Positions 1 to 64,000 of a stretch of DNA of 64,000 nt are shown here, in pieces; the stretch's first letter is position 1, and every line of letters starts with the position of its first letter. Made by a program: the position numbers and the translations under genes. Under the pieces are notes generated by a model that saw nothing but the letters and a program-made list of their open reading frames with translations, was not told the origin of the DNA and did no database searches. This DNA is from Marinobacter sp. es.042 (GTDB lineage: Bacteria > Pseudomonadota > Gammaproteobacteria > Pseudomonadales > Oleiphilaceae): assembly GCF_900188315.1 (NCBI RefSeq), contig NZ_LT897781.1, forward strand, positions 3,410,001-3,474,000, given 5' to 3'.

Positions 1-182
1 CGTGAGGTAGGTGTGATTGGGGTTTTCTCGGATTGGCCGGCGACAACGACCTTCTATGCCAATTGTATGGGATGGTCTAAGCATTGAGGTAGGGACGGCG
101 CAGCGCCAAGTTGGCCCCCGGAGAGAATGTGAATCTATGGCCTGTTTCTCCGTAGGACAGACAATAGCACTCCTGAGCTCTT

Positions 183-239
183 GTTCATTTAAAAGTCTTG
201 TTCATTAATAATGAACGGTGCTATTTTGTGAACATAATG
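183..239 (+). promoter_or_regulatory. Candidate operator upstream of the AbiEi antitoxin gene
   Basis: A perfect 17-bp palindrome, GTTCATTAATAATGAAC, lies at 200-216, 34 nt before the likely antitoxin start at 251. A further direct copy of the half-site (TGTTCATTT, 183-191) precedes it, and a related GTGAACATAA follows just before the ribosome binding site. AbiEi antitoxins with winged-helix domains are known to repress their own operon through inverted repeats upstream of the gene, so autoregulation here is an inference from position and symmetry. Confidence 0.5.
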
Positions 240-1271
240 TTGGAGAGGCTATGAAACCATCAATCAACGAGCGCGAATTTCTAAGCCAGGCAATCCGCGC
301 GTTCCATCAAGAGACAGGTTTAGACTTACACCCTACTGTCGAGAGTGAAGTGATGCCCTACTCTGATGGCTTCATTCTTGAACTGGGCGATACGGGCATC
401 CAGTACAGCGTTGAGCTGAAGCGCTGGGCGCAGCAGGCGAATATAGGCACTATTGTCGCTCAGCTACGGCGAATGCCGCCGCCCGCATTGCTGGTCGCTG
501 ATTACGTAAACCCGAATATGGCAGACCGCCTTCGAGAAGCCGGCGCACAGTTCATTGACGCCGCCGGCAATGCTTATCTGAACGAAAAGACATTCTTCAT
601 CTTCGTAAAAGGTAATCGCAAAACGCCGGTTCATGCATCAGCAAGGAAAACCTCCCGAGCCTTTAATTCATCTGGTTTAAAGCTGATTTTCAGATTTCTA
701 ATAGACCCTCATCTGGTCGGTGAAACTTATCGAAAAATGGCAGAAGTCAGCGGTGTTTCCCTCGGAGCCATCGGCTGGGTTCTGAATGACCTGAAAGACA
801 AGGGCTATGTCCGAGAACATGGAAAGAAGGGCGCAAGGTCACTTGAGAACCCTATGGGGTTGCTTGATCGCTGGGCCGAGTCCTACCCGGAAAAACTGCT
901 ACCCGAGTTGGACATGGGACTATTTCAGGCAACCTCTGCGATGCCGTGGAAGAAAATCCGGCCGGAGCTTCTGGATGGGTGTTGGGGCGGGGAAGTTGCC
1001 GTCTCCCGGCTGGGCAACTATCTGTCGCCTGCCCAGGGGACTATTTATCTGCCCCGAGAAAAGCTGAAAAGCTTGGTGATGGAATATAGGCTTCGTAAAA
1101 GCCCGGGCAACTCACCCAATACGTCCGAGACATTGCAGATCAACGAGAAATTCTGGCTCGATGATTCACTCAACGTAAACCAAACTTCTGGGATTGCCCC
1201 AGATATTCTTGTCTATGCTGACCTCCTGATGACCGGCGACTCGCGTAACCTGGAAGCAGCGGAGCGGCTTT

Positions 1272-2134
<863 letters not shown>

Positions 2135-2147
<13 letters not shown>

Positions 2148-2508
2148 CTCAGAAGCCAACCGCATAACACCACTGGTGGTAACTTCTCAGAACGCAAAAT
2201 TTTCGAGCGAAATCACTGTCAGGAATGGCTCGAAAACGCTCCCGAAGCCTTCGGCGAAGAGCTTTTGATTATCAAGAAGGAATTCGGCGGTTTCGACGAT
2301 ACCCGTGGACGCCTGGATTTACTTGTTCTCGAAAAAAAGACGGCAACCTGGTCATTATCGAAAATAAGCTGGATGACATCCGGTCGGGATGTGGTCTGGC
2401 AGGCGCTCAAGTACGGCGGCTACTCCGCGAATCTGAGCAGTTCCTAGCGCCTGATATTCGTGGCGGCTAAATTCCGCAAAGAAGTCACCAATGTGGTGTT
2501 ATGGCTCA
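2135..2508 (+). pseudogene. Decayed PD-(D/E)XK-like nuclease gene
   Basis: Pieces of one protein family can be read in two frames. It opens with MYKIDSEANRITPL (from 2135, overlapping the toxin stop), then shifts frame near 2180 into NFSERKIFERNHCQEWL and EELLIIKKEFGGFDD. A one-base loss in a poly-A run (about 2332-2338) shifts to DGNLVIIENKLDD. An extra base near 2377 restores SGRDVVWQALKY. A TAG at 2446-2448 then stands where a Gln would be expected, before RLIFVAAKFRKEVTN. Sixty or so residues usual in the middle of the family appear deleted at about 2440. The retained RLDLLVL...IENK is the catalytic D...ExK signature. From memory, intact homologues are about 220-350 residues and carry a DUF91/DUF4268-type nuclease domain. 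The function of the family is not established to my knowledge. Confidence 0.7.
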
Positions 2509-2844
2509 GCCGGCTCTGTTTGCATTCTCTTCCTTGCGCTTGTCTTCTACCGCCTGACACGGCCGGTTTCTGCCAGCAAACGTCAACAAGGATCAGAGGC
2601 GCAATCAGGCTCAAGTATCGATGCCATTCGCAATCTGATCAAACCCAATCCCCTGGAGGCGGCGTTGATGGCGTTCGCAGTGGGTATCGCAGAGCAGAAG
2701 GATCCCAGTCTCAAATTATTGCTGCTGGAAGGTGGCATGGTGCTGATGAAAGGGGCCGAATCGTCTGACCCCGACCGGGTCGATGAAGAAAAGACTCCCG
2801 AGAACGAGAGTGAAACCCAGCCAGATTCTAATACTCCTCGATAA
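2491..2844 (+). CDS. Unrecognised small membrane protein or fragment
   Basis: This 117-residue frame starts inside the decayed nuclease gene and has no good ribosome binding site, so it is probably the 3' part of a once longer gene. It shows one hydrophobic segment at residues 8-22 (GSAGSVCILFLALVFY), a polar linker, a helical stretch with NPLEAALMAFAVG and LKLLLLEGG, and a charged tail rich in Glu, Asp and Ser. I do not recognise the family. The reading frame has acceptable codon use downstream of about 2570, which is why I list it. Confidence 0.35.
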   Translation: MWCYGSAGSVCILFLALVFYRLTRPVSASKRQQGSEAQSGSSIDAIRNLIKPNPLEAALMAFAVGIAEQKDPSLKLLLLEGGMVLMKGAESSDPDRVDEEKTPENESETQPDSNTPR

Positions 2845-2893
2845 ATCAAGTTTTTGTTTTTACAAAGTTAATTCCGGATTACCAGATCTTAGT

Positions 2894-2908
2894 CCGGGTT
2901 TAACCCGG
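2894..2908. promoter_or_regulatory. Perfect 15-bp palindrome upstream of the outer-membrane protein gene
   Basis: CCGGGTTTAACCCGG is a perfect inverted repeat about 100 nt before the start of the barrel gene. It could be an operator or the residue of a terminator for the preceding fragment. No T-run follows, so I favour a protein-binding site, weakly. Confidence 0.3.
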
Positions 2909-3009
2909 TAGGGCAGGAATTCCTAGTAGGGTGAGTTCAGGTAATTGAAAAGCAACTTTCGATTTCCATGGAATGAAAGAATATTCGAACTCATTAGGAG
3001 GAACGCCCT

Positions 3010-3588
3010 ATGAAATCCGCAATCCGTTTTACCAGCGCCGCACTGTTCACAGCCTCGTTTGTTACTGCGCCCGTCGCTTTTGCTCAGAGCAACGTGGAGA
3101 GGGACCAGTCAGGCCCGTATGTCAGCGGCAGCTACGGTGGCTACAAATCACACGGCGGCGAGTTCGAGGACGAAAACGATCTGCTTGGCGCCGCTGTCGG
3201 CTACCAGTTCAATCCGTTTTTTGCCCTGGAGGCCGAATACATTGATTTCGGCAACTTTGGCGAGGACGACGTTGAAGGCAAGCTGAAAGGCTTTGGCCTG
3301 AGCGCTGTTGGCCGTCTGCCTCTGACCGACAGCTTCGGCGTCTATGGTAAGGCCGGCGCGTTTGCGTCTGCGTTCGATGTTGATGCATTCAACGAAAGTG
3401 AAACCTACGATGAAGTATCGCCCTTTGTCGGTGCCGGTGTGGATTTCCGGGTAACGCCCTCTCTGACGGCATTCGCGGAATACAATCGCTACAACGTCGA
3501 CATTGATAAAGAGGACTTTAACGGCCAGGTAACCAACAGCGGTCCGGAGTTTGATACCGGTCGGGTCGGCCTGAAATATCAGTTCTGA
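3010..3588 (+). CDS. Outer-membrane beta-barrel protein (OmpA/OprF-like barrel family)
   Basis: The protein is 192 residues with a signal peptide (cleavage probably after AFA, residue 25) and alternating hydrophobic strands typical of an eight-stranded barrel. It begins with GPYVSGSYGGYKS and ends in the aromatic LKYQF usual for BAM-inserted proteins. There is no C-terminal peptidoglycan-binding domain. Its role is unknown; such barrels are often structural or surface proteins. AGGAGG eight bases before ATG 3010 fixes the start. It stands alone, with a terminator directly after it, and converges with cysK. Confidence 0.85.
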   Translation: MKSAIRFTSAALFTASFVTAPVAFAQSNVERDQSGPYVSGSYGGYKSHGGEFEDENDLLGAAVGYQFNPFFALEAEYIDFGNFGEDDVEGKLKGFGLSAVGRLPLTDSFGVYGKAGAFASAFDVDAFNESETYDEVSPFVGAGVDFRVTPSLTAFAEYNRYNVDIDKEDFNGQVTNSGPEFDTGRVGLKYQF

Positions 3589-3597
3589 TGAGTGCAG

Positions 3598-3628
3598 GGC
3601 GCAGCGCGAGGCTGCGCCTTTCTCTTTT
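3598..3628 (+). terminator. Intrinsic terminator after the barrel gene
   Basis: An 8-bp stem (GGCGCAGC / GCTGCGCC) with a 5-nt loop is followed by TTTCTCTTTT. It lies between the convergent barrel and cysK stop codons. Confidence 0.85.
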
Positions 3629-4598
3629 ACTGAACGTTTTCCTGCTCGCCAAACTGGCCGGCGAATAACGCGGTGGAAAGATAACGCTCGGCGGTATCCG
3701 GCAGCACCACCACAATGTTCTTGCCCTGGTACTCCGGCTGTTTGCTGATGCGTACCGCAGCCGCCACCGCTGCGCCGCAGGAAATGCCGCAGAGAATGCC
3801 CTCTTCCTGCATTAGTCGATGGGCCATGTCCATGGCCTCTTCGTTGGTGACCGTCTCCACCTGATCGACCATTTCCAGATCCAGATTCTTGGGCACGAAG
3901 CCTGCACCGATGCCCTGGATCTTGTGGGGCGCCGGCTTGATGTCTTCGCCGTTCATCATCTGTGTGATCACCGGTGAGTCGGTAGGCTCGACGGCAATGG
4001 TGGCGACCTGTTTGCCCTTGGTGCCTTTGATGTAGCGGGAAACGCCGGTCAGCGTGCCACCGGTGCCCACGCCCGCCACGAAGATATCGATTTCGCCATC
4101 AGTGTCTTCCCAGATTTCCGGGCCGGTGGTGTCCTCGTGGATTCGGGGGTTGGCCGGGTTCTGGAACTGCTGGGGCAGGAAATAGTTATCGGGGTCTGAC
4201 GTGAAGATCTCTTCGGCCTTGGCGATGGCGCCCGGCATGCCTTTGGCAGGTTCGGTCAGCACCAGTTCTGCTCCCAGTGCCTTCAAGACCTTGCGACGCT
4301 CAAGGCTCATGGAGGCGGGCATGGTCAGGATCAGTTTGTAGCCCCGGGCGGCTGCCACGTAGGCCAGGGCGATACCGGTATTGCCGCTGGTGGGTTCTAC
4401 AATGGTCATGCCCGCCTTCAGGGTGCCGCGCTTCTCGGCATCCCAGATCATGGCAGAGCCGATCCGGCATTTAACGGAATAGGCCGGGTTTCGGCCCTCA
4501 ATCTTGGCCCAGATCGTGGCGCCGTCGTTCACGCGGTTCAGTCTGACCAGCGGGGTGTTGCCGATGGAAAGGGAATTGTCCTCGTAGATGCGAGCCAT
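3627..4598 (-). CDS. cysK: Cysteine synthase A (O-acetylserine sulfhydrylase)
   Basis: CysK joins O-acetylserine and sulfide to make cysteine, using pyridoxal phosphate in the cytoplasm. The 323-residue length and features fit the A-type enzyme. The PLP lysine is in NPAYSVKCR (K43), the substrate loop is [11 protein letters not shown], the phosphate-binding glycine loop is [10 protein letters not shown], and the C-terminal part has [11 protein letters not shown]. It is monocistronic as far as can be seen, between a cyclase gene upstream on the same strand and the convergent barrel gene. Confidence 0.95.
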
Positions 4599-4641
4599 GG
4601 CGTTCTCCTTGTTACTTTGTTTTTATTCAGTCTAGCACCAC

Positions 4642-7557
4642 TCAGGAACCCACTGAACGCGCTTCCAGCCGGTTGCGACCGTTCTGCTTGGCCTGGTAGA
4701 GCGCCTGGTCTGCCTGTCTGAGAAACTCTGCTGGCGAGTCGTCGGGGCCCGGTATGCCAGTGGCAAGGCCAATACTGATGGTGAGGTGAACGTCGTGTTC
4801 TCCGCATACCGAGCAGCTTTGTTCGACGTGTTTGCGGAAAGACTCCAGCCGGTTACGAATTTCGCTGTTGTCTTCATAGCTGGCGAAAATGACGAACTCT
4901 TCGCCACCGAAGCGCGAGAGCCGGTCGGTTTCCCGCCGGAAATGTTTGCGCATAAGCTCTGCCAGTGTTTGCAGACAGATGTCGCCCGCTTCATGGCCGT
5001 AATTGTCGTTGATCCTTTTGAAGTGGTCGGCATCCACCATGGCCACTGCGAAGCCAGAATGGTGGCGCTGGCACCACTGGAAGCTCTTTCGGAATTCCTG
5101 GTCAAAGTAGCTCCGGTTGCCCAACTTTGTCAGGTCGTCGGTAACGCTGAGTTTCGCGAGCCTCTCGTTGGCCTCGGTCAGATCATGGTTGAGGCGATTC
5201 AGCTTTCTATTCCAGTAAACCAGCAGGAAAGCGATCACGATGGCGGCGATCGACAGTTGCCAGATCAACGTGTAATCCACAGGCTCTTTGAGGCGGATGT
5301 TGCGCCACTGCCGTTCGAGGTCTTTGCGTTCCTGGGTGGTAAGACTGGATACCAGTTTCTGCATGATGCCCAGAACAACAGGCTCGTCTTTCCTGACTGC
5401 AATAGACAGCGACCAGTCTGCCGGAATGCGCCCGATGACCTTCAAATCAGCGAGGCCGAGTTCCTGCATATAGTAACTGGCGGTTGCCAGAGTGGTGATG
5501 TAGCCATCCAGTTCGTTGTTCTGCAGTTGCCTCAGGCCAGCTTGCTCATTGGGAACTTCGACCAGGTCCAGGGAGGGATAGCGGCTTTGGAGCAGCTCTG
5601 CGAACGCATAGTCCTCGACAACCCCGATTTTCTGACCACGAAGATCGCCCACGCGCTCTATAAAGGGAGCTTCGATCCGGCCCAGCACAACGGTGGGCAC
5701 TTCAAGATAGGGTTCAGTAAAGTTGAGGAACTCTGACCGCTCCGGCGTTTGCATCGCCATGGTGAAAATCTGACATTTACCCTGTTTGATCGAGGCAATG
5801 GATTCGGCCCAGCTGTCCGTGGCAACCAGTTCGAAGTCCACGGGCGATCGTTTGGAGAATAGTCGCGCAACCTCTGCGGATAATCCGGCATGCCTGCCTT
5901 CCTCGTCCAGGCCTTCCAACGGGAACCAGTCCGGATCAATACAGTAGCTGAGTTGATTGTTATGCGTCCCAAGCCAGGCGAGCTCAACGGCGTTCAGAGA
6001 AACCTCGCCAGTTTCCTGGGCTTCCATATCAACACTGGCGCCCAACCACCGGCTCTCGATGGTGTGCATTTCTTCCGGCGTTATTGCTGCCAATGCTTCG
6101 TCCAGAATGTCCGCGAGCGGCGCAAGCCCTGGCCTCACACCGAACCGCAGGTCTTCTCCCGTCTGTTCGTCCAGAACCAGCTCGCCGGCGATCCGGACAC
6201 CCGGAATGCCCAACTCTCGAATCCAGAAGTTGCCATTGGGCAGGGCGGCCAGAACAACATCCACCTCGTCTCGGGATAGCGCCTGGAACATGGCCTCCTG
6301 GGTCGTGAATATTCGGGCATTTTCGCCCAGGGCATCTCTGACAGGCACTTCGTAGTAAATACCGGAACCGAGAGCAACACGCTGATCTTTGAGATCAGCG
6401 AGGGTCGCGGTTCTCAGGGTCGGGTCCCGGGTAAAAGCGACGTTCGGGATGGTGTGATAGGGCTCGGTAAAACGAGTGAAAGCCTCCCGTTCTGGTCTGA
6501 AAGACATGTTGGCCAAAACATCGATCTCGCCATCCCGGAATAATGGCAACAGTTCTACCCATTGCCCCTCAACCGGTATCACCTGTAATCCCGTCAGGTC
6601 CGATATCCGATTCAGAATATCAACGGTCAAGCCGTGAATTCGTGTGCCGCTTTCGAAGCTGTAGGGTGCGTAATCCCGCATCAGGCCAACGCGAACAGGG
6701 CCCGTTTCAGCAATGAACCGGCGCTGTTCTGGCGACAGGGAAAAACTGGTTCCGCCTACGAGGCTGTTACCTCCAAGATCCTGCCAACGCTTGAGCAGTT
6801 CGCTGATTCGCTCTTTCGGGATCTGTTCCAGACCGAAGGCGATCTTCTGGAAAAGGTCTTCATTGGTTTTGAGCACGCCAATGCGAAAATCCTCGGTCGC
6901 CAGTTCCCCGAGTGGCGCGGCGCCGGCAATTTCGAGAAAGCCGAATCCGGCCTGGTTCGCATAGTATTGAAGTATGAGCCTGGGGCCTACAATCACATCA
7001 ACCCAGCCGAACGCGAGGGCCCGAATGAGGCTGTGAACGGAATCATGGCTTGTGAGGGAGACACCTTCTGCCTGGAGGGCGTCGCGATAGTACACGTCGC
7101 GCACAATGCCTACCCGAAGTCCCTTGAGATCTGAGAGAGTATTGATGTCTCCCAGTGGCCTCTGGGTGTTTTGCATCAGATAGGTCTGGCGGAGGTGGTA
7201 GGGCTTGGTGAACAGGATGTTTCCTGCCCGCTCGTCACTGAACGAGATGCCGTCAATGACATCCAGATCACCCCGAACAAATGCATCGTAGATCTCGGGC
7301 CAACTGCCAGCGCGAAACTGGAAGGTCAGATCGGCATTTCGGGCGACCTCGCGAAGCACATCAACAGAAAAACCGGAGGCGCCGGGACCATCGTCGAACG
7401 AGAAGGGTTTGTTGTCGCCCACGATGCCGACAGTCACGGTGTCGTCCGCCTGTTCGGACATCGCCAGTGAGGATGCGAGCAAAAGGTAAAGGGCCCAGAG
7501 GACTGTCGCGGCCACGCTCCGGTATCGAGTTTCTTTGTAAGTATCGGGAGTCTTCAT
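4642..7557 (-). CDS. Diguanylate cyclase with three tandem periplasmic solute-binding domains
   Basis: This 971-residue membrane sensor should make c-di-GMP in response to small periplasmic ligands. After a signal segment come three bacterial extracellular solute-binding family 3 domains in a row: about residues 40-270, 290-505 and 535-760. Each has the typical opening (VGIVGDNKPFSF, VGLMRDYAPYSF, LSYCIDPDWFPLEG). One membrane helix near residue 772 (LIWQLSIAAIVIAFLLVYW) and a short coiled region lead to a GGDEF domain. The active site is RFGGEEF (about residue 882), and an RETD inhibitory site lies exactly five residues upstream, so product feedback is expected. Family 3 domains commonly bind amino acids; the ligands here are unknown. 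It lies 43 nt upstream of cysK on the same strand. Confidence 0.92.
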   Translation of the reverse strand: MKTPDTYKETRYRSVAATVLWALYLLLASSLAMSEQADDTVTVGIVGDNKPFSFDDGPGASGFSVDVLREVARNADLTFQFRAGSWPEIYDAFVRGDLDVIDGISFSDERAGNILFTKPYHLRQTYLMQNTQRPLGDINTLSDLKGLRVGIVRDVYYRDALQAEGVSLTSHDSVHSLIRALAFGWVDVIVGPRLILQYYANQAGFGFLEIAGAAPLGELATEDFRIGVLKTNEDLFQKIAFGLEQIPKERISELLKRWQDLGGNSLVGGTSFSLSPEQRRFIAETGPVRVGLMRDYAPYSFESGTRIHGLTVDILNRISDLTGLQVIPVEGQWVELLPLFRDGEIDVLANMSFRPEREAFTRFTEPYHTIPNVAFTRDPTLRTATLADLKDQRVALGSGIYYEVPVRDALGENARIFTTQEAMFQALSRDEVDVVLAALPNGNFWIRELGIPGVRIAGELVLDEQTGEDLRFGVRPGLAPLADILDEALAAITPEEMHTIESRWLGASVDMEAQETGEVSLNAVELAWLGTHNNQLSYCIDPDWFPLEGLDEEGRHAGLSAEVARLFSKRSPVDFELVATDSWAESIASIKQGKCQIFTMAMQTPERSEFLNFTEPYLEVPTVVLGRIEAPFIERVGDLRGQKIGVVEDYAFAELLQSRYPSLDLVEVPNEQAGLRQLQNNELDGYITTLATASYYMQELGLADLKVIGRIPADWSLSIAVRKDEPVVLGIMQKLVSSLTTQERKDLERQWRNIRLKEPVDYTLIWQLSIAAIVIAFLLVYWNRKLNRLNHDLTEANERLAKLSVTDDLTKLGNRSYFDQEFRKSFQWCQRHHSGFAVAMVDADHFKRINDNYGHEAGDICLQTLAELMRKHFRRETDRLSRFGGEEFVIFASYEDNSEIRNRLESFRKHVEQSCSVCGEHDVHLTISIGLATGIPGPDDSPAEFLRQADQALYQAKQNGRNRLEARSVGS

Positions 7558-7632
7558 CGGCGAGCCGGCGATCCTTTACAGCTTCACAGCTTCGACTTAA
7601 GTGTAGCCTTAACCGACTCGATTGAACATTAC

Positions 7633-8076
7633 TCAGGTGCTCACTGGGCGGCCGGTGTAATCGGAGAAGTCCGGCTTTTTCGGATGATGCTGGTCGTCTG
7701 TCATGTACGCCGAGGTAAGAATGAATTCGGCAGTTGCGCGGTTGCAGGCCACTGGAATGTTCCAGAGCGCGGCAATGCGCAGCAGGGCCTTGATGTCCGG
7801 GTCATGGGGTTGAGGTTCCAGGGGGTCCCAGAAGAACACCAGCAGGTCGATTTCGCCCTCGGCGATCTTGGCGCCGATTTGCTGGTCGCCGCCCAGCGGA
7901 CCGCTAAGCAGGCAATGGATATCGTCCCGCTCCAGGTTATCCCGGAGCAGCCGGCCGGTGGTGCCGGTGGCGTAGAGTTTCAGCGGGGCGAAGCGGGTGC
8001 GGTTTTCGGCAACCCAGTCCACCAGTTCCTTTTTCTTGTTGTCGTGTGCCACCAAAGCGACGGATTTTACGGCCAT
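7633..8076 (-). CDS. mgsA: Methylglyoxal synthase
   Basis: MgsA converts dihydroxyacetone phosphate to methylglyoxal and phosphate, a bypass that relieves sugar-phosphate stress when phosphate is short. The 147-residue protein carries the family hallmarks: VALVAHDNKK at the start, GTTGRLL for phosphate binding, SGPLGGDQQIGA with the catalytic Asp, and DPLEPQPHDPD. It is divergent from the DUF815 ATPase gene with 83 nt between them, and no other glycolytic gene is near. Confidence 0.95.
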   Translation of the reverse strand: MAVKSVALVAHDNKKKELVDWVAENRTRFAPLKLYATGTTGRLLRDNLERDDIHCLLSGPLGGDQQIGAKIAEGEIDLLVFFWDPLEPQPHDPDIKALLRIAALWNIPVACNRATAEFILTSAYMTDDQHHPKKPDFSDYTGRPVST

Positions 8077-8159
8077 TTGGGGTAAAGTCTCCTGTTATCA
8101 CGGTTTTTACGGTGCCAGTGTTTCACAGGCTGGCCCGGTTCGGAATAGGAAAGAGGTTT

Positions 8160-8951
8160 ATGTCCGCGACAACATCTTTTGACTGGCACTCCACACCGGC
8201 GGCTGTCTGGCGTCGGCATCGCTCGGGGCTGCGCGCCATCCGCAGGCTCGATCCGGTGCAATGGCAGGATCTGAAGGGCATCGACCGACAGCAGCAGGCT
8301 CTGGCCCGAAATACCGAGCGGTTTCTGGCCGGTGAGCCCTCCAACAACGCGTTGCTCTGGGGCTCCCGCGGCACCGGCAAGTCGTCGCTGATCAAGGCGC
8401 TGTTGAACCGCTACCAGGAGCGCGGGCTGCGGATGATCGAGGTGGACAAGGATGATCTGGTCAACCTGCCGGAAATCGTTGACGACATCTGCGAGCTGCC
8501 GTTCCGGTTTGTGATCTTCTGCGATGACCTGTCGTTTGACGTTGGTGAGTCCAGCTACAAGGCCCTGAAAAGTGTACTGGAAGGTTCCCTGGAACTGCCC
8601 CCGGAGAATGTGAGGGTGTATGCCACCTCCAACCGCCGTCATCTGATGCCGGAGTTCATGTCCGATAACCTCAAGAGCGAGATGCGCGACGGTGAGCTGC
8701 ACCCGGCCGAAGCCATCGAAGAGCAGGTGTCCCTGGCGGACCGGTTCGGTCTTCAGCTTTCGTTTTATGCGTTTTCGCAGGCTGTGTACCTGCAGGCGGT
8801 GGACGCGCTGTTCCCCGACTTTGATGACCGGGAAGGCCTGCATCGGGAGGCGATCCGATTCGCCACTGCCAAGGGCGTACGCAATGGTCGCACGGCCCAG
8901 CAGTTTTACCGGCAGTTTGCCGGCGAGCAGGATCTCGGCAGGCTGAAGTAG
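8160..8951 (+). CDS. DUF815 family AAA+ ATPase
   Basis: This is a 263-residue ATP-binding protein. Walker A is GSRGTGKSS (residues 68-76), a Walker B-like strand is VIFCDDLSF (about 116-124), and ATSNRRHL is a sensor 1 segment. Members of this family are widespread but poorly characterised; no substrate is known to me. I take ATG 8160, with AGAGG just upstream, because the longer 8046 frame would run through the mgsA promoter region. Its stop codon directly abuts the stop of the convergent DUF3422 gene (TAGCTA, zero spacing). Confidence 0.85.
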   Translation: MSATTSFDWHSTPAAVWRRHRSGLRAIRRLDPVQWQDLKGIDRQQQALARNTERFLAGEPSNNALLWGSRGTGKSSLIKALLNRYQERGLRMIEVDKDDLVNLPEIVDDICELPFRFVIFCDDLSFDVGESSYKALKSVLEGSLELPPENVRVYATSNRRHLMPEFMSDNLKSEMRDGELHPAEAIEEQVSLADRFGLQLSFYAFSQAVYLQAVDALFPDFDDREGLHREAIRFATAKGVRNGRTAQQFYRQFAGEQDLGRLK

Positions 8952-10259
8952 CTACTGCCGTTTTGCCATCTTGATGAAGTGATGGTGGACCACCCGAACC
9001 CCAAGAAACACCAGGGTCATTACCACCGGAATGGCGATGCCCAGCACCAGGGTCTTGTTGAAGACGACACCGGCTTCGTAAACCGAATCCAGCCCGAATT
9101 TGAGCAGGCCAATCAGGTAATAGGTGATGGCCACCACCGAGAAGCCTTCCACCGTATGCTGCATCATCAACTGGATCTTGGAGCGCCGGTCCATGGAACT
9201 GAGCAGTTGCTGGTTCTGGCTCTGGATTGCCAGCTCCACCCGGGTGCGCATCATGTCCGAGGCCCGGTCGACCCGTCGGGAAAGGTCTTCCAGCCGTTCG
9301 CTCACCGCTTCGCAGGTTTTCACTGCCGGAGTCAGCCGGCGGGTCATGAATTCGGTCAGGGTCAGGTGGCCGGAGAGTTCATCTTCCCGTAGTTCCTCCA
9401 GGCGGGTCAGTACCAGCCGGTGATAGGCGCGGGTGGCAGAGAAACGGAACGTGGAGTGGGCCCGGAAGGCCTCGATACGGGCCGCAATGTTGGTCAGTTG
9501 GGCCAGCAGTTTTTCTTCGTCGACATCCTCGTTTTCCGCCAGTGACCGGGTGATCACGGCCAGTTTTTCATCCATATCGTTCAGCGACGGCGTGATTTCC
9601 CGGGCAACGGGGAGTGCTAGCAGTGACATCAGACGGTAGGTTTCAATTTCCATCAGGCGCTGGGTCAGACGGCCCAGCTGGCTGTCCGACATGTGGTGGT
9701 TCATCACCATGAACCGGCCAAAGCCGTCACTGTGTAGCCGGAAGGTGCCCCACACCCTGGCGGCACCCTCCTGGGGACTGCTCCCGACCAGTCGCATGCC
9801 TTCGAAGTGCTTGCGTACATAGTCCAGGTCGCCTTCGGTTCCGTCAGCAGCGGGCCGTACTTCCAGGTGGAATGCCGCAATCACTGTACCGGTCAGCTGT
9901 TCCAGCCACCCCTCGGGCAACGTTGTAATGCCGGTCTCGCTAAAGGGTGTTTCCTCACCCGCAGCCAGGTTGATAAAGGTGTACGACGCGAATTCCATGT
10001 GCATCTCGCGCCGCACCCTCAGGGCACCGAAGGTATGTTCAAAGCAGCCCACCTCGTTCTCCGGTACCGGATGCCCCATCAGCCGATGGAGTTCCTGCAA
10101 GTGCCGGAATTGTTCCTGCCGTTGCTCAGGTGTTGTCAGAACCGCCATCTGGGTAACCCGCGCCGGTGTCGGTAGCACCTGGAACGGCCTTGAGTGCAGC
10201 TCGTTGTAGAGATCGTTCCGAAGCGGGTGTATGTCGAGGGATTCCAGGCGTGCGCTCAC
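8952..10259 (-). CDS. DUF3422 family membrane protein, linked to the sortase two-component genes
   Basis: The 435-residue protein opens with LHSRPFQVLPTPARV, which I recognise as the DUF3422 signature. It has a long helical, probably coiled-coil middle (residues 220-370) and two C-terminal membrane helices (about 376-395 and 405-425). Most of it should therefore face the cytoplasm. The function is unknown. It begins only 18 nt after the sortase-system kinase on the same strand, so it is probably the third gene of the regulator-kinase operon. It may modulate envelope signalling, but this is inference from position only. Confidence 0.8.
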   Translation of the reverse strand: MSARLESLDIHPLRNDLYNELHSRPFQVLPTPARVTQMAVLTTPEQRQEQFRHLQELHRLMGHPVPENEVGCFEHTFGALRVRREMHMEFASYTFINLAAGEETPFSETGITTLPEGWLEQLTGTVIAAFHLEVRPAADGTEGDLDYVRKHFEGMRLVGSSPQEGAARVWGTFRLHSDGFGRFMVMNHHMSDSQLGRLTQRLMEIETYRLMSLLALPVAREITPSLNDMDEKLAVITRSLAENEDVDEEKLLAQLTNIAARIEAFRAHSTFRFSATRAYHRLVLTRLEELREDELSGHLTLTEFMTRRLTPAVKTCEAVSERLEDLSRRVDRASDMMRTRVELAIQSQNQQLLSSMDRRSKIQLMMQHTVEGFSVVAITYYLIGLLKFGLDSVYEAGVVFNKTLVLGIAIPVVMTLVFLGVRVVHHHFIKMAKRQ

Positions 10260-10277
10260 GGCAGGGTAGTCCTGTGG

Positions 10278-12305
10278 TCAAGAGTGGATAACTGGGATCA
10301 TAACCCGGAAGCACACACCGTCAATGCCACCTTGGGCGCGGTTCCGGGCTTCCACATGGGCACCATGGTAGTCGGCAATCAGGTTGACAATGAGTAGCCC
10401 CTGTCCCAAGTGGCCCTGTTCCTGGCCGTCCCGCATTGAAACGAAGGGGCTGAAGATGTCAGTTGTTGTGTCTTCGGGCAGCGTTGAACCCTCGTTGAAG
10501 ACCGACAGACATAGCCCTTCCGAAACTGTTTCCAGGCCCACCTCAATCAGGCCATTCTGTGGTGTGAAATCCCGGGCGTTATCGACCAGCTTATCGAGCA
10601 GTTGCACCATCAGTTCTGGCGAACCCGTGATCTTGCAGCCTGCCTGCGGCCCCGAGTAGCGGATCTGATGGCTGCTGTCGAGGGCCTGATACGCAGCGGT
10701 TGCTTCTGCGGCCACCTCCGCCAGATCAAACTGTTCTTTATCCGCATGGTCCAGGCTCTGTTCCAGACGCGCCGCTTCGCTCATGCCATGGAGTATCTGC
10801 CGGAGGCGTTCGGTGGCGGAAGCGGCCCTTTCGATGTATTGCCTGCGCTCTTCCTCCGAATCGCTGTGGTTGAGGTTTTCCAGCGAGGAACGAACCACGG
10901 CGACAGGTGTTTTAAGCTCGTGAGAGAGTCGCCGGGAGAAGCTTTCCAGGTAGCGGTTGTACCCGTGGAGACGATCCACCATCAGGCTGAAGTGTCGCTG
11001 CAACTGGCCCAGTTCGTCCTTGCTTCGGGCATCCGGCACTCTGCCGGTGATCCGCCCGTCTTCGTCGATACTGGCGCTGACTGCGCGCTGCAGCCGGGTA
11101 ATCCGCCAGGACAGCCAGCTGGCATAGCCAAGCAGAACCAGGGTCAGGGCGACAATAATCAGGGTGCTGCGGGCAATGACCGAGCCCAGGGCAGAGCCGG
11201 ACAGGGTCAGAAGCTGGTCCAGGGACTGTTCGAGAATCAGCGTGCGGCCACCGAAAACCTCCCGGGTGGTCAGCAGCCAGACGCTGTCATCCTCATGGCG
11301 GACCAGACCTGTCTCCGGTAGCGCCTCAACGTCCACACGGTTGGTGTCGGTTTCAAGGGCTATGGGTTCTGGCTGGTAGAGGCGTACCAGGCCCCTGAGT
11401 GCATTGAGACTGATCTTTTCGAGCACCTGCACCGGGCTGAGACTGTCGAACTCCGGCGCTGTGACGGCCGAGTCAGGCTGTTGTCTCGCGATGACCCATC
11501 CAGCCGGTTCAACCAGTCGGGCCTGCTGGCCGGGGTTAAGTTGGGGTTCCAGTTGTCGCTCCAGGGCGAGATTTCGACTGACCAGCACCGGCAATGGGTC
11601 AACCGACGTGGAGACGCCGGTTACCTGATCACTGCCCCATAAGGCCGCAAAACCCAGGCGGCTTCGGTCCACAGGCATGGGCAGTTTCAGTTCCAGCTGC
11701 CAGCCCTGGCCGGCGTCCTGTAGGAAGCCGGAAATTCTATAGTCCGGCTGTCCTCCGACCTCTTCCAGGCCATACAGCTGGCCCGGGGCTGGCGTGCGCA
11801 GCAGCCAGGATTTCCGGATAGCGTCGGTGGCAAGGTTGCCGGGGGCTGGCTCCAGCCAGATCCTGAGGCGATCATGTGGCTGACTCGGATCGCCGGGGTT
11901 GAAGAAAACAGGCTTCCGTTGGTTAACTCGAATCAGAAGATACAGGTTTCGTTGATCTGTCACAGCCTGCCATTGAAGGCTGGGCTTTCCGGTCACGGAG
12001 CTGTCGCCTTGCCAGTTCATGTCCTGATTTTCATCGTCATAACCCGGCCAGTCGTCACCATAACCATTCAGGTTCAGGTCGCCGGCGAGCGGTTCCACGT
12101 AGATGGCCGGTTCCTCGGGTTTGATGACCTCAGTGCCGATGATCTGGTCGCCGGCAGTTTCGGCCAGTCTCCCGGCCTGGGCCTGGAGTTGCTGCCGGGC
12201 CTGTTGGCGGAGGGCATCATCCAGCTCCAGAACAAACTGAAGGCCCGCCCAGGGGATCAGCAGCATCAGAAGGCTGGCAACGAACAGCTGGCGCTTGAGA
12301 TTCAA
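10278..12305 (-). CDS. pdsS: Sensor histidine kinase of the proteobacterial dedicated sortase system
   Basis: This 675-residue kinase is the sensor half of the two-component pair that accompanies the marine proteobacterial sortase. It has an N-terminal membrane helix (residues 6-23), a large periplasmic domain to about residue 375 (including a segment around 90-225 that looks like a carbohydrate-binding sandwich), a second helix near 380-400 and a HAMP linker. The H-box is RRLSHELKTPVAVV (His near residue 460), followed by N- and G-boxes (DNARDF, GLGLLIVNLIADY). It follows the response regulator after 3 nt. The assignment depends on the adjoining regulator, target and sortase genes. The stimulus is unknown. 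Confidence 0.9.
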   Translation of the reverse strand: MNLKRQLFVASLLMLLIPWAGLQFVLELDDALRQQARQQLQAQAGRLAETAGDQIIGTEVIKPEEPAIYVEPLAGDLNLNGYGDDWPGYDDENQDMNWQGDSSVTGKPSLQWQAVTDQRNLYLLIRVNQRKPVFFNPGDPSQPHDRLRIWLEPAPGNLATDAIRKSWLLRTPAPGQLYGLEEVGGQPDYRISGFLQDAGQGWQLELKLPMPVDRSRLGFAALWGSDQVTGVSTSVDPLPVLVSRNLALERQLEPQLNPGQQARLVEPAGWVIARQQPDSAVTAPEFDSLSPVQVLEKISLNALRGLVRLYQPEPIALETDTNRVDVEALPETGLVRHEDDSVWLLTTREVFGGRTLILEQSLDQLLTLSGSALGSVIARSTLIIVALTLVLLGYASWLSWRITRLQRAVSASIDEDGRITGRVPDARSKDELGQLQRHFSLMVDRLHGYNRYLESFSRRLSHELKTPVAVVRSSLENLNHSDSEEERRQYIERAASATERLRQILHGMSEAARLEQSLDHADKEQFDLAEVAAEATAAYQALDSSHQIRYSGPQAGCKITGSPELMVQLLDKLVDNARDFTPQNGLIEVGLETVSEGLCLSVFNEGSTLPEDTTTDIFSPFVSMRDGQEQGHLGQGLLIVNLIADYHGAHVEARNRAQGGIDGVCFRVMIPVIHS

Positions 12306-12308
12306 GGC

Positions 12309-13010
12309 TCAGACCTCACGGGCGTTCCACCGGTAGCCCATGCCGTAGGCGGTCTGTATGCCGTCAAAGGTTGCGTCAATCTGCTGGAACTTGCGGCGGA
12401 TACGCTTGATGTGGGAGGTGACCGTATTGTCATCCAGCACCGTGCTTGCGGCTTCCATCAATTGTTCCCGGCTGCGGACATGGCCGGGGTGCTGAACCAG
12501 CGAGTGCAGCATCCAGAATTCAGTGACGGTCAGGTCGATGGGCGTTTCATCCCAGGCCACTGTCATGCGATCCACATTGAGAGAGAGTTTGCCACGCTCG
12601 AGCACCTCGTCCGGTTTCTGCAGGGCTTCGGCCCAGGCGTCGGCCCGCCTGAGCAGGGCGGTAACCCGGGCCAGCAGGTGGTCCAGGCTCATGTCCTTGG
12701 TTACGTAATCGTCGGCGCCGAGGCGCAAACCGTGAACGGAATCGATGTCGCTGTCGCGGGCGGTGAGGAAGATAATCGGCAGGGTTTGAGACAGCGATCT
12801 CAGGTCCTGACACAGGGCAAAACCGCCTTCCGGTTCATCGCCCAGCCCGACGTCGATAATGGCCAGGTCGGGTAACGACTGACGTAGCACCTGCCAGGCG
12901 GAAGCCCGGTCGCCGTGGGCGCTCACACGATAGCCACGGCGCTCGAACGCGGCCCGGTAGTTGTCGCGGATGGCGGGTTCGTCTTCGATCAGTACAACGT
13001 GTTTCTTCAT
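12309..13010 (-). CDS. pdsR: OmpR-type response regulator of the dedicated sortase system
   Basis: The 233-residue protein has a receiver domain with acidic pocket EDE (residues 9-11), phosphoacceptor D53 in IIDVGLGD, and a conserved Lys in DDYVTKDMS. A winged-helix OmpR/PhoB DNA-binding domain follows (about 135-230, with TVTEFWML and RIRRKFQ). The regulator gene is divergent from the sortase target gene across a 193-nt gap, so it probably controls both its own operon and the target-sortase operon. Confidence 0.92.
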   Translation of the reverse strand: MKKHVVLIEDEPAIRDNYRAAFERRGYRVSAHGDRASAWQVLRQSLPDLAIIDVGLGDEPEGGFALCQDLRSLSQTLPIIFLTARDSDIDSVHGLRLGADDYVTKDMSLDHLLARVTALLRRADAWAEALQKPDEVLERGKLSLNVDRMTVAWDETPIDLTVTEFWMLHSLVQHPGHVRSREQLMEAASTVLDDNTVTSHIKRIRRKFQQIDATFDGIQTAYGMGYRWNAREV

Positions 13011-13087
13011 GGTGGCGGCTGCTTCCCCTTGCCGGTGTGTGTCTATTTAACCACGGCAGGTGTTGATAACAAGTTCGAAGGGCGTTG

Positions 13088-13127
13088 TTGCCACAATTCA
13101 TCATTTTTCGAGGGCGGTTTGTCGCAA
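13088..13127. promoter_or_regulatory. Two direct repeats of TTGYCRCAA between regulator and sortase target
   Basis: TTGCCACAA (13088-13096) and TTGTCGCAA (13119-13127) are spaced 31 bp start to start, close to three helical turns. OmpR-type regulators bind direct repeats on one face of the helix, usually closer together than this. The site is a weak candidate for the PdsR operator. Confidence 0.25.
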
Positions 13128-13203
13128 TCTGCCATGGGAGTTCCTTTCCGGATTGCTGAAATGGCGGTGTTTCGCACAGTCATGCAGTCACAAGGATTCC
13201 CTC

Positions 13204-15315
13204 ATGATTATTTCCAGTTCCCTTCTAAGGCTTCATTCACGTCCCTCCGTTAACAGCGGCCAGCGAATCCGGTTAAAGCGCTGCGTGGAGGGCATCAGCC
13301 TTTGGCTCGCCGTGATGTTGATGCTGTTTGTCCACCCACTCTATGCCGAGGCGAATGAGACCGACAACGTTGGCCAGTTCCACTTCGTTGACGGCCAGGG
13401 TCAGTGGCAGGAGCCGGCCCTGGTGCTGGAGAGCGATTTCGATGTGCGCATCAGCGGTTTGATTGCCGACTCCCGGCTGCTGAGGCGTTTTCGAAACACC
13501 AGCGACCGGTGGCGGGAGGGCGTGTTTGTGTTCCCGTTGCCGCAAAAGGCCAGTGTGTATGGACTGACCATGAAAGTGGGCGAGCGGACGATCGAAGGCA
13601 AGGTGCAGCCGAAGGAGACGGCGCGCCGGACTTATGAGAAAGCAAAACAGGCCGGGCAGCACGCGGCGAATGTCGAGCAGCAGCGGCCGAATCTGTTTAC
13701 CGCACGGGTGGCCAACATTCCCCCGGGGGAGACGGTATCGGTGGAGCTGAAGTATCAACAACCGGTGCAGTATCAGGCCGGCGTGTTCGAACTCACTGTG
13801 CCAACCACGCTGACGCCCCGTTACATGCCGGGAAAGGCGCTCGGTGCAGCGCCGGATCAGTGGCAGGGTGGTTGGGCAGTGCCGACGACCGAAGTGCCAG
13901 ATGCCGGTGCCATCAGTCCCTTTACGGTCAATCCGGGTGATGTGGCGGACGATAGCCATCGGGCGGTGATCAATCTGGTGATTGATTCCGGGCTCCCCCT
14001 TGAGAGCGTCTCCAGCCCGTCGCATCGCCTTGCGACGAGTCAGGACGGTCAGACGTTCAGAGTTCGTCCCGATGGCGGCGAGATCCTGATGGACCGGGAC
14101 TTTGTGGTGCGCTGGCGCCCGGTTGCCGGGCTGGAGCCCTCGGCAGCGGTGTTCCATCAGTCCTGGGAAGGAGAGGATTACCTCATGGCCATGCTGGTGC
14201 CTGGAGAAAGCGGCACCATGTCGTTGCCCCGGGATCTGGTGTTTGTGATCGACACCTCCGGTTCCATGGCTGGCGAATCGATCCGCCAGGCCCGAGATGC
14301 TCTTCAGGCAGGTCTGGACACACTGACACCGAGGGACCGGTTCAATATCATCCAGTTCAACAGCCAGACGCATTCCCTGTTCATGCAGCCGGAAGTGGCC
14401 ACCGGTAACAACCTTGCCCGGGCGCGCCAGTATGTGGATCGCCTTCGTGCTGACGGTGGCACCGAGATGGCACCGGCCCTGTCCAGAGCCCTGGACGGCG
14501 GAGGCGAGACTGAAGGCGGCGCACGGGTGCGCCAGGTCATTTTCATTACCGATGGCGCGGTGGGAAATGAAGCTGCGCTGTTCCGGCAGATCCGCCAGCA
14601 GCTTGGAAACCAGAGGCTGTTTACGGTGGCTATTGGCTCTGCGCCGAACCGGCACTTCATGCGCGAAGCCGCCCGCTGGGGGCGGGGTACCTACACGGCG
14701 ATTCACTCGCCTTCCGATGTGAATGGACCTCTGCAGGCCCTGTTCTCAGCCATGGAGTCACCGGTTCTGACCGATATCGGGGTCAACTGGCCCGGCCAGA
14801 AAGCCGGTCAGGAGTCGTTTCCGAGACGCCCGGGCGATTTGTTCCAGGGCGAGCCGCTGATTCATGTGGTCCGTGGCGTCCCGGCCATGGGGCAGCTAGA
14901 GGTGTCGGGGCGCCTGCCGGGAGGCAGGGACTGGACCAGAACGCTGGATCTGCAGCAGGCCGCTCCCGCAACGGGGCTGCATCGGCATTGGGCGAGGGAG
15001 AAAATCGACAGTTTGGAGGATGAGGCCAAGGTTGCTGGCCGGGAGCCGGATAAGGCCGGACTGACCGGGCTGGCGGTTAAGCACGGCCTGATGTCTGCCT
15101 ACACCAGTTTTGTGGCCGTGGATTCAACGCCCGCCCGGAACACGGACACGCCAATGACATCGGACAACCTGCCCACACTGCTGCCGGCAGGGAGCCAGGC
15201 GGGCATGCTGCGATACCCGCAGACTGCGACCCCGGCACCCTTGCTCATCGCGCTCGGTTTGGTGGGGTTGATGTTTTCACTGGCGATTGTGCTGCTGCAG
15301 AGGAGGGCGTTCTGA
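13204..15315 (+). CDS. Marine proteobacterial sortase target protein (VIT and VWA domains)
   Basis: This 703-residue exported protein is the single dedicated substrate of the adjacent sortase. It has an N-terminal signal segment ending near LYAEA, a vault/inter-alpha-trypsin (VIT) domain at about 55-185, and a von Willebrand A domain with an intact MIDAS motif DTSGS (350-354). The C-terminal sorting signal is YPQTA (671-675), a hydrophobic helix and the basic tail QRRAF. Family descriptions give an LPxTG-like motif, so Tyr in the first position is a variant. ATG 13204 is preferred because AAGGA lies eight bases upstream; the frame itself opens earlier at 13060. The stop overlaps the sortase start by one base. 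Confidence 0.9.
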   Translation: MIISSSLLRLHSRPSVNSGQRIRLKRCVEGISLWLAVMLMLFVHPLYAEANETDNVGQFHFVDGQGQWQEPALVLESDFDVRISGLIADSRLLRRFRNTSDRWREGVFVFPLPQKASVYGLTMKVGERTIEGKVQPKETARRTYEKAKQAGQHAANVEQQRPNLFTARVANIPPGETVSVELKYQQPVQYQAGVFELTVPTTLTPRYMPGKALGAAPDQWQGGWAVPTTEVPDAGAISPFTVNPGDVADDSHRAVINLVIDSGLPLESVSSPSHRLATSQDGQTFRVRPDGGEILMDRDFVVRWRPVAGLEPSAAVFHQSWEGEDYLMAMLVPGESGTMSLPRDLVFVIDTSGSMAGESIRQARDALQAGLDTLTPRDRFNIIQFNSQTHSLFMQPEVATGNNLARARQYVDRLRADGGTEMAPALSRALDGGGETEGGARVRQVIFITDGAVGNEAALFRQIRQQLGNQRLFTVAIGSAPNRHFMREAARWGRGTYTAIHSPSDVNGPLQALFSAMESPVLTDIGVNWPGQKAGQESFPRRPGDLFQGEPLIHVVRGVPAMGQLEVSGRLPGGRDWTRTLDLQQAAPATGLHRHWAREKIDSLEDEAKVAGREPDKAGLTGLAVKHGLMSAYTSFVAVDSTPARNTDTPMTSDNLPTLLPAGSQAGMLRYPQTATPAPLLIALGLVGLMFSLAIVLLQRRAF

Positions 15316-15905
15316 TGACCCGGCTTCTGCTTCTGTTGTTGACCAGCTCTGCTACCTTGTTGGTATTCGGGTTATGGATTCCGCTCAAGGCGATTATCGC
15401 CCAGGAATTACTGGCGATCGCCTGGGCTGAAAGCCAGGCCCGGCAGACGGAATCGCGCCCCTGGCCGTGGGCGGACACCTGGCCGGTAGCCCGGCTGGCT
15501 ATTCCGGAACTGAACGACTCGATGATTGTTCTGGCCGATACCCATGGTGAGAGCCTGGCCTTTGGGCCGGGCCGATTAACCGGAGGCGCAGATGTCGGGG
15601 GAGCCGTGATCATTGCCGGGCACCGGGATACACATTTCCGGAGCCTGAAAGCGCTGGAGACCGGCAATGAGGTGCGCCTGCAGGGTCGGGACGGCCGTTG
15701 GCAGAGTTACCTGGTGGAGGGTGCCCGGGTGGTGGACAGCCGTTCAGAGCTGATCGATACCCAGCGCCTGCCAGAGGGGACGCTTCTGCTGGTGACCTGT
15801 TACCCGTTCGACAGTGTCGACGCCGGTGGGCCACTGCGATACGTGGTCAGAGCTTCGGCAAAGGGTAAACAAAGGGAACAAATTGACACTGTTGCCGGAA
15901 TATAA
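15315..15905 (+). CDS. Class GN sortase
   Basis: The 196-residue enzyme is a membrane-anchored transpeptidase that cleaves the sorting signal of the neighbouring VIT/VWA protein. It has an N-terminal membrane helix (residues 3-27). The catalytic triad is visible: His103 in GHRDTHF, Cys162 in LLVTCYPF, and Arg175 in GPLRYVV. Gram-negative class GN sortases occur as one-substrate systems, and the TGATG overlap with the target gene shows coupled translation. What the target is attached to in a Gram-negative envelope is not known to me. Confidence 0.93.
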   Translation: MTRLLLLLLTSSATLLVFGLWIPLKAIIAQELLAIAWAESQARQTESRPWPWADTWPVARLAIPELNDSMIVLADTHGESLAFGPGRLTGGADVGGAVIIAGHRDTHFRSLKALETGNEVRLQGRDGRWQSYLVEGARVVDSRSELIDTQRLPEGTLLLVTCYPFDSVDAGGPLRYVVRASAKGKQREQIDTVAGI

Positions 15906-15953
15906 AGTTGGCGTACACTTGTGCGCCAAAATTTGGCTGCAGAGTTTGGTTGC

Positions 15954-16652
15954 ATGGGTATTATCAGAAAACTGCTGGCGTGGCTGAGCGTGCCGATCAT
16001 TTGCCTGTTCGCGCTCGTGTTCTACGCGGCGAGGCCGTTCAATCCGGATAACAACCGTTTCCTGGCGCGTGCTGTGGCCCGTTTCGGGCGGGCAATCCTG
16101 GGAATGGAGCGACCACTGGAAGGCTGGGAAAACATGCCCCAGGACCGGCCCACGGTTGTCCTTGCCAACCACCAGCACAATGACGATCTGTTTGTTATGG
16201 GTGATCTGTTGCCGCCGCGCACCGTGACGGTTGGTAAATCGTCACTGGTCTGGGTGCCTTTCTTTGGACAGGTCTTCTGGCTGGGCGGAAACGTTATCCT
16301 TAATCGCGGACGCTCCCACAAGGCTATCGCGGTTATGAGGGCCACAAGCAGTGCCATCGCACGGGATCGGAAAAGCCTCTGGGTGTTCCCCGAAGGCACT
16401 CGCAGCAGAGGCCGGGGACTGCAGAAATTCAAGAAAGGCGCGTTTCACGCAGCGGTAGCATCGGGCGCGCCCATCACCATGGTCTGTGTTCAGGAGTACG
16501 CCGATGAGGCCCTCGGCTGGACCGGCCGGCGTGAGTCTGTGGCCATTCGGGTTTTGCCGCCCATCGAAACCGAGGGTCTCACGGCTGATGATATTCCGGA
16601 GCTGATCGAGCGTTGCCACAAGAAAATGTCGGAGACGATTGCCACATTGTAA
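15954..16652 (+). CDS. plsC: 1-acyl-sn-glycerol-3-phosphate acyltransferase family protein
   Basis: The 232-residue inner-membrane acyltransferase should place an acyl chain on lysophosphatidic acid or a related lysolipid in phospholipid synthesis. It has an N-terminal membrane helix (8-24), the HX4D catalytic motif NHQHNDD (His73, Asp78), and the substrate-binding FPEGTRS (about 144). I take ATG 15954 rather than GTG 15921, which would place the start between the promoter-like sequence and the helix. It starts 48 nt after the sortase. Which lysolipid it uses cannot be told from the sequence. Confidence 0.85.
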   Translation: MGIIRKLLAWLSVPIICLFALVFYAARPFNPDNNRFLARAVARFGRAILGMERPLEGWENMPQDRPTVVLANHQHNDDLFVMGDLLPPRTVTVGKSSLVWVPFFGQVFWLGGNVILNRGRSHKAIAVMRATSSAIARDRKSLWVFPEGTRSRGRGLQKFKKGAFHAAVASGAPITMVCVQEYADEALGWTGRRESVAIRVLPPIETEGLTADDIPELIERCHKKMSETIATL

Positions 16653-16664
16653 TCGCCTCGTCTG

Positions 16665-16683
16665 GAAGTGCTTGAAGCACTTC
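16665..16683 (+). terminator. Hairpin after plsC
   Basis: GAAGTGCT / AGCACTTC is a perfect 8-bp stem with a 3-nt loop, 12 nt after the plsC stop. It lacks a T-run, so termination would be weak or Rho-assisted; it might instead protect the 3' end. Confidence 0.35.
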
Positions 16684-16747
16684 GGTAAACAGGGCAGTCT
16701 TGCGAGACTGATCGTTATGTTCAACGACCCTCAGGGAGAGGCAAGAG

Positions 16748-16990
16748 ATGAATCTGATTCTGTTTTTGATTATAGGCGGTGTGGCCGGTTGGCTGGCTGG
16801 TTTGATCATGAAGGGCCGTGGCTTTGGCATTCTGGCCAACATCGGTATTGGTATTGTCGGCTCGTTTCTCGGCGGTTTTGTGTTCCGCCTTCTGGGTCTG
16901 GCGGCCCAGGGCGCTGTTGGTGAGCTGGTAACTGCAACGGTAGGCGCTGTGTTGCTTCTCGCTATTGTTAGTGCAATCAAGAAGGCCTGA
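16748..16990 (+). CDS. GlsB/YeaQ/YmgE family small membrane protein
   Basis: The 80-residue protein has three hydrophobic helices with the family pattern of glycine-rich turns (GGVAGWLAGLIMKGRGFG, NIGIGIVGSFLGG). Members are stress-induced inner-membrane proteins, formerly called transglycosylase-associated; a molecular role is not proven. GAGAGGCAAGAG precedes ATG 16748. The MAPEG gene follows after 2 nt, so they form an operon. Confidence 0.88.
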   Translation: MNLILFLIIGGVAGWLAGLIMKGRGFGILANIGIGIVGSFLGGFVFRLLGLAAQGAVGELVTATVGAVLLLAIVSAIKKA

Positions 16991-16992
16991 GC

Positions 16993-17394
16993 ATGATCGT
17001 ACCCGTAACCGGAGTGTTTGCCGCAGTTATCGGCATTCTTTTGCTGGTGTTGTCGGCTCAGGTCGTCAAATTTCGTCTGAAGTATAAGAAGGGCCTGGGC
17101 ATCACCGATGATCGGGATTTCGAGGCCGCGGTCCGGGCCCACGCCAACCTGGTGGAGTATGCCCCCCTTGGTCTGCTCATGCTGGCTATCGCTGAGCTAA
17201 ACGGCGTTTCCAGTACTCTGATTTACTGGAACGGTATGGCGCTGGTGGTTGGTCGCATTCTTCATGCCTTCGGCATGATCAACGGTCGCGGTGGCACCCA
17301 TTGGGCCCGTATGATCGGCATTCTGCTGACCTGGCTGGCGATTCTGGTGACAGCCTTATTGCTGTTGTGGAACGTCTGGCAGGTTTATGGCTAG
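16993..17394 (+). CDS. MAPEG family membrane protein
   Basis: This 133-residue protein has four membrane helices and the MAPEG motif region RAHANLVEYAPLGLLML (about 50-66). The family includes glutathione-dependent enzymes and leukotriene synthases in eukaryotes; bacterial members are mostly uncharacterised. It ends just before a strong hairpin, closing the operon with the GlsB-type gene. Confidence 0.88.
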   Translation: MIVPVTGVFAAVIGILLLVLSAQVVKFRLKYKKGLGITDDRDFEAAVRAHANLVEYAPLGLLMLAIAELNGVSSTLIYWNGMALVVGRILHAFGMINGRGGTHWARMIGILLTWLAILVTALLLLWNVWQVYG

Positions 17395-17403
17395 AGCAGA
17401 AAA

Positions 17404-17430
17404 GAACGGGCGGCCAATGGCCGCCCGTTC
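17404..17430 (+). terminator. Terminator after the MAPEG gene
   Basis: GAACGGGCGGCC and GGCCGCCCGTTC form a perfect 12-bp stem with an AAT loop, followed by TGCTTTC. The stem is very stable and the T-run is short. A second small hairpin, CCGGTT/AACCGG at 17444-17459, directly follows the stop of the convergent DUF2202 gene. Confidence 0.75.
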
Positions 17431-17459
17431 TGCTTTCAGCAACCCGGTTTTATAACCGG

Positions 17460-18113
17460 TCAGTCTTCAACTTGGCTCTCATCTTCGAGGATAAGCTCCA
17501 CTTCTTCCGCATCCAGCACTTGAGCCTCATAAGTCAGTCCCTGTGCCTCGATCACGCTCACAAAGGCTTTCAGGTGGCTTTTCGAGCCATCCAAAAGATT
17601 GGAATAAGCGAGAATGATGGCGCGCTCATCGGTTTGATTAATTGCGGCCAGAATATCTCTCATATCCTTCTCTTCGATCAGGCCTCCTACGAACAAGCCA
17701 TCAACAAACGAGTTTTTTCCCTTGGCAACCAATTCGTCGTATAGAGCCTGAAGTTCCTGGTTGGTGAATACGCCGATCGTGTCATTCACTACCGGGTCTT
17801 CAACATCAAACTTTTTCAACAGGTAGTCTACGGTGCTGGTATGAGATTCTTCGGACAGCGCGATTCTTGCGAATACCTGCGTTCTGTCGCCCCAGTACTG
17901 GTCCATTGTGAGATAAACGTCTCGGGCCAGCTTTTCCTCTTCGCGCATGAACTGCAGATCGCTCACCTCAATGGTGGTCAGATCTTCCGAATCGGCAGTT
18001 TCTGCCGATCGACCCCCGCCGTCGCTGTTGCGCGGACCGCCTGCAGCGAATGTGGCGCTGGCAAGGAACATCGAACCAATGAGTGCGGCAGTGGTGAAGG
18101 TTTTTGCGTTCAT
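17460..18113 (-). CDS. DUF2202 family exported protein
   Basis: The 217-residue protein has a signal peptide (cleavage after TFA, about residue 23), a short Gly/Ser linker, and the DUF2202 helical domain. That domain is marked by MREEEKLARDVYLTM (about 56-70) and ALSEESHTSTVDYLL (about 85-100). The paired Glu and His residues in those helices resemble a ferritin-like metal site, which is the usual structural guess for this family. Its biological role is unknown. It is monocistronic, with an AT-rich promoter region upstream. Confidence 0.85.
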   Translation of the reverse strand: MNAKTFTTAALIGSMFLASATFAAGGPRNSDGGGRSAETADSEDLTTIEVSDLQFMREEEKLARDVYLTMDQYWGDRTQVFARIALSEESHTSTVDYLLKKFDVEDPVVNDTIGVFTNQELQALYDELVAKGKNSFVDGLFVGGLIEEKDMRDILAAINQTDERAIILAYSNLLDGSKSHLKAFVSVIEAQGLTYEAQVLDAEEVELILEDESQVED

Positions 18114-18423
18114 AGTGACCTCTCTAGTCAGGTAACAGTTTTAAACCCTGGATACATGACTAAGACGAGGAATTCGGGCAAAAGGTTCGTTAAATAAATG
18201 TAAGTTTGCTTTCTAGTTTGTAAATAAAATATTGTTTTTATTGAATAATAATTTTCAGCTTTAATGAAATTGATTCGTTTACCGCTTCGGAAATCGGAAC
18301 AATTAAGATTTCATAAAAGCCGCCGACAGCGGTTGCAGGGTGTTCCATCACGCCTGTGTAGGGTGCATCCAGCCCCCGCTATGCGGTAAGTCCGGGGGCG
18401 GCCTATGGGGTTGGTGTTGCCGC
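18114..18423. other. Intergenic region between DUF2202 and OmpA-like genes
   Basis: The stretch 18190-18300 is strikingly AT-rich and probably contains the DUF2202 promoter on the minus strand, though I cannot pick clear -35 and -10 boxes. At 18372-18399 GCCCCCG and CGGGGGC form a 7-bp stem with a 14-nt loop, just beyond the OmpA-like stop; it has no T-run. I see no open frame or RNA gene. Confidence 0.5.
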
Positions 18424-18864
18424 TCAGAGTGCCTGGGCGACACCCATGTCCATGTATTCCAGTTCTACTCGGCGGTTGGCAGCCCTGTCTTCCGGTGTTG
18501 CCAGAGGACGCGCTGAGCCCCAGTGCCGCATTAGAATCCGGGATTCCTCCAAGCCTTCCTGAATGAGACTTCGAGCCACTGCGCTGGCCCGCAATCGTGA
18601 CAGAAACTGGTTGTAATCCTCCGAACCGAAGTTGTCGGAATGGCCATGAATCCGCACGCTCACGGAAGGGTGCTCCTTCAGGTAGGCGGCGTGCTGTTGC
18701 AGGAAGGCAATGTCATCCTTGTCCAGTGAGTGCTTGTTAAAGCCGTAGTGGAACTTCATGCGGTGCGGGCGCCTGGTCCCGGCATCGTATGCGGCAGCGG
18801 TGAAGCCTGCGGCCATCGCAGCATTGGCGATCAGGCCCGGGTTATCCAATACAAGTACGGTCAT
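18424..18864 (-). CDS. Small protein with OmpA-type peptidoglycan-binding domain
   Basis: The 146-residue protein is almost entirely an OmpA/MotB-like domain: FNKHSLD, VRIHGHSDNFGSEDYNQFL, LSRLRASAVARSL, and the C-terminal DRAANRRVELEY. This domain binds diaminopimelate in peptidoglycan. There is no clear signal peptide; the N-terminus (MTVLVLDNPGLIANAAMAAG) is mildly hydrophobic, so export is uncertain and would be needed for the usual function. AAGGA stands eight bases before the start. Confidence 0.78.
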   Translation of the reverse strand: MTVLVLDNPGLIANAAMAAGFTAAAYDAGTRRPHRMKFHYGFNKHSLDKDDIAFLQQHAAYLKEHPSVSVRIHGHSDNFGSEDYNQFLSRLRASAVARSLIQEGLEESRILMRHWGSARPLATPEDRAANRRVELEYMDMGVAQAL

Positions 18865-19187
18865 CTGAAAATCCTTGGTTCGGTATCCGGTTTTTCTTGT
18901 TATTCCTGTTCACTATTGGCCGGAGCAGGAATAACGGCAATTGGCGAAAAGTCGATACATGTCCCGGCACAGTCCGTCGCTGGAAATGATTTAATGTCAT
19001 TTGTGTGACGCGCCAATGACAGTCTCACCGGTTGTCCGGGCTTTTCCGACTCTGTGGGGTGTGCCACATTTCCGGGATTGACCCATAGCGACCTTTGCGC
19101 TGGATTTCATTTGAGCGCGAAAAGAAGGCGAGGCTGTGGTAAAAAAGCAGAATTTCAGGGACAGATTATGATGAATTGTGACCGCCC
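18865..19187. other. Divergent intergenic region before the rhomboid gene
   Basis: The 323-nt gap between two divergent genes must hold promoters for both. I see a TTGACC at 19078-19083 pointing to the rhomboid gene but no convincing -10 box at the right distance. There is no open frame of note, no repeat and no RNA-like fold that I can support. Confidence 0.4.
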
Positions 19188-20636
19188 ATGCTGATTATCC
19201 CGGCTGAAAACGCCATCAACTGGAAACGCCCGCCCTGGGTCACCCTGGGCCTGATCATGACCTGCCTGCTGGTTTTTCTGTTTTATCAGGGGGACGACAG
19301 CCGGAAACTCGAGCAGGCCGTTGAACAGTACCTGGCCGCCGACCTTCATGAGCTGGAGGCGCCGGCCTACGAGGATTACCTGCAACGACAAATCCAGTTC
19401 CATGGTGAAGAAGGCCGGGTATACGAACTACAGCAGTTTCAGCAACTCCGGGAAGAGAACGAAACCTTCTGGCTGGCCATCAACCTGATGATGGACCGGG
19501 AGTTCTATCAGTATCTGCTGCAGAACCGTGATGTGATCTGGGCGCCGGCAGAAAGGGCCCGTTGGCAGGAGCAGCGCACTGCGATAGAGCAGCAGTACAT
19601 CCAGAAGCTGAGTGCCAACCAGTTGGGCCTGGTTCCTGCCGATCTGTCACTGTATACCCTGATCACCTACCAGTTTCTGCACGGCGGCTGGGGCCATATC
19701 ATCGGTAACCTGATCTTCCTGTTCCTGCTGGGATTCACCGTTGAGAAAGCCCTGGGGCCGGGTCGGTACCTGATTGCCTATCTGGTTTGCGGTGCCTTGT
19801 CCGGCCTGATGTTTACCGCGGTTTCGGCGGGTAGCTATGTACCCCTGGTGGGTGCCTCGGGCTCGATCTCCGGCCTGATGGGCATGTACGTAGCCATCTA
19901 TGGCCTGCAGAAGATCCGTTTCTTCTACTTTCTCGGCGTTTACTTCAACTATTTCCGTGCTCCGGCTATTGCCCTGTTACCGGTTTGGGTGGGCAAGGAA
20001 ATCTACGATTACTGGTATGCTGGTGCCACCGGTATCGCCTACATGGCCCACGCTGGTGGTCTGATCGCAGGTGCCGGCCTGGTCTGGCTGCTTGGCAAAA
20101 GCTGGCTGCAGGTGCGAGAGGAATTTTTCGAGCCGGAAGAAGAAGAGCAGGATGCCCGGTTTACCACCGGTTACGCCCAGGCCATGGCCAGCCTGGGCCG
20201 GATGGAGTTCGATTTGGCCCGGCGGCAATTCGAGGCTCTTCGTGAGCACTATCCGGAACGCCATATTCTGCTGGAACACCTTTACCAGCTGGCCAAACTC
20301 CGCCCGGACTTGCCCGAATATCGTGATCGCGCCAAAGAACTGATGAACGATGCCCTCAGCCGGCGCCAGCCAGAGCAGATGATTTCGATCTGGCAGGAAT
20401 ACCTGGGCAAGGGGGAGAGCTATCAGCCACTAGCGGCAGAAGACCATAACCGGGTCCTTTTCACCAGCCTCAAGCAACATGATCTAAAGGCTGCAGAGAA
20501 AGCCTTCGAGCGGCTCAGAAGCACGGGCGATGACATGCTGACTACCGAGGCCTGTCGGTTGCTTGTGGAAGAGTTTGAAAAGCGCCAGATGGCACCGAAA
20601 GCCCGTCATTATCGTCAACTTCTTCAGGCCCGCTAG
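19188..20636 (+). CDS. Rhomboid family intramembrane serine protease with C-terminal TPR-like domain
   Basis: This 482-residue protein is a membrane protease. The catalytic Ser224 is in GASGSISG, and His288 is in YMAHAGGLIAG, forming the rhomboid dyad across six to seven helices. A 120-residue soluble insert follows the first helix (about 35-150, rich in Glu and Gln). A C-terminal cytoplasmic helical-repeat domain (about 320-482, for example GYAQAMASLGRMEFDLARR) resembles tetratricopeptide repeats and may bind a partner. The substrate is unknown. The convergent neighbour has a similar helical tail. Confidence 0.9.
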   Translation: MLIIPAENAINWKRPPWVTLGLIMTCLLVFLFYQGDDSRKLEQAVEQYLAADLHELEAPAYEDYLQRQIQFHGEEGRVYELQQFQQLREENETFWLAINLMMDREFYQYLLQNRDVIWAPAERARWQEQRTAIEQQYIQKLSANQLGLVPADLSLYTLITYQFLHGGWGHIIGNLIFLFLLGFTVEKALGPGRYLIAYLVCGALSGLMFTAVSAGSYVPLVGASGSISGLMGMYVAIYGLQKIRFFYFLGVYFNYFRAPAIALLPVWVGKEIYDYWYAGATGIAYMAHAGGLIAGAGLVWLLGKSWLQVREEFFEPEEEEQDARFTTGYAQAMASLGRMEFDLARRQFEALREHYPERHILLEHLYQLAKLRPDLPEYRDRAKELMNDALSRRQPEQMISIWQEYLGKGESYQPLAAEDHNRVLFTSLKQHDLKAAEKAFERLRSTGDDMLTTEACRLLVEEFEKRQMAPKARHYRQLLQAR

Positions 20637-20646
20637 CCTCGGGGCA

Positions 20647-20755
20647 GCAGGGTATGGGAGGGGCTTCCCAAAACACGCTGTGAATACGTCCCTGTACGCT
20701 CGGCTCCGCCATCCATGGCTCCGCACGGTTTTGGGAAGCCCCTCCCATACCCTGC
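20647..20755 (+). repeat. Dispersed palindromic element, copy 1
   Basis: Two perfect 28-nt inverted arms (20647-20674 and 20728-20755) enclose 53 nt. The first 28 of these (20675-20702, starting ACGCTGTGAATACGTCC) match copy 2 at 48877-48904 on the other strand at 27 of 28 positions. The rest contains a small hairpin GCCAT-CC-ATGGC (20708-20719). The element fills nearly the whole gap between the rhomboid stop (20636) and the next gene's stop (20757). It is probably a bidirectional transcription barrier or a REP/MITE-like element. Confidence 0.9.
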
Positions 20756-20756
20756 G

Positions 20757-22211
20757 TCAGTCCTGTACGGAAAACGTCGCTTTTGGCCCCTTCAGCGGCT
20801 CTTTATTCTGCGCCTGCTCAAGATAAACCTTAATCTGTTCATGCAGCGGATGATTCACGCACTTTTTCTGGATAAACGTCAGGAAGGCCGTCGCTTTTTC
20901 CCACTGGGACAAGCCGTTGGCCAGGGTCTGGGCGACCAGCAGGTAGGCCGGGGCCAACTGCTCGCTGTCCGGGAAGCGCTTGTGGAAATCCTGCAGTACC
21001 CGTAACGCCGGCTTGAATTGGCCCCGGTGGTACAGGGCCCGGGCGCAGCGCACGGACAGGTCCGGATCCTCCAGCTTGAAGCCGGGTTCTGCTTTCTGGA
21101 TCGTATTCAGCACATCGGCGATGCCTTCGCCGTCGTTGCGATCGGCCAGCCAGCCCAGAATGCGTGGGTGGTAGCGGTAGAGTTCGTCGGTGTCCTGGCG
21201 GGCCGTCAGTAGCTGGTACAACTGGCCGATTCTCAGGGCGTTGTCCCGATCGCGCTTCAGTGCTTCCTTCAACATGCTCTGCACGCGATCGTAGTTGCCG
21301 TCTTTCAGGTTCATGTCGATATCGGCATCGAAACGGGCACTTCGGTCACGCTGGTGGGTGTCCTGCCCAGAGGTTTCGTCCTGAATGTCCGAGGCAAAAC
21401 CCAGCTCTTCCTGGTACTGGAACAGCAGGTAGCCAAGCATGTGGAACAGAATCAGGGTGAAGGTACTGTTCAGGAAGCCGGCCAGGGGCTGGGCCACCCA
21501 GAACGGAAAGTGATTCACCGCAAAGTCCTGGGCCGCGCCCGAGGCGAGGGTCAGCAGGATCAGGTAGCCGTAGAGCAGGAAATAAGGGGTGCCAATTCGC
21601 GAGATCAGCACCGCCAGATTCATCGGATTCACCGCAGCACCCACAGAACGCTCCATGGCCAGAACCATGATGCTGGCCGGTAATGCCAGAATGACAAACG
21701 CCAGCGCCAGCAGCATCAGGATGGGGCCGCCGAGCATGGCAGCCGCGCCAACCAGCCCGCCCATCAGCACGAAGACCAGCAACTGCAGGATGACAATATC
21801 AAAGCCACTGCCGGTGAAGGCGACGGACACGGCGGGCGGTTTCAGGTGGCCTTCAGCGGTGTGGTTGATCACCGCATAGGTATACTTGAACAGGGCCAGG
21901 GCAAGCACCAGCCAGATCAGGATGCCAATCAGGTTGGCGGGGGCTACCACCGGCACCAGGGTGCAGATGGCGATAACGATCAGCGGATCGGTATGGAACG
22001 GGTAACGAAAGAACGCGCCGAGTCGCTGCCAGAAAGGGACCACTTCGGTGGCGGCGCCCAGGTATCGCATGGCCTTGCTGCAGTGGGGACACAGGGCCCG
22101 ACGCTGTCGGGTATCGGCATCGGGCATGCAGCGGCTGCAGTAGTGAATCTGGCACTCCCCACAGTGCCATTTGGCAGGGTCGCCGGGGTGATAGTGGCAA
22201 TCGTGTTTCAC
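20757..22211 (-). CDS. Membrane protein with N-terminal zinc finger and C-terminal TPR-like repeats
   Basis: This 484-residue protein is not one I can name. The N-terminus has a B-box-like or treble-clef zinc-binding cluster (C5, H8, C17, C20, C25, C28, C41, C44; for example WHCGECQIHYCSRC). Then come about six membrane helices (75-280), with a YIP1/DUF4013-like feel. A soluble helical-repeat domain follows (about 310-480, for example ALYHRGQFKPALRVLQDF). Zinc finger and TPR tail should both face the cytoplasm, suggesting a scaffold or regulator of membrane proteins. It converges with the rhomboid gene, which has a comparable tail. Confidence 0.75.
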   Translation of the reverse strand: MKHDCHYHPGDPAKWHCGECQIHYCSRCMPDADTRQRRALCPHCSKAMRYLGAATEVVPFWQRLGAFFRYPFHTDPLIVIAICTLVPVVAPANLIGILIWLVLALALFKYTYAVINHTAEGHLKPPAVSVAFTGSGFDIVILQLLVFVLMGGLVGAAAMLGGPILMLLALAFVILALPASIMVLAMERSVGAAVNPMNLAVLISRIGTPYFLLYGYLILLTLASGAAQDFAVNHFPFWVAQPLAGFLNSTFTLILFHMLGYLLFQYQEELGFASDIQDETSGQDTHQRDRSARFDADIDMNLKDGNYDRVQSMLKEALKRDRDNALRIGQLYQLLTARQDTDELYRYHPRILGWLADRNDGEGIADVLNTIQKAEPGFKLEDPDLSVRCARALYHRGQFKPALRVLQDFHKRFPDSEQLAPAYLLVAQTLANGLSQWEKATAFLTFIQKKCVNHPLHEQIKVYLEQAQNKEPLKGPKATFSVQD

Positions 22212-22355
22212 AGGTGCTTTTGTCCTGGTCCATCAGAAAATCGTTGGCTCATGATGACAGATGTCGGTTTTGATCGCAGCAAACCAGTTAACAGGTAGAC
22301 TATTGTCAGTTCCCGGGCGTATCCAACCGGGCACATTTGATTATCCGGAGGTTGC

Positions 22356-24179
22356 TTGGAACACCCGCAAAACAGCGTAACCGGTATCGATACTCGCGAA
22401 ACCCGACAGCAGTACACCTGGCGGGATATTTTTGGGCTTGCGCTCAAGCACAAGCCAAGACTGGTGCGTGCCAATCTGCTGGCTATCATGGCAACCGTGA
22501 TGAGTGTGCCGGTGCCACTGCTGCTGCCGGTTCTGGTGGATGAAGTGCTACTGGACGAGCCTGGCCCGGTGTTACCGGTAATGGATTCCTTCCTGCCGGG
22601 GAGCTGGGAAACACCGGTGGTCTATATCGGCCTGATGGTTGTGGTGGCATTTCTGCTTCGTGTGGCGGCACTGTTGTTCAACGTTTTGCAGTCCCGGGAA
22701 TTTTCCAAGGTTTCCAAGGATGTGGTGTTCCGCATCCGGTCCCGCCTGCTGGGGCGTTTGCAGCGGGTGGCCATGTCCGAGTACGAGACTCGCGGCTCTG
22801 GCGGAATCAGCAGTCACTTTATTACCGATCTGGATACCGTAGACCAGTTTCTGGGTACCACCATCAGCCGTTTTCTGGTGGCGAGCCTGACAGTGCTGGG
22901 TACCGCTGGGGTCCTGCTCTGGGTGCACTGGGAGCTGGGCCTACTCATTCTGCTGTTCAATCCGCTGGTCATCTTCGCCACGATTCTGATCGGCAAGCGG
23001 GTCAAGGAGCTCAAGCGACGGGAGAACAGTGCTTACGAGGAATTTCAGGGGGATCTGACGGAAACCCTGGATGCGATTCACCAGCTGCGGGCGGCCAATC
23101 GGGAAAAGCATTACCTGCGCCAGCTGATCGACCGAGCCCGCAACGTGCGGGACCACGCGATCCAGTTCGAATGGCGCAGCGATGCAGCCAGCCGGGCCAG
23201 CTTTGCGCTGTTCCAGTTCGGCGTCGACGCATTCCGGGCCGCCGCGATGGTAACCGTGCTGTTCAGCGACCTGAGCATCGGCATGATGTTCGCCATTTTC
23301 GGCTACCTCTGGTTCATGTTGACGCCGGTTCAGGAAATGCTCAACATGCAATACGCTTGGTTCGCTGCCAATGCGGCGCTCGGACGTATTAACCGGTTGC
23401 TGGATCTGAAGGAAGAGCCCCGCTATCCGGCGCTGGAGAACCCGTTTCGCGACCGTCATACCGTGGGGCTTACCCTGCGCAATATCCACTTCGCTTATGG
23501 CGAGGAGCAGGTGCTCCGGGGCATCAACCTGCAGTTGGCGCCCGGCGAAAAAGTGGCACTGGTGGGCGCCAGCGGTGGCGGCAAGTCGACTCTGATTCAG
23601 GTGATCCTCGGTATGTACACTCCGCAGCAGGGCGAGGTGCTGATTGATGGGGTGCCTGTTGAGCGCATTGGCTTGCCCTGCCTTCGTGAACATGTCGCGA
23701 CCGTGCTTCAGCACCCGGCGCTGTTCAACGATACCGTTCGACAGAACCTGACCCTTGGTCGGGACAAGCCCGATGCCGCGCTCTGGGATGCCCTGCGAAT
23801 CGCCCAATTGGACGGCACGGTTGCCGCAATGCACGACCAGCTTGATACCGTTATCGGCCGGCAGGGCGTGCGCCTTTCTGGCGGACAGCGTCAACGGCTG
23901 GCCATTGCCCGGATGATCCTGTCAGAGCCTTCAGTGGTGATCCTGGATGAGGCCACCTCGGCGCTGGATGCGGAAACCGAGTTCCAGCTCCATCGGGATC
24001 TCGAAGCCTTCCTGAAGCAGCGCACCACCCTGATCATTGCCCATCGCCTCAGCGCCGTTAAACAGGCAGATCGAGCCTGTGTTTTCGAGGATGGCCGAAT
24101 CATCGAAGAAGGCCATCACGATGAACTGATTGCCAAGGAGGGGTTGTATGCTCAGCTCTATGGCGAACGCCAGATGTAG
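22356..24179 (+). CDS. ABC transporter, fused permease and ATPase (exporter type)
   Basis: The 607-residue protein is a half-transporter that would act as a homodimer to export lipid or drug-like substrates. A six-helix membrane domain covers about 20-330. The ATPase has Walker A GASGGGKST (about 404-412), signature LSGGQRQRL (about 507) and Walker B VVILDEATSALD. The start is TTG, supported by CGGAGGTTGC immediately upstream. It is divergent from the zinc-finger membrane protein. The sequence alone does not tell MsbA-like lipid flipping from other exporter roles. Confidence 0.9.
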   Translation: MEHPQNSVTGIDTRETRQQYTWRDIFGLALKHKPRLVRANLLAIMATVMSVPVPLLLPVLVDEVLLDEPGPVLPVMDSFLPGSWETPVVYIGLMVVVAFLLRVAALLFNVLQSREFSKVSKDVVFRIRSRLLGRLQRVAMSEYETRGSGGISSHFITDLDTVDQFLGTTISRFLVASLTVLGTAGVLLWVHWELGLLILLFNPLVIFATILIGKRVKELKRRENSAYEEFQGDLTETLDAIHQLRAANREKHYLRQLIDRARNVRDHAIQFEWRSDAASRASFALFQFGVDAFRAAAMVTVLFSDLSIGMMFAIFGYLWFMLTPVQEMLNMQYAWFAANAALGRINRLLDLKEEPRYPALENPFRDRHTVGLTLRNIHFAYGEEQVLRGINLQLAPGEKVALVGASGGGKSTLIQVILGMYTPQQGEVLIDGVPVERIGLPCLREHVATVLQHPALFNDTVRQNLTLGRDKPDAALWDALRIAQLDGTVAAMHDQLDTVIGRQGVRLSGGQRQRLAIARMILSEPSVVILDEATSALDAETEFQLHRDLEAFLKQRTTLIIAHRLSAVKQADRACVFEDGRIIEEGHHDELIAKEGLYAQLYGERQM

Positions 24180-24351
24180 CTGACTTCTGTCAAAGTTACT
24201 TTCTATTGCAACAAAAATTGATTTGTCGCATTCAACGACCGTGTTTGTTCGCCATTGCAAGCTTTTTTCTGGTATATATCTGCATGATGCAACTACATTC
24301 GGGGCGAAGGTTTCAAATGAAACCCGGGCCGATTTCCGACGGGCAATCTAC

Positions 24352-24939
24352 GTGAACAAGAAATACACAGCCATTCTGCTTTTCGTTTCGGCATTTGTTG
24401 TGGCGGCTGCACTTCCTGTCATGCCCTCACTGCTTAATAACGATGGATTCTACGGCATGGCCATCAATGAACCCGGTGCAGCGGTCGGTGATTACCGGCC
24501 TCCCGAAGAAGGGCTCGCGATTATCTTTTTCGGTTATCAGCAGTGTGGAACCGTATGTCCGGTGCAGCTGGTCAATCTGATGGAACTTAGCCAGCGCCTT
24601 GAAGGGGCGGACATAGAGTTCCTGTTTGTCACACTCGACCCCGAAAACGACACGCCGGAATTGCTGCAACAGACGACACGGAGTCTTGGCAAGGCGTTCA
24701 GAGCCTACCGACCGAAAAATCACCGGGCCGCTCAAAAACTGGCTTCAGCTTACAACGATTTTGCCGTTAAACAGGGTAGTACCGCGGATGATCTCATTGC
24801 TCACAGCGCAAATCTGCACGTAGTGACGCGGGATTTCCGCCGAAGGCTGGTTTACACAACGCCAGACCTGAATCTTGAACTGGTTGAACAGGATCTTCGC
24901 CGCTTACTAAAAGACAAGAAGAGTGAGAGTTCTGCATGA
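24352..24939 (+). CDS. SCO1/SenC-family thiol-disulfide or copper protein
   Basis: The 195-residue protein is anchored by an N-terminal helix (residues 5-22) and has a thioredoxin-like domain. The metal-binding set is present: CGTVC (C65, C69) and a distal His151 in [12 protein letters not shown] proteins load copper into cytochrome oxidase CuA or act as periplasmic redox sensors. I prefer GTG 24352 to the in-frame ATG-like start at 24223, since the latter adds 43 residues of low similarity before the signal anchor. The stop overlaps the next gene's start (ATGA), so it is coupled to the chemoreceptor and not to an oxidase gene. Confidence 0.85.
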
Positions 24940-26456
24940 CGACAGCGGTAAACAGTCAGTCTTATGAAGTTGAAATCCGGGAGCGCACCGATCGCCAGAT
25001 GTTGTTTATCCTTCTGGCCCATATTCCGGTGGTCGGTTTGCTGGTGCCGATGGGGTACGGGACAACCACATTCGCTCTGGTTGCGTCTTTGTTGGTAGGA
25101 GGCCTTGCAACTGCCGGCTTCTTTACGATGCGTGGAACGAGGGCCTTGTCGTCACTGTTCGCGGTCTGCCTGATGCTCTTCTCTGCCATCATGATCCAGG
25201 CGCAGCTGGGCAGAATCGAAATGCATTTCCACATTTTTGCTGCGCTGGCCCTGGTGATCATCTATCGGGACTGGCTGCCGGTGGTGGTCGCTGCTGTAAC
25301 GATAGCGCTTCATCATGTTGCATTTACGGCTCTTGAACTGGCGGGTGCCTCATTGGGCGAGATGCCGATCATGATCTTCAACTATGACTGCAACTGGTCT
25401 ATTACCTTTTTACACGCGGCATTTGTGGTTTTTGAGTCTGCGATTCTCGTCTTTTTTGCGATCCAAATGGGGGCAGAGCAAAGGCAGTCGTTTCAGATTA
25501 TTGAAATTATACGGACGTTCGATGCGGATAATGATCTTACCGCGCGTCTCGATGGCGCAGATAAGAACGTCACGGCCAGCTCCTTCAATAACATGCTTGA
25601 CAGGTTTGTAGAGCTCATCGCCAGACTGAAGGAGCTCTCTGGTCAATTGCGTTCGAATGCTGATGATATGACCAGCGTTAGTGACACCACGACACAGATC
25701 ACGAGTGAGCAGCAGGCACAGACCGATCAGGCGGCAACAGCCACCAACGAGATGTCAGCCAGCATCCAGGAAGTGGCGAGCAACGCGCAATTGGCGTCCG
25801 ACGCCGCCAGTAATGCTTCCGAAGCCGCTACCAGAGGCGGTAAGGCAATGGCTAACGCATCGAAACTCACGGAGTCTACCGATGAAGCTCTTGAAAGTAG
25901 TGCTAATCGGGTTGATGAGCTGAGCGAAAAGATTGAATCCATTGCTTCTGTTGTCGGTTCTATCAATGCCATTTCAGAGCAAACCAATCTGCTGGCCCTT
26001 AATGCCGCCATCGAGGCGGCCAGAGCAGGTGAGCATGGCCGTGGATTCTCCGTGGTCGCGGATGAGGTAAGGGCGCTTTCCTTGAGAACTCAGGAATTTA
26101 CCGACCAAATTCGTGCGACAGTGGGCGAATTGAGTCAAATCTCCGAAGCAACCAAGACTTCCATGGAGATGGGCCGGACCCGTTCTGCGGAATCAACGCG
26201 GGCCATGCGAGAAACCGGAGAAGCCATCCGCGAGGTTGAAGCAGCCATCGGCGAGGTTTCGCAAATGAATTACCAGATCGCATCGGCCTCGGAAGAGCAG
26301 GCGGCCACGTCGCTTCAGATCAATGAGAATATCCATTCCATCGCCAGCCGGAACAACGATGTGGTATCCGAGGCGGAGCGGGTCAGAACCATGGCTTCAG
26401 ACCTTGAGGCGGTCACCGAAAAACTGAATGAACTGGTGAAGCTGTATCGTATCTAA
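24936..26456 (+). CDS. Methyl-accepting chemotaxis protein with six-helix His-rich membrane sensor
   Basis: This 506-residue chemoreceptor has about six membrane helices in residues 20-180 and no large periplasmic domain. The helices contain a conserved-looking set of histidines ([26 protein letters not shown]) that could hold heme or metal. A short HAMP-like segment leads to the methyl-accepting signalling domain, with the hairpin tip [19 protein letters not shown] (about 350-368). It ends in KLYRI, with no CheR-binding pentapeptide that I can see. It is translationally coupled to the SCO-type gene, which points to redox or copper sensing (inference). Confidence 0.9.
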
Positions 26457-26473
26457 GCCTTCCAGGAACTGAT

Positions 26474-26499
26474 GTCGGAGAGTCGTCCGGCTCTCCGAC
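26474..26499 (+). terminator. Hairpin after the chemoreceptor gene
   Basis: GTCGGAGAG and CTCTCCGAC make a perfect 9-bp stem with an 8-nt loop, 17 nt after the stop codon. No clear T-run follows, so efficiency is uncertain. Confidence 0.55.
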
Positions 26500-26716
26500 G
26501 TTGGTCTGATATTCACCGCGCTGATGCCGAACATTCACCGGCCCGCGGTTGAACTCTCGTTAATTGCTGCAATAGTTAAAGGTGACTTCACGCTGTGGAG
26601 TCCTTTCATCAGGCTATTGCCCGGTATGGGATTGCTTGCCCGGTCGATGCGTTGCTGAAAGGGCTTCGAAAGAGCCTTCCGGAATACGCGGATAACGACG
26701 AAAAAGGAGGCACCAC

Positions 26717-29479
26717 ATGTCGAACGAAAGTCTCAGTAAAGACAGTCTATATACCCTTTCCAGCCTGGATGCTGGCGGTAAAACCTTTCATTACTACAGC
26801 CTGCCCAAGGCTGCGGACACTCTCGGCGACCTGAATCGCCTGCCGTTTTCGCTCAAAGTGCTGATGGAAAACCTTCTGCGCAATGAGGATGGCACCACCG
26901 TGGACAGAAGCCACATTGATGCCATGGTGCAGTGGATGAAGGATCGTCATTCCGACACTGAAATTCAGTTCCGGCCTGCCCGTGTGTTAATGCAGGATTT
27001 CACCGGCGTGCCCGGCGTCGTCGACCTGGCTGCCATGCGTGAGGCGGTCAAGGCAGCCGGTAAGGATCCGGCGATGATCAACCCGCTGTCGCCGGTGGAC
27101 CTGGTGATCGACCACTCGGTAATGGTGGACAAATTCGGCGACGCGTCCTCGTTCAAGGACAACGTAGCCATCGAAATGGAACGCAACCAGGAACGCTATG
27201 AATTCCTGCGCTGGGGCCAGCAGGCGTTCGACAATTTCCGTGTGGTGCCGCCGGGCACGGGTATCTGTCACCAGGTGAACCTGGAATACCTCGGCAAGAC
27301 CGTCTGGCAGAAGGACCAGGACGGCAAGACCATCGCCTACCCGGACACCCTCGTGGGCACAGACTCCCACACGACCATGATCAACGGCCTGGGCATTCTT
27401 GGCTGGGGCGTTGGCGGCATTGAAGCGGAAGCCGCCATGCTGGGCCAGCCGGTTTCCATGCTGATCCCCGAAGTAGTGGGCTTCAAGATTACCGGCAAGC
27501 TCCGTGAAGGCATTACGGCCACAGATCTGGTGCTGACCGTCACCGAAATGCTGCGCAAGAAAGGCGTTGTCGGCAAGTTCGTGGAATTCTACGGCGACGG
27601 CCTTAAGGACATGCCAGTGGCAGACCGGGCGACCATCGCCAACATGGCCCCGGAATACGGCGCCACCTGTGGTTTCTTCCCGGTAGATGAGCAGACCATC
27701 AAGTACATGCGCCTGACCGGCCGTGAGGAAGAACAGCTGGAGCTGGTGGAAGCCTACGCCAAGGCCCAGGGCTTGTGGCGTGAGCCCGGCCATGAGCCGG
27801 TGTACACAGACAACCTGGAACTCGACATGGGCGAAGTCGAGGCCAGCCTTGCCGGCCCCAAACGCCCGCAGGATCGTGTTGCCCTGAAAAACATGAAGTC
27901 CTCCTTTGAGCTGTTGATGGAAACTGCCGAGGGCCCGGCGCAAGTTCGTGAAAGCAAACTTGAATCCGAGGGTGGCGGTACCGCCGTCGGTGCCCAGAGT
28001 GCCTACTTCGAACATCCATCGAGCCAGTCGATGCAAATGAATGGAGAGGAGTGTCGCCTGGATCCGGGCGCGGTGGTGATTGCTGCTATTACCTCCTGCA
28101 CCAACACGTCCAACCCGAGCGTGATGATGGCCGCTGGACTGATTGCCCAGAAAGCCGTCGAGAAGGGGCTGAGCACCAAGCCCTGGGTCAAGACGTCCCT
28201 GGCACCGGGTTCAAAGGTGGTCACCGATTATCTCCGGGTTGGTGGTTTCCAGGATGATCTCGACAAACTTGGCTTCAACCTGGTGGGTTACGGCTGCACG
28301 ACCTGTATCGGGAACTCCGGTCCTTTACCGGAAGAGGTAGAGCAGGCCATCACCGATGGGGATCTGACTGTCGCCTCAGTGCTTTCCGGTAACCGGAACT
28401 TCGAAGGCCGGGTGCATCCGCTGGTGAAAACCAACTGGCTGGCATCGCCGCCCCTGGTGGTTGCCTATGCACTGGCGGGCAACGTTCGCCTGGATCTCTC
28501 AAAAGATCCGTTGGGCAACGACAAGGATGGAAATCCAGTGTATCTGAAGGACCTCTGGCCGAGCCAGCAGGAGATCGCTGAAGCGGTGGAGAAAGTGAAG
28601 ACCGATATGTTCCGCAAGGAGTACGCGGAAGTCTTCGATGGCGACGCTACCTGGAAGTCCATCCAGGTGCCGGAAAGCAAGGTGTACGAGTGGTCCGATA
28701 AATCCACCTACATCCAGCATCCGCCGTTCTTCGAAGGGCTCAAGGAAGAACCGGACACGATCGACGATATCAAGGATGCCAACATACTGGCACTGCTGGG
28801 CGATTCGGTGACTACCGACCACATCTCACCGGCCGGTTCCTTCAAGCCGGACACCCCTGCCGGTAAATACCTGCAGGAGCACGGTGTTGATCCGAAAGAC
28901 TTCAACTCCTATGGCTCCCGCCGGGGTAACCATGAAGTGATGATGCGCGGTACCTTCGCCAACGTTCGCATCAGGAACGAAATGCTCGACGGCGTGGAAG
29001 GCGGTTACACCAAATTCGTGCCCACCGGCGATCAGATGGCGATTTACGATGCCGCCATGAAGTATCAGGAGCAGGGCACGCCGCTGGTGGTCGTTGCCGG
29101 CAAGGAATACGGTACCGGCTCAAGCCGTGACTGGGCGGCCAAGGGTACCCGTCTGCTGGGTGTAAAAGCCGTGGTGGCCGAATCCTACGAGCGCATCCAC
29201 CGCTCCAACCTGATCGGGATGGGCGTCATGCCACTCCAGTTTCCGGAAGGCACGGACCGCAAGAGCCTCAAGCTCACCGGTGAGGAAACCATCAGCATTG
29301 AAGGCCTGTCTGGCGAGATCAAGCCGGGACAGACCCTCAAGATGACGGTGAAGTACAAGGACGGATCCACGGAGACCTGCGAGCTGAAATCTCGCATCGA
29401 CACCGCCAACGAGGCCGTGTACTTCAAGCATGGCGGTATCCTCCATTACGTGGTGCGGGAGATGTTGCGCACTGCCTGA
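26717..29479 (+). CDS. acnA: Aconitate hydratase A
   Basis: AcnA interconverts citrate and isocitrate in the TCA and glyoxylate cycles. The 920-residue length matches the IRP1/AcnA class. The three [4Fe-4S] cysteines are C461 (SCTNTSNPS), C527 and C530 ([10 protein letters not shown]). The C-terminal swivel domain carries [23 protein letters not shown] stands seven bases before ATG 26717. It is monocistronic, with a terminator-like hairpin after it. The 260-nt region upstream holds the promoter but no motif I can name. Confidence 0.96.
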
Positions 29480-29490
29480 ATCTCGACAAT

Positions 29491-29517
29491 GGCGCTGCCT
29501 GTCAGGTGGCGCCTTTT
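29491..29517 (+). terminator. Terminator after acnA
   Basis: GGCGC...GCGCC with an inner CCT/AGG pairing and a GTC loop is followed by TTTTCC. It overlaps the 3' end of the convergent kinase gene at 29502. Confidence 0.7.
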
Positions 29518-31439
29518 CCTTCCGCTTCGGCGAAGGGTAGGCTCAGCCAGAAACAGGCGCCTTTTCCTTCCTCAGAGTCGAACCCCACCTCTCCTCCCAT
29601 CGCATGCAAAAGCTCTCGGGTGATCGCCAGTCCAAGCCCGGTGCCACCCTTTGCTCTGCGATCCGACGAGTCTGCCTGTGAGAATTTCTGGAAGATCCTG
29701 TCCCTGAATTCACTCGGAATTCCCTGGCCCTGATCGGACACTGAGATGCGGATCTCGTGGTCGGATTTTGAAGTGTAGACAGTGACGACTGAGTCTTCGG
29801 GAGAAAACTTGATTGCATTGGATAGAAGATTATTGAGTGCCTGACATAAGCGGCCGCGATCCGCCTTTATGTTTACTTCGTCCAGATGCTCAGCTTTTAG
29901 TGTTACTTTCTTGTCCACTGAAAAGCTTTCGATGCCTTCCAGGCATTCCCGCACTATCTCTGCGACCGGACAGTCGGCCATGTTGAAGGCCATTTTGCCA
30001 GCAACGAGTTTTTCAATATCAAGCAAGTCGTTGATCAGAAGTGTCAGTTGCTGGGTATTTCTGTAAGCAATCTCGGCCAATCTCGACGCTTTTTGAGGGA
30101 GTTCACCGGCTGCATTATTCGAGAGTAGCCCCAGTGATCCCGCAATCGACGTCAGAGGCGTCCGTAACTCATGGCTGACGATGGAAATGAATTCGCTCTT
30201 TACTCTGTCCGCCTTCTTTTGCTCTGAAATATCCTCGGCAATCAACCAGATAGCCGGGTCGCCGTTTAGCGTGTCCAGCGTGAGGCCATGGAGCAGCACC
30301 GGGTTCAGTTCGTTTTTTGCGTCAGGAAAATAGCCCTCCAGGCCGCTGAAACGGGGTTTTTTCTCCAAGAGGCCGGGAATGTCCAGTTCTTCGGAGAGAA
30401 TCCGGCTCCTGTGGTCATAAATGTAACGGAAAAAATTTAGAGAATTTGCTTTGTTTCCAAACAGCTTTTCGAAGCTGTTGTTGGCACGCAAGAGCTTTCC
30501 ATTCTGGGCGGCGTACAGCCCGATACCGAAAGGCGCCAGTTCAAACAGGCCCGAAAAGCGGCGCTGCATCTGGTGGTCGCGCAGCAGAAGGCTGGTTAAC
30601 CAGAAGGCACCTGCGAAAAGCAATAAAACCATCAGGCCTAAAACGGATCGCACGAGCACCGGTGATTCCGGATGGCTTGGCCAACCGTCGCTGGGTTGGG
30701 CGAACAGCGTCCATGTAATGCCCGGCAGATTGAGTTCGGTGGTTATCGGATCTTGCCATTGAGTTGTGGCGGCGCCGAAAAATGGGTCTTCTTCGAGGCC
30801 AGGGGACGACGTTTTGAAAAGTGCCAGATAACCGTTTTCTGAAAACGACGCCATGTCCACCGCGTTATAGAGACGATTAAGATCGAGAATCACGGAAATG
30901 ACACCCCAGAACTGACCTGACCCGTTCTCGAAAATCGGAATCCTGGCCGCCATGCCCTGGCCACCCTGAACAAGATTGATCGGACCGCTGAACAGCGCTT
31001 TCCGGGACTCCGTTAGTGTCTTTACCTGCTCTGGGGAGAGGCTTTGGCTGGTCAGGTCAAGCCCAAGAGCCGCCTCGTTTCCTTCCAGCGGGTAGATGTT
31101 GCGAATGGTCAGGTCCGGGGCCAAACCGATGTTCCGCAGCTGTGGTGCCAATGAGAAAATTACGGAGGCAAGCTGTTGAAACTCGGCCTCCGTGATGTCT
31201 GGCTGAACAGAGACATTGGCAGCCAGACCCCAAACCGTCTGAACGTTTTGCAAGATGGCACCCTGCAGCTTGAGGTTCATATCGTTGAGGCGGGCTTGCC
31301 ATTCCTGACGCACGTCGTTTCGATGAGTCTGGGTAGCTGCGTTATCGAGTACAAAGGCTACCCCGAGCAAGAGGACAAGAACAGCGGCTCGGGCCAACCA
31401 GACGAGGTAAAAGAAGGCCCGGTCTTGAGTTTTTATCAT
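29502..31439 (-). CDS. Sensor histidine kinase with periplasmic CHASE-like domain
   Basis: The 645-residue kinase has a first membrane helix (10-30), a periplasmic sensor at about 35-275 with the look of a CHASE domain (opening NDMNLKLQGAILQNVQTVW), and a second helix (about 280-302). A PAS-like domain (about 310-405) precedes the HisKA domain, H-box VSHELRTPLTSIAG (about 421), and the ATPase domain with NAIKFSPED and GTGLGLAI. There is no receiver or Hpt domain, so it must use a separate regulator. It starts 3 nt after the preceding kinase and is the last gene of a three-kinase operon. Confidence 0.9.
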   Translation of the reverse strand: MIKTQDRAFFYLVWLARAAVLVLLLGVAFVLDNAATQTHRNDVRQEWQARLNDMNLKLQGAILQNVQTVWGLAANVSVQPDITEAEFQQLASVIFSLAPQLRNIGLAPDLTIRNIYPLEGNEAALGLDLTSQSLSPEQVKTLTESRKALFSGPINLVQGGQGMAARIPIFENGSGQFWGVISVILDLNRLYNAVDMASFSENGYLALFKTSSPGLEEDPFFGAATTQWQDPITTELNLPGITWTLFAQPSDGWPSHPESPVLVRSVLGLMVLLLFAGAFWLTSLLLRDHQMQRRFSGLFELAPFGIGLYAAQNGKLLRANNSFEKLFGNKANSLNFFRYIYDHRSRILSEELDIPGLLEKKPRFSGLEGYFPDAKNELNPVLLHGLTLDTLNGDPAIWLIAEDISEQKKADRVKSEFISIVSHELRTPLTSIAGSLGLLSNNAAGELPQKASRLAEIAYRNTQQLTLLINDLLDIEKLVAGKMAFNMADCPVAEIVRECLEGIESFSVDKKVTLKAEHLDEVNIKADRGRLCQALNNLLSNAIKFSPEDSVVTVYTSKSDHEIRISVSDQGQGIPSEFRDRIFQKFSQADSSDRRAKGGTGLGLAITRELLHAMGGEVGFDSEEGKGACFWLSLPFAEAEGKGAT

Positions 31440-31442
31440 CGT

Positions 31443-34280
31443 TTATGCCTTCACTTGCTCCAACGGCAGTTCCAGCCAGAAAGTTGAGCCCTTTCCTTCC
31501 CGTGACTCGAATCCGACATCCCCTTCCATCTGTGTCATGATTTCTTTGGTGATGGCCAGACCGAGGCCTGTTCCCCGTTTGCCACGTGTGTCGGAACTGT
31601 CTGCCTGAGCGAATTTTTGGAAAATTCTGCCGCGGAAGTCATCAGGAATGCCCGCTCCCTGATCAGTAACGAGGATACGGACAAGACCATGTTCGACCCT
31701 GGTGCATACCAAAACTTCACCTTCAGGGGGCGAGAACTTGATGGCATTGGACAGCAAGTTGAGAAATGCCTGGCCCAGACGCGATCGATCGATTTTCGCC
31801 ATGCAGTTTGCGCTGCTGTCTTCGATCTGCACAGAAACGCCGCTCTCCAGGGCGTAGGTTTTTAGACGTTCTGCCGACTCCTCAATGACGGGGCCAAGTT
31901 CCTGTATACGTAAGTTCATGGTCATCTTGCCGGAAACAAGTTTCTCCATGTCTAACAGGTCGTCAACCAGTTGTTTCAGCTGCTCGGCATTGCGATGGGC
32001 GATAGACACCATACGCTCAGCCTGTGAGGGAAGCGCGCCCAGAGTTCCGCTTTCGACCAGGCTAAGAGAGCCCGAGATGGAGGTCAGCGGCGTACGGAGT
32101 TCATGGCTTACCGTTGAGATGAACTCGCTCTTCATCCTGTCTACTTTTTTGCGCTCGGAAATATCTTCTATGAGGGACCAGATCAGCGGTTGGCCAGAGG
32201 GGTTGCTGATTCTCATACCGCGGACGATGGCAGGATAGGTTGAACCATCCGCGCGCACGATCTCGACTTCATAAGGCCCGAAACGTCTTTCGCTCTGAAG
32301 TTCGGCGATGATTTGCTGTCGATGGTTTTCGAAGTCCGGAGGCAGAAGCTGCGAGTAGTCCATTGCCATCAATTGGTCACGGCTGTATCGGGTAGGACCT
32401 AGCAGGGCCTCGTTCACGTCAAGAAACGCTCCTGATACATAATCATTCAGCGCTATGCCAATGGGTGACAGTTCGTAGAGTCTCCGGAGCTGAACTTCGC
32501 TTTCCTGAAGGGCCAGTTCGGTTTGTTTTGCCTCATCAATGTCAGCAATGTAACCGTGCCACATGGTACTGCCGTCTGGCATCCGTTCCGGTGATGACTT
32601 GCCCTCTACCCAGCGCCAGCCGGATTTGCCGTCTGTTACCCGATAGTGGCTGTGCCAGAGCGTCAAGGACTCCGCAGATCTCTCAATACTGGCTGCTACT
32701 TTGGGCAAATCGTCGGGATGGATCTTGGTGAAGCAGATCGAGGCATCTTCATGTGCCTCCTCTGCTCTAACACCGTATATCTCCCTGATTCCGGGGCTGG
32801 CGTAGGGAAACGAAACACGGCCATCCGGCCACTGTTGATACTGATAGAGCATGCCCGGTGTCTGTTCCACGAGTTTGGTGAGCATCTGCACACTGAGCTG
32901 CCTTTCAATGAGGGCTCCAACCCAGCGTGCCAGGAGAGTCACAAACTTGATTTCAGTATCCGAGAAGTCTCGGTCCCGCGGTTCCGGCGAAGAAAAATTC
33001 AGAGTTCCGTACAAACGGTCTTTGATGAAAATGGGCGCGGCCAGGTAGCTCTCAAGCCCAAACTTGTCGTAGCACCGGTGACCGTGATGGGTCGACTTGG
33101 CCATGTGTGCAATGGCCAGGCTTTCACGGGAACCGAGAAGCATCGAACAGTAGGTGTCTCTCAGTGGAAAACTGGCATTCTGTTCTAGCCCAGCGTCTTT
33201 GGGGGCAATAAACCACCGGATGGAATAAACGTTACTGTGGATCTCGCTGACTATCCCAAGCGGCAGCTTCAGGTAGTCAGAGCCGAGGCGAAGGGCTCTT
33301 TCGATGCGAATGTCGTCATTTGTTTCGGTGTCCAGGGCCAGATCATTAAGGATGGCCAGCGCCTCATTCTGAAGTTGGATTTTATTCAGATTGTTCATTT
33401 CCTCTGTGATGTCGGCATGGGTACCGTACATCACCAGTGGTTCGTTGTTCTGGGTCCATTCTAAGACCCGGCCGCGATCGTGTACCCAAACCCAGTGGCC
33501 ATCCTTGTGCTTCATTCGGCATCGGTAGTCGTACTCGGACAATTCGCCGGCAAAATGAGCTTTAAGCAAACGTTCTGATTCAGGCAGATCCTCCGGGTGC
33601 GCCAGGCCCAACCAAGTCTCAATACTGATCGGTTCCAGTTCGTCCAGCGTGTAGCCGCAGATATTGGCCCAACGCTCGTTAAAAGCGGTCTCACCGGTTT
33701 GTACATTCCACTCCCAGGTGCCAATTCTGGTGCCTTCGATAATTGCGCGGGCCCTGCGCTCGCTGCGTTTCAGGTCCCGGTAGAATTCGCTTGCCGCCTG
33801 AAGGTTAATCTCCCTCTCCACGCAATCGGCGATTTCGCGCAACAGGGATTGGTCTTCCTCGTCAAAGGTGCGCGGTACCCGATCAATCAGGCAGAGGGTG
33901 CCTAATCTGAAACCCTCTCGATCGTGGAGAGGGGCGCCTGCGTAAAAGCGTATGTGTGGTTCGTCGGAAACGAGCGGGTTGTCCGCAAACCTTGAGTCCT
34001 GCAACGTATCCTCGATGACCAGAAGACTCGAGCTAAGAATAGCGTGACCGCAGAAGGATATATCCCGGGGTGTTTCCGACGCTGACAAGCCCTGGCAGGA
34101 CTTGAACCACTGCCGGTTTTCGTCCACGAGGCTAACCAGAGCAGTCGGCACCCGAAATGTTTTGCATGCCATGCGGGTGTAGCGATCAAAACGTTCTTCA
34201 GGCGCTGTATCCAGCAGGCCTGTACGTTCGAGCGCCGCCTGGCGCTCAGACTCCTCGGGAGGTGTTTCCGGCGCTTTCAT
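31443..34280 (-). CDS. Cytoplasmic multi-sensor histidine kinase (GAF-PAS-GAF-PAS-PAS)
   Basis: The 945-residue protein has no membrane helix. Domain order by eye is GAF (about 25-165, with FCGHAIL and GTLCLID), PAS/PAC (175-295), GAF (310-455), PAS (470-580), PAS (590-700), HisKA with VSHELRTPLTSISG (about 727), and an ATPase domain ending FWLELPLEQ. Such GAF/PAS stacks sense small molecules, redox or light; the cofactors are not evident. Its start overlaps the previous kinase gene by 35 nt, and the next kinase gene starts right after its stop. Confidence 0.92.
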   Translation of the reverse strand: MKAPETPPEESERQAALERTGLLDTAPEERFDRYTRMACKTFRVPTALVSLVDENRQWFKSCQGLSASETPRDISFCGHAILSSSLLVIEDTLQDSRFADNPLVSDEPHIRFYAGAPLHDREGFRLGTLCLIDRVPRTFDEEDQSLLREIADCVEREINLQAASEFYRDLKRSERRARAIIEGTRIGTWEWNVQTGETAFNERWANICGYTLDELEPISIETWLGLAHPEDLPESERLLKAHFAGELSEYDYRCRMKHKDGHWVWVHDRGRVLEWTQNNEPLVMYGTHADITEEMNNLNKIQLQNEALAILNDLALDTETNDDIRIERALRLGSDYLKLPLGIVSEIHSNVYSIRWFIAPKDAGLEQNASFPLRDTYCSMLLGSRESLAIAHMAKSTHHGHRCYDKFGLESYLAAPIFIKDRLYGTLNFSSPEPRDRDFSDTEIKFVTLLARWVGALIERQLSVQMLTKLVEQTPGMLYQYQQWPDGRVSFPYASPGIREIYGVRAEEAHEDASICFTKIHPDDLPKVAASIERSAESLTLWHSHYRVTDGKSGWRWVEGKSSPERMPDGSTMWHGYIADIDEAKQTELALQESEVQLRRLYELSPIGIALNDYVSGAFLDVNEALLGPTRYSRDQLMAMDYSQLLPPDFENHRQQIIAELQSERRFGPYEVEIVRADGSTYPAIVRGMRISNPSGQPLIWSLIEDISERKKVDRMKSEFISTVSHELRTPLTSISGSLSLVESGTLGALPSQAERMVSIAHRNAEQLKQLVDDLLDMEKLVSGKMTMNLRIQELGPVIEESAERLKTYALESGVSVQIEDSSANCMAKIDRSRLGQAFLNLLSNAIKFSPPEGEVLVCTRVEHGLVRILVTDQGAGIPDDFRGRIFQKFAQADSSDTRGKRGTGLGLAITKEIMTQMEGDVGFESREGKGSTFWLELPLEQVKA

Positions 34281-36063
34281 TGACGTGATTCTTCCTGGTC
34301 ATATTATTGGGAAGTTCAATCCAGAAGTTGGCGCCGCGATCGTAGAAATAGCCAACTTCTCCATTCATGAGCTTTGCCAATTCGCGGCAGATCGCGAGGC
34401 CGAGGCCTGTGCCCTTGATGGACTTTGATGTACCGACCTCCGCCTGGGAGAAACGCTCGAAGAGTTCGCTCTCGAACTGCTTTGGCACGCCATCACCGCA
34501 ATCGCTGACTGTGATGCGGGTAAAGCCCCGGGCGGTCTGTTCAACTCTGACAGTGATGGACTCATCAGGCGGCGAGAACTTTATGGCGTTGCTGATAAAG
34601 TTATCGAGAACCTGTCTTAGGCGGTGCTCGTCAGCCACAACCATCTGATCCTCAAGGCCTTCGGTAGCCAACGACAAATCGTGTTCCTCGGCCAGTGCGA
34701 TATTGCCGGCAATTGCAGTATTGATGACAGGCGCCAGGGGCTGAGCAGACAGAGTGACGTTCATTTGGCCGGCAGTCAGCTTGCTGAAGTCCAGCAGGTC
34801 CGAGATCAGAAGATGCAGGCGATCGCCGTTTCGCAGAGCCAGACTCGCCATTTCCTCTGCTTTCCCGGGCAGTTGACCGGCAGCCCCGGAAGCCAGTAAG
34901 CGAAGTGCCCCATTGAGTGAGGTCAGGGGGGTTCGTAACTCGTGGCTGACATTCGAGACGAAGTTTTCTTTCATGGCGCTGATTGCATCGCGCTCGGACA
35001 TGAGCTGATTGAACGCGGTGGCCAGTTTCCGGGTCTCCTTGGCGCCATTGGCAGTCAGTCGTTGACCAGTGGAGGGGGTTTTTGCCATCTCTTCGATCTT
35101 TTCGGTCATTCTGTCCAGAGGCTTTATGGCCGTTCGACTTGCAACAAAACCCAGCAGTGCAATAACTAAACCAATAGCCGCGCTGATGATAAAGAACTGT
35201 AGGAATGAATCCTTCGCGGGAGCGGTAGCACGTTCGTAAGGAACAGAGCGAACGAACATCCAGCCGAGATCTTCCAGATGACTGGCCGCATAAATCAGTT
35301 CCTTGCCACTGTTATCCCTTACGGTTCCAAACGTGATCCCTGATAAGGCCGCGTCAACCAGGGGGTCGGCGCCAGGTTTTGGAAGAGGCTGGATACGTTT
35401 GCCCGGGGACGGGCCGCCTTCGATGTAAAGAAAGTTTTCAATATCAACAACCTTGAACAGATCCTCTTCTTCCCTCAGGCGCCTGAGCATCTCTTTGGGT
35501 ATCAGGCTGGTCTGACCAATATTTACGGTGCCACCCAAGAATCCGAGCAGATCTCCTTCATCGGACTCAATGGGTGCAAGAAAGGACAGCAAGGGCACGC
35601 CCGTTGTACGGCCAATGATGGGTCGGCTGATTATGGGGGATCGGGTCCGGATAGCGCGCCGGAAATGGTTTCGGTCGGAATAATTCGTGCCGATACGGCC
35701 CGGAACGTAAAAGTCCTCTGCAATGGCGGTTGCTTCGGCATCAAACACCACAAGACCATCTGGAAAGAGTGAACGCAGAAGGTTCTGTCGGTTGAGCTGG
35801 TAATTAATTTCGGTGATTGCGTGAAGGGCGTTGCCATCGGTCATCATGGCGGCAGATTCACTGAGTACGTCCAGCTTCAGGTCAAGGCGCTGCTCTACCT
35901 CGGAGGCGATTCTCCGTGTTTCCACGAGCTGTTGCTCAGTCAGTATTGCCTCGAAATCGTCCACCAGGGCGTTGTACGCGACAGCCAGAACTGCCCCGAC
36001 GGTCAAGATGGAACCAAGGATAACAATGACGGCAAGGCGGGTCCCGAGTGAAAGTGACGGCAA
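34246..36063 (-). CDS. Sensor histidine kinase with dCache-type periplasmic domain
   Basis: I place the start at TTG 36063 (GAGGAA seven bases upstream), giving 605 residues beginning LPSLSLGTRLAV. The open frame extends to 36246, but that part has poor coding character and would overlap the divergent gene. A first helix (8-30) is followed by a periplasmic double-Cache region (about 45-290, with NYSDRNHFRRAI), a second helix, HAMP, the H-box VSHELRTPLTSLNG, and an ATPase domain with GTGLGLAICREL. Cache domains bind small organic ligands. It is the first gene of the three-kinase operon and divergent from the three-regulator operon. Confidence 0.88.
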   Translation of the reverse strand: MPSLSLGTRLAVIVILGSILTVGAVLAVAYNALVDDFEAILTEQQLVETRRIASEVEQRLDLKLDVLSESAAMMTDGNALHAITEINYQLNRQNLLRSLFPDGLVVFDAEATAIAEDFYVPGRIGTNYSDRNHFRRAIRTRSPIISRPIIGRTTGVPLLSFLAPIESDEGDLLGFLGGTVNIGQTSLIPKEMLRRLREEEDLFKVVDIENFLYIEGGPSPGKRIQPLPKPGADPLVDAALSGITFGTVRDNSGKELIYAASHLEDLGWMFVRSVPYERATAPAKDSFLQFFIISAAIGLVIALLGFVASRTAIKPLDRMTEKIEEMAKTPSTGQRLTANGAKETRKLATAFNQLMSERDAISAMKENFVSNVSHELRTPLTSLNGALRLLASGAAGQLPGKAEEMASLALRNGDRLHLLISDLLDFSKLTAGQMNVTLSAQPLAPVINTAIAGNIALAEEHDLSLATEGLEDQMVVADEHRLRQVLDNFISNAIKFSPPDESITVRVEQTARGFTRITVSDCGDGVPKQFESELFERFSQAEVGTSKSIKGTGLGLAICRELAKLMNGEVGYFYDRGANFWIELPNNMTRKNHVNESAGNTSRGV

Positions 36064-36160
36064 AACGATTTCCTCGGTGGTACTCTGAAAAAAATGATGC
36101 AAATATTCTAGCCGAATTATGGCATAAAACAGCTTTATTGCGGATCTGATTGAGTGATGT
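36064..36160. promoter_or_regulatory. Shared divergent promoter region of the kinase and regulator operons
   Basis: The 97-nt gap between the first kinase and the first regulator gene must hold promoters for both operons. The AT-rich part (about 36090-36150) contains TATGGCATAAAA on the plus side. I cannot assign boxes with confidence. Confidence 0.4.
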
Positions 36161-37834
36161 ATGTCTGACGAGAAAACGGCTGACGTTTTACGCAAACTTG
36201 ATGTCCTGAAAACACGCTTCAGGGAGAAGGCGTCGGGCGATATCAATCTGGTTACGTTGATGGCTCAGGATGCCATTGCCGGCAAGGGGAGCTCAGACGA
36301 GCTTCGACGTGCCTATCAGGTTCTTCATCGGCTCGCCGGGTCTGCGGGCACTTTCGGTTTTCGGGCGCTTGGTGACGAAGCCCGAACGCTTGAGCTGATA
36401 CTCAAGCCCTTCTCGGAGAATGATGGGGATACTGGTGAGAGTGTCGGGAAGGTTAAAGAAGATCTTCACCGCGCCCGCTTTATCGAAAGAGTCAAAGGTC
36501 TGGAGCGTCTGCTCACTGTAGAGGAGGGCAGTCCGGATAAGGCCGAAATGTCGGAAGGCAGTAAGGTTGATGCGGCTGGCCAACCTGTCGTCCTTATCGT
36601 AGAACCAGATCAAACAGCAGCAGAGCGGCTCTCAAATGCGCTGGCTCCCCATGGATTTACTGCTTATTCCGTAAATCCGAAAAAACTTGTCTCGGAAAAT
36701 CTGTCCCGGATATCCATGGTTTTGATAAGGGACAATGTTCTGATCGCGCAGGAACAGATCCCATTGTCTTCAGGCGACCGGCCTCCTGTTATCTGCATTG
36801 GTTCCAGCGATACCTTCGAAGACAGATATCGACTCGCGGCGTTGGGTGTAGACGGTTTCGTCAGTGAGCCTATCGACGTGCCAGCACTGGCGGATTACAT
36901 GGAGCGTCTCGCTAATGAAAAGATGGAGTCTGGCTCGGGGCGAGTGATGGTTATCGATGACGATCCCGAGTTGCTGGAGCGGTACAGTCTGATTCTCGAA
37001 GGCGGCGGGCTGGAGGTTCGCGGAGTGAGCTCTCCTTCAGAGATTCTGGCTGCTCTTTCCGAGTTCCGGCCGGACATCATTTTAATGGATGTCCAGATGG
37101 GGCGGTTTAATGGGCCTACACTGGCAAAGATGCTTCGTTTTGATCCCGAATGGGTGGGTTTACACATTATTTTCCTGTCTTCGGAACAGGATCGTGAGTT
37201 CCAGTTTGATGCCTTGTTCCAGGGCGGCGATGATTTTCTCACCAAACCGGTTTTCGACAGGCTCCTTGTACAGGCGGCCAAAGTTCGCTGTTATCGGGCC
37301 AAACAACTGGACAAGCTGGCGTCGCGGGACAGCCTGACCGGGCTGTTGAAACATTCGTTGGCCAATTCGGAAGTCGCCAAAGAGCATGCTCGCTGTCAAA
37401 GACTGGCGCATCACTCTGTTGTGGCAATGCTCGATCTTGACCATTTCAAGCAGGTAAACGACCGGCATGGCCATCGGGTTGGCGACCTGGTTATCAAAGG
37501 CCTGGCCAACCTGCTTCGGCACCGACTGAGAAAAACCGACGTGATTGGGCGCTACGGCGGTGAAGAGTTCATCGTGGCATTACCCGACTGCTCGATTGAG
37601 GACGCAAGGCAATCGATGCAGGCGGTGTGTGAACAGATGTCGAAGATTGCTTTCAGCGGGGCCGGCGGCACCTTTTCAGTGACAGTGAGTATTGGTATCG
37701 CGCCTCTTGATGCTTATGAAAAGCCGGAGGACGCGATAGAAGCCGCAGACAGGGCACTTTATGCCCGTAAATCCGCTGGTCGAAACGGCGTTACCATCGT
37801 CAATGACCTGGACAGCATGAAGCAGGGAGCGTAG
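36161..37834 (+). CDS. Hpt-receiver-receiver-GGDEF response regulator (diguanylate cyclase)
   Basis: The 557-residue protein combines phosphotransfer and c-di-GMP synthesis. It has an Hpt domain with phosphorylatable His56 (LHRLAGSAGTFGF). A degenerate receiver follows (about 143-255, where the acceptor strand reads SMVLIRDNVL and not the usual LLD). A canonical receiver comes next (about 263-380, acceptor D310 in IILMDVQMG), then a GGDEF domain with RYGGEEF and an RKTD inhibitory site five residues before. Input is probably from the divergent kinases. Five bases separate it from the next regulator. Confidence 0.92.
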   Translation: MSDEKTADVLRKLDVLKTRFREKASGDINLVTLMAQDAIAGKGSSDELRRAYQVLHRLAGSAGTFGFRALGDEARTLELILKPFSENDGDTGESVGKVKEDLHRARFIERVKGLERLLTVEEGSPDKAEMSEGSKVDAAGQPVVLIVEPDQTAAERLSNALAPHGFTAYSVNPKKLVSENLSRISMVLIRDNVLIAQEQIPLSSGDRPPVICIGSSDTFEDRYRLAALGVDGFVSEPIDVPALADYMERLANEKMESGSGRVMVIDDDPELLERYSLILEGGGLEVRGVSSPSEILAALSEFRPDIILMDVQMGRFNGPTLAKMLRFDPEWVGLHIIFLSSEQDREFQFDALFQGGDDFLTKPVFDRLLVQAAKVRCYRAKQLDKLASRDSLTGLLKHSLANSEVAKEHARCQRLAHHSVVAMLDLDHFKQVNDRHGHRVGDLVIKGLANLLRHRLRKTDVIGRYGGEEFIVALPDCSIEDARQSMQAVCEQMSKIAFSGAGGTFSVTVSIGIAPLDAYEKPEDAIEAADRALYARKSAGRNGVTIVNDLDSMKQGA

Positions 37835-37839
37835 CCGGC

Positions 37840-39003
37840 ATGAACGTCATTATTGTCGAAGACGACGAGTTGATGGCAGACCTCCTCGAGACAGTGGTTG
37901 TCGGGCTTCATCCGGCTATAAACGTCTTCAAGGCGTTCACCAAGAGAGAGGCATTGGATCTCTGGCGGGGCAAAGATCCAGGCCTGTTCATTGTCGACTG
38001 GTCGCTGCCGGATGGATCCGGCCTGGATGTGTTGCGAGAAATACGTGGCAAGGACGAGAATATGCCGGTTGTCATGGTAACCGGCCGGGCTGATCGAGAT
38101 TCGATTTTAAAAGCTGCCCATTATGGAATCAGTGGTTACATGAGCAAGCCGTTCAGTGTGGAATTGCTCCATGAGCGTCTTTCGAGAATGCTGAAGGGCG
38201 TACTTCCGGAAGACAATGGCTCCGAGAGCCTGGATGAGATGCTATCCCGGAAACTGGAATCGGGCTTGCAGATACCCACCCGAATGGATGTTTCCGGTAT
38301 TCTTGGCCTCATGGAGCGCGCCCATGATCTTTCTGGCGCCCAGCTGGCCGAACGTTGGCAGAAAGAGGCGTCGTTGTGTGCCAGATTGCTGGAAGTGGCC
38401 AACCGATCTTCGTTCCGGCGAACCGGAGAGCCGGTTGCTACGGTTCGTGATGCCATTTCCGTCATGGGTGTGCCCATGGCTTTGAGCCAGGCGCTGGCTC
38501 TTGCACTTGACACAGGTTCCGCCTTCCGTTCGGCTGCGCTGGCAGACAGAGCCAGACAGCACCAGGCCGAGGCCGAGGCTGCAGGTGCCGAAGCGCAGAA
38601 AGTTGCCCTCCTCCTTGACAAGAAGGCCCTTGAGTTCCAGACAGCCGGATTATTGAGCCGAATGGGTGAGCTCGCTGTGCTGAATGTGATGGATCAGTTT
38701 ATTCAGCAAGGTGGGGAGCTGACCGATGCGGAGATTGAAAATGGGCTTCGTGACTGGTCTCAAAAGTATGGAAACACGTTAAAAGTACAGTGGCGCCTGC
38801 CACTGGCTATCCGGCAAATGACTGGTGCGGTGCATTATCTCGCACGTGAGGATGTCAGGCAGAATCTTCTTGTCATGCGGGTTGCTGGTCTGATTGCGGG
38901 GGGACAGACAGATAATCCGGAGTGCGCCAGGCTGCTCAGGCACCTCGGCCTGGAAAACTGGCTGGAATCCCGGAAACAGACATTAGATACGGGGAGTGTG
39001 TAG
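37840..39003 (+). CDS. Response regulator with receiver and HDOD-like output domain
   Basis: The 387-residue protein has a receiver domain (D53 in LFIVDWSLPDG, conserved K in MSKPFSVE). A C-terminal HDOD-type helical domain covers about 150-345; its typical segment is LCARLLEVANRSSF followed by ATVRDAISVMG. HDOD domains lack the HD metal site and act as protein-binding switches. An Ala/Glu-rich helical stretch near 238-262 (DRARQHQAEAEAAGAEAQ) interrupts it. It sits between the GGDEF regulator and the stand-alone receiver in one operon. Confidence 0.85.
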   Translation: MNVIIVEDDELMADLLETVVVGLHPAINVFKAFTKREALDLWRGKDPGLFIVDWSLPDGSGLDVLREIRGKDENMPVVMVTGRADRDSILKAAHYGISGYMSKPFSVELLHERLSRMLKGVLPEDNGSESLDEMLSRKLESGLQIPTRMDVSGILGLMERAHDLSGAQLAERWQKEASLCARLLEVANRSSFRRTGEPVATVRDAISVMGVPMALSQALALALDTGSAFRSAALADRARQHQAEAEAAGAEAQKVALLLDKKALEFQTAGLLSRMGELAVLNVMDQFIQQGGELTDAEIENGLRDWSQKYGNTLKVQWRLPLAIRQMTGAVHYLAREDVRQNLLVMRVAGLIAGGQTDNPECARLLRHLGLENWLESRKQTLDTGSV

Positions 39004-39399
39004 ATGGGGGAGTCTGTGGCGCCTTTGGAAAAGATCATGTTGGTCGAGGATGAGGAAGACATCAGAGCGGTGGCCGAGTTGGCTCTGGAAGCGGTTGGCG
39101 GATTCACCCTGAAAACCTGTCACTCCGGTGCCAACGCACTTGAGAGCCTTGATGTTTTCAGGCCGCAATTGATCCTGCTGGATGTCATGATGCCATCAAT
39201 GGACGGACCCAGCACACTGCGAGCCATCCGCGAAAAGCCCGGATTTGCGAATACTCCCGCGGTTTTCATGACAGCCAAGGTTCAGCCCGACGAAGTGAAG
39301 GGATACCTTGCTCTGGGCGCCGTCGCCGTGATCCCCAAGCCCTTCGATCCGATGACACTCTCGGATCGGATTCGGGAAATCTGGGACAATCTCGACTGA
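39004..39399 (+). CDS. Stand-alone receiver domain protein
   Basis: The 131-residue protein is a CheY-like single receiver with acidic pocket EDEED, acceptor D60 in LILLDVMMPSMDG, and Lys in VIPKPFDPM. It starts on the base after the REC-HDOD stop codon. Without an output domain it probably relays phosphate between the kinases and the Hpt domain, or binds a partner such as the HDOD protein (inference). Confidence 0.92.
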   Translation: MGESVAPLEKIMLVEDEEDIRAVAELALEAVGGFTLKTCHSGANALESLDVFRPQLILLDVMMPSMDGPSTLRAIREKPGFANTPAVFMTAKVQPDEVKGYLALGAVAVIPKPFDPMTLSDRIREIWDNLD

Positions 39400-39498
39400 A
39401 ATATGTGTCTGACCTTGCGGATTTGAGGAGGCCGGTGGTTTTGCTGCGCCCGATTCGGTTAACCTGTCGCTGTTCTGGTTTGTATTTGAGGCCCCTTA

Positions 39499-39819
39499 AT
39501 GTCGTCTTCTCCTTCCCTGGATGAGCTGAAAGCGAAGCTCAATCTTGAAACCTCCCGTATCCGTTGGCATGAATTGCAGACCTACTTTGCCCGTGGCCAG
39601 GTGGTTCGCGTGTCACCGGATCTCGATCTTCTGGATGTGGCAGCAGAGCTTGCGGCCGATAATAAACAGCGGTTTGCCCAGTGGATGGAGGAAGGACGCG
39701 TTGGTGAGGTTGCGCCGGACACCGCGCAGGATTGGTATGATCGCAATGCGGAACTCTGGGCGGTCGTCATCGCACCCTGGGTGCTCGTTCAGGACAGGTC
39801 AGGGCATGTTCTGCACTGA
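39499..39819 (+). CDS. DUF2288 family protein
   Basis: The 106-residue soluble protein matches my memory of DUF2288 (LETSRIRWHELQTYFARG, LDLLDVAAELAADN, LWAVVIAPWVLVQD). No function is known. It starts a run of three same-strand genes with lysO, spaced 12 and 27 nt, which may be one operon. Confidence 0.8.
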   Translation: MSSSPSLDELKAKLNLETSRIRWHELQTYFARGQVVRVSPDLDLLDVAAELAADNKQRFAQWMEEGRVGEVAPDTAQDWYDRNAELWAVVIAPWVLVQDRSGHVLH

Positions 39820-39831
39820 CAGCTTGGCACC

Positions 39832-40200
39832 ATGAAGCTCCACTATTTCCACGGCCGTAGCTCGCTTCGGGATCTTGTCATGGTGAAAGGCGGCCAACGC
39901 ATCGAGCTACACATCCGCCCGGCAGGCGGTGGCCATTGGGGCCTGGTAGCTCTCGCTGGCCCTGATCAGGGGCGCCCGGATGGGCAGTTCTGCCGTGGGC
40001 CCTGGCCGACTCAGGCCCGGGCTGAATCGGTTCTCAGGAGCGTTGCCGGCACCATGATGGGAAAAGGCTATGAGCCAAAGCCCAGAGATTATGCGGTCTG
40101 GTCCGTTACCGCCCAACGTCTTGCCCGCACCATCGGAGTTCTGCAGGGTGAACAGGCCAGCCCGGATGCCGACCCCGACCAGTTCAAACCCCTGACCTGA
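39832..40200 (+). CDS. Uncharacterised conserved-looking protein
   Basis: The 122-residue protein has no membrane segment or signal peptide. The first 95 residues look like a small alpha/beta domain (GGQRIELHIRPAGGGHWG; RGPWPTQARAESVLRSVAG), reminiscent of a stress- or nucleic-acid-related fold, but I do not recognise it. The position between DUF2288 and lysO with short gaps suggests co-transcription. Confidence 0.6.
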   Translation: MKLHYFHGRSSLRDLVMVKGGQRIELHIRPAGGGHWGLVALAGPDQGRPDGQFCRGPWPTQARAESVLRSVAGTMMGKGYEPKPRDYAVWSVTAQRLARTIGVLQGEQASPDADPDQFKPLT

Positions 40201-40227
40201 TAACCCCCTTTTCGTTTCGAGGACGCC

Positions 40228-41136
40228 ATGCTGACTGGAGCCCTGCTCATTCTCGCTCCCCTGTTTCTGGGTTTTGCCATCGCCCTGGAAAACCGCCGGG
40301 CCATGACGGTGATCCATTACACGGTGGAGGGACTGGTTTACTTCATCCTGTTGCTTCTGGGCCTTGGGCTTGGCCAGATGGAGGGCTTGGCGGCGCAACT
40401 GGGTGGCATGGCGACTCAGGTACTGGCACTGGTGTTGGTGCTTTTCGTCGCCAACATGTTTGGGCTCTGGATGTTCCACCGCTGGCAGCCAATGTCCGTC
40501 GAGCGGGTCGAGGGCAATGTCAGCCCCGGATACCGCCGGCTTTTTCTGGCCGGCCTGAAACCCCTGGTGGCGGTTATTGTCGGCCTGCTGGCCGGCTATT
40601 ACCTGTTGCCGGATATGCCTATGGCGGAACAGCTGGCGACCTGGTCCCTGATGTTGCTGCTGTTTCTGATCGGCCTGCAGTTGCGCAATGCCGGGCTGTC
40701 GCTGCGCAAACTTTTGATGAATCGTCAGGGGCTCGGTATCGCGCTGGCTCTGACGCTCAGTTCCCTGGTGGCCGGTGGCCTGTTGATACCCTGGCTTGGG
40801 CTGCCCTGGCATGACGCCCTGGCGGTTGCGTCCGGGTTTGGCTGGTACTCGCTGTCCGGCATTGTCATAGGCGAAGCCCTGGGGCCAGCCTGGGGCGGCG
40901 TGGCCTTCCTTAACGATGTGCTTCGGGAAATCGTCGCGTTGGCCATCATCCCCCTGCTAATTGCCAACAGGCCGGCGATGGCCATTGGTTATGGTGGCGC
41001 TACCGCCATGGACTTCACCCTGCCGGTTATCCGAAGCAGTGGCGGGCTGACCTGTGTTCCGGTGGCGATTGCCTCCGGTTTCTTGCTGTCTTTTCTCTCG
41101 CCGGTGTTGATGGGGGTGTTCCTGTCTTTGGGATAA
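40228..41136 (+). CDS. lysO: LysO family lysine exporter
   Basis: The 302-residue inner-membrane protein has about eight to nine helices. It shows the family segments FGWYSLSGIVIGEALG, FLNDVLREIVALAIIPL and GGATAMDFTLPVI. LysO (YbjE, DUF340) exports L-lysine and its toxic analogues in E. coli. GAGGACGCC precedes ATG 40228. No lysine riboswitch or regulator gene is seen nearby. Confidence 0.88.
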   Translation: MLTGALLILAPLFLGFAIALENRRAMTVIHYTVEGLVYFILLLLGLGLGQMEGLAAQLGGMATQVLALVLVLFVANMFGLWMFHRWQPMSVERVEGNVSPGYRRLFLAGLKPLVAVIVGLLAGYYLLPDMPMAEQLATWSLMLLLFLIGLQLRNAGLSLRKLLMNRQGLGIALALTLSSLVAGGLLIPWLGLPWHDALAVASGFGWYSLSGIVIGEALGPAWGGVAFLNDVLREIVALAIIPLLIANRPAMAIGYGGATAMDFTLPVIRSSGGLTCVPVAIASGFLLSFLSPVLMGVFLSLG

Positions 41137-41239
41137 ATTGACGCGGTGCAATGCAAGTTGCGGTTTTACGGGTAGTATGTGAAACAGTAAACTATCGTTT
41201 ATTGACAAATGTTAATGTCTTTACCCGGTCCGGAGCCTG

Positions 41240-42199
41240 ATGCAACGCCGTGAATTCCTTGGTTTATCGATAGCAGCCGGACTGTCCGCGGCGGGATTGC
41301 CGGGCTGCAGCGATTCCGGCCCGCTGAGGTTCGGTATCCATCCCTGGATCGGCTACGAGCCACTGTACCTTGCCCGTGATTTCAACTGGTTGCCGGATAC
41401 GGTTGCGCTGGTGCCGGGCACGTCTGCCAAAGACTCTATGGAGGGCCTTCTTTCAGGGGTGCTTGATGGGGCGGCGCTAACTCTGGATGAAACCATACGC
41501 GTCTGGTCGAAAGGGCTGGAACTGGTTGTGGTTGCTGTCGCTGATGTGTCCGCCGGCGCCGATGTACTGATGGTGAAGCGATCAATCACAGAATTGGCAG
41601 CCCTAAAAGGACAGCGGATTGCGGTGGAGCTGAACGGTGTCTCGGGAGTTATGCTGTTTAAAATCCTTGAGGTAGCGGGGCTTGGTCGCAGCGACGTTAT
41701 AAAAGTGGATTTGCCGGTAAGCCAGCATGCACAAGCCTGGTCCCGCGGTGAAGTGGATGCTTCGGTGTGTTATGAGCCAATAGCGTCACTGATAGAGAAC
41801 GCCGGAGGCGTCAGGCTCTTCGATAGCAGCGACGTTCCGGAAACCATTTTCGATTTGCTGGTGGTGACCCGGAAAACAGTAGAGAAAAACTCCAGTGCGG
41901 TTCGCGACTTGGTGACCGGACATTTTACCGGCCTGCAACATCTGGTGCGGAGCATGCACGACTCGGTATACCGGATTGCCACCCGTCAGGGGATCAGTCC
42001 GGATGCGGTCCGAACGGCGCTGGGAAGCGTTATGCTGCCGGATCTGGCCGCAAACCAGCGTTACCTCAGGGCAGCCGGACCCATCGAAACCAGGGCCGGA
42101 TCCCTGTCTCGCCTGATGCTGGCAGAGGGGATGATTGATCAGAATCCGGTCATCCAGCGCTTGTCAGATTCTTCGTTTTTGCCGGCGAGGGTCTCTTGA
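41240..42199 (+). CDS. Solute-binding lipoprotein of the NMT1/ThiY-SsuA type, orphan
   Basis: The 319-residue protein has a lipoprotein signal peptide with lipobox LPGC (Cys about 22), so it is anchored in the periplasm. The body matches ABC substrate-binding proteins of the nitrate/taurine/thiamine-precursor group (FGIHPWIGYEPLYLA, DGAALTLDET, VCYEPIASLI). There is no permease or ATPase gene nearby. Its stop overlaps the TTG start of the PhnD-GGDEF gene, which suggests it feeds ligand information to that cyclase and is not a transport component (inference). Confidence 0.85.
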   Translation: MQRREFLGLSIAAGLSAAGLPGCSDSGPLRFGIHPWIGYEPLYLARDFNWLPDTVALVPGTSAKDSMEGLLSGVLDGAALTLDETIRVWSKGLELVVVAVADVSAGADVLMVKRSITELAALKGQRIAVELNGVSGVMLFKILEVAGLGRSDVIKVDLPVSQHAQAWSRGEVDASVCYEPIASLIENAGGVRLFDSSDVPETIFDLLVVTRKTVEKNSSAVRDLVTGHFTGLQHLVRSMHDSVYRIATRQGISPDAVRTALGSVMLPDLAANQRYLRAAGPIETRAGSLSRLMLAEGMIDQNPVIQRLSDSSFLPARVS

Positions 42200-44475
42200 A
42201 CATTCGCCGGTTTGCTGTCTGTCTTTGTTTTCTGTTTGCCACGGAATTTGTGGCGATAGCATCAGCCAATGCTGATGAAACACTGACTCTGGGCGTATTC
42301 GCCTACCGCCCGGATGACGTGCTCCGGGAACGCTACCAGCCTTTGACCGACTACCTGACCCTAGAAACCGGCATCCAGATAGAGCTCGAGATTCTCAACC
42401 AGGAGAATATGAGTCGGGCGATCGCCGCCAACCGGCTGGATTTTTTTCTTACCAATCCCAGCCATTTTCTGCTGATCCGAAGCGAACGCAGTCTGACCGG
42501 CGTTCTGGCGACTCTGGTCAGGCGCTCCGGCCAGTCTGCGACCGGCAGTCTTGGTGGCGTGATCTTTACCAGGGCCGAGCGCGACGACATTGAGCAGCTC
42601 GCCGATATTCGTGATAAGACCATTGCCTCGCCCGGCGTTCATTTCCTCGGAGGCTATCAGACGCAGGTTCTCGAGCTGATGGATGCCGGTATTGATATCC
42701 GGAGAGTGAATCTAATTCGGTTTATGGGCACCCACGACCGAGTGGTTCGTTCGGTTCTATCCGGAGATGCCGATGTTGGCTTTATCCGAACCAGCATACT
42801 GGAGCAGATGGCGCAGGAAGACCCTGATCTGTTTACCCGGGTGAAGGTTCTGAACCGTCAGCGGCTGGCGGGTTTCCCCTACGTTGTCTCAACCCGTCTA
42901 TATCCGGAATGGCCCGTGGTGGCGCTGCCCCATGTAAACGAGCGGGCCGTCCGTCGTATCGCGTCGGCGCTTTTTGCCATTGAGCCGGAAGACGAGGTTG
43001 CGCTGTCAGTTGGCATTTCGGGTTTTTCGCCGCCCGCAGACTACCAGTCGGTTGAGTACCTGGCGCGCACTCTGCGGGTGCCGCCCTACGACCAGGCGCC
43101 CCAACTTACCTGGGTGGATGCGTTGCACCAGTATCGGATCTGGGTCTTTACCATTCTGGTGTTGCTCATGTTGCTGGTGGCATCGTCGCTCTGGCTGGGC
43201 AAGAGCAAGCGGCAGCTGGCCGCGGAACAGAGGCGTCTGCGCCAGCTTATCCGGGGTTGGCCACAAGCTGCACTGCTGATCCGGGGAGGACTTTTCATCG
43301 ACACCAACCGGGCTTCTGTCGACCTGCTCAGGTACACCTCCAGTGAATCACTGGTCGGCAAGGACATGGCGGTCTTTTCGCCGGAATTCCAGCCAGACGG
43401 GCAGATCTCCCGACAGAAAATGGTGCCCATGCTGGCCCGGGTTTCGGCGGGTCAGGTGGAACAGTGCGAATGGGTTCTGAATCGCTCTGACGGCACGGAG
43501 ATCTGGGTGGAGCTTACCATGGCGCCCGTCCACACCGAGGACGAACCGGAAGCCCTGATTCTTTGCTCCCTGTATGAAATCACTCTCCGGAAACACGCGG
43601 AACAGCGGCAGCGGCTGGCGGCGAGCGTCTTCGAGTACGCCCGCGAGGCTATTTTCATTACTGATAATCACGGCATCGTGATTGATGCCAACGATGCGTA
43701 CCTGGCGATAACTGGCCGGCCCCGCAATCGGGCAATGGGAAGACTACCACCCTTACCGGTAGAGGAAGGAAGCGGTGTTTTCGCCAGTGCCCGGTCTCAG
43801 GGCTTCTGGTCCGGAGAGTTTGCCAGCAGACGCAATGATGGCGAGGCGATTACCTTGTCGGTAACACTCAGCAGTGTCCGTGGCGATCATGGCGAAGTCT
43901 CGCATTTTGTCGGTATTTTCAGTGACATCAGCCGGCTTAAAGAGCAGGAAAGAAAGCTCCGGATCATGGCTCATTACGACGCCCTCACCGGAATGCCTAA
44001 CCGGGTTCTGTTTGCCGACCGGTTGCAGCAGGCCATGGCCCTGACCCGGCGACAGAGCGGCAAACTGGCTGTGGTTTATATTGATCTGGACGAGTTCAAG
44101 CCGGTAAATGATGCCTTCGGCCATGAGGCGGGTGACCAGTTGCTGATCGAGATCGCACATCGAATGCGTTCGGAACTCCGGGAAGAGGACACCCTGGCGC
44201 GGCTCGGTGGTGATGAGTTCGCGGCCATTGTCATGAATGTTCAGGACGACCCGGCCCTGGAAAACCTGTTGATGCGTTTGCTGGCCCGGGTGTCTGAACC
44301 CGTCTGGGTCGCTGACCACAGTGTGGAAGTCTCAGCCAGTATCGGCTACACACTGTTCCCGCAAGCAGAGGATCTGGACGGCGACCAGCTCCTGCGCCAG
44401 GCCGACCAGGCCATGTATCAGGCCAAGCACCGGGGCCGTAACCGCTATGTCCGGTTCTCCGATCCATCTTCCTGA
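42196..44475 (+). CDS. Diguanylate cyclase with PhnD-like periplasmic domain and two PAS domains
   Basis: The 759-residue sensor begins with a signal peptide and a phosphonate-binding (PhnD) type periplasmic domain (about 27-295; LGVFAYRPDDVLRERYQPL). A membrane helix (315-334), a PAS-like domain (about 350-470), a second PAS/PAC (about 475-590) and a GGDEF domain follow. The active site is RLGGDEF (about 671), with an REED inhibitory site five residues before. The start is TTG 42196 with GAGGG upstream, overlapping the lipoprotein stop as TTGA. It should raise c-di-GMP in response to a periplasmic ligand; no EAL domain is present. Confidence 0.9.
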   Translation: MNIRRFAVCLCFLFATEFVAIASANADETLTLGVFAYRPDDVLRERYQPLTDYLTLETGIQIELEILNQENMSRAIAANRLDFFLTNPSHFLLIRSERSLTGVLATLVRRSGQSATGSLGGVIFTRAERDDIEQLADIRDKTIASPGVHFLGGYQTQVLELMDAGIDIRRVNLIRFMGTHDRVVRSVLSGDADVGFIRTSILEQMAQEDPDLFTRVKVLNRQRLAGFPYVVSTRLYPEWPVVALPHVNERAVRRIASALFAIEPEDEVALSVGISGFSPPADYQSVEYLARTLRVPPYDQAPQLTWVDALHQYRIWVFTILVLLMLLVASSLWLGKSKRQLAAEQRRLRQLIRGWPQAALLIRGGLFIDTNRASVDLLRYTSSESLVGKDMAVFSPEFQPDGQISRQKMVPMLARVSAGQVEQCEWVLNRSDGTEIWVELTMAPVHTEDEPEALILCSLYEITLRKHAEQRQRLAASVFEYAREAIFITDNHGIVIDANDAYLAITGRPRNRAMGRLPPLPVEEGSGVFASARSQGFWSGEFASRRNDGEAITLSVTLSSVRGDHGEVSHFVGIFSDISRLKEQERKLRIMAHYDALTGMPNRVLFADRLQQAMALTRRQSGKLAVVYIDLDEFKPVNDAFGHEAGDQLLIEIAHRMRSELREEDTLARLGGDEFAAIVMNVQDDPALENLLMRLLARVSEPVWVADHSVEVSASIGYTLFPQAEDLDGDQLLRQADQAMYQAKHRGRNRYVRFSDPSS

Positions 44476-44526
44476 TAGCGGTCGTTGAATCACTCCATTC
44501 CGAGCTGTCCGCGGCTGTCAGCCTTC

Positions 44527-45735
44527 TCAGGCGAGGAATTTCCGGACATCAATCTTGTAGGTTTCCGGATCAACGGCTCGCAGAATCCGGTCCTGTGTTC
44601 CCGGTTTCGCGAGATCGAGGGTTTCTACGGTGATCGGCATGCGGAATTTGGTGTGGTACATAACGCGCACAGTCGGCAGCCTCTGGTCACTTTCATTGGC
44701 TTCAACCACGACGCCAAGACGACCACTTTCGAGAAGCACCAGCGAACCCACAGGGTAAAGGCCCAGGCACCGGATAAACTGTTTGACCAGACTGGGATCG
44801 AGGTGAGTGCCGCTCCACTCCAGAAGCTTCTTCAGACCCTGTGTTGGTGTCATGCCCTTGTGATAGACGCGGTCTGCCGTGATGGCATCGTATACATCGC
44901 TGATCGCCACCATGCGACCGTATTCTGAGATCTCATCACCCTTCAGGCCCTCCGGATAGCCTGTGCCGTCTATGCGTTCGTGGTGCTGGGCCGCCGTGAT
45001 GACGGTGAGCTCGCCAATGCCCTCGGTGGTAGCCAGAATGTCCCGTGAATGGCGGGCGTGGAGTTTCATCACTTCAAACTCCTCCGGGGTCAGGCGGCCG
45101 GGTTTGTGCAGTATTTCGTCGGGTGTGAGGATTTTGCCCAGATCGTGGAGAAGTGCACCCACAATGGTCTGATGCAGGACATCGGAGGACAGGCCACGAT
45201 GGTTTCCGAACAGGGACATCAACACACTCAGATTTACCGAGTGTTCCAGAAGATAATTGTCTTTTTCCCGGATGCGCCCCAGGCAGCTTAGTGCGTTGGC
45301 ATTCCTGAGCACGGAGTGTTGCAGTTCGTCCGCCAACTGGTGGATGGGTGCCACATCGATAGCGCTGCCCACCTTGGCATGGTTCATGAACTCGCCCACC
45401 AGCCCCTGGGCCTGACTGTGGATCTGCTGGGCAATCACGATTTCTTCCGCAAGCGGAACATGCGGCCGCAAGCCCGGCGTCAGTTCACCCGCCTTTTGCA
45501 GGGCCGACTCGTTCCGACGATCCACTTCGGCGGCCGTTTCCGAGTCTTGGGAATCGAGGCCTTTTGAAGCGTCGATATAAACGAACTCCACGCCCATCCG
45601 GCGGATTTTCTCGATGGTTTCCTCTTTTTTGATCACACCTCGCTTGCGCTGGGTGTTGTGGGGAATCCAGTCGTTGTTCAGGTCGCTGATGTACATGCCG
45701 ACCCTGAGTGCGGAAATAGGGATGCGCTTGATCAT
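44527..45735 (-). CDS. HD-GYP domain c-di-GMP phosphodiesterase
   Basis: The 402-residue protein has an N-terminal DUF3391 domain (MIKRIPISALRVGMYIS, about 1-130) and an HD-GYP domain (about 140-330) with ALLHDLGK and HHERIDGTGYPEGL. A beta-rich tail (about 340-402) follows. It should hydrolyse c-di-GMP, opposing the convergent cyclase whose stop lies 51 nt away. Its ATG overlaps the TatD stop by 4 nt, so it is in an operon with the tatD-like gene. Confidence 0.92.
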   Translation of the reverse strand: MIKRIPISALRVGMYISDLNNDWIPHNTQRKRGVIKKEETIEKIRRMGVEFVYIDASKGLDSQDSETAAEVDRRNESALQKAGELTPGLRPHVPLAEEIVIAQQIHSQAQGLVGEFMNHAKVGSAIDVAPIHQLADELQHSVLRNANALSCLGRIREKDNYLLEHSVNLSVLMSLFGNHRGLSSDVLHQTIVGALLHDLGKILTPDEILHKPGRLTPEEFEVMKLHARHSRDILATTEGIGELTVITAAQHHERIDGTGYPEGLKGDEISEYGRMVAISDVYDAITADRVYHKGMTPTQGLKKLLEWSGTHLDPSLVKQFIRCLGLYPVGSLVLLESGRLGVVVEANESDQRLPTVRVMYHTKFRMPITVETLDLAKPGTQDRILRAVDPETYKIDVRKFLA

Positions 45736-46541
45736 TCGCTGGAGAAAAACGTCCTTAGGCTGTTGTGATACGTCGTGCCAATCACCTCGTCCAAAGGCAG
45801 TTCTTTCACCTCAGCGATTTTCTCGGCCACAAACGGCAGGTAGAACGGTGCGTTTTCCTTGCCGCGGTAGGGTACCGGGGTAAGGAAGGGGGAGTCGGTT
45901 TCCAACAGGATCTGGTCAATCGGAGCCATACGCACGATGTCGCGTACATTCTCGGCCTTGTTGAATGTTGTGATGCCGTTAAAGCCCAGGCACCAGCCCT
46001 GATCCAGGGCATACCGGGCAAGTCCCGGGCCGGACGTAAAGCTGTGAATGACACCGCGGCGTTTCAGCGTGTCCTCAAATTCGGCAAGGATCTCGATGGT
46101 ATCCTCGTCGGCTTCCCGGCTATGGATAACCACGGGCCGATCCGTGTCGCAGGCGATCTGCAGCTGACGCCGGAACACCTCGCGCTGAACATCTCGGTCA
46201 GCGTTGTCGTAAAAGTAGTCCAGCCCGATTTCGCCCACCGCAACGATCTTCTCGTCCCGGGCGTGGGCGCGGATTTCGGCTTCTACGTCATCGGAATAGC
46301 TTTCAGCATCGTGGGGGTGAATGCCCTGGGTGCCATAAACCCAGGGCGCCACCTGGCTGAGCTCCCGCACCCTGGCGAGGTTGTCCGGGGAGACCGCGAT
46401 GGTGATCACTTTCTCGATATTGACCCCTCGTGCCTGCTCCAGGGTTTCCTCAAGCGGGCGGTCCTTGAGGTAATCCAGGTGACAGTGGGTTTCGATGATC
46501 GGGTGATCGAATACGGGAATCTCGCGACGTTTTTTACTCAT
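45732..46541 (-). CDS. TatD family metal-dependent hydrolase
   Basis: The 269-residue enzyme has the TatD TIM-barrel metal ligands: THCHLD (His19, His21), VGEIGLDYFY, VVIHSREAD, and LETDSPFL. TatD proteins are Mg-dependent DNases with 3'-5' exonuclease activity used in repair. It is divergent from the PPK2 gene. The paralogue (TatD, YcfH or YjjV type) cannot be settled here. Confidence 0.92.
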   Translation of the reverse strand: MSKKRREIPVFDHPIIETHCHLDYLKDRPLEETLEQARGVNIEKVITIAVSPDNLARVRELSQVAPWVYGTQGIHPHDAESYSDDVEAEIRAHARDEKIVAVGEIGLDYFYDNADRDVQREVFRRQLQIACDTDRPVVIHSREADEDTIEILAEFEDTLKRRGVIHSFTSGPGLARYALDQGWCLGFNGITTFNKAENVRDIVRMAPIDQILLETDSPFLTPVPYRGKENAPFYLPFVAEKIAEVKELPLDEVIGTTYHNSLRTFFSSE

Positions 46542-46669
46542 TGCCGGGTACTACACTCCATCGCAACCTGTATCCGGGCTGCTATTCTGTGAATTCAATC
46601 TTAGAAGTCTACCAGTTTGTACGATTGTTGACCTGTATTACATTCATAGGGACTTGCACGGAGCATCGG

Positions 46670-47503
46670 ATGAAATTATCGGCGTTTGCCAGTTCTTTTC
46701 TCTACGACCCTGGAAAACCCAGATTCCGGGATTACCCGACTTTTCTGGATGGCGATGACACCACCCTGCCAGGGTTGGAGGCCAGTCTGGATCAGATCGG
46801 TGAATACCAGCGCCGGCTCTGGGCCAACCAGTCCAGAGCGGTTCTATTGGTTGCCCACGGCCCGGACACCAGCGGAAAAGACAGCCTGATCCGTACTCTG
46901 GCAACCTACGCCGACCCCGCTGGTTTCCATGCCTGGTCCTTCAGCCGGCCCAGGGGCGCCGAAACCCGCCATGACTTTCTCTGGCGGGTAACGCCGTTTC
47001 TGCCCGGCTTTGGCCAGATGGTCGCTTTCAACCGCAGCCATCATGAAGCGGTGATCGCCGAGCGGGTTTGGCCGGTCCACGCGCCTGAAAGCTACAACTG
47101 GCAGAACCGTTACCGCTCCATCCGGAACTTCGAGAATCATCTGGTGGAAGAGGGCACCACGGTGATCAAGGTCTGGCTCAACCTCTCTGAGGACGAGCAT
47201 CGCCAGCGGCTTCTCAAGCGTCTGGACAAGCCGCGCAAGCGCTGGAAGTTTGATCGGTCCGATATCGATGGCTGGGAAAAACGCAGAGAGTACGAAGCGT
47301 TTGCCGAGGAAGCCATTGCCGCGACCCATACAGAGCAGGCACCCTGGTTTATCGTGCCGGGAGATCGGAAGCCCCAGGCGCGCCCGATTGTCGCAGCCAT
47401 ACTGGCTGAGCAATTGCAGAAACTGGCGCCGGAATATCCGAAAGAAGATGAAAGCGTTTTAAAAGAGTACCGGCGTCTGCTGGCGAAAAGCGGCGTGAAA
47501 TAA
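46670..47503 (+). CDS. ppk2: Polyphosphate kinase 2 family protein
   Basis: The 277-residue enzyme should use polyphosphate to phosphorylate nucleotides. Walker A is GPDTSGKD (64-71). The lid segments HDFLWRV and FNRSHHE, and the basic KRWKFDRSDID near 200, are family marks. I chose ATG 46670 (CGGAG seven bases before), because the longer frame from 46541 would cross the tatD promoter. One-domain PPK2 enzymes come in classes that make NDPs from NMPs or NTPs from NDPs; I cannot tell which from sequence by eye. Confidence 0.9.
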   Translation: MKLSAFASSFLYDPGKPRFRDYPTFLDGDDTTLPGLEASLDQIGEYQRRLWANQSRAVLLVAHGPDTSGKDSLIRTLATYADPAGFHAWSFSRPRGAETRHDFLWRVTPFLPGFGQMVAFNRSHHEAVIAERVWPVHAPESYNWQNRYRSIRNFENHLVEEGTTVIKVWLNLSEDEHRQRLLKRLDKPRKRWKFDRSDIDGWEKRREYEAFAEEAIAATHTEQAPWFIVPGDRKPQARPIVAAILAEQLQKLAPEYPKEDESVLKEYRRLLAKSGVK

Positions 47504-47520
47504 ACAGAGGGGAGGAGTGC

Positions 47521-48792
47521 ATGCACATTGCTGTTGTTGGTGGCGGCGTGGTGGGAATGACCACCGCCTATGAACTGAATCGCCGGGGCCACCAGGTGAC
47601 TGTGCTGGAACGTCATTCAATGGCCGGCAACGAGACCAGCAAGGCCAACGCGGCCCAGCGATCCTATGGTGTGGTGTATCCCTGGGCCGATCCCGCGATT
47701 GTGTTCAAGGCCATCCCCTGGATCCTCAAGCAGGATGGCCCCCTGAAGCTTCGCTTCCCGCCGTCTGTGGAAACACTCAAGTTCATGTTCGCCACGCTCC
47801 GTTATGCCTGGTCGCCAGGGCTGTTCGGGTTTAATCGCCGCGCCATGTTGCGCCTCGGTATCCACAGCCGGGAACGATTTCTGGCGCTTGAGAAGGAGCT
47901 TGATCTGTCCTTCGATGGCGACCACCGAGGCCTGCTGCACCTGGCGAGCACACCGGAAGCGCTGGAAGGCTACCGAACGACCCATGAACTGCTGAAGGAA
48001 CTGGGCATCCCTTCCCGTTTGCTCACACCCGAACAGGTGCGCGACGCCGAGCCCGGCATGGTTGGCAATGGTCCGCTTTATGGCGCCCTGAGCTATGACA
48101 CCGACGGAACCGGCGATTGCCACAAATTTTCCCGGGAACTCGCTAAAGCCTGCGAGGCGAAAGGGATAGTGGTTCGTTACAACGTGGAAGCGGAAAAACT
48201 GATTGCCGATGACCAGAGGGTCAGCGCAATTTCAGTCAGAAACAGCGATGGAGTCATGGAAGCCCTGGAAGTGGATGCCGTAGTGATCAGCGCTGGCTGC
48301 TGGTCCAACCACCTGGTTCAGCCCCTCGGCCTGGAACTGCCCATCTATCCGGTAAAGGGGTACAGCCTGACGGTTCCTATGAAAGACCCTGAGCGAGGTC
48401 CGGCATCGACCATTCATGACGACAATTATAAAGTCGTTTCTACCCGTCTGGGGAACCGGCTACGGGCTACGGGTTTCGTCGAGCTGGCGGATTTCAACCG
48501 GGATATTCCCGAAGCCCGACTGGCAACTATCAAGAAGTCGGTCGAATCCCGGTTCCCCGGCTGCGCCGATCTCGATGCCGCCGAAACCTGGACCGGCTTT
48601 CGCCCCATGACCCCGGACGGCCCGGCGATTATCGGCCGCGGTCCCAGAGAAAATCTCTACCTCAACACAGGCCACGGTACATTCGGCTGGACTCTATCTG
48701 CCGGCAGTGCCGATGTCATCGCCCAGGTAATTGAAGGCGAGGAACCCGCCATCTGTCTGGATGCCTTCCGCCCAGCAAGATTCCAAGAGTAG
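47521..48792 (+). CDS. FAD-dependent D-amino acid dehydrogenase (DadA-like)
   Basis: The 423-residue flavoprotein has the dinucleotide-binding N-terminus HIAVVGGGVVGMTTAYEL, the DAO-family TWTGFRPMTPDGPAIIG, and a closing NTGHGTFGWTLS. DadA-type enzymes oxidise D-amino acids and pass electrons to quinones at the membrane. The alanine racemase usually paired with DadA is not adjacent. It starts 17 nt after the PPK2 gene with GAGGAG upstream, so they may be co-transcribed. The repeat element follows 44 nt after its stop. Confidence 0.88.
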   Translation: MHIAVVGGGVVGMTTAYELNRRGHQVTVLERHSMAGNETSKANAAQRSYGVVYPWADPAIVFKAIPWILKQDGPLKLRFPPSVETLKFMFATLRYAWSPGLFGFNRRAMLRLGIHSRERFLALEKELDLSFDGDHRGLLHLASTPEALEGYRTTHELLKELGIPSRLLTPEQVRDAEPGMVGNGPLYGALSYDTDGTGDCHKFSRELAKACEAKGIVVRYNVEAEKLIADDQRVSAISVRNSDGVMEALEVDAVVISAGCWSNHLVQPLGLELPIYPVKGYSLTVPMKDPERGPASTIHDDNYKVVSTRLGNRLRATGFVELADFNRDIPEARLATIKKSVESRFPGCADLDAAETWTGFRPMTPDGPAIIGRGPRENLYLNTGHGTFGWTLSAGSADVIAQVIEGEEPAICLDAFRPARFQE

Positions 48793-48836
48793 TTTCAACA
48801 ATTCGATGCGCGCAAAAAGCCCGAGAGCAGGACGGA

Positions 48837-48920
48837 TAGCCCCTCCCGGGATCGTCGAAAACATGGATGTTTTCGTCGAGCGTACATGGACGTATTCACA
48901 GCGTATCCCGGGAGGGGCTA
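48837..48920 (-). repeat. Dispersed palindromic element, copy 2
   Basis: Perfect 16-nt arms (48837-48852 and 48905-48920, containing CCCCTCCCGGG) enclose 52 nt. The core 48877-48904, read on the minus strand, matches copy 1 at 27 of 28 positions. The inner hairpin CGAAAACAT-GG-ATGTTTTCG (48856-48875) has nine pairs. The right arm runs into the TAG stop of the methyltransferase gene. Arms and hairpin differ from copy 1 in sequence but keep pairing. Confidence 0.9.
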
Positions 48921-49646
48921 ACCGTCTTGCTCCGCCTCGGAATCCGAGCGCGACTGAGATCTGCAATCCACAGCGCGCTCAATGTTCGAGCACAGCGTAT
49001 GAACAAATCCGATATCCCGATCAGACAGCAACGGCAACCGTTCGAAAACCCACTGGGACAGCTTTCCTTCAGGCGGTGTATCCAGTTCCGGTAGCATGGT
49101 TTCGAGCCGATTGCGGAGAGCCCCAAGACGGTTTTTATCGGCAGGCTCAGGCTCGTTATCCATAGCTTCCGAAAGCCCGGACATTTCCCAGGCATAGAGC
49201 ATTACGGACTGGGCGAGGTTCAGGGAGGGGTAGGTGACCTTCATGGGGATGCCGGTTAACAGATCGCAGAGAGCCAGCTCTTCATTGGACAGCCCGCGAT
49301 CTTCCCGGCCAAACACCAATGCTGCGGTTGCCACGGACGCACCCTTCGTGGCCAGAACCTTCCGCAGATCTGAGGGGCCGTGCCAATCCTGGCGCTGATG
49401 CCGGGTCTTGGCGGAGGTGCCCATCAGCAGGTCTACGGAGTTTCTTACCGCAGCCAGATCGGGGAAAATGCGCGCATTGTCCAGGATATGGTCGCTGCCA
49501 TGGGCCAGCCAGTGGGCTTCCGGGCGGGTGTGCAGATCGGAATTGACCAACCACAGTTCGCCGAAGCCCATGGTGCACAACGCACGGGCGGCTGCACCGA
49601 CGTTTTCCGGAACCTTGGGTTCAACAAGTACAAAGGCCAGTTGCAT
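48918..49646 (-). CDS. SPOUT-class RNA methyltransferase (LasT/TrmJ-like)
   Basis: The 242-residue protein opens with FVLVEPKVPENVGAAARA and carries the SPOUT knot motifs VFGREDRGLSNEELALCD and YPSLNLAQSVMLYAWE. Enzymes of this group methylate 2'-O-ribose in tRNA or rRNA. The match to E. coli LasT/YjtD seems closer than to TrmJ, from memory. GGAGGT lies seven bases before the start. Its ATG and the ATG of the divergent methyltransferase share the four bases CATG. Confidence 0.88.
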   Translation of the reverse strand: MQLAFVLVEPKVPENVGAAARALCTMGFGELWLVNSDLHTRPEAHWLAHGSDHILDNARIFPDLAAVRNSVDLLMGTSAKTRHQRQDWHGPSDLRKVLATKGASVATAALVFGREDRGLSNEELALCDLLTGIPMKVTYPSLNLAQSVMLYAWEMSGLSEAMDNEPEPADKNRLGALRNRLETMLPELDTPPEGKLSQWVFERLPLLSDRDIGFVHTLCSNIERAVDCRSQSRSDSEAEQDG

Positions 49647-50919
49647 GACGTTACCTCCGGCGGCGAGTTTACACCACGGCGCGGAATCTTTTTACCAGCA
49701 TTGGCAGCAGCTGAACGACTGGCTGGTGCAGCATTCCGAGTTCTGGCAACCGGCGCCATTCATGACGCCGGAGCCTGCCTGGGCGCGTCGTTATCCGGAA
49801 CTGGCCGCCATGCTTGCGGAACTTACCGATGGGGAGTGCCAGCAACTGGATGGCAGCCCGATTGAGTTGGCGTCTCGGGTAGCCTCATGGTTGCCGTCCC
49901 TCGACCGTTACGCCGACATGGTTCAACTGCCGGAGCTGTTATCGGCACCCGAAAAGGCATCGGAGGCGACTCTCCCGGAAATCCGGGCCACGGATATGCC
50001 CGGTCGGAAACGCCTGCAGTCGGGCGCCTTTACGGCGGCACTGACACCGCTGGAACACCCCGCCCTGGACTGGTGTTGTGGTAAGGGCCATCTGTCCCGG
50101 ACGCTGGCGCCGTTTTGCCCCGGTGAGATACAGGGTTTCGAGTGGAATCCTGAGCTGGTGCGCGATGGCAACCGACTGGCTCAACAGTTCGGAGATCCCG
50201 TGTCGATCGGCTGCCAGGATGTCATGGCGGCGGATTTGTCGCTTCCCAGCCGTCACCACGGTGTTGCACTGCATGCTTGTGGCGATCTGCACCGGCAGTT
50301 GCTTAAGCGAGGCAGTAAAGCCGGGTTGCCAAGATTGAGCATCTCGCCCTGCTGCTACCACCTCACCGAGATGGAACAATACCGGCCGCTTTCCCAGCGA
50401 GCGGCAAATTACCAAAAAGCGCTGCAGCCGAGCCGGAACGATCTTCGGCTTGCGGTTCAGGAAACCGTGACGGCACCGGCCCGGGTGAGGGAACAGACCC
50501 GCCTTGTCAGCCAGTGGCGCCTGGGATTTGATGGTCTGCAGCGGCAACTTCGTGGGCGTGATGAGTATCTGCCGGTACCTTCGAATCCGCCCCGCCTTTT
50601 GAACGAAGGCTTTCCCGCTTTTTGCCGGTGGGCGGCGGCAAAAAAACAGCTCCGATTATCCGATACGGTGGACTTTGATCACTGGCAGGCGTTTGGCGAG
50701 CAACGGCTGGCTGAGGTTCGCCGCCATGAGCTGGTCAGGCATCTGTTCCGGCGTCCTCTGGAGCTCTGGATGGTGTTGGATTACGCGCTCTTTCTGGAGG
50801 AGCAGGGGTACAGGGTCAGGCTGGGACATTTCTGCGACCGTTCACTGACACCCCGCAACCTGCTGCTTGATGCGGTCAGGGTTTCCGGTACTCAACCCGT
50901 TCAACACAGCCATTCCTGA
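49645..50919 (+). CDS. Class I SAM-dependent methyltransferase, target unknown
   Basis: The 424-residue protein has a class I motif in LDWCCGKGHLSRTL (about 141-154), a second motif in IQGFEWNPELV, and HACGDLHRQLL and SPCCYHLT in the region of motif IV. The layout suggests an RNA- or protein-modifying enzyme of the METTL25/RRNAD1-like group, weakly. The frame runs open from 49408, but ATG 49645 is the first start outside the divergent gene. AAAGG lies eight bases before it, inside that gene. Its 3' end overlaps the DUF4124 gene by 44 nt tail to tail. Confidence 0.8.
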   Translation: MTLPPAASLHHGAESFYQHWQQLNDWLVQHSEFWQPAPFMTPEPAWARRYPELAAMLAELTDGECQQLDGSPIELASRVASWLPSLDRYADMVQLPELLSAPEKASEATLPEIRATDMPGRKRLQSGAFTAALTPLEHPALDWCCGKGHLSRTLAPFCPGEIQGFEWNPELVRDGNRLAQQFGDPVSIGCQDVMAADLSLPSRHHGVALHACGDLHRQLLKRGSKAGLPRLSISPCCYHLTEMEQYRPLSQRAANYQKALQPSRNDLRLAVQETVTAPARVREQTRLVSQWRLGFDGLQRQLRGRDEYLPVPSNPPRLLNEGFPAFCRWAAAKKQLRLSDTVDFDHWQAFGEQRLAEVRRHELVRHLFRRPLELWMVLDYALFLEEQGYRVRLGHFCDRSLTPRNLLLDAVRVSGTQPVQHSHS

Positions 50920-51361
50920 AATACACATAGGTCAGCTCATAGAGTGCGCCGTAATAGCGGGTCTGGTAGATCCAGACTTCCTGGGGGCTGGTGTAGGTTT
51001 CCGGAGGGTTGCCGAAAGCACGGCGCACGTTATCCCGGGTCATGCCCCGCACCACCTGCTCCCGAACCAGATAACGACGCAAATCGGTGGAGTTGATAAA
51101 ACGGCATGTGCCGGCCTCTTCTTCTTGCTCTGACTCTTCGGCCTGCTCTTCTGGATCAGGGGGTTCCTGAGCCGGGAGGTTCTGATTGAAACTGCCGCCA
51201 ATTCGGTTATCCCGCAGTTCGACGGATTGGGCATCTTCGCCGCAGGGCTGGTCCGAGAACACCGTATTGCCGTCTTTTTCGCAGCGAAAAACCTGAGCCT
51301 GCGCCTGCGCCGGCAATGCCAGAACAGAGAGCGTGAAGATCAGTGCCATGGCTCTGAGCAT
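50876..51361 (-). CDS. DUF4124 domain exported protein
   Basis: With ATG 51361 (GAGGAA just upstream) the product is 161 residues. It has a signal peptide ending AQA (about 20) and a DUF4124 domain (VFRCEKDGNTVFSDQPCG). A Glu/Pro-rich linker leads to a C-terminal SmpA-like segment (VREQVVRGMTRDNVRRAFG). DUF4124 proteins are periplasmic and uncharacterised. A terminator separates it from the OmpA gene upstream on the same strand. Confidence 0.85.
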   Translation of the reverse strand: MLRAMALIFTLSVLALPAQAQAQVFRCEKDGNTVFSDQPCGEDAQSVELRDNRIGGSFNQNLPAQEPPDPEEQAEESEQEEEAGTCRFINSTDLRRYLVREQVVRGMTRDNVRRAFGNPPETYTSPQEVWIYQTRYYGALYELTYVYFRNGCVERVEYRKP

Positions 51362-51386
51362 CGGTTCCTCGCATTCTTGCAGAAAC

Positions 51387-51413
51387 AAAAAAGGCGCCCG
51401 AAGGCGCCTTTTT
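51387..51413 (-). terminator. Intrinsic terminator after the OmpA/TSP3 gene
   Basis: GGCGCC stems flanked by A and T runs (AAAAAAGGCGCC, loop CGAA, GGCGCCTTTTT) make a symmetrical terminator. On the minus strand it ends OmpA transcription before the DUF4124 gene. Confidence 0.92.
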
Positions 51414-51439
51414 CAAACCACTCAGGTAAAAACCTTCAA

Positions 51440-52648
51440 TTAACGGCGGACCTGAATGCGCGCTTCTACACGGCGGTTGGCAGCTCGACCGTCCGCTGTG
51501 TTGTTGGACGCGATCGGCTGCTCCTCACCATAACCTACGGCTTCCACTCGTGCCGGATCAACACCTAGAGGCCCGGTCAGACGGCCGGCAACTGCTTCAG
51601 CGCGACGCTGCGACAGGAACTGGTTGTAGTCCGCGTCGCCGCGGCTGTCAGAGTGACCGGCAATCTCCACGATGGTTTCCGGATTTTCTTTCATGAAATC
51701 AGCGACACGACTGATTTCACTGTCGTAGGCGTTCCCAATCACAGAGCTGTTGGTCGGGAAATTCACTTCGATGGTGAAAGTCTGGATGGTCTCAACGACA
51801 CCTTCACAGCCGGATGAATCCACGTCTGCGCCAGCGGTGGTGTCCGGGCACTGGTCTTTGCTATTGACCACGCCGTCGTTATCGCTGTCCAGTTCACAAC
51901 CACGGCTGTTAACTTCCGCGCCGCGCGGTGTGTCGGGGCACTGGTCACGACCGTCGGCCACGCCGTCGCGATCCGAATCCGGCTCGCAGCCATTGCCGTC
52001 AACGGTTGCGCCAGCCGGGGTGCCGGGGCACTGGTCCCGTGAATCCGGCACGCCATCACCATCTGCATCTGCCGGACGCGCAGGCGCCGGAGAGGCTTGC
52101 GCCACGGTGCGGGTAAACGCAAAACTGATACCCAAAGAAACCTGTGTATCGAAGGTGCTCTCGTCAATACCGTGGAACTCACGTAGATCGCCACGCAGTG
52201 ATACGGCGTCGCTGATGTTGTAGCGGAAGCCGGTACCCACGTTCACTCGGGTTTCGTCATGGTTGCTGCCCGCAGTGCGAACGCCACTGTTGTCCGAACC
52301 AAAGTCTGCATGGCCTGCGCCCAGAGACACGTATGGGTTCCAGGCTTCGTCCGGCCCTGCAAAGTAGTAGGTACCGTCAACCCGGATTTCATCAAATTCC
52401 GATTCTCCGGGCACGTATTTGCGGTCTGCATCGGCACGTGAGTACAGCGCCTCTACCGACCAGTGGGGACGGAAGCGGTATTCCACACCAACGCCGAAGG
52501 TGCCGGTTTCGCTCAGATCGCGCTTGTCGTCAAACAGCTGAAAACCTGCAAACGGGTTGATGTAAACGGTTTCCTGACGATCGGCCATGGCCGGGGTTGC
52601 CAGGGTAGCGGCCAGTACAGCCGCGGAAATCGGACGCATGACGTTCAT
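51440..52648 (-). CDS. OmpA family porin with thrombospondin type 3 repeats
   Basis: The 402-residue protein has a signal peptide (ending MADA-like near 22) and an N-terminal eight-stranded barrel (about 25-195). Three calcium-binding thrombospondin type 3 repeats follow (about 205-300, each with DxDxDGVxD and a DQCP turn). A C-terminal OmpA domain (about 305-402, IAGHSDSRGDADYNQFLSQ) should bind peptidoglycan. It links outer membrane and cell wall. The start 52648 has AGGAGG six bases upstream. This architecture is like the OprF/OmpA proteins of other marine gammaproteobacteria. Confidence 0.93.
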   Translation of the reverse strand: MNVMRPISAAVLAATLATPAMADRQETVYINPFAGFQLFDDKRDLSETGTFGVGVEYRFRPHWSVEALYSRADADRKYVPGESEFDEIRVDGTYYFAGPDEAWNPYVSLGAGHADFGSDNSGVRTAGSNHDETRVNVGTGFRYNISDAVSLRGDLREFHGIDESTFDTQVSLGISFAFTRTVAQASPAPARPADADGDGVPDSRDQCPGTPAGATVDGNGCEPDSDRDGVADGRDQCPDTPRGAEVNSRGCELDSDNDGVVNSKDQCPDTTAGADVDSSGCEGVVETIQTFTIEVNFPTNSSVIGNAYDSEISRVADFMKENPETIVEIAGHSDSRGDADYNQFLSQRRAEAVAGRLTGPLGVDPARVEAVGYGEEQPIASNNTADGRAANRRVEARIQVRR

Positions 52649-52808
52649 GCAGAACCTCCTGTTCATTGTCGTTGTGGTACCGCACTTCCTCATGAAAAGT
52701 GCTTGTATACCCGGAATTTAGGCCAGTAGGCCAAAAAAAACAAAAAAATGATACGAATTGTTACGTCCGCAATTGTACACAGTTGATCTCTACGGACCCG
52801 AGGTCGTT

Positions 52809-55082
52809 TCAGGCCAGAGCGGAAAAATACAGATGCGCGCTTTTTTTACTGAAGTTGAGCACCTCGCCGTTGTCGAAATGCACTTCGAAAGAATTCTCAT
52901 CTTCGGCGACCACCGAGCCGGGGCCAAAGATCGCGTGGCCAAGACGTTTTTGATGCCAGAGTGGTTCCGTTGAGTTTTCGAGTGTTGCCGTCTGGCCCTC
53001 AAGGTTGACGCTCTCCCGGTCGGCGTAACGCTGGCTGACCGGTGTCAGGGGGGCAGTTAACCGAATGGTTGATGTTTCTGCCGGAGATCGATCATCCAGC
53101 CAGCGACCGAATTCCTCGGAAAGTTCAAAGCAGCACTCTTCCACGAAACGGCTTGGGCCCAGATCGCCGTCCAGGTGCGGTTGCTTGCTGGCCGGTCGGG
53201 TGATCAGGTGTAGCTGCTGGCGTGTACGTGTCATAGCCACGTACAGCAGTCGTCGCTCGCTTTCCAGAAATGCTCTGGCATTGTCCTGGGGGCGGGGGCT
53301 GTACGGCAGGTATTTCTCCTGCAGTCCGGGAATGATAACCGTTGGCCATTCCAGACCCTTGGTGCGGTGAATCGTTGAGAGCAGCACCCCACCCTGCTGT
53401 TTTTCACCCGCCTGCTGCTTGAGGGTTTTCAGGTGCTCCAGGGCGCCTTCAGCTGTGACATCAAGGCTTTTAAGGTACTGCCGGAATCCTTGTATCGTAT
53501 CGATCCTTTCCTCGGCACTCTCATGCGTCAGCGCCAGGCTGCGGATGCCCTCGTAAAGATCCGTATGTTCGGCATAGACGCTGATCAGTCCTGCAACCGG
53601 ACCTCCGTAGCTGCGCAGTTGGGCAAGCACTTCGCCGAGTTTTCTGAGCTTGCGGGCGGCCATGGGCGCCAGCGCGTCGAAGTCCATCGCCAGCAGACGC
53701 TCGTGCCAGCCACTGGAAAATCCTGCCAGGAAACGCGCCAACTGCTCCAGCTCCGGCTCTTTCAGACCCACATGAGGAAAGCGCAACAACTGCCGTGCCA
53801 GCTCCAGACGATCCTCGTCCGGCAGGTTTTCCAGTTTCCCGGTCACCACCATCAGAAGGGCAGTGATCGCCTGAACTTCCCGGCTGAACAGCGCGCCCTT
53901 GCCGGCATCAATCCGGTAGGGAATCTGACGAGCCAGCAACTTCAGCTCGATAGGGACACTCTGACTCCAGACCCGGAACAGAATGGCCGTGCCTGCCAGA
54001 GCCGGTTCCGATTGGCCCTGAAAAATCTGAAGCACGGTATCGGCATCGCTTTCCGACCGATGCAGGGTGATCTCCGTGCCGGGAGTGGAAGCGTGGGAAT
54101 GGCAAAGCACATCCTTGCGACCGGTGTTGTGACAGATCAGATGGTTGGCGAGCAAAGCGACGCGATGGCCGTACCGGAAGGTATAGCTGAGCGTCTGCTC
54201 CAGCGGGCTTTCGAACTCATCGCTGAACCGCTTGAGAATAAACTCGGGCTTTGCGCCCCGGAACTCGTAGATCGTCTGGTCCGGGTCGCCAACAACCGTC
54301 ACCCGGGCCCGGTCTCCAGCCACGTAGCGCAGCAGCAGGTGCTGGATCTCATTGGTGTCCTGGTACTCATCCACCAGAATCAGATCCATCTTGTTGCCTA
54401 CCAGCCGCTGCAAAGGCGGATTCTGGTGAATCGCCATCACCGGCTCGTACAGCATGTCGGCGTAGCTGATCCGCCCCTGGCTTTTCCGCCACTGCTCAAA
54501 ACTGTGGAACAGATCGACCAGGTATTTGTGTTTGTCGGAATACCCCAGTTCCTCAAACACGATCTCCGCCGGCGACAGCGTTGTTTTCACCAGATCGATA
54601 AACCCCGTCGCCGTCTCGACAAAATCCTTCTTGTTGCGCCGGATCTCATCCGCCAGATCCTCCGGAGCCAGCCGCCGTGTCAACTGCCAGGCCTGAAAAC
54701 TGATCTCCTGCTCGGTCAGAATCTTCTCTGAGAATCCCGGCAGATAACCCTCCCGCACAAATCGTTTGTACAGCCGAAGGCCCATGGCGTGATACGTCCG
54801 AATCTCCGGCAGCGCCAGCCCGCTCTGGGCGCAAACCTCCTGCAGCTTGCGCTCGAAATCGACCCGGGCGCTCCGGTTGAACATCAATACCAACATCCGG
54901 TCCGGATCGTGGCCCTGGCCCAGCAGATACCGGATTCGCCAGGCCAGCGTCGAGGTCTTGCCACTGCCGGCTACGGCGGTAATCACCGAATGCTCATAGC
55001 CCGCGGTGATAATCGCCCGCTGCTCATCAGTGAGGAAAGCCGGAAGGTTGGTGGTCTCAGGAATTTGGGGTTCGGTCGGCAT
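52809..55082 (-). CDS. UvrD/PcrA-like superfamily 1 DNA helicase
   Basis: The product is about 757 residues from ATG 55082; earlier starts at ATG 55130 or TTG 55142 are possible and no ribosome binding site decides. Walker A is AVAGSGKTST, motif II DEYQDTNEIQ, motif III GDPDQTIYEFRG, and the C-terminal motifs TIHRTKGLEW and YVAMTRTRQQLHL are present. The last 60 residues (LGHAIFGPGSVVAEDENSF) look like the Tudor-like tail that binds RNA polymerase in UvrD and PcrA. It is probably a repair or conflict-resolving helicase, smaller and more divergent than UvrD. Confidence 0.88.
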   Translation of the reverse strand: MPTEPQIPETTNLPAFLTDEQRAIITAGYEHSVITAVAGSGKTSTLAWRIRYLLGQGHDPDRMLVLMFNRSARVDFERKLQEVCAQSGLALPEIRTYHAMGLRLYKRFVREGYLPGFSEKILTEQEISFQAWQLTRRLAPEDLADEIRRNKKDFVETATGFIDLVKTTLSPAEIVFEELGYSDKHKYLVDLFHSFEQWRKSQGRISYADMLYEPVMAIHQNPPLQRLVGNKMDLILVDEYQDTNEIQHLLLRYVAGDRARVTVVGDPDQTIYEFRGAKPEFILKRFSDEFESPLEQTLSYTFRYGHRVALLANHLICHNTGRKDVLCHSHASTPGTEITLHRSESDADTVLQIFQGQSEPALAGTAILFRVWSQSVPIELKLLARQIPYRIDAGKGALFSREVQAITALLMVVTGKLENLPDEDRLELARQLLRFPHVGLKEPELEQLARFLAGFSSGWHERLLAMDFDALAPMAARKLRKLGEVLAQLRSYGGPVAGLISVYAEHTDLYEGIRSLALTHESAEERIDTIQGFRQYLKSLDVTAEGALEHLKTLKQQAGEKQQGGVLLSTIHRTKGLEWPTVIIPGLQEKYLPYSPRPQDNARAFLESERRLLYVAMTRTRQQLHLITRPASKQPHLDGDLGPSRFVEECCFELSEEFGRWLDDRSPAETSTIRLTAPLTPVSQRYADRESVNLEGQTATLENSTEPLWHQKRLGHAIFGPGSVVAEDENSFEVHFDNGEVLNFSKKSAHLYFSALA

Positions 55083-55168
55083 GGCCGGTATTGTAACGGC
55101 CTGCTGGTAGAGCGGATACCGCTCCCGCATAATTGCGATCAAAACATGAGAGCGAAAGGGTCTTAAAC

Positions 55169-55546
55169 ATGGAAATGTCCGAATCGGTAAACGTACTTGG
55201 CGAGAAACTGGAAACCTGCGGCAAAGACCCCATCACCGGCTTTTACCGCGATGGCTGCTGCAACGTCGGCCCGGATGATTTTGGCCTGCACGCCGTCTGC
55301 GCCGTGGTAACCGACGACTTCCTGGCATTCTCCAAAGCCCAGGGCAACGACCTCAGCACCCCCAGGCCTGAATTCGGCTTCGAAGGCCTGAAAGCGGGTG
55401 ATAGCTGGTGCCTGTGTGCCGGCCGGTGGCAGGAAGCCTTTGAAGCTGGCTGTGCCCCCAGGGTCCGACTGCGGGCCACCCATCGGGCTGCCCTTGAAAA
55501 ATGCGCCCTGGACGACCTCAAGTCTCATGGTGCCGACCTTAGCTGA
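55169..55546 (+). CDS. DUF2237 family protein
   Basis: The 125-residue protein has the family signature NVLGEKLETCGKDPITGF and CCNVGPDDFGLHAVCAVVT. Seven cysteines and LCAGRWQEAFEAG suggest a metal site. No function is known. ATG 55169 is preferred over 55133. The TGATG overlap couples it to tmcA. Confidence 0.85.
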   Translation: MEMSESVNVLGEKLETCGKDPITGFYRDGCCNVGPDDFGLHAVCAVVTDDFLAFSKAQGNDLSTPRPEFGFEGLKAGDSWCLCAGRWQEAFEAGCAPRVRLRATHRAALEKCALDDLKSHGADLS

Positions 55547-57702
55547 TGAGCCATTCCGGACCCGATGCCAAAGCGGATCTATCCGCCTGGCGTGCCCTGC
55601 AGGACAGCCTCGCCGCCAACGGTGAACGCCGGCTGGTTCTGCTTGAGGGTGATCGGGAACAGAACCTCAGGTGGCTTTCCGGTCTGTTACCCGGGTTGGA
55701 AATACAGAGCGGCCTCTGGACCGGACCGGCGGATCACAGCCCCGATAACCGGTTGACCCGGGTGACGCCCCCCGGGGCTCGAAAGTGGCTCGGGCGTGAA
55801 GTCTCGCTTATTGTCTGGGATGGCTGGCAAGGCAATCCTCCGGATGCCTTTGCCGCGCTCTCCGGTGCGCTCACCGCTGGTGGCCTGCTGTTCTGGCTGA
55901 TGCCGCCGCTGGCAGAGTGGTCCCGCTTTGCGGATCCCGATTACTCGAGAACCGGTCTGGAGCATGGTCCGAACCATCCGTTTGCTGCCCGCATGGCCGA
56001 CCTGCTTGCCGACGATGATGCGGTCATCCGGGTGTCACCCGACCGTCCGGAATCACGGCCGCCGGTTCCGCCCCTGCCTGAGAAACGCTTTCGAATCGCC
56101 GCCACCCGGGATCAGGAACAATTGGTTCAGCGCCTCGTCCGTTTTGGCCTGGGCCGACGGCGCCGGCCGCTGATAGTGACGGCGGACCGGGGCCGTGGCA
56201 AATCTGCAGCGATGGGTATGGCTGCAGCCGAATTGTTGCGCCAAGGCAGGCAGGACATCGTGGTTACCGCGCCCTCGGAGCAGAATGTGGAGACCCTCTT
56301 TCGCCACGCCCGTGAGTCTCTCGGGGACGAATTGGCCGAAGCCAGCCCGGGGATACTCGCCTCCCGAACCGGTGGCCGCCTGAGGTTTATTCCGGTGCGT
56401 GACTTGCTGGCTTTGCGGCCGGAAGCCGAAGTGGTCCTGGTGGATGAGGCAGCAGCGATTCCGGCGCCGCTGCTGAAATCGGTTCTGCTCGGCTGGCCGA
56501 GAGTGGCGTTCGCCACCACGGTCCATGGTTACGAAGGGGCTGGCCGGGGCTTTGCCATTCGTTTTCGACAGGTCCTTGATCAATCAACGCCCCAGTGGCA
56601 GTCGGTAACGTTGAGCGAGCCGGTACGCTGGGCCCTGAACGATCCGCTGGAAGCCCTGATCACCCGACTCTTTCTGCTGGCTGCCGACGGTGGTCGCTTG
56701 CCCGGGAAAACTGAACACAGCGCCGGGGAGCTGGTCATTGAACCCTGGGAGCCGGCAGCGGCAAGTGACGGAGCCCTGTCCCGTGCCTTTGGGTTGCTGG
56801 TGGATGCCCATTACCGGACCAGCCCCGCTGATCTGAGGCAGTGGCTGGATGACCCGGCCGCCCGTAGCTGGCGCGCGCGAATTGGCGATCAGACGGTTGG
56901 TGTGCTCTGGTGCGCGCTCGAAGGTGGCCTTCCGGCTGAGCTGGCAGAGCAGGTCAGTCTGGGTACCCGGCGAATACGGGGCCACCTGCTGCCGCAATCG
57001 TTGGCCAGCCACAGCGGCTATCCCGAGGCCGCGGTCTTGCGGAGTCTGAGGGTTGTCCGCATTGCAGTATCAGACGAGGTCAGACGCGCGGGCATTGGCC
57101 AAAGCATGGTGCAGGCTGCCAGGGCGTATGCCGCCGAGCAGGATGTTGATTACCTCGGAACCAGCTTCGGTGGCAGCGCTGACCTGCTCGCGTTTTGGCA
57201 GACCTGCGGTCTGCATGTGGTCAGGGTTGGCTTGCAGCAGGAAGCATCCAGTGGCGAATACCCACTGCAGATGGTGGCCGGCTTTTCGCAGGCTGGTCGC
57301 GACCTGGAAGAACGCATCCGCAACCGCCTGGCCGATCATTGGCTTACTCTCTTGCCCGGCAACTGGCAGGGGCTGGAGCCAACATTGCTGGCCGGGATAA
57401 CCGCCGATCTGCCCACCGGGCCGACGCTGGACAAGGATGATTTGCGGGATCTCCGCAATTTCGCCAATGGGCATCGTGGCTTTCAGGTTACTGTCCCGGT
57501 ATTGCGGAAGCTGAGTCAGGTGCCGGGGATCATGGCGTGGCTGAAAAGCCATGAGGCGCTTGCGGTCTGGTGCCAGGGTGTTCTTCAGGGGCGGCCCTGG
57601 TCCGCGCTGCAGGCGGACAGGCTTTGCCTGGGCCAGAGAGAAGGCGAAGATCGTCTGCGACAGGTGGTGCGTGATCTTTTGAAGGATGGCCCGGGTTTGT
57701 GA
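55546..57702 (+). CDS. tmcA: tRNA(Met) cytidine acetyltransferase
   Basis: TmcA makes N4-acetylcytidine at the wobble base of elongator tRNA-Met, using acetyl-CoA and ATP. The 718-residue protein has the N-terminal DUF1726 domain, a helicase-like ATPase with Walker A ADRGRGKSAAMG (about 214-225) and DEAA box VLVDEAAAIPAP. A GNAT acetyltransferase domain follows (about 500-590; RRAGIGQSMVQAARAYA). E. coli TmcA is 671 residues. Confidence 0.92.
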   Translation: MSHSGPDAKADLSAWRALQDSLAANGERRLVLLEGDREQNLRWLSGLLPGLEIQSGLWTGPADHSPDNRLTRVTPPGARKWLGREVSLIVWDGWQGNPPDAFAALSGALTAGGLLFWLMPPLAEWSRFADPDYSRTGLEHGPNHPFAARMADLLADDDAVIRVSPDRPESRPPVPPLPEKRFRIAATRDQEQLVQRLVRFGLGRRRRPLIVTADRGRGKSAAMGMAAAELLRQGRQDIVVTAPSEQNVETLFRHARESLGDELAEASPGILASRTGGRLRFIPVRDLLALRPEAEVVLVDEAAAIPAPLLKSVLLGWPRVAFATTVHGYEGAGRGFAIRFRQVLDQSTPQWQSVTLSEPVRWALNDPLEALITRLFLLAADGGRLPGKTEHSAGELVIEPWEPAAASDGALSRAFGLLVDAHYRTSPADLRQWLDDPAARSWRARIGDQTVGVLWCALEGGLPAELAEQVSLGTRRIRGHLLPQSLASHSGYPEAAVLRSLRVVRIAVSDEVRRAGIGQSMVQAARAYAAEQDVDYLGTSFGGSADLLAFWQTCGLHVVRVGLQQEASSGEYPLQMVAGFSQAGRDLEERIRNRLADHWLTLLPGNWQGLEPTLLAGITADLPTGPTLDKDDLRDLRNFANGHRGFQVTVPVLRKLSQVPGIMAWLKSHEALAVWCQGVLQGRPWSALQADRLCLGQREGEDRLRQVVRDLLKDGPGL

Positions 57703-57784
57703 CTCGCTCGATTTAATTTCCGCCGGTGTCTGCCCAGAATGGGCCCTCGTATCCTTTCAACGAGATCCACAGAGACTGTTTGTT

Positions 57785-58282
57785 ATGGCCAAGGGAACCG
57801 GCGCCTTCCGTGTTTTGCTGATTTTGCTTCCGCTTGTTGTTTTCCTGTCCGCCTGCGCCTCCCCGAACCAACCGGTTGCCCTGACCCCCGAGGCCCTGGC
57901 CGAGGCGGATGCACTGCTGGTTTCAGCCGCCGGGAATGGTGAAAAGCGGCGCGTGCAGCTGTTGTTGTCGGCCGGCGCCGATGTGAACACCAGTGACCAG
58001 TACGGGTATACCCCCGTGATGCGGGCGGCGGAAAACGGCCATCTGTCGGTGGTGAAGGTATTGGTGGCAGCCGGTGCCAACGTCAACGTGAGTCAGGGGG
58101 GCGAATCCCTGCTAATGAAAATCGTGGCCAACGGGGATTTGCTGACGGCGGAGCGGTTGGTGGCGGCCGGAGCCGACGTCAATTACGAGGCGAGCGACGG
58201 CCAAACGGCACTGGACGTTGCCCGCGCCACCAACAATCGGGATCTGGAAATGTTGCTGGTGCAGGCGGGCGCCGAGTTCTAG
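57785..58282 (+). CDS. Ankyrin-repeat lipoprotein
   Basis: The 165-residue protein has a lipoprotein signal with lipobox LSAC (Cys about 25) and three to four ankyrin repeats (about 45-160), such as GYTPVMRAAENGHLSVVKVL and GQTALDVARATNNRDLEMLL. Periplasmic ankyrin proteins are often partners of catalases or secreted enzymes; no such partner is seen here. ATG 57785 is chosen because the signal peptide begins there; the frame is open from 57686 inside tmcA. Confidence 0.88.
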   Translation: MAKGTGAFRVLLILLPLVVFLSACASPNQPVALTPEALAEADALLVSAAGNGEKRRVQLLLSAGADVNTSDQYGYTPVMRAAENGHLSVVKVLVAAGANVNVSQGGESLLMKIVANGDLLTAERLVAAGADVNYEASDGQTALDVARATNNRDLEMLLVQAGAEF

Positions 58283-58293
58283 CGCCGACTGGC

Positions 58294-59397
58294 TTACTCC
58301 AGGCCCATCGGATCCGTCTCGTCATCCCAGTCCGGGGTGAAATGAGCCGCAACCACGTCTTCCGGCACATCGGCCACGCTCGAGTAACTCCATTTTGGCT
58401 GGCGGTCCTTGTCGATAGCCAGAGCCCGGATTCCCTCTGCCAGGTCAGGCCGGCGGATGCATTCGGAAACCATCGCCAGTTCCATGCGGAAGGCGTCCTT
58501 CAGGGACATTTGCTGCGCTTTCTGTAACTGGGTCCAGACCAGCCATGCAGAGACCGGGCATCCGTTTCTGAGCGTGTTCATACAGGCATGCCACCAGTCG
58601 CAGTCAACCTCCGCTGCCAGCAGTTGATCAACGATGTCCGGAAGTTCATCGCCGGCGCTCAGCCTGGCAATCCGCTGTTCGTGCCGGGCGAGGTGACTGG
58701 GTGGCAGTGTCCGGTAATCCGGTGTCTGGATCTGGTTGAGTAACCTGAACAGTCGATTGTCATCGGCGGCGGTTTGGCCGGTCCAGCGTTCCGAGGCCAG
58801 TCGGTCAAGCAGGCGATCCCGGTCCTCCGGCAGGATGGCCATGTCGGCGAGACCAACCCGCAGCGTATCGCTGACGTTCAAACGGGCGCCGGTCAACCCC
58901 ATGAACAGCCCCAGCCTTCCAGGCAGCCGTTTCAAAAACCAGCTGGCACCCACATCCGGAAACAGCCCGATCGTGATCTCGGGCATTGCCAGCGTGACAT
59001 CCGGCGTAACCAGCCGATACCGGCAGCCTGAGAACACACCAAGACCGCCGCCCATCACCACGCCGTGGGCTATACCCAGCACGGGCTTTGGGAAGCGATG
59101 GATTTTGTAATCCATCCGGTATTCCCGGCTGAAAAACCGTACCGGTTTCTCCGGCTCTTGCCCGTCGAGAATTGCATCATAGAGTTCGCGGATATCACCG
59201 CCGGCGCAAAAGGCTCTCTCACCGGCGCCCTGAATGACCACGATGCAGATTCGGTCATCATTGGCCCAGCGGTCCAGGATGTCCTGGATCTGCTCGATCA
59301 TGTGTTCGGAAAGCGCGTTGAGAGTGCCCGGGGAGTTCAGTGTAAGAACACCCATGTGCCCTTCGCGGCATGCAAGTTCCTCGGCCTCTACAGACAT
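58294..59397 (-). CDS. 3-hydroxyisobutyryl-CoA hydrolase-like crotonase
   Basis: The 367-residue enzyme belongs to the crotonase superfamily. The oxyanion region is GVVMGGGLGVFSG, and E140 and D148 in AMPEITIGLFPDVG fit the HIBCH pattern. The length and C-terminal helical part also match HIBCH. It would free 3-hydroxyisobutyrate from CoA in valine breakdown; the rest of that pathway is not in the window, so enoyl-CoA hydratase activity remains possible. Confidence 0.82.
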   Translation of the reverse strand: MSVEAEELACREGHMGVLTLNSPGTLNALSEHMIEQIQDILDRWANDDRICIVVIQGAGERAFCAGGDIRELYDAILDGQEPEKPVRFFSREYRMDYKIHRFPKPVLGIAHGVVMGGGLGVFSGCRYRLVTPDVTLAMPEITIGLFPDVGASWFLKRLPGRLGLFMGLTGARLNVSDTLRVGLADMAILPEDRDRLLDRLASERWTGQTAADDNRLFRLLNQIQTPDYRTLPPSHLARHEQRIARLSAGDELPDIVDQLLAAEVDCDWWHACMNTLRNGCPVSAWLVWTQLQKAQQMSLKDAFRMELAMVSECIRRPDLAEGIRALAIDKDRQPKWSYSSVADVPEDVVAAHFTPDWDDETDPMGLE

Positions 59398-59515
59398 TGG
59401 CGTTTTCTCCGGAGAATTAAATCAATCTTGGATACGGAATCGAACGTACTTTCACCCTAATAGCCAGAACAGGAAAGAGGACTAACGTCGAAAAGATGTC
59501 CTTGACCTATCGCAT

Positions 59516-59543
59516 TTGAGGTTGCCCCGCTCTGTGCTATAAG
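59516..59543 (+). promoter_or_regulatory. Candidate sigma-70 promoter for the cytochrome c gene
   Basis: TTGAGG (59516-59521) and TATAAG (59538-59543) are 16 bp apart, about 75 nt before the cytochrome start. This is the best matched promoter in the gap between divergent genes. Confidence 0.5.
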
Positions 59544-59616
59544 TGCAAGTCAGTTTAGTGCCCGGCCTCCGAACCGGCCTTAAAATCTGGAAAATGACGA
59601 TGAGAGGGTAATAACA

Positions 59617-59952
59617 ATGAATCTGAAACACTACGCTGTTGCGGGAATTTTTGCGCTTGGCGCTGCTGTGCCTGCAGTAGTTTCTGCCGCAGATGCCGAA
59701 GCCGGCAAGGCCAAGGCGGCTGTCTGTGCCGCGTGCCATGGCCAGAATGGTCTTGCGCAAATCCCGACATACCCGAACCTGGCGGGCCAGAACGAGCAGT
59801 ACCTGGTATCGGCCCTGAAGGCGTACAAGAACAAGCAACGCTCTGGCGGCCAGGCCGCGATTATGCAGGGGCAGGCTGCTGCCCTGAGTGACGCCGACAT
59901 TGCCAATCTGGCGGCCTACTTCGCGAGCCTGCCGGCAGACGGCGGCAAGTAA
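59617..59952 (+). CDS. Periplasmic class I cytochrome c
   Basis: The 111-residue protein has a signal peptide ending VSAADA and one heme site CAACH (C37, C40, H41). A Pro-rich stretch ([15 protein letters not shown]) and a Met near residue 86 could be the distal ligand. It is like the c5/c4 group of soluble electron carriers. No oxidase gene is adjacent. Confidence 0.9.
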
Positions 59953-59976
59953 GCCTTACGCTGTCAGCGAAGCGGC

Positions 59977-61359
59977 TTAGGCCGCTCCGCTGACGATGCG
60001 ATAGCTCGGTCTGTAGGCCGAAGAACCCGGTAGTTTCATCCGGTTCTGGGTCACAAACTGCTCGAGCATGGCTTCGAGCGGTTTTATCAGAGTCGGGTCG
60101 CCTGCGATTTCGAACGGCCCCTTCTCCTGAACCTGCCGTATACCACCCTCCTTGACGTTACCGGCAACAATGCCACTGAATGCCTTGCGCAAATTCGCAG
60201 CGATCAGGTGCACAGGCTGGTCCCGATGCAGCTCCAGCGCCCGCATGTTGTCGTGATTGGGCTCGAACGGCAGCTGGAACACCGGGTCGATCTTCAGCAT
60301 CCAGTTGAAATAATAGGCATCCTGCATGGCGCGCCGGAACGTCTCGACCTCCTTCATCCCTTTTTTCATGGTCTGGGCCACGCGCACCGGATCGTCGATG
60401 ATGATCTCGTATTTGCTCGCAGCCCCATCCCCGAGGGCGTTCCTGATGAACTTGTCGATCATCTCGAAGTATTCCGCGTTTTCCTGCCGGCCGGTAAATA
60501 CCACCGGGAAGGGCAAATCCGCGTTGTCCGGATGCAGCAGGATCCCGAGCAGGTAGAGAATTTCCTCGGCGGTGCCGACACCGCCCGGGAATACAATCAC
60601 GCCGTGACCACATCGAACGAACGCTTCCAGGCGCTTTTCAATGTCCGGCATGATGACCAGTTCATTGACGATAGGGTTTGGGGCTTCGGCGCCAATGATG
60701 CCGGGTTCTGTAATACCGATGTAGCGACCGTTCTTTACCCGCTGCTTGGCGTGGCCAATGGTGGCACCTTTCATGGGACCTTTCATGGCACCCGGGCCAC
60801 ATCCGGTGCAGATGCTCAGGGCCCTGAGCCCCAACTGATGACCGACATCCTTGCTGTACTGGTATTCATCATGGCCGATTGAGTGACCACCCCAGCAGAC
60901 CACGAGGTCTGGTTGTCGTCCTGCCTGCAGCACCCGGGCGTTGCGGAGAATGTGGAACACGTAATTGGTCAGGTCCTCCGGATCATCCCGGCGAAAACCG
61001 GCGGCTGTCTGAGGGATTGAATGCGAGTAGATAATGTCTCGTAGAACCGAGAACAGGTGCTCGCGGATCGCCCTGAGCATTTCGCCATCAACAAAGGCAT
61101 GGCCGGGCGCATTGATCAGTTCCAGTTTGAGGCCCCGGGGCTGCGGTACCAGGCGGACATCAAAGTCGGCATGGGATTCCATCAATGCCTTGCAGTCGTC
61201 AGTCTCGATGCCGGTATTGAGAACCGCCAGCGCGCATTGGCGAAACAGCCGGTAAAGGCCGCCTTCGCTGCGGTCCTTGAGGCGGTTGACCTCATGATTG
61301 GAGAGAATTTCAAGGCTGCCCTCTGGTGAGACGAGGGCATTGATGGTGGTTTCCTGCAT
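59977..61359 (-). CDS. ppnN: Nucleotide 5'-monophosphate nucleosidase
   Basis: PpnN (YgdH) splits purine and pyrimidine nucleoside monophosphates into base and ribose phosphate. The 460-residue form from ATG 61359 (AGGAG eleven bases before) compares with 454 in E. coli. Marker segments are VCWGGHSIGHDEYQY, CTGCGPGAMKGPMKG, and the Lonely-guy-like PGGVGTAEE. In E. coli ppGpp stimulates it; whether that holds here is inference. It is divergent from thiI by 110 nt. Confidence 0.93.
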   Translation of the reverse strand: MQETTINALVSPEGSLEILSNHEVNRLKDRSEGGLYRLFRQCALAVLNTGIETDDCKALMESHADFDVRLVPQPRGLKLELINAPGHAFVDGEMLRAIREHLFSVLRDIIYSHSIPQTAAGFRRDDPEDLTNYVFHILRNARVLQAGRQPDLVVCWGGHSIGHDEYQYSKDVGHQLGLRALSICTGCGPGAMKGPMKGATIGHAKQRVKNGRYIGITEPGIIGAEAPNPIVNELVIMPDIEKRLEAFVRCGHGVIVFPGGVGTAEEILYLLGILLHPDNADLPFPVVFTGRQENAEYFEMIDKFIRNALGDGAASKYEIIIDDPVRVAQTMKKGMKEVETFRRAMQDAYYFNWMLKIDPVFQLPFEPNHDNMRALELHRDQPVHLIAANLRKAFSGIVAGNVKEGGIRQVQEKGPFEIAGDPTLIKPLEAMLEQFVTQNRMKLPGSSAYRPSYRIVSGAA

Positions 61360-61469
61360 TAACGGTGAAACTCCTGGATGTTGCGGAAATGCCCGATTTT
61401 GAGGCACGCAGTCAAAAGGGTAGACTAAGGCCTTTCAGTACAATACGCCACCCGACAAAATTCCGATTT

Positions 61470-62924
61470 ATGAAACTGCTTATTCGTCCCGCTCCGGAAG
61501 TTGCTATCAAGAGTAAACCCGTCCGTCGCCAGCAGATGCGTCATCTGCGCCAGAACATCCGAAAGCTGCTGGCGCGGCTTGATCCGGAGATTCGGGTTGA
61601 AGGCAGTTGGGACAGGGTAGACGTGGAGGTGCCAGACGGTCGTGGGTTGTCCGGGCCGGCCCTTGAGCTGCTTTTGCGCATACCGGGCATTTCCACGATC
61701 CAGGAAATCGGAGCGTTTCCATTTGTCAGTCTGGAAGATGTTGCCGAGAAGGCTGTTGAGGCCTTTGCGGACCGGTTGACTGGCAAAACCTTTGCCGTCA
61801 GGGCCCGACGTCACGGTGAACACAGTTTCCGCTCTATTGATCTGGAGCGTACCGTGGGTGCCGCGCTTATGCAGGCATCGGGTGCCAGTGGGGTTGATCT
61901 GAAATCTCCACAGGTTGAGGTGCGGATTGAAGTCCAGGACGACCAGTTCCATATTGCCCATCGCAAGCACCGGGGTTTGGGCGGCTATCCGCTGGGCAGT
62001 GTCGAAAATGTGCTGACCCTGATTTCCGGGGGCTATGATTCGTCCGTGGCGGCTTACCTGATGATGCGTCGGGGTTTGCGCAGCCACTTCCTGTTTTTCA
62101 ACCTCGGTGGCACGGCTCACGAGGTTGGTGTGCGCCAGGTAGTGCACTACCTGTGGGATCGCTATGGTGCCTCCCACAGTGCCAAGTTTATTTCGGTTCC
62201 GTTCGAAGGCGTGGTTGCAGAAATCATGCGTTCGGTGAGCCACCGTCACTGGGGTGTGGTGTTGAAACGCCAGATGCTTATGGCGGCTGCCGACATTGCA
62301 AAAAAGAACAACGCCTCTGGCGTGGTGACAGGGGATGCGGTGGCCCAGGTGTCCAGCCAGACCCTGAGCAACCTGAACGTGGTGGACCGGGCCAGTGACG
62401 AGGCGGTCCTGCGGCCCCTGGTGGCGATGGACAAGGAATCCATCATCCGCATCGCCCGGGAAATTGGCACCGAAGTCTATGCCCGCAACATGCCCGAATA
62501 CTGTGGCGTCATCTCCCAGAAACCGGCTACCCGCGCCAAGCTCCATCGCGTGGAGGAAGACGAAGCCCAAATGGACACGTCAGTGCTTGCCAACGCGATT
62601 GAGGCCCGGGAAGAAACGCCGATAAACCGGTTGCTGGAAACGACCGTGACGCCGGAGGAAGTGGAGCTGGTGCAGACACCATCGGTGGATGACGTGATCA
62701 TCGACGTGCGTCACCCCTCGGAGGGCGAACAGTCACCGCTGACACTGACCAACAATGAGATCCTGCAGATCCCTTTCTACGAGCTGAATCAGCAGCTACC
62801 GGAGTTGCCGGCGAACCGGCAATACCTGCTGTATTGCGATCGCGGCACCATGAGCCGGATGCACGCGGGGCATCTGAAGGCCGAGGGGCACATGAACATA
62901 AAGGTCTATGTCCCGGCGATTTGA
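61470..62924 (+). CDS. thiI: tRNA 4-thiouridine synthase with rhodanese domain
   Basis: ThiI makes 4-thiouridine at position 8 of tRNA and can supply sulfur for thiamine thiazole. The 484-residue protein has the NFLD and THUMP domains, then the PP-loop SGGYDSS (about 185). Cys345 is in EYCGVISQK, and the rhodanese tail has the persulfide Cys456 in YCDRGTMSR, the same number as in E. coli. ATG 61470 is favoured because KLLIRPAPEVAIKSK is the usual start of the protein. Confidence 0.95.
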   Translation: MKLLIRPAPEVAIKSKPVRRQQMRHLRQNIRKLLARLDPEIRVEGSWDRVDVEVPDGRGLSGPALELLLRIPGISTIQEIGAFPFVSLEDVAEKAVEAFADRLTGKTFAVRARRHGEHSFRSIDLERTVGAALMQASGASGVDLKSPQVEVRIEVQDDQFHIAHRKHRGLGGYPLGSVENVLTLISGGYDSSVAAYLMMRRGLRSHFLFFNLGGTAHEVGVRQVVHYLWDRYGASHSAKFISVPFEGVVAEIMRSVSHRHWGVVLKRQMLMAAADIAKKNNASGVVTGDAVAQVSSQTLSNLNVVDRASDEAVLRPLVAMDKESIIRIAREIGTEVYARNMPEYCGVISQKPATRAKLHRVEEDEAQMDTSVLANAIEAREETPINRLLETTVTPEEVELVQTPSVDDVIIDVRHPSEGEQSPLTLTNNEILQIPFYELNQQLPELPANRQYLLYCDRGTMSRMHAGHLKAEGHMNIKVYVPAI

Positions 62925-62960
62925 TCTGTGAGGGGCGGTGTTCGATTGCGCATCTTTCAG

Positions 62961-62976
62961 TGTGATGCAAGTCACA
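62961..62976. promoter_or_regulatory. Perfect CRP/Vfr-type palindrome
   Basis: TGTGATGCAAGTCACA has both ideal half-sites TGTGA and TCACA with six bases between. It lies 168 nt before the start of the RTX-like gene and 37 nt after thiI. A role as cAMP-receptor-protein site for the downstream gene is inferred from match and position. Confidence 0.7.
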
Positions 62977-63144
62977 ATTCGGAGGCTGACACTTGCTCAG
63001 TCTGTGTTAGTTGCGTGTAATAGTTTTATGGCCTTGGCCCCCCTCAACATTTAGCAGAGTCTGCAGTTCGAAGATCTCTGAATAGAAACGCTTTGTTTTG
63101 GGGGGGTGCATGGATTGCACAATGAAACCTGAAAGGAAGCCCTC

Positions 63145-64000
63145 ATGGCACAGTCACGCCTGTATGTCGCCTTTTCTGCTCTCGCGTTCGCCTCTCTCGC
63201 ACTGATATTACCTCCCATACCTGCTGCGTTATCCACGCCGATGACCCCCGAGATTGTTGGCACGGAAAACAACGACTTGATCGTAGTTGGGCCGGAAGAT
63301 TCGCGAATCCTCGTCGGAACCGCAGAGGATTTGATCATTGGTGGTGCCGGCAACAACGAATACCTGATCGACGCTGGTGTGGGTCACATTACCGTTGTCG
63401 AGGTGGCCGGGCAGAACACGGTGGAATTCGGGCCTAATATTTCTTTTTCTGATGTTGCCAGTGGCCTATGGCGTTCAGGCGACGATCTACAGCTAGTATT
63501 GGGTAATGAGAATCGAACCCTTACTGTGAGTGGGTTCTTTACCGTTAAAGACACTATCGCGTCTTTTACCTTTCAGAACGGTCAGCAGCTTTCATCTACC
63601 CAACTATTCCAGGTATTTGGTGCATCGGAACCAACCGCTGATGGAGTGCCTCTCCAACTGGTTCAGGCGGGGAGTGGTGACAGTGTAATTTCAGGGTCAA
63701 GTCAAAGAGATGTTCTGGTTCCATCAGATGATACTCAAGTCTTAAAGGGGCTTGCAGGCAACGACTACCTGATTGGACGCACGTCCCCTGTCACCTTCGA
63801 GATTTATCCGGGGGACGGCCAGGATGTAGTTGTGGCCTCGTCGGGGCATCACGAGATTTTCTTCAGGGGCGGCATTACGTTTAACGATGTGGCGTCCCAG
63901 TTGCAAAAACGTGGCGATGATTTGGTACTCGGCAATCGCAATAGTGATGGCGAAGTACGCATCTACAAGTTCTTTACGCTTGCCAATACGGTTGTAGATA
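63145..64000 (+). CDS. RTX-like secreted calcium-binding protein, 3' end beyond the window
   Basis: At least 285 residues are visible, beginning at ATG 63145 after GAAAGGAAG. A hydrophobic N-terminus (about 6-30) resembles a signal peptide, unusual for type I secreted RTX proteins. Two repeats of about 145 residues follow (about 35-175, and 180 onwards). Each has a glycine-aspartate turn region (IIGGAGNNEYLI; LKGLAGNDYLIG) and a haemolysin-related segment with SFSDVASGLWRSGDDLQLVL or TFNDVASQLQKRGDDLVL. These segments match the calcium-binding haemolysin-related family. Function (adhesin, toxin or enzyme) depends on the missing C-terminus. Confidence 0.82.
   Translation, partial: MAQSRLYVAFSALAFASLALILPPIPAALSTPMTPEIVGTENNDLIVVGPEDSRILVGTAEDLIIGGAGNNEYLIDAGVGHITVVEVAGQNTVEFGPNISFSDVASGLWRSGDDLQLVLGNENRTLTVSGFFTVKDTIASFTFQNGQQLSSTQLFQVFGASEPTADGVPLQLVQAGSGDSVISGSSQRDVLVPSDDTQVLKGLAGNDYLIGRTSPVTFEIYPGDGQDVVVASSGHHEIFFRGGITFNDVASQLQKRGDDLVLGNRNSDGEVRIYKFFTLANTVVD

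Follow-up and report, generated by a model that had tools for sequence, protein, structure and literature searches.

The stretch of Marinobacter sp. es.042 DNA analysed here (the window; 64,000 nucleotides, positions 3,410,001 to 3,474,000 of contig NZ_LT897781.1) contains two palindromes, copy 1 of 109 nt and copy 2 of 108 nt, each of which lies between convergent genes. Copy 1 is flanked by genes for a Rhomboid-domain protein and a TPR protein, and copy 2 by genes for an oxidoreductase and an RNA methylase, the latter of which is called TrmJ-like here (the domain search gave SpoU_methylase). The positions of these genes and of the parts of both copies are collected in Table 1, where the strand that carries GGA in its hairpin loops is called the GGA strand.

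Table 1. Palindrome copies, their parts and the neighbouring genes (window positions).
Feature	Position	Strand	Remarks
Copy 1, whole	20647..20755	-	- strand is the folding (GGA) strand; covariance-model hit at chromosome 3430659-3430743, - strand
Copy 1, outer arm, 28 bp, perfect	20647..20674		3' arm on the GGA strand; inverted-repeat search
Copy 1, outer arm, 28 bp, perfect	20728..20755		5' arm on the GGA strand; inverted-repeat search
Copy 1, hairpin A	20701..20727	-	CATGGATG at 20710-20717, - strand; by eye, motif counted across copies
Copy 1, hairpin B	20677..20699	-	CAGGGACG at 20687-20694, - strand; by eye, motif counted across copies
Copy 2, whole	48825..48932	+	+ strand is the GGA strand; covariance-model hit at chromosome 3458837-3458920, + strand
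Copy 2, 5' outer arm, 28 nt	48825..48852		93% complementary; one G-U and one A-A by eye
Copy 2, 3' outer arm, 28 nt	48905..48932		contains the stop and last codons of the TrmJ-like gene
Copy 2, hairpin A	48853..48878	+	CATGGATG at 48862-48869; by eye
Copy 2, hairpin B	48880..48902	+	CATGGACG at 48885-48892; by eye
Rhomboid-domain protein gene	19188..20636	+	PF01694; 10 nt separate the gene end from copy 1
TPR protein gene, convergent	20757..22211	-	PF14559; read-through would yield the GGA strand of copy 1
FAD-dependent (DAO) oxidoreductase gene	47521..48792	+	PF01266; read-through would yield the GGA strand of copy 2
SpoU/TrmJ-like RNA methylase gene, convergent	48918..49646	-	PF00588 (SpoU_methylase); overlaps the copy 2 arm

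A preliminary description of this DNA had reported two dispersed palindromes, and both were found where it had placed them. The extent given for copy 1 was correct, but copy 2 is larger than the proposed 48837-48920. The 28-nt cores, which lie on opposite strands, differ by eye at a single base, in agreement with the reported identity of 27/28. The inner hairpins differ in sequence between the two copies with pairing intact in both, again as reported. The arms of copy 1 form a perfect 28-bp repeat; those of copy 2, described as 16-nt perfect repeats, are 28 nt long and 93% complementary.

When the es.042 genome was searched with the core pattern, allowing up to three mismatches, 21 matches were obtained compared to none for the reversed control, which speaks against a chance resemblance. 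A covariance model was built from 20 of these. The genome-wide search with such a model had been set beforehand as the test of the proposed element; it gave at least 80 copies (E ≤ 6.2e-5) of an element of about 109 nt with arms that are still complementary, and three further, doubtful matches (E 0.28-4.4). As the best 150 of 1499 first-look candidates were scored, the copy counts are lower bounds. Matches occurred in 15 of the 19 genomes of the relatives set (es.042 included), and within the genus the copies per genome ranged from 3 to 145, again as lower bounds. Of the 370 gammaproteobacterial genomes in a class-wide draw, 77 carried the element, as did 67 of the 273 genera; here the best 12 candidates per genome were scored, and the counts are likewise lower bounds. 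The matches listed in named contigs include Marinobacter, Methylomicrobium, Halopseudomonas, Stenotrophomonas, Microbulbifer, Ectothiorhodospira, Thiosymbion and Rheinheimera, among others. On plasmids and phages no element was detected at E 1e-5; a core-only query matched two plasmid records (E 0.1 and 0.4) and one phage (two records, E 0.5), none of them covering 80% of the query. Carriage by plasmids or phages was hence rejected. A search of the open-access literature, subscription papers being outside its scope, gave no description of this element. It may be noted that 19 of the 80 es.042 copies are crowded at chromosome 430000-570000, which is 3.6% of the chromosome. Separately, a Saccharophagus-labelled contig (L084:3118-3739) holds four same-strand tandem copies in steps of about 180 nt, an array and not a dispersed set.

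Further comparisons were made with an other-taxon set and an ortholog set. The former came from 131 matches, with 100 of 120 loci searched; 11 incomplete or weak matches and four without flank were omitted, leaving 116. The latter used 19 of 23 matches, two duplicates of es.042 copies and two nested variants being omitted. Tests on flanks, stem extension, target-site duplication and U-tracts omitted very short or long extensions and kept 75-77 of the 80 es.042 copies and 108-109 of the 116 others.

The element has a common plan, in which a stem of about 28 bp is closed by a three-way junction bearing two small hairpins, A and B. The stem of hairpin A is variable, and hairpin B is conserved and has a five-base bulge. 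The outer arm sequence is individual to each listed copy. Among the first 20 copies, nearly all stem pairs are Watson-Crick, the outer half of the stem is highly variable in sequence, and the pair adjacent to the junction covaries, being C-G in 10 copies and T-A in the other 10. The alignment of 131 matches (129 distinct rows) was made to fit the model and is hence biased towards structure; 94.2% of its 3242 cells are paired, and two-sided changes are seen in 24 of the 26 pairs. Covariation was 0.694, compared with 0.167 for shuffled alignments and at most 0.124 for slid ones. None of 500 shuffles matched the real alignment on any of five measures, and the slid versions were lower on every measure. 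Inspection by eye had suggested a further outer helix formed by the flanks; this was not supported, as the pairing energies equalled those of swapped controls (z 0.33 for 75 es.042 copies and -0.17 for 108 others). Two nested variants, L247 (1316-1379 region) and L258 (3039-3140 region), have additional hairpins within an insert in hairpin A; one of these inserts bears another CANGGANG, and a similar insert was seen by eye in es.042 copy 3725459.

The fate of individual copies was followed at the two loci of the window. Among the best 30 of 61 rhomboid-gene loci, the element is present in 13 (11 strong matches and two nested variants) and, by the model, absent from 17. For the copy 2 locus the corresponding figures are 8 and 14 of 22. 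In L241, the nearest relative (98.5% protein identity), the arms are identical to those of copy 1. In L242 (97.5%) the arms are again those of copy 1 except for two double changes, both matched, and the core is inverted. The slot is empty in L243 (96%), and L244 retains only apparent arm remnants. A second pair of loci, L256 and L268, have their arms in common except for two double changes, with the cores in opposite orientation. In ten comparisons with L240 at the copy 1 locus, changes affected both arms at 100 pairs and a single arm at three, transversions included; these comparisons are mutually non-independent, and the distant loci among them may be separate insertions. One-arm changes are commoner at the copy 2 locus, where L270 differs from L271 at one two-sided and seven one-sided pairs, from L272 at four and one, and from L274 at five and three. 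The arms thus drift largely as pairs, the core flips, and copies come and go. In L251 and L253, from other Marinobacter genomes, the slot after the rhomboid gene is occupied by tandem copies of another palindrome (GGGGTCAGATGAAAG...CTTTCATCTGACCCC).

The preliminary description had taken the compensatory changes in the arms and the inner hairpin as the sign of a selected folded form. Arm complementarity alone is not decisive for this, since correction of a palindrome by template switching could also produce complementary arms, and the paired drift may perhaps come in part from such correction. A REP- or MITE-like palindrome, selfish or neutral, would then account for the element: its arms would be held complementary by template-switch correction of quasi-palindromes and not by selection, and its GGA hairpins would serve as signals to an enzyme that mobilises the element as single-stranded DNA. 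The joint change of the two arms, transversions included, favours this explanation, and the wide range of copy numbers within one genus, together with the losses and arm remnants at one locus, also speaks for it.

What argues against it is an asymmetry between the strands. Neutral decay or palindrome correction alone would be expected to leave wobbles that are symmetric. In the 20-copy alignment, the displayed strand has A-C mismatches and no G-T at all. With symmetric scoring of 215 copies, the GGA strand showed 131 G-U against 24 A-C wobbles outside the modelled stem, and 85 against 26 inside the modelled pairs. Counted per copy (modelled pairs included), G-U exceeded A-C in 45 of 46 informative es.042 copies and in 70 of 82 others. 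The bias was present in all four gene arrangements, on both genome strands and in both halves of the chromosome, with its midpoint used as the dividing point in place of the origin. In 68 of the 80 copies, moreover, the fold of the GGA strand is better than that of its complement. The asymmetry, which follows the strand of the core in every gene context, points to selection on the folded form of the GGA strand; the fold of one strand thus looks selected. Hence, the selected folded form of the preliminary description is well supported, but through the wobble asymmetry and the GGA loops and not through the compensatory arms from which it had been argued. Which strand folds (the minus strand of the window for copy 1, the plus strand for copy 2) had been missed.

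The GGA strand has CANGGANG in both of its hairpins in 77 of the 80 es.042 copies, 87 of the 116 other-taxon copies and all 19 orthologous copies, and the N positions of this motif vary among copies. The remaining three es.042 copies have a single motif; in the remaining 29 copies from other taxa one of the two motifs departs from CANGGANG, with GGA retained by eye in 28 of them. The starts of the two motifs are 22-25 nt apart in the 183 copies that have both. The Rsm/CsrA site has been published as A/U-CANGGANG-U/A (PMC4353343), and the rules given for CsrA comprise the SELEX sequence RUACARGGAUGU, an ANGGAN hexaloop and a dimer that bridges sites 10-63 nt apart (PMC7652899). The features of a CsrA/RsmA site are thus present in the element, namely the CANGGANG/ANGGAN loop on a stem and a spacing within the published range. 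The exact SELEX 12-mer is rare, with two occurrences in es.042 copies and 11 among the 116 others. Lowest-energy folding leaves GGA free of pairing in 73 of the 77 hairpins A, but only in 45 of the 77 hairpins B.

The gene for CsrA was found in all 19 genomes of the relatives set. In the class-wide draw it was present in 75 of the 76 element-bearing genomes besides es.042, compared to 324 of 370 across the draw. With es.042 counted, the comparison is 76 of 77 element genomes against 248 of 293 others (Fisher p 3e-4, treating two draws of 370 as identical genomes). The one element genome that gave no csrA match, G241, is a draft in about 270 contigs. As csrA is common in the class, its presence is weak as support for a CsrA reading, and small reduced genomes confound the comparison.

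Neither in the window nor in nine loci did any Rfam family attain its cut-off; the miRNA families that appeared below cut-off were taken as long-hairpin noise and rejected. Two other entries below cut-off are of interest. TwoAYGGAY (RF01731) is listed for human gut, gammaproteobacteria and Clostridiales (PMC2864571), and has already been proposed to bind CsrA (PMC4333381). Its model, which was built independently of these data, gave 28 hits over the es.042 genome at E ≤ 10, and all 28 fell on the element and on its GGA strand, the element copies making up 0.09% of the two-strand genome. No es.042 copy reached the gathering score of 43 bits, the best having 41.4; copy 1 scored 22.2 bits and copy 2 was not among the 28 hits. 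The copies of the window, being below the cut-off, were therefore not filed as TwoAYGGAY members. Elsewhere, four copies in three of 67 element-bearing genomes were above the cut-off. With stricter filters, hits at E ≤ 0.001 were obtained in 15 of the 67, es.042 not among them. Of 30 loci with a TwoAYGGAY hit, 29 carry the element on the same strand by our model, L296 being the exception. The element shares with TwoAYGGAY a long outer stem that encloses, on one strand, two hairpins with GGA loops. Its loop, ANGGAN, may differ from AYGGAY, as a purine often occupies the first N (47 of 77 es.042 hairpins A and 19 of 77 hairpins B). The element is also a dispersed, invertible, multi-copy palindrome, which is not part of the description of TwoAYGGAY in the two articles cited. 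The element family would work in the manner of the TwoAYGGAY RNAs and is probably related to them.

Ysr224 (RF02770, Yersinia sRNA 224) also resembles the element, as its consensus holds the core and hairpin A in the same order, although on the opposite (TCC) strand, which is not the one favoured by our data. The scores (22-28 bits) are far from its gathering score of 70, and its model stops before the 3' outer arm. With sRNAs of the CsrB/RsmZ type the element shares several GGA hairpins that match the CsrA site, and it would be decoy-like if expressed. Unlike these sRNAs, it has two sites per copy and many copies, and no promoter motif was found with the one matrix used.

The preliminary description had placed the element between convergent genes. 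This is so for both copies of the window, but only for 27 of the 77 es.042 copies that could be classified by crude codon-score gene calls (three of the 80 were left unclassified); 20 and 19 copies lie in the two orientations between tandem genes and 11 between divergent genes. The element is thus not specific to convergent genes. Its even orientation relative to tandem genes (20 versus 19) favours the selfish or neutral palindrome. No same-strand gene lies upstream of 30 of the 77 copies, and the wobble bias is kept in these (21 G-U to 2 A-C, modelled pairs included). When the 80 copies were scanned upstream for a -10-like motif, using one simple matrix typed from recall, no enrichment over the control was observed. 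The GGA strand would therefore have to come from read-through or from undetected promoters.

Many copies are situated 13-60 nt downstream of stop codons. YPAL palindromes of Yersinia are miniature palindromes placed just past stop codons and transcribed into 3' ends, and by this description the element is like them in lying near stop codons. Such a position, along with very stable stems (predicted folding energies of -72.3 and -69.8 kcal/mol for copies 1 and 2), is what one would expect of an mRNA 3'-end hairpin, the long stem of which would block exonucleases or read-through, with the loops as mere caps. An element of this kind would require neither GGA loops at a fixed spacing nor a preference for one strand. 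A U-tract after the stem was found in none of 77 es.042 copies on the GGA strand and in two on the other strand; for other taxa the numbers were one and two of 109. An intrinsic terminator was rejected on this ground, and a 3'-end hairpin appears distinctly improbable.

Filing of the element among known repeats was also considered. A REP is a palindrome of 20-40 nt, common to the copies, with a GTAG or CGTC end tag, and CGTC REPs are reported to be without a dedicated Y1 (RAYT) transposase (PMC3733652). Like the GTAG and CGTC families of REPs and REPINs as described there, the element is a dispersed extragenic palindrome near gene ends and has inverted dimers. Among doublets less than 300 nt apart, all ten have the same order, with the GGA strands pointing outward, which adds to the case for a selfish palindrome. 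Unlike REPs, the element is about 109 nt long, its arms are copy-specific, and Y1 transposases do not track its copies: the Y1_Tnp count is zero in G001, G005, G008 and G009, which have 56-95 copies, 22 in G004, which has 7, and one in es.042. Filing as REP or REPIN was rejected for these reasons. Filing as a MITE was rejected because the arms differ among copies and target-site duplications of at least 4 were not above control, occurring in 3 of 77 es.042 copies (control mean 2.9) and 5 of 109 others (control 6.0). The missing link of Y1 counts to copy number and the lack of excess target-site duplication also count against a selfish or neutral palindrome, as does the stem length, which has its mode at 28 bp (21 of 80 copies in es.042; 21 of 116, with a broader spread, in other taxa). 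Together with the wobble asymmetry, they make this explanation unlikely. In four of the ten doublet spacers (chromosome 442394-442618, 520021-520213, 529172-529312 and 699697-699822) another palindrome was seen, with TAGGTCGG- or TAGATCGG-type ends, which by eye resembles GTAG REP.

The reading that we prefer is that of a dispersed, invertible RNA element related to TwoAYGGAY, which would bind CsrA when it is read through and whose approximately 80 copies would act as a decoy. To this, as judged from sequence, we give a probability of roughly one half. Transcription of the GGA strand would for the most part be read-through out of an adjacent gene. The resulting RNA would then fold into the stem of about 28 bp, the three-way junction and the two hairpins, each exposing an ANGGAN loop, with motif starts 22-25 nt apart, and both loops of one copy would be bound by a CsrA/RsmA dimer. 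A single copy may anchor CsrA at the 3' end of its transcript, and the copies together may form a dispersed decoy that lowers free CsrA. The arms would be free to drift since what counts is that they pair, not which bases do so; this drift may be assisted by template switching between the arms, which may also invert the core. The mechanism with the best support is CsrA binding together with a decoy role, as predicted from the motif, the fold and the family resemblance. The main weakness of the RNA reading lies in the copies with no same-strand gene upstream, for which frequent inversion, if fast enough, may be the answer.

A folded RNA that binds some other GGA-loop protein, or that belongs to an unknown mobile system, would explain features beyond a CsrA site, i.e. 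the conserved junction, the five-base bulge of hairpin B and the covarying pair next to the junction. The lack of a csrA match in one of the 76 element genomes (the draft G241) would, if real, point the same way. The loop pattern equals the known CsrA/Rsm consensus, with the N positions free, and we regard this alternative as very improbable.

The decoy could be taken further. Nearly 160 CsrA-type sites are present on the 80 es.042 copies by motif count. Mobile, self-inverting palindromes might constitute a genome-wide CsrA sponge in roughly one in five gammaproteobacterial species (77 of the 370 drawn), with inversion of the core toggling copies relative to neighbouring transcripts; we regard this as a tentative idea, somewhat doubtful. 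If true, the total of read-through at the ends of genes would set free CsrA, which would be a global read-out of a new kind. If the preferred reading of a CsrA-binding RNA is right, this repeat, carried by 77 of the 370 gammaproteobacterial genomes sampled, would be a load on the global regulator CsrA and not junk, and the Rfam entries TwoAYGGAY and Ysr224 would be joined as one family with a stated strand. The element also offers a natural test of how arms are matched in long palindromes, by selection on RNA or by template switching.

Lastly, the stop codon of the TrmJ-like gene is located inside an arm of the element in the window (48918-48932), and inside its core in the relatives L272, L274, L279 and L285. 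The element therefore shapes the C-terminus of the TrmJ-like protein.
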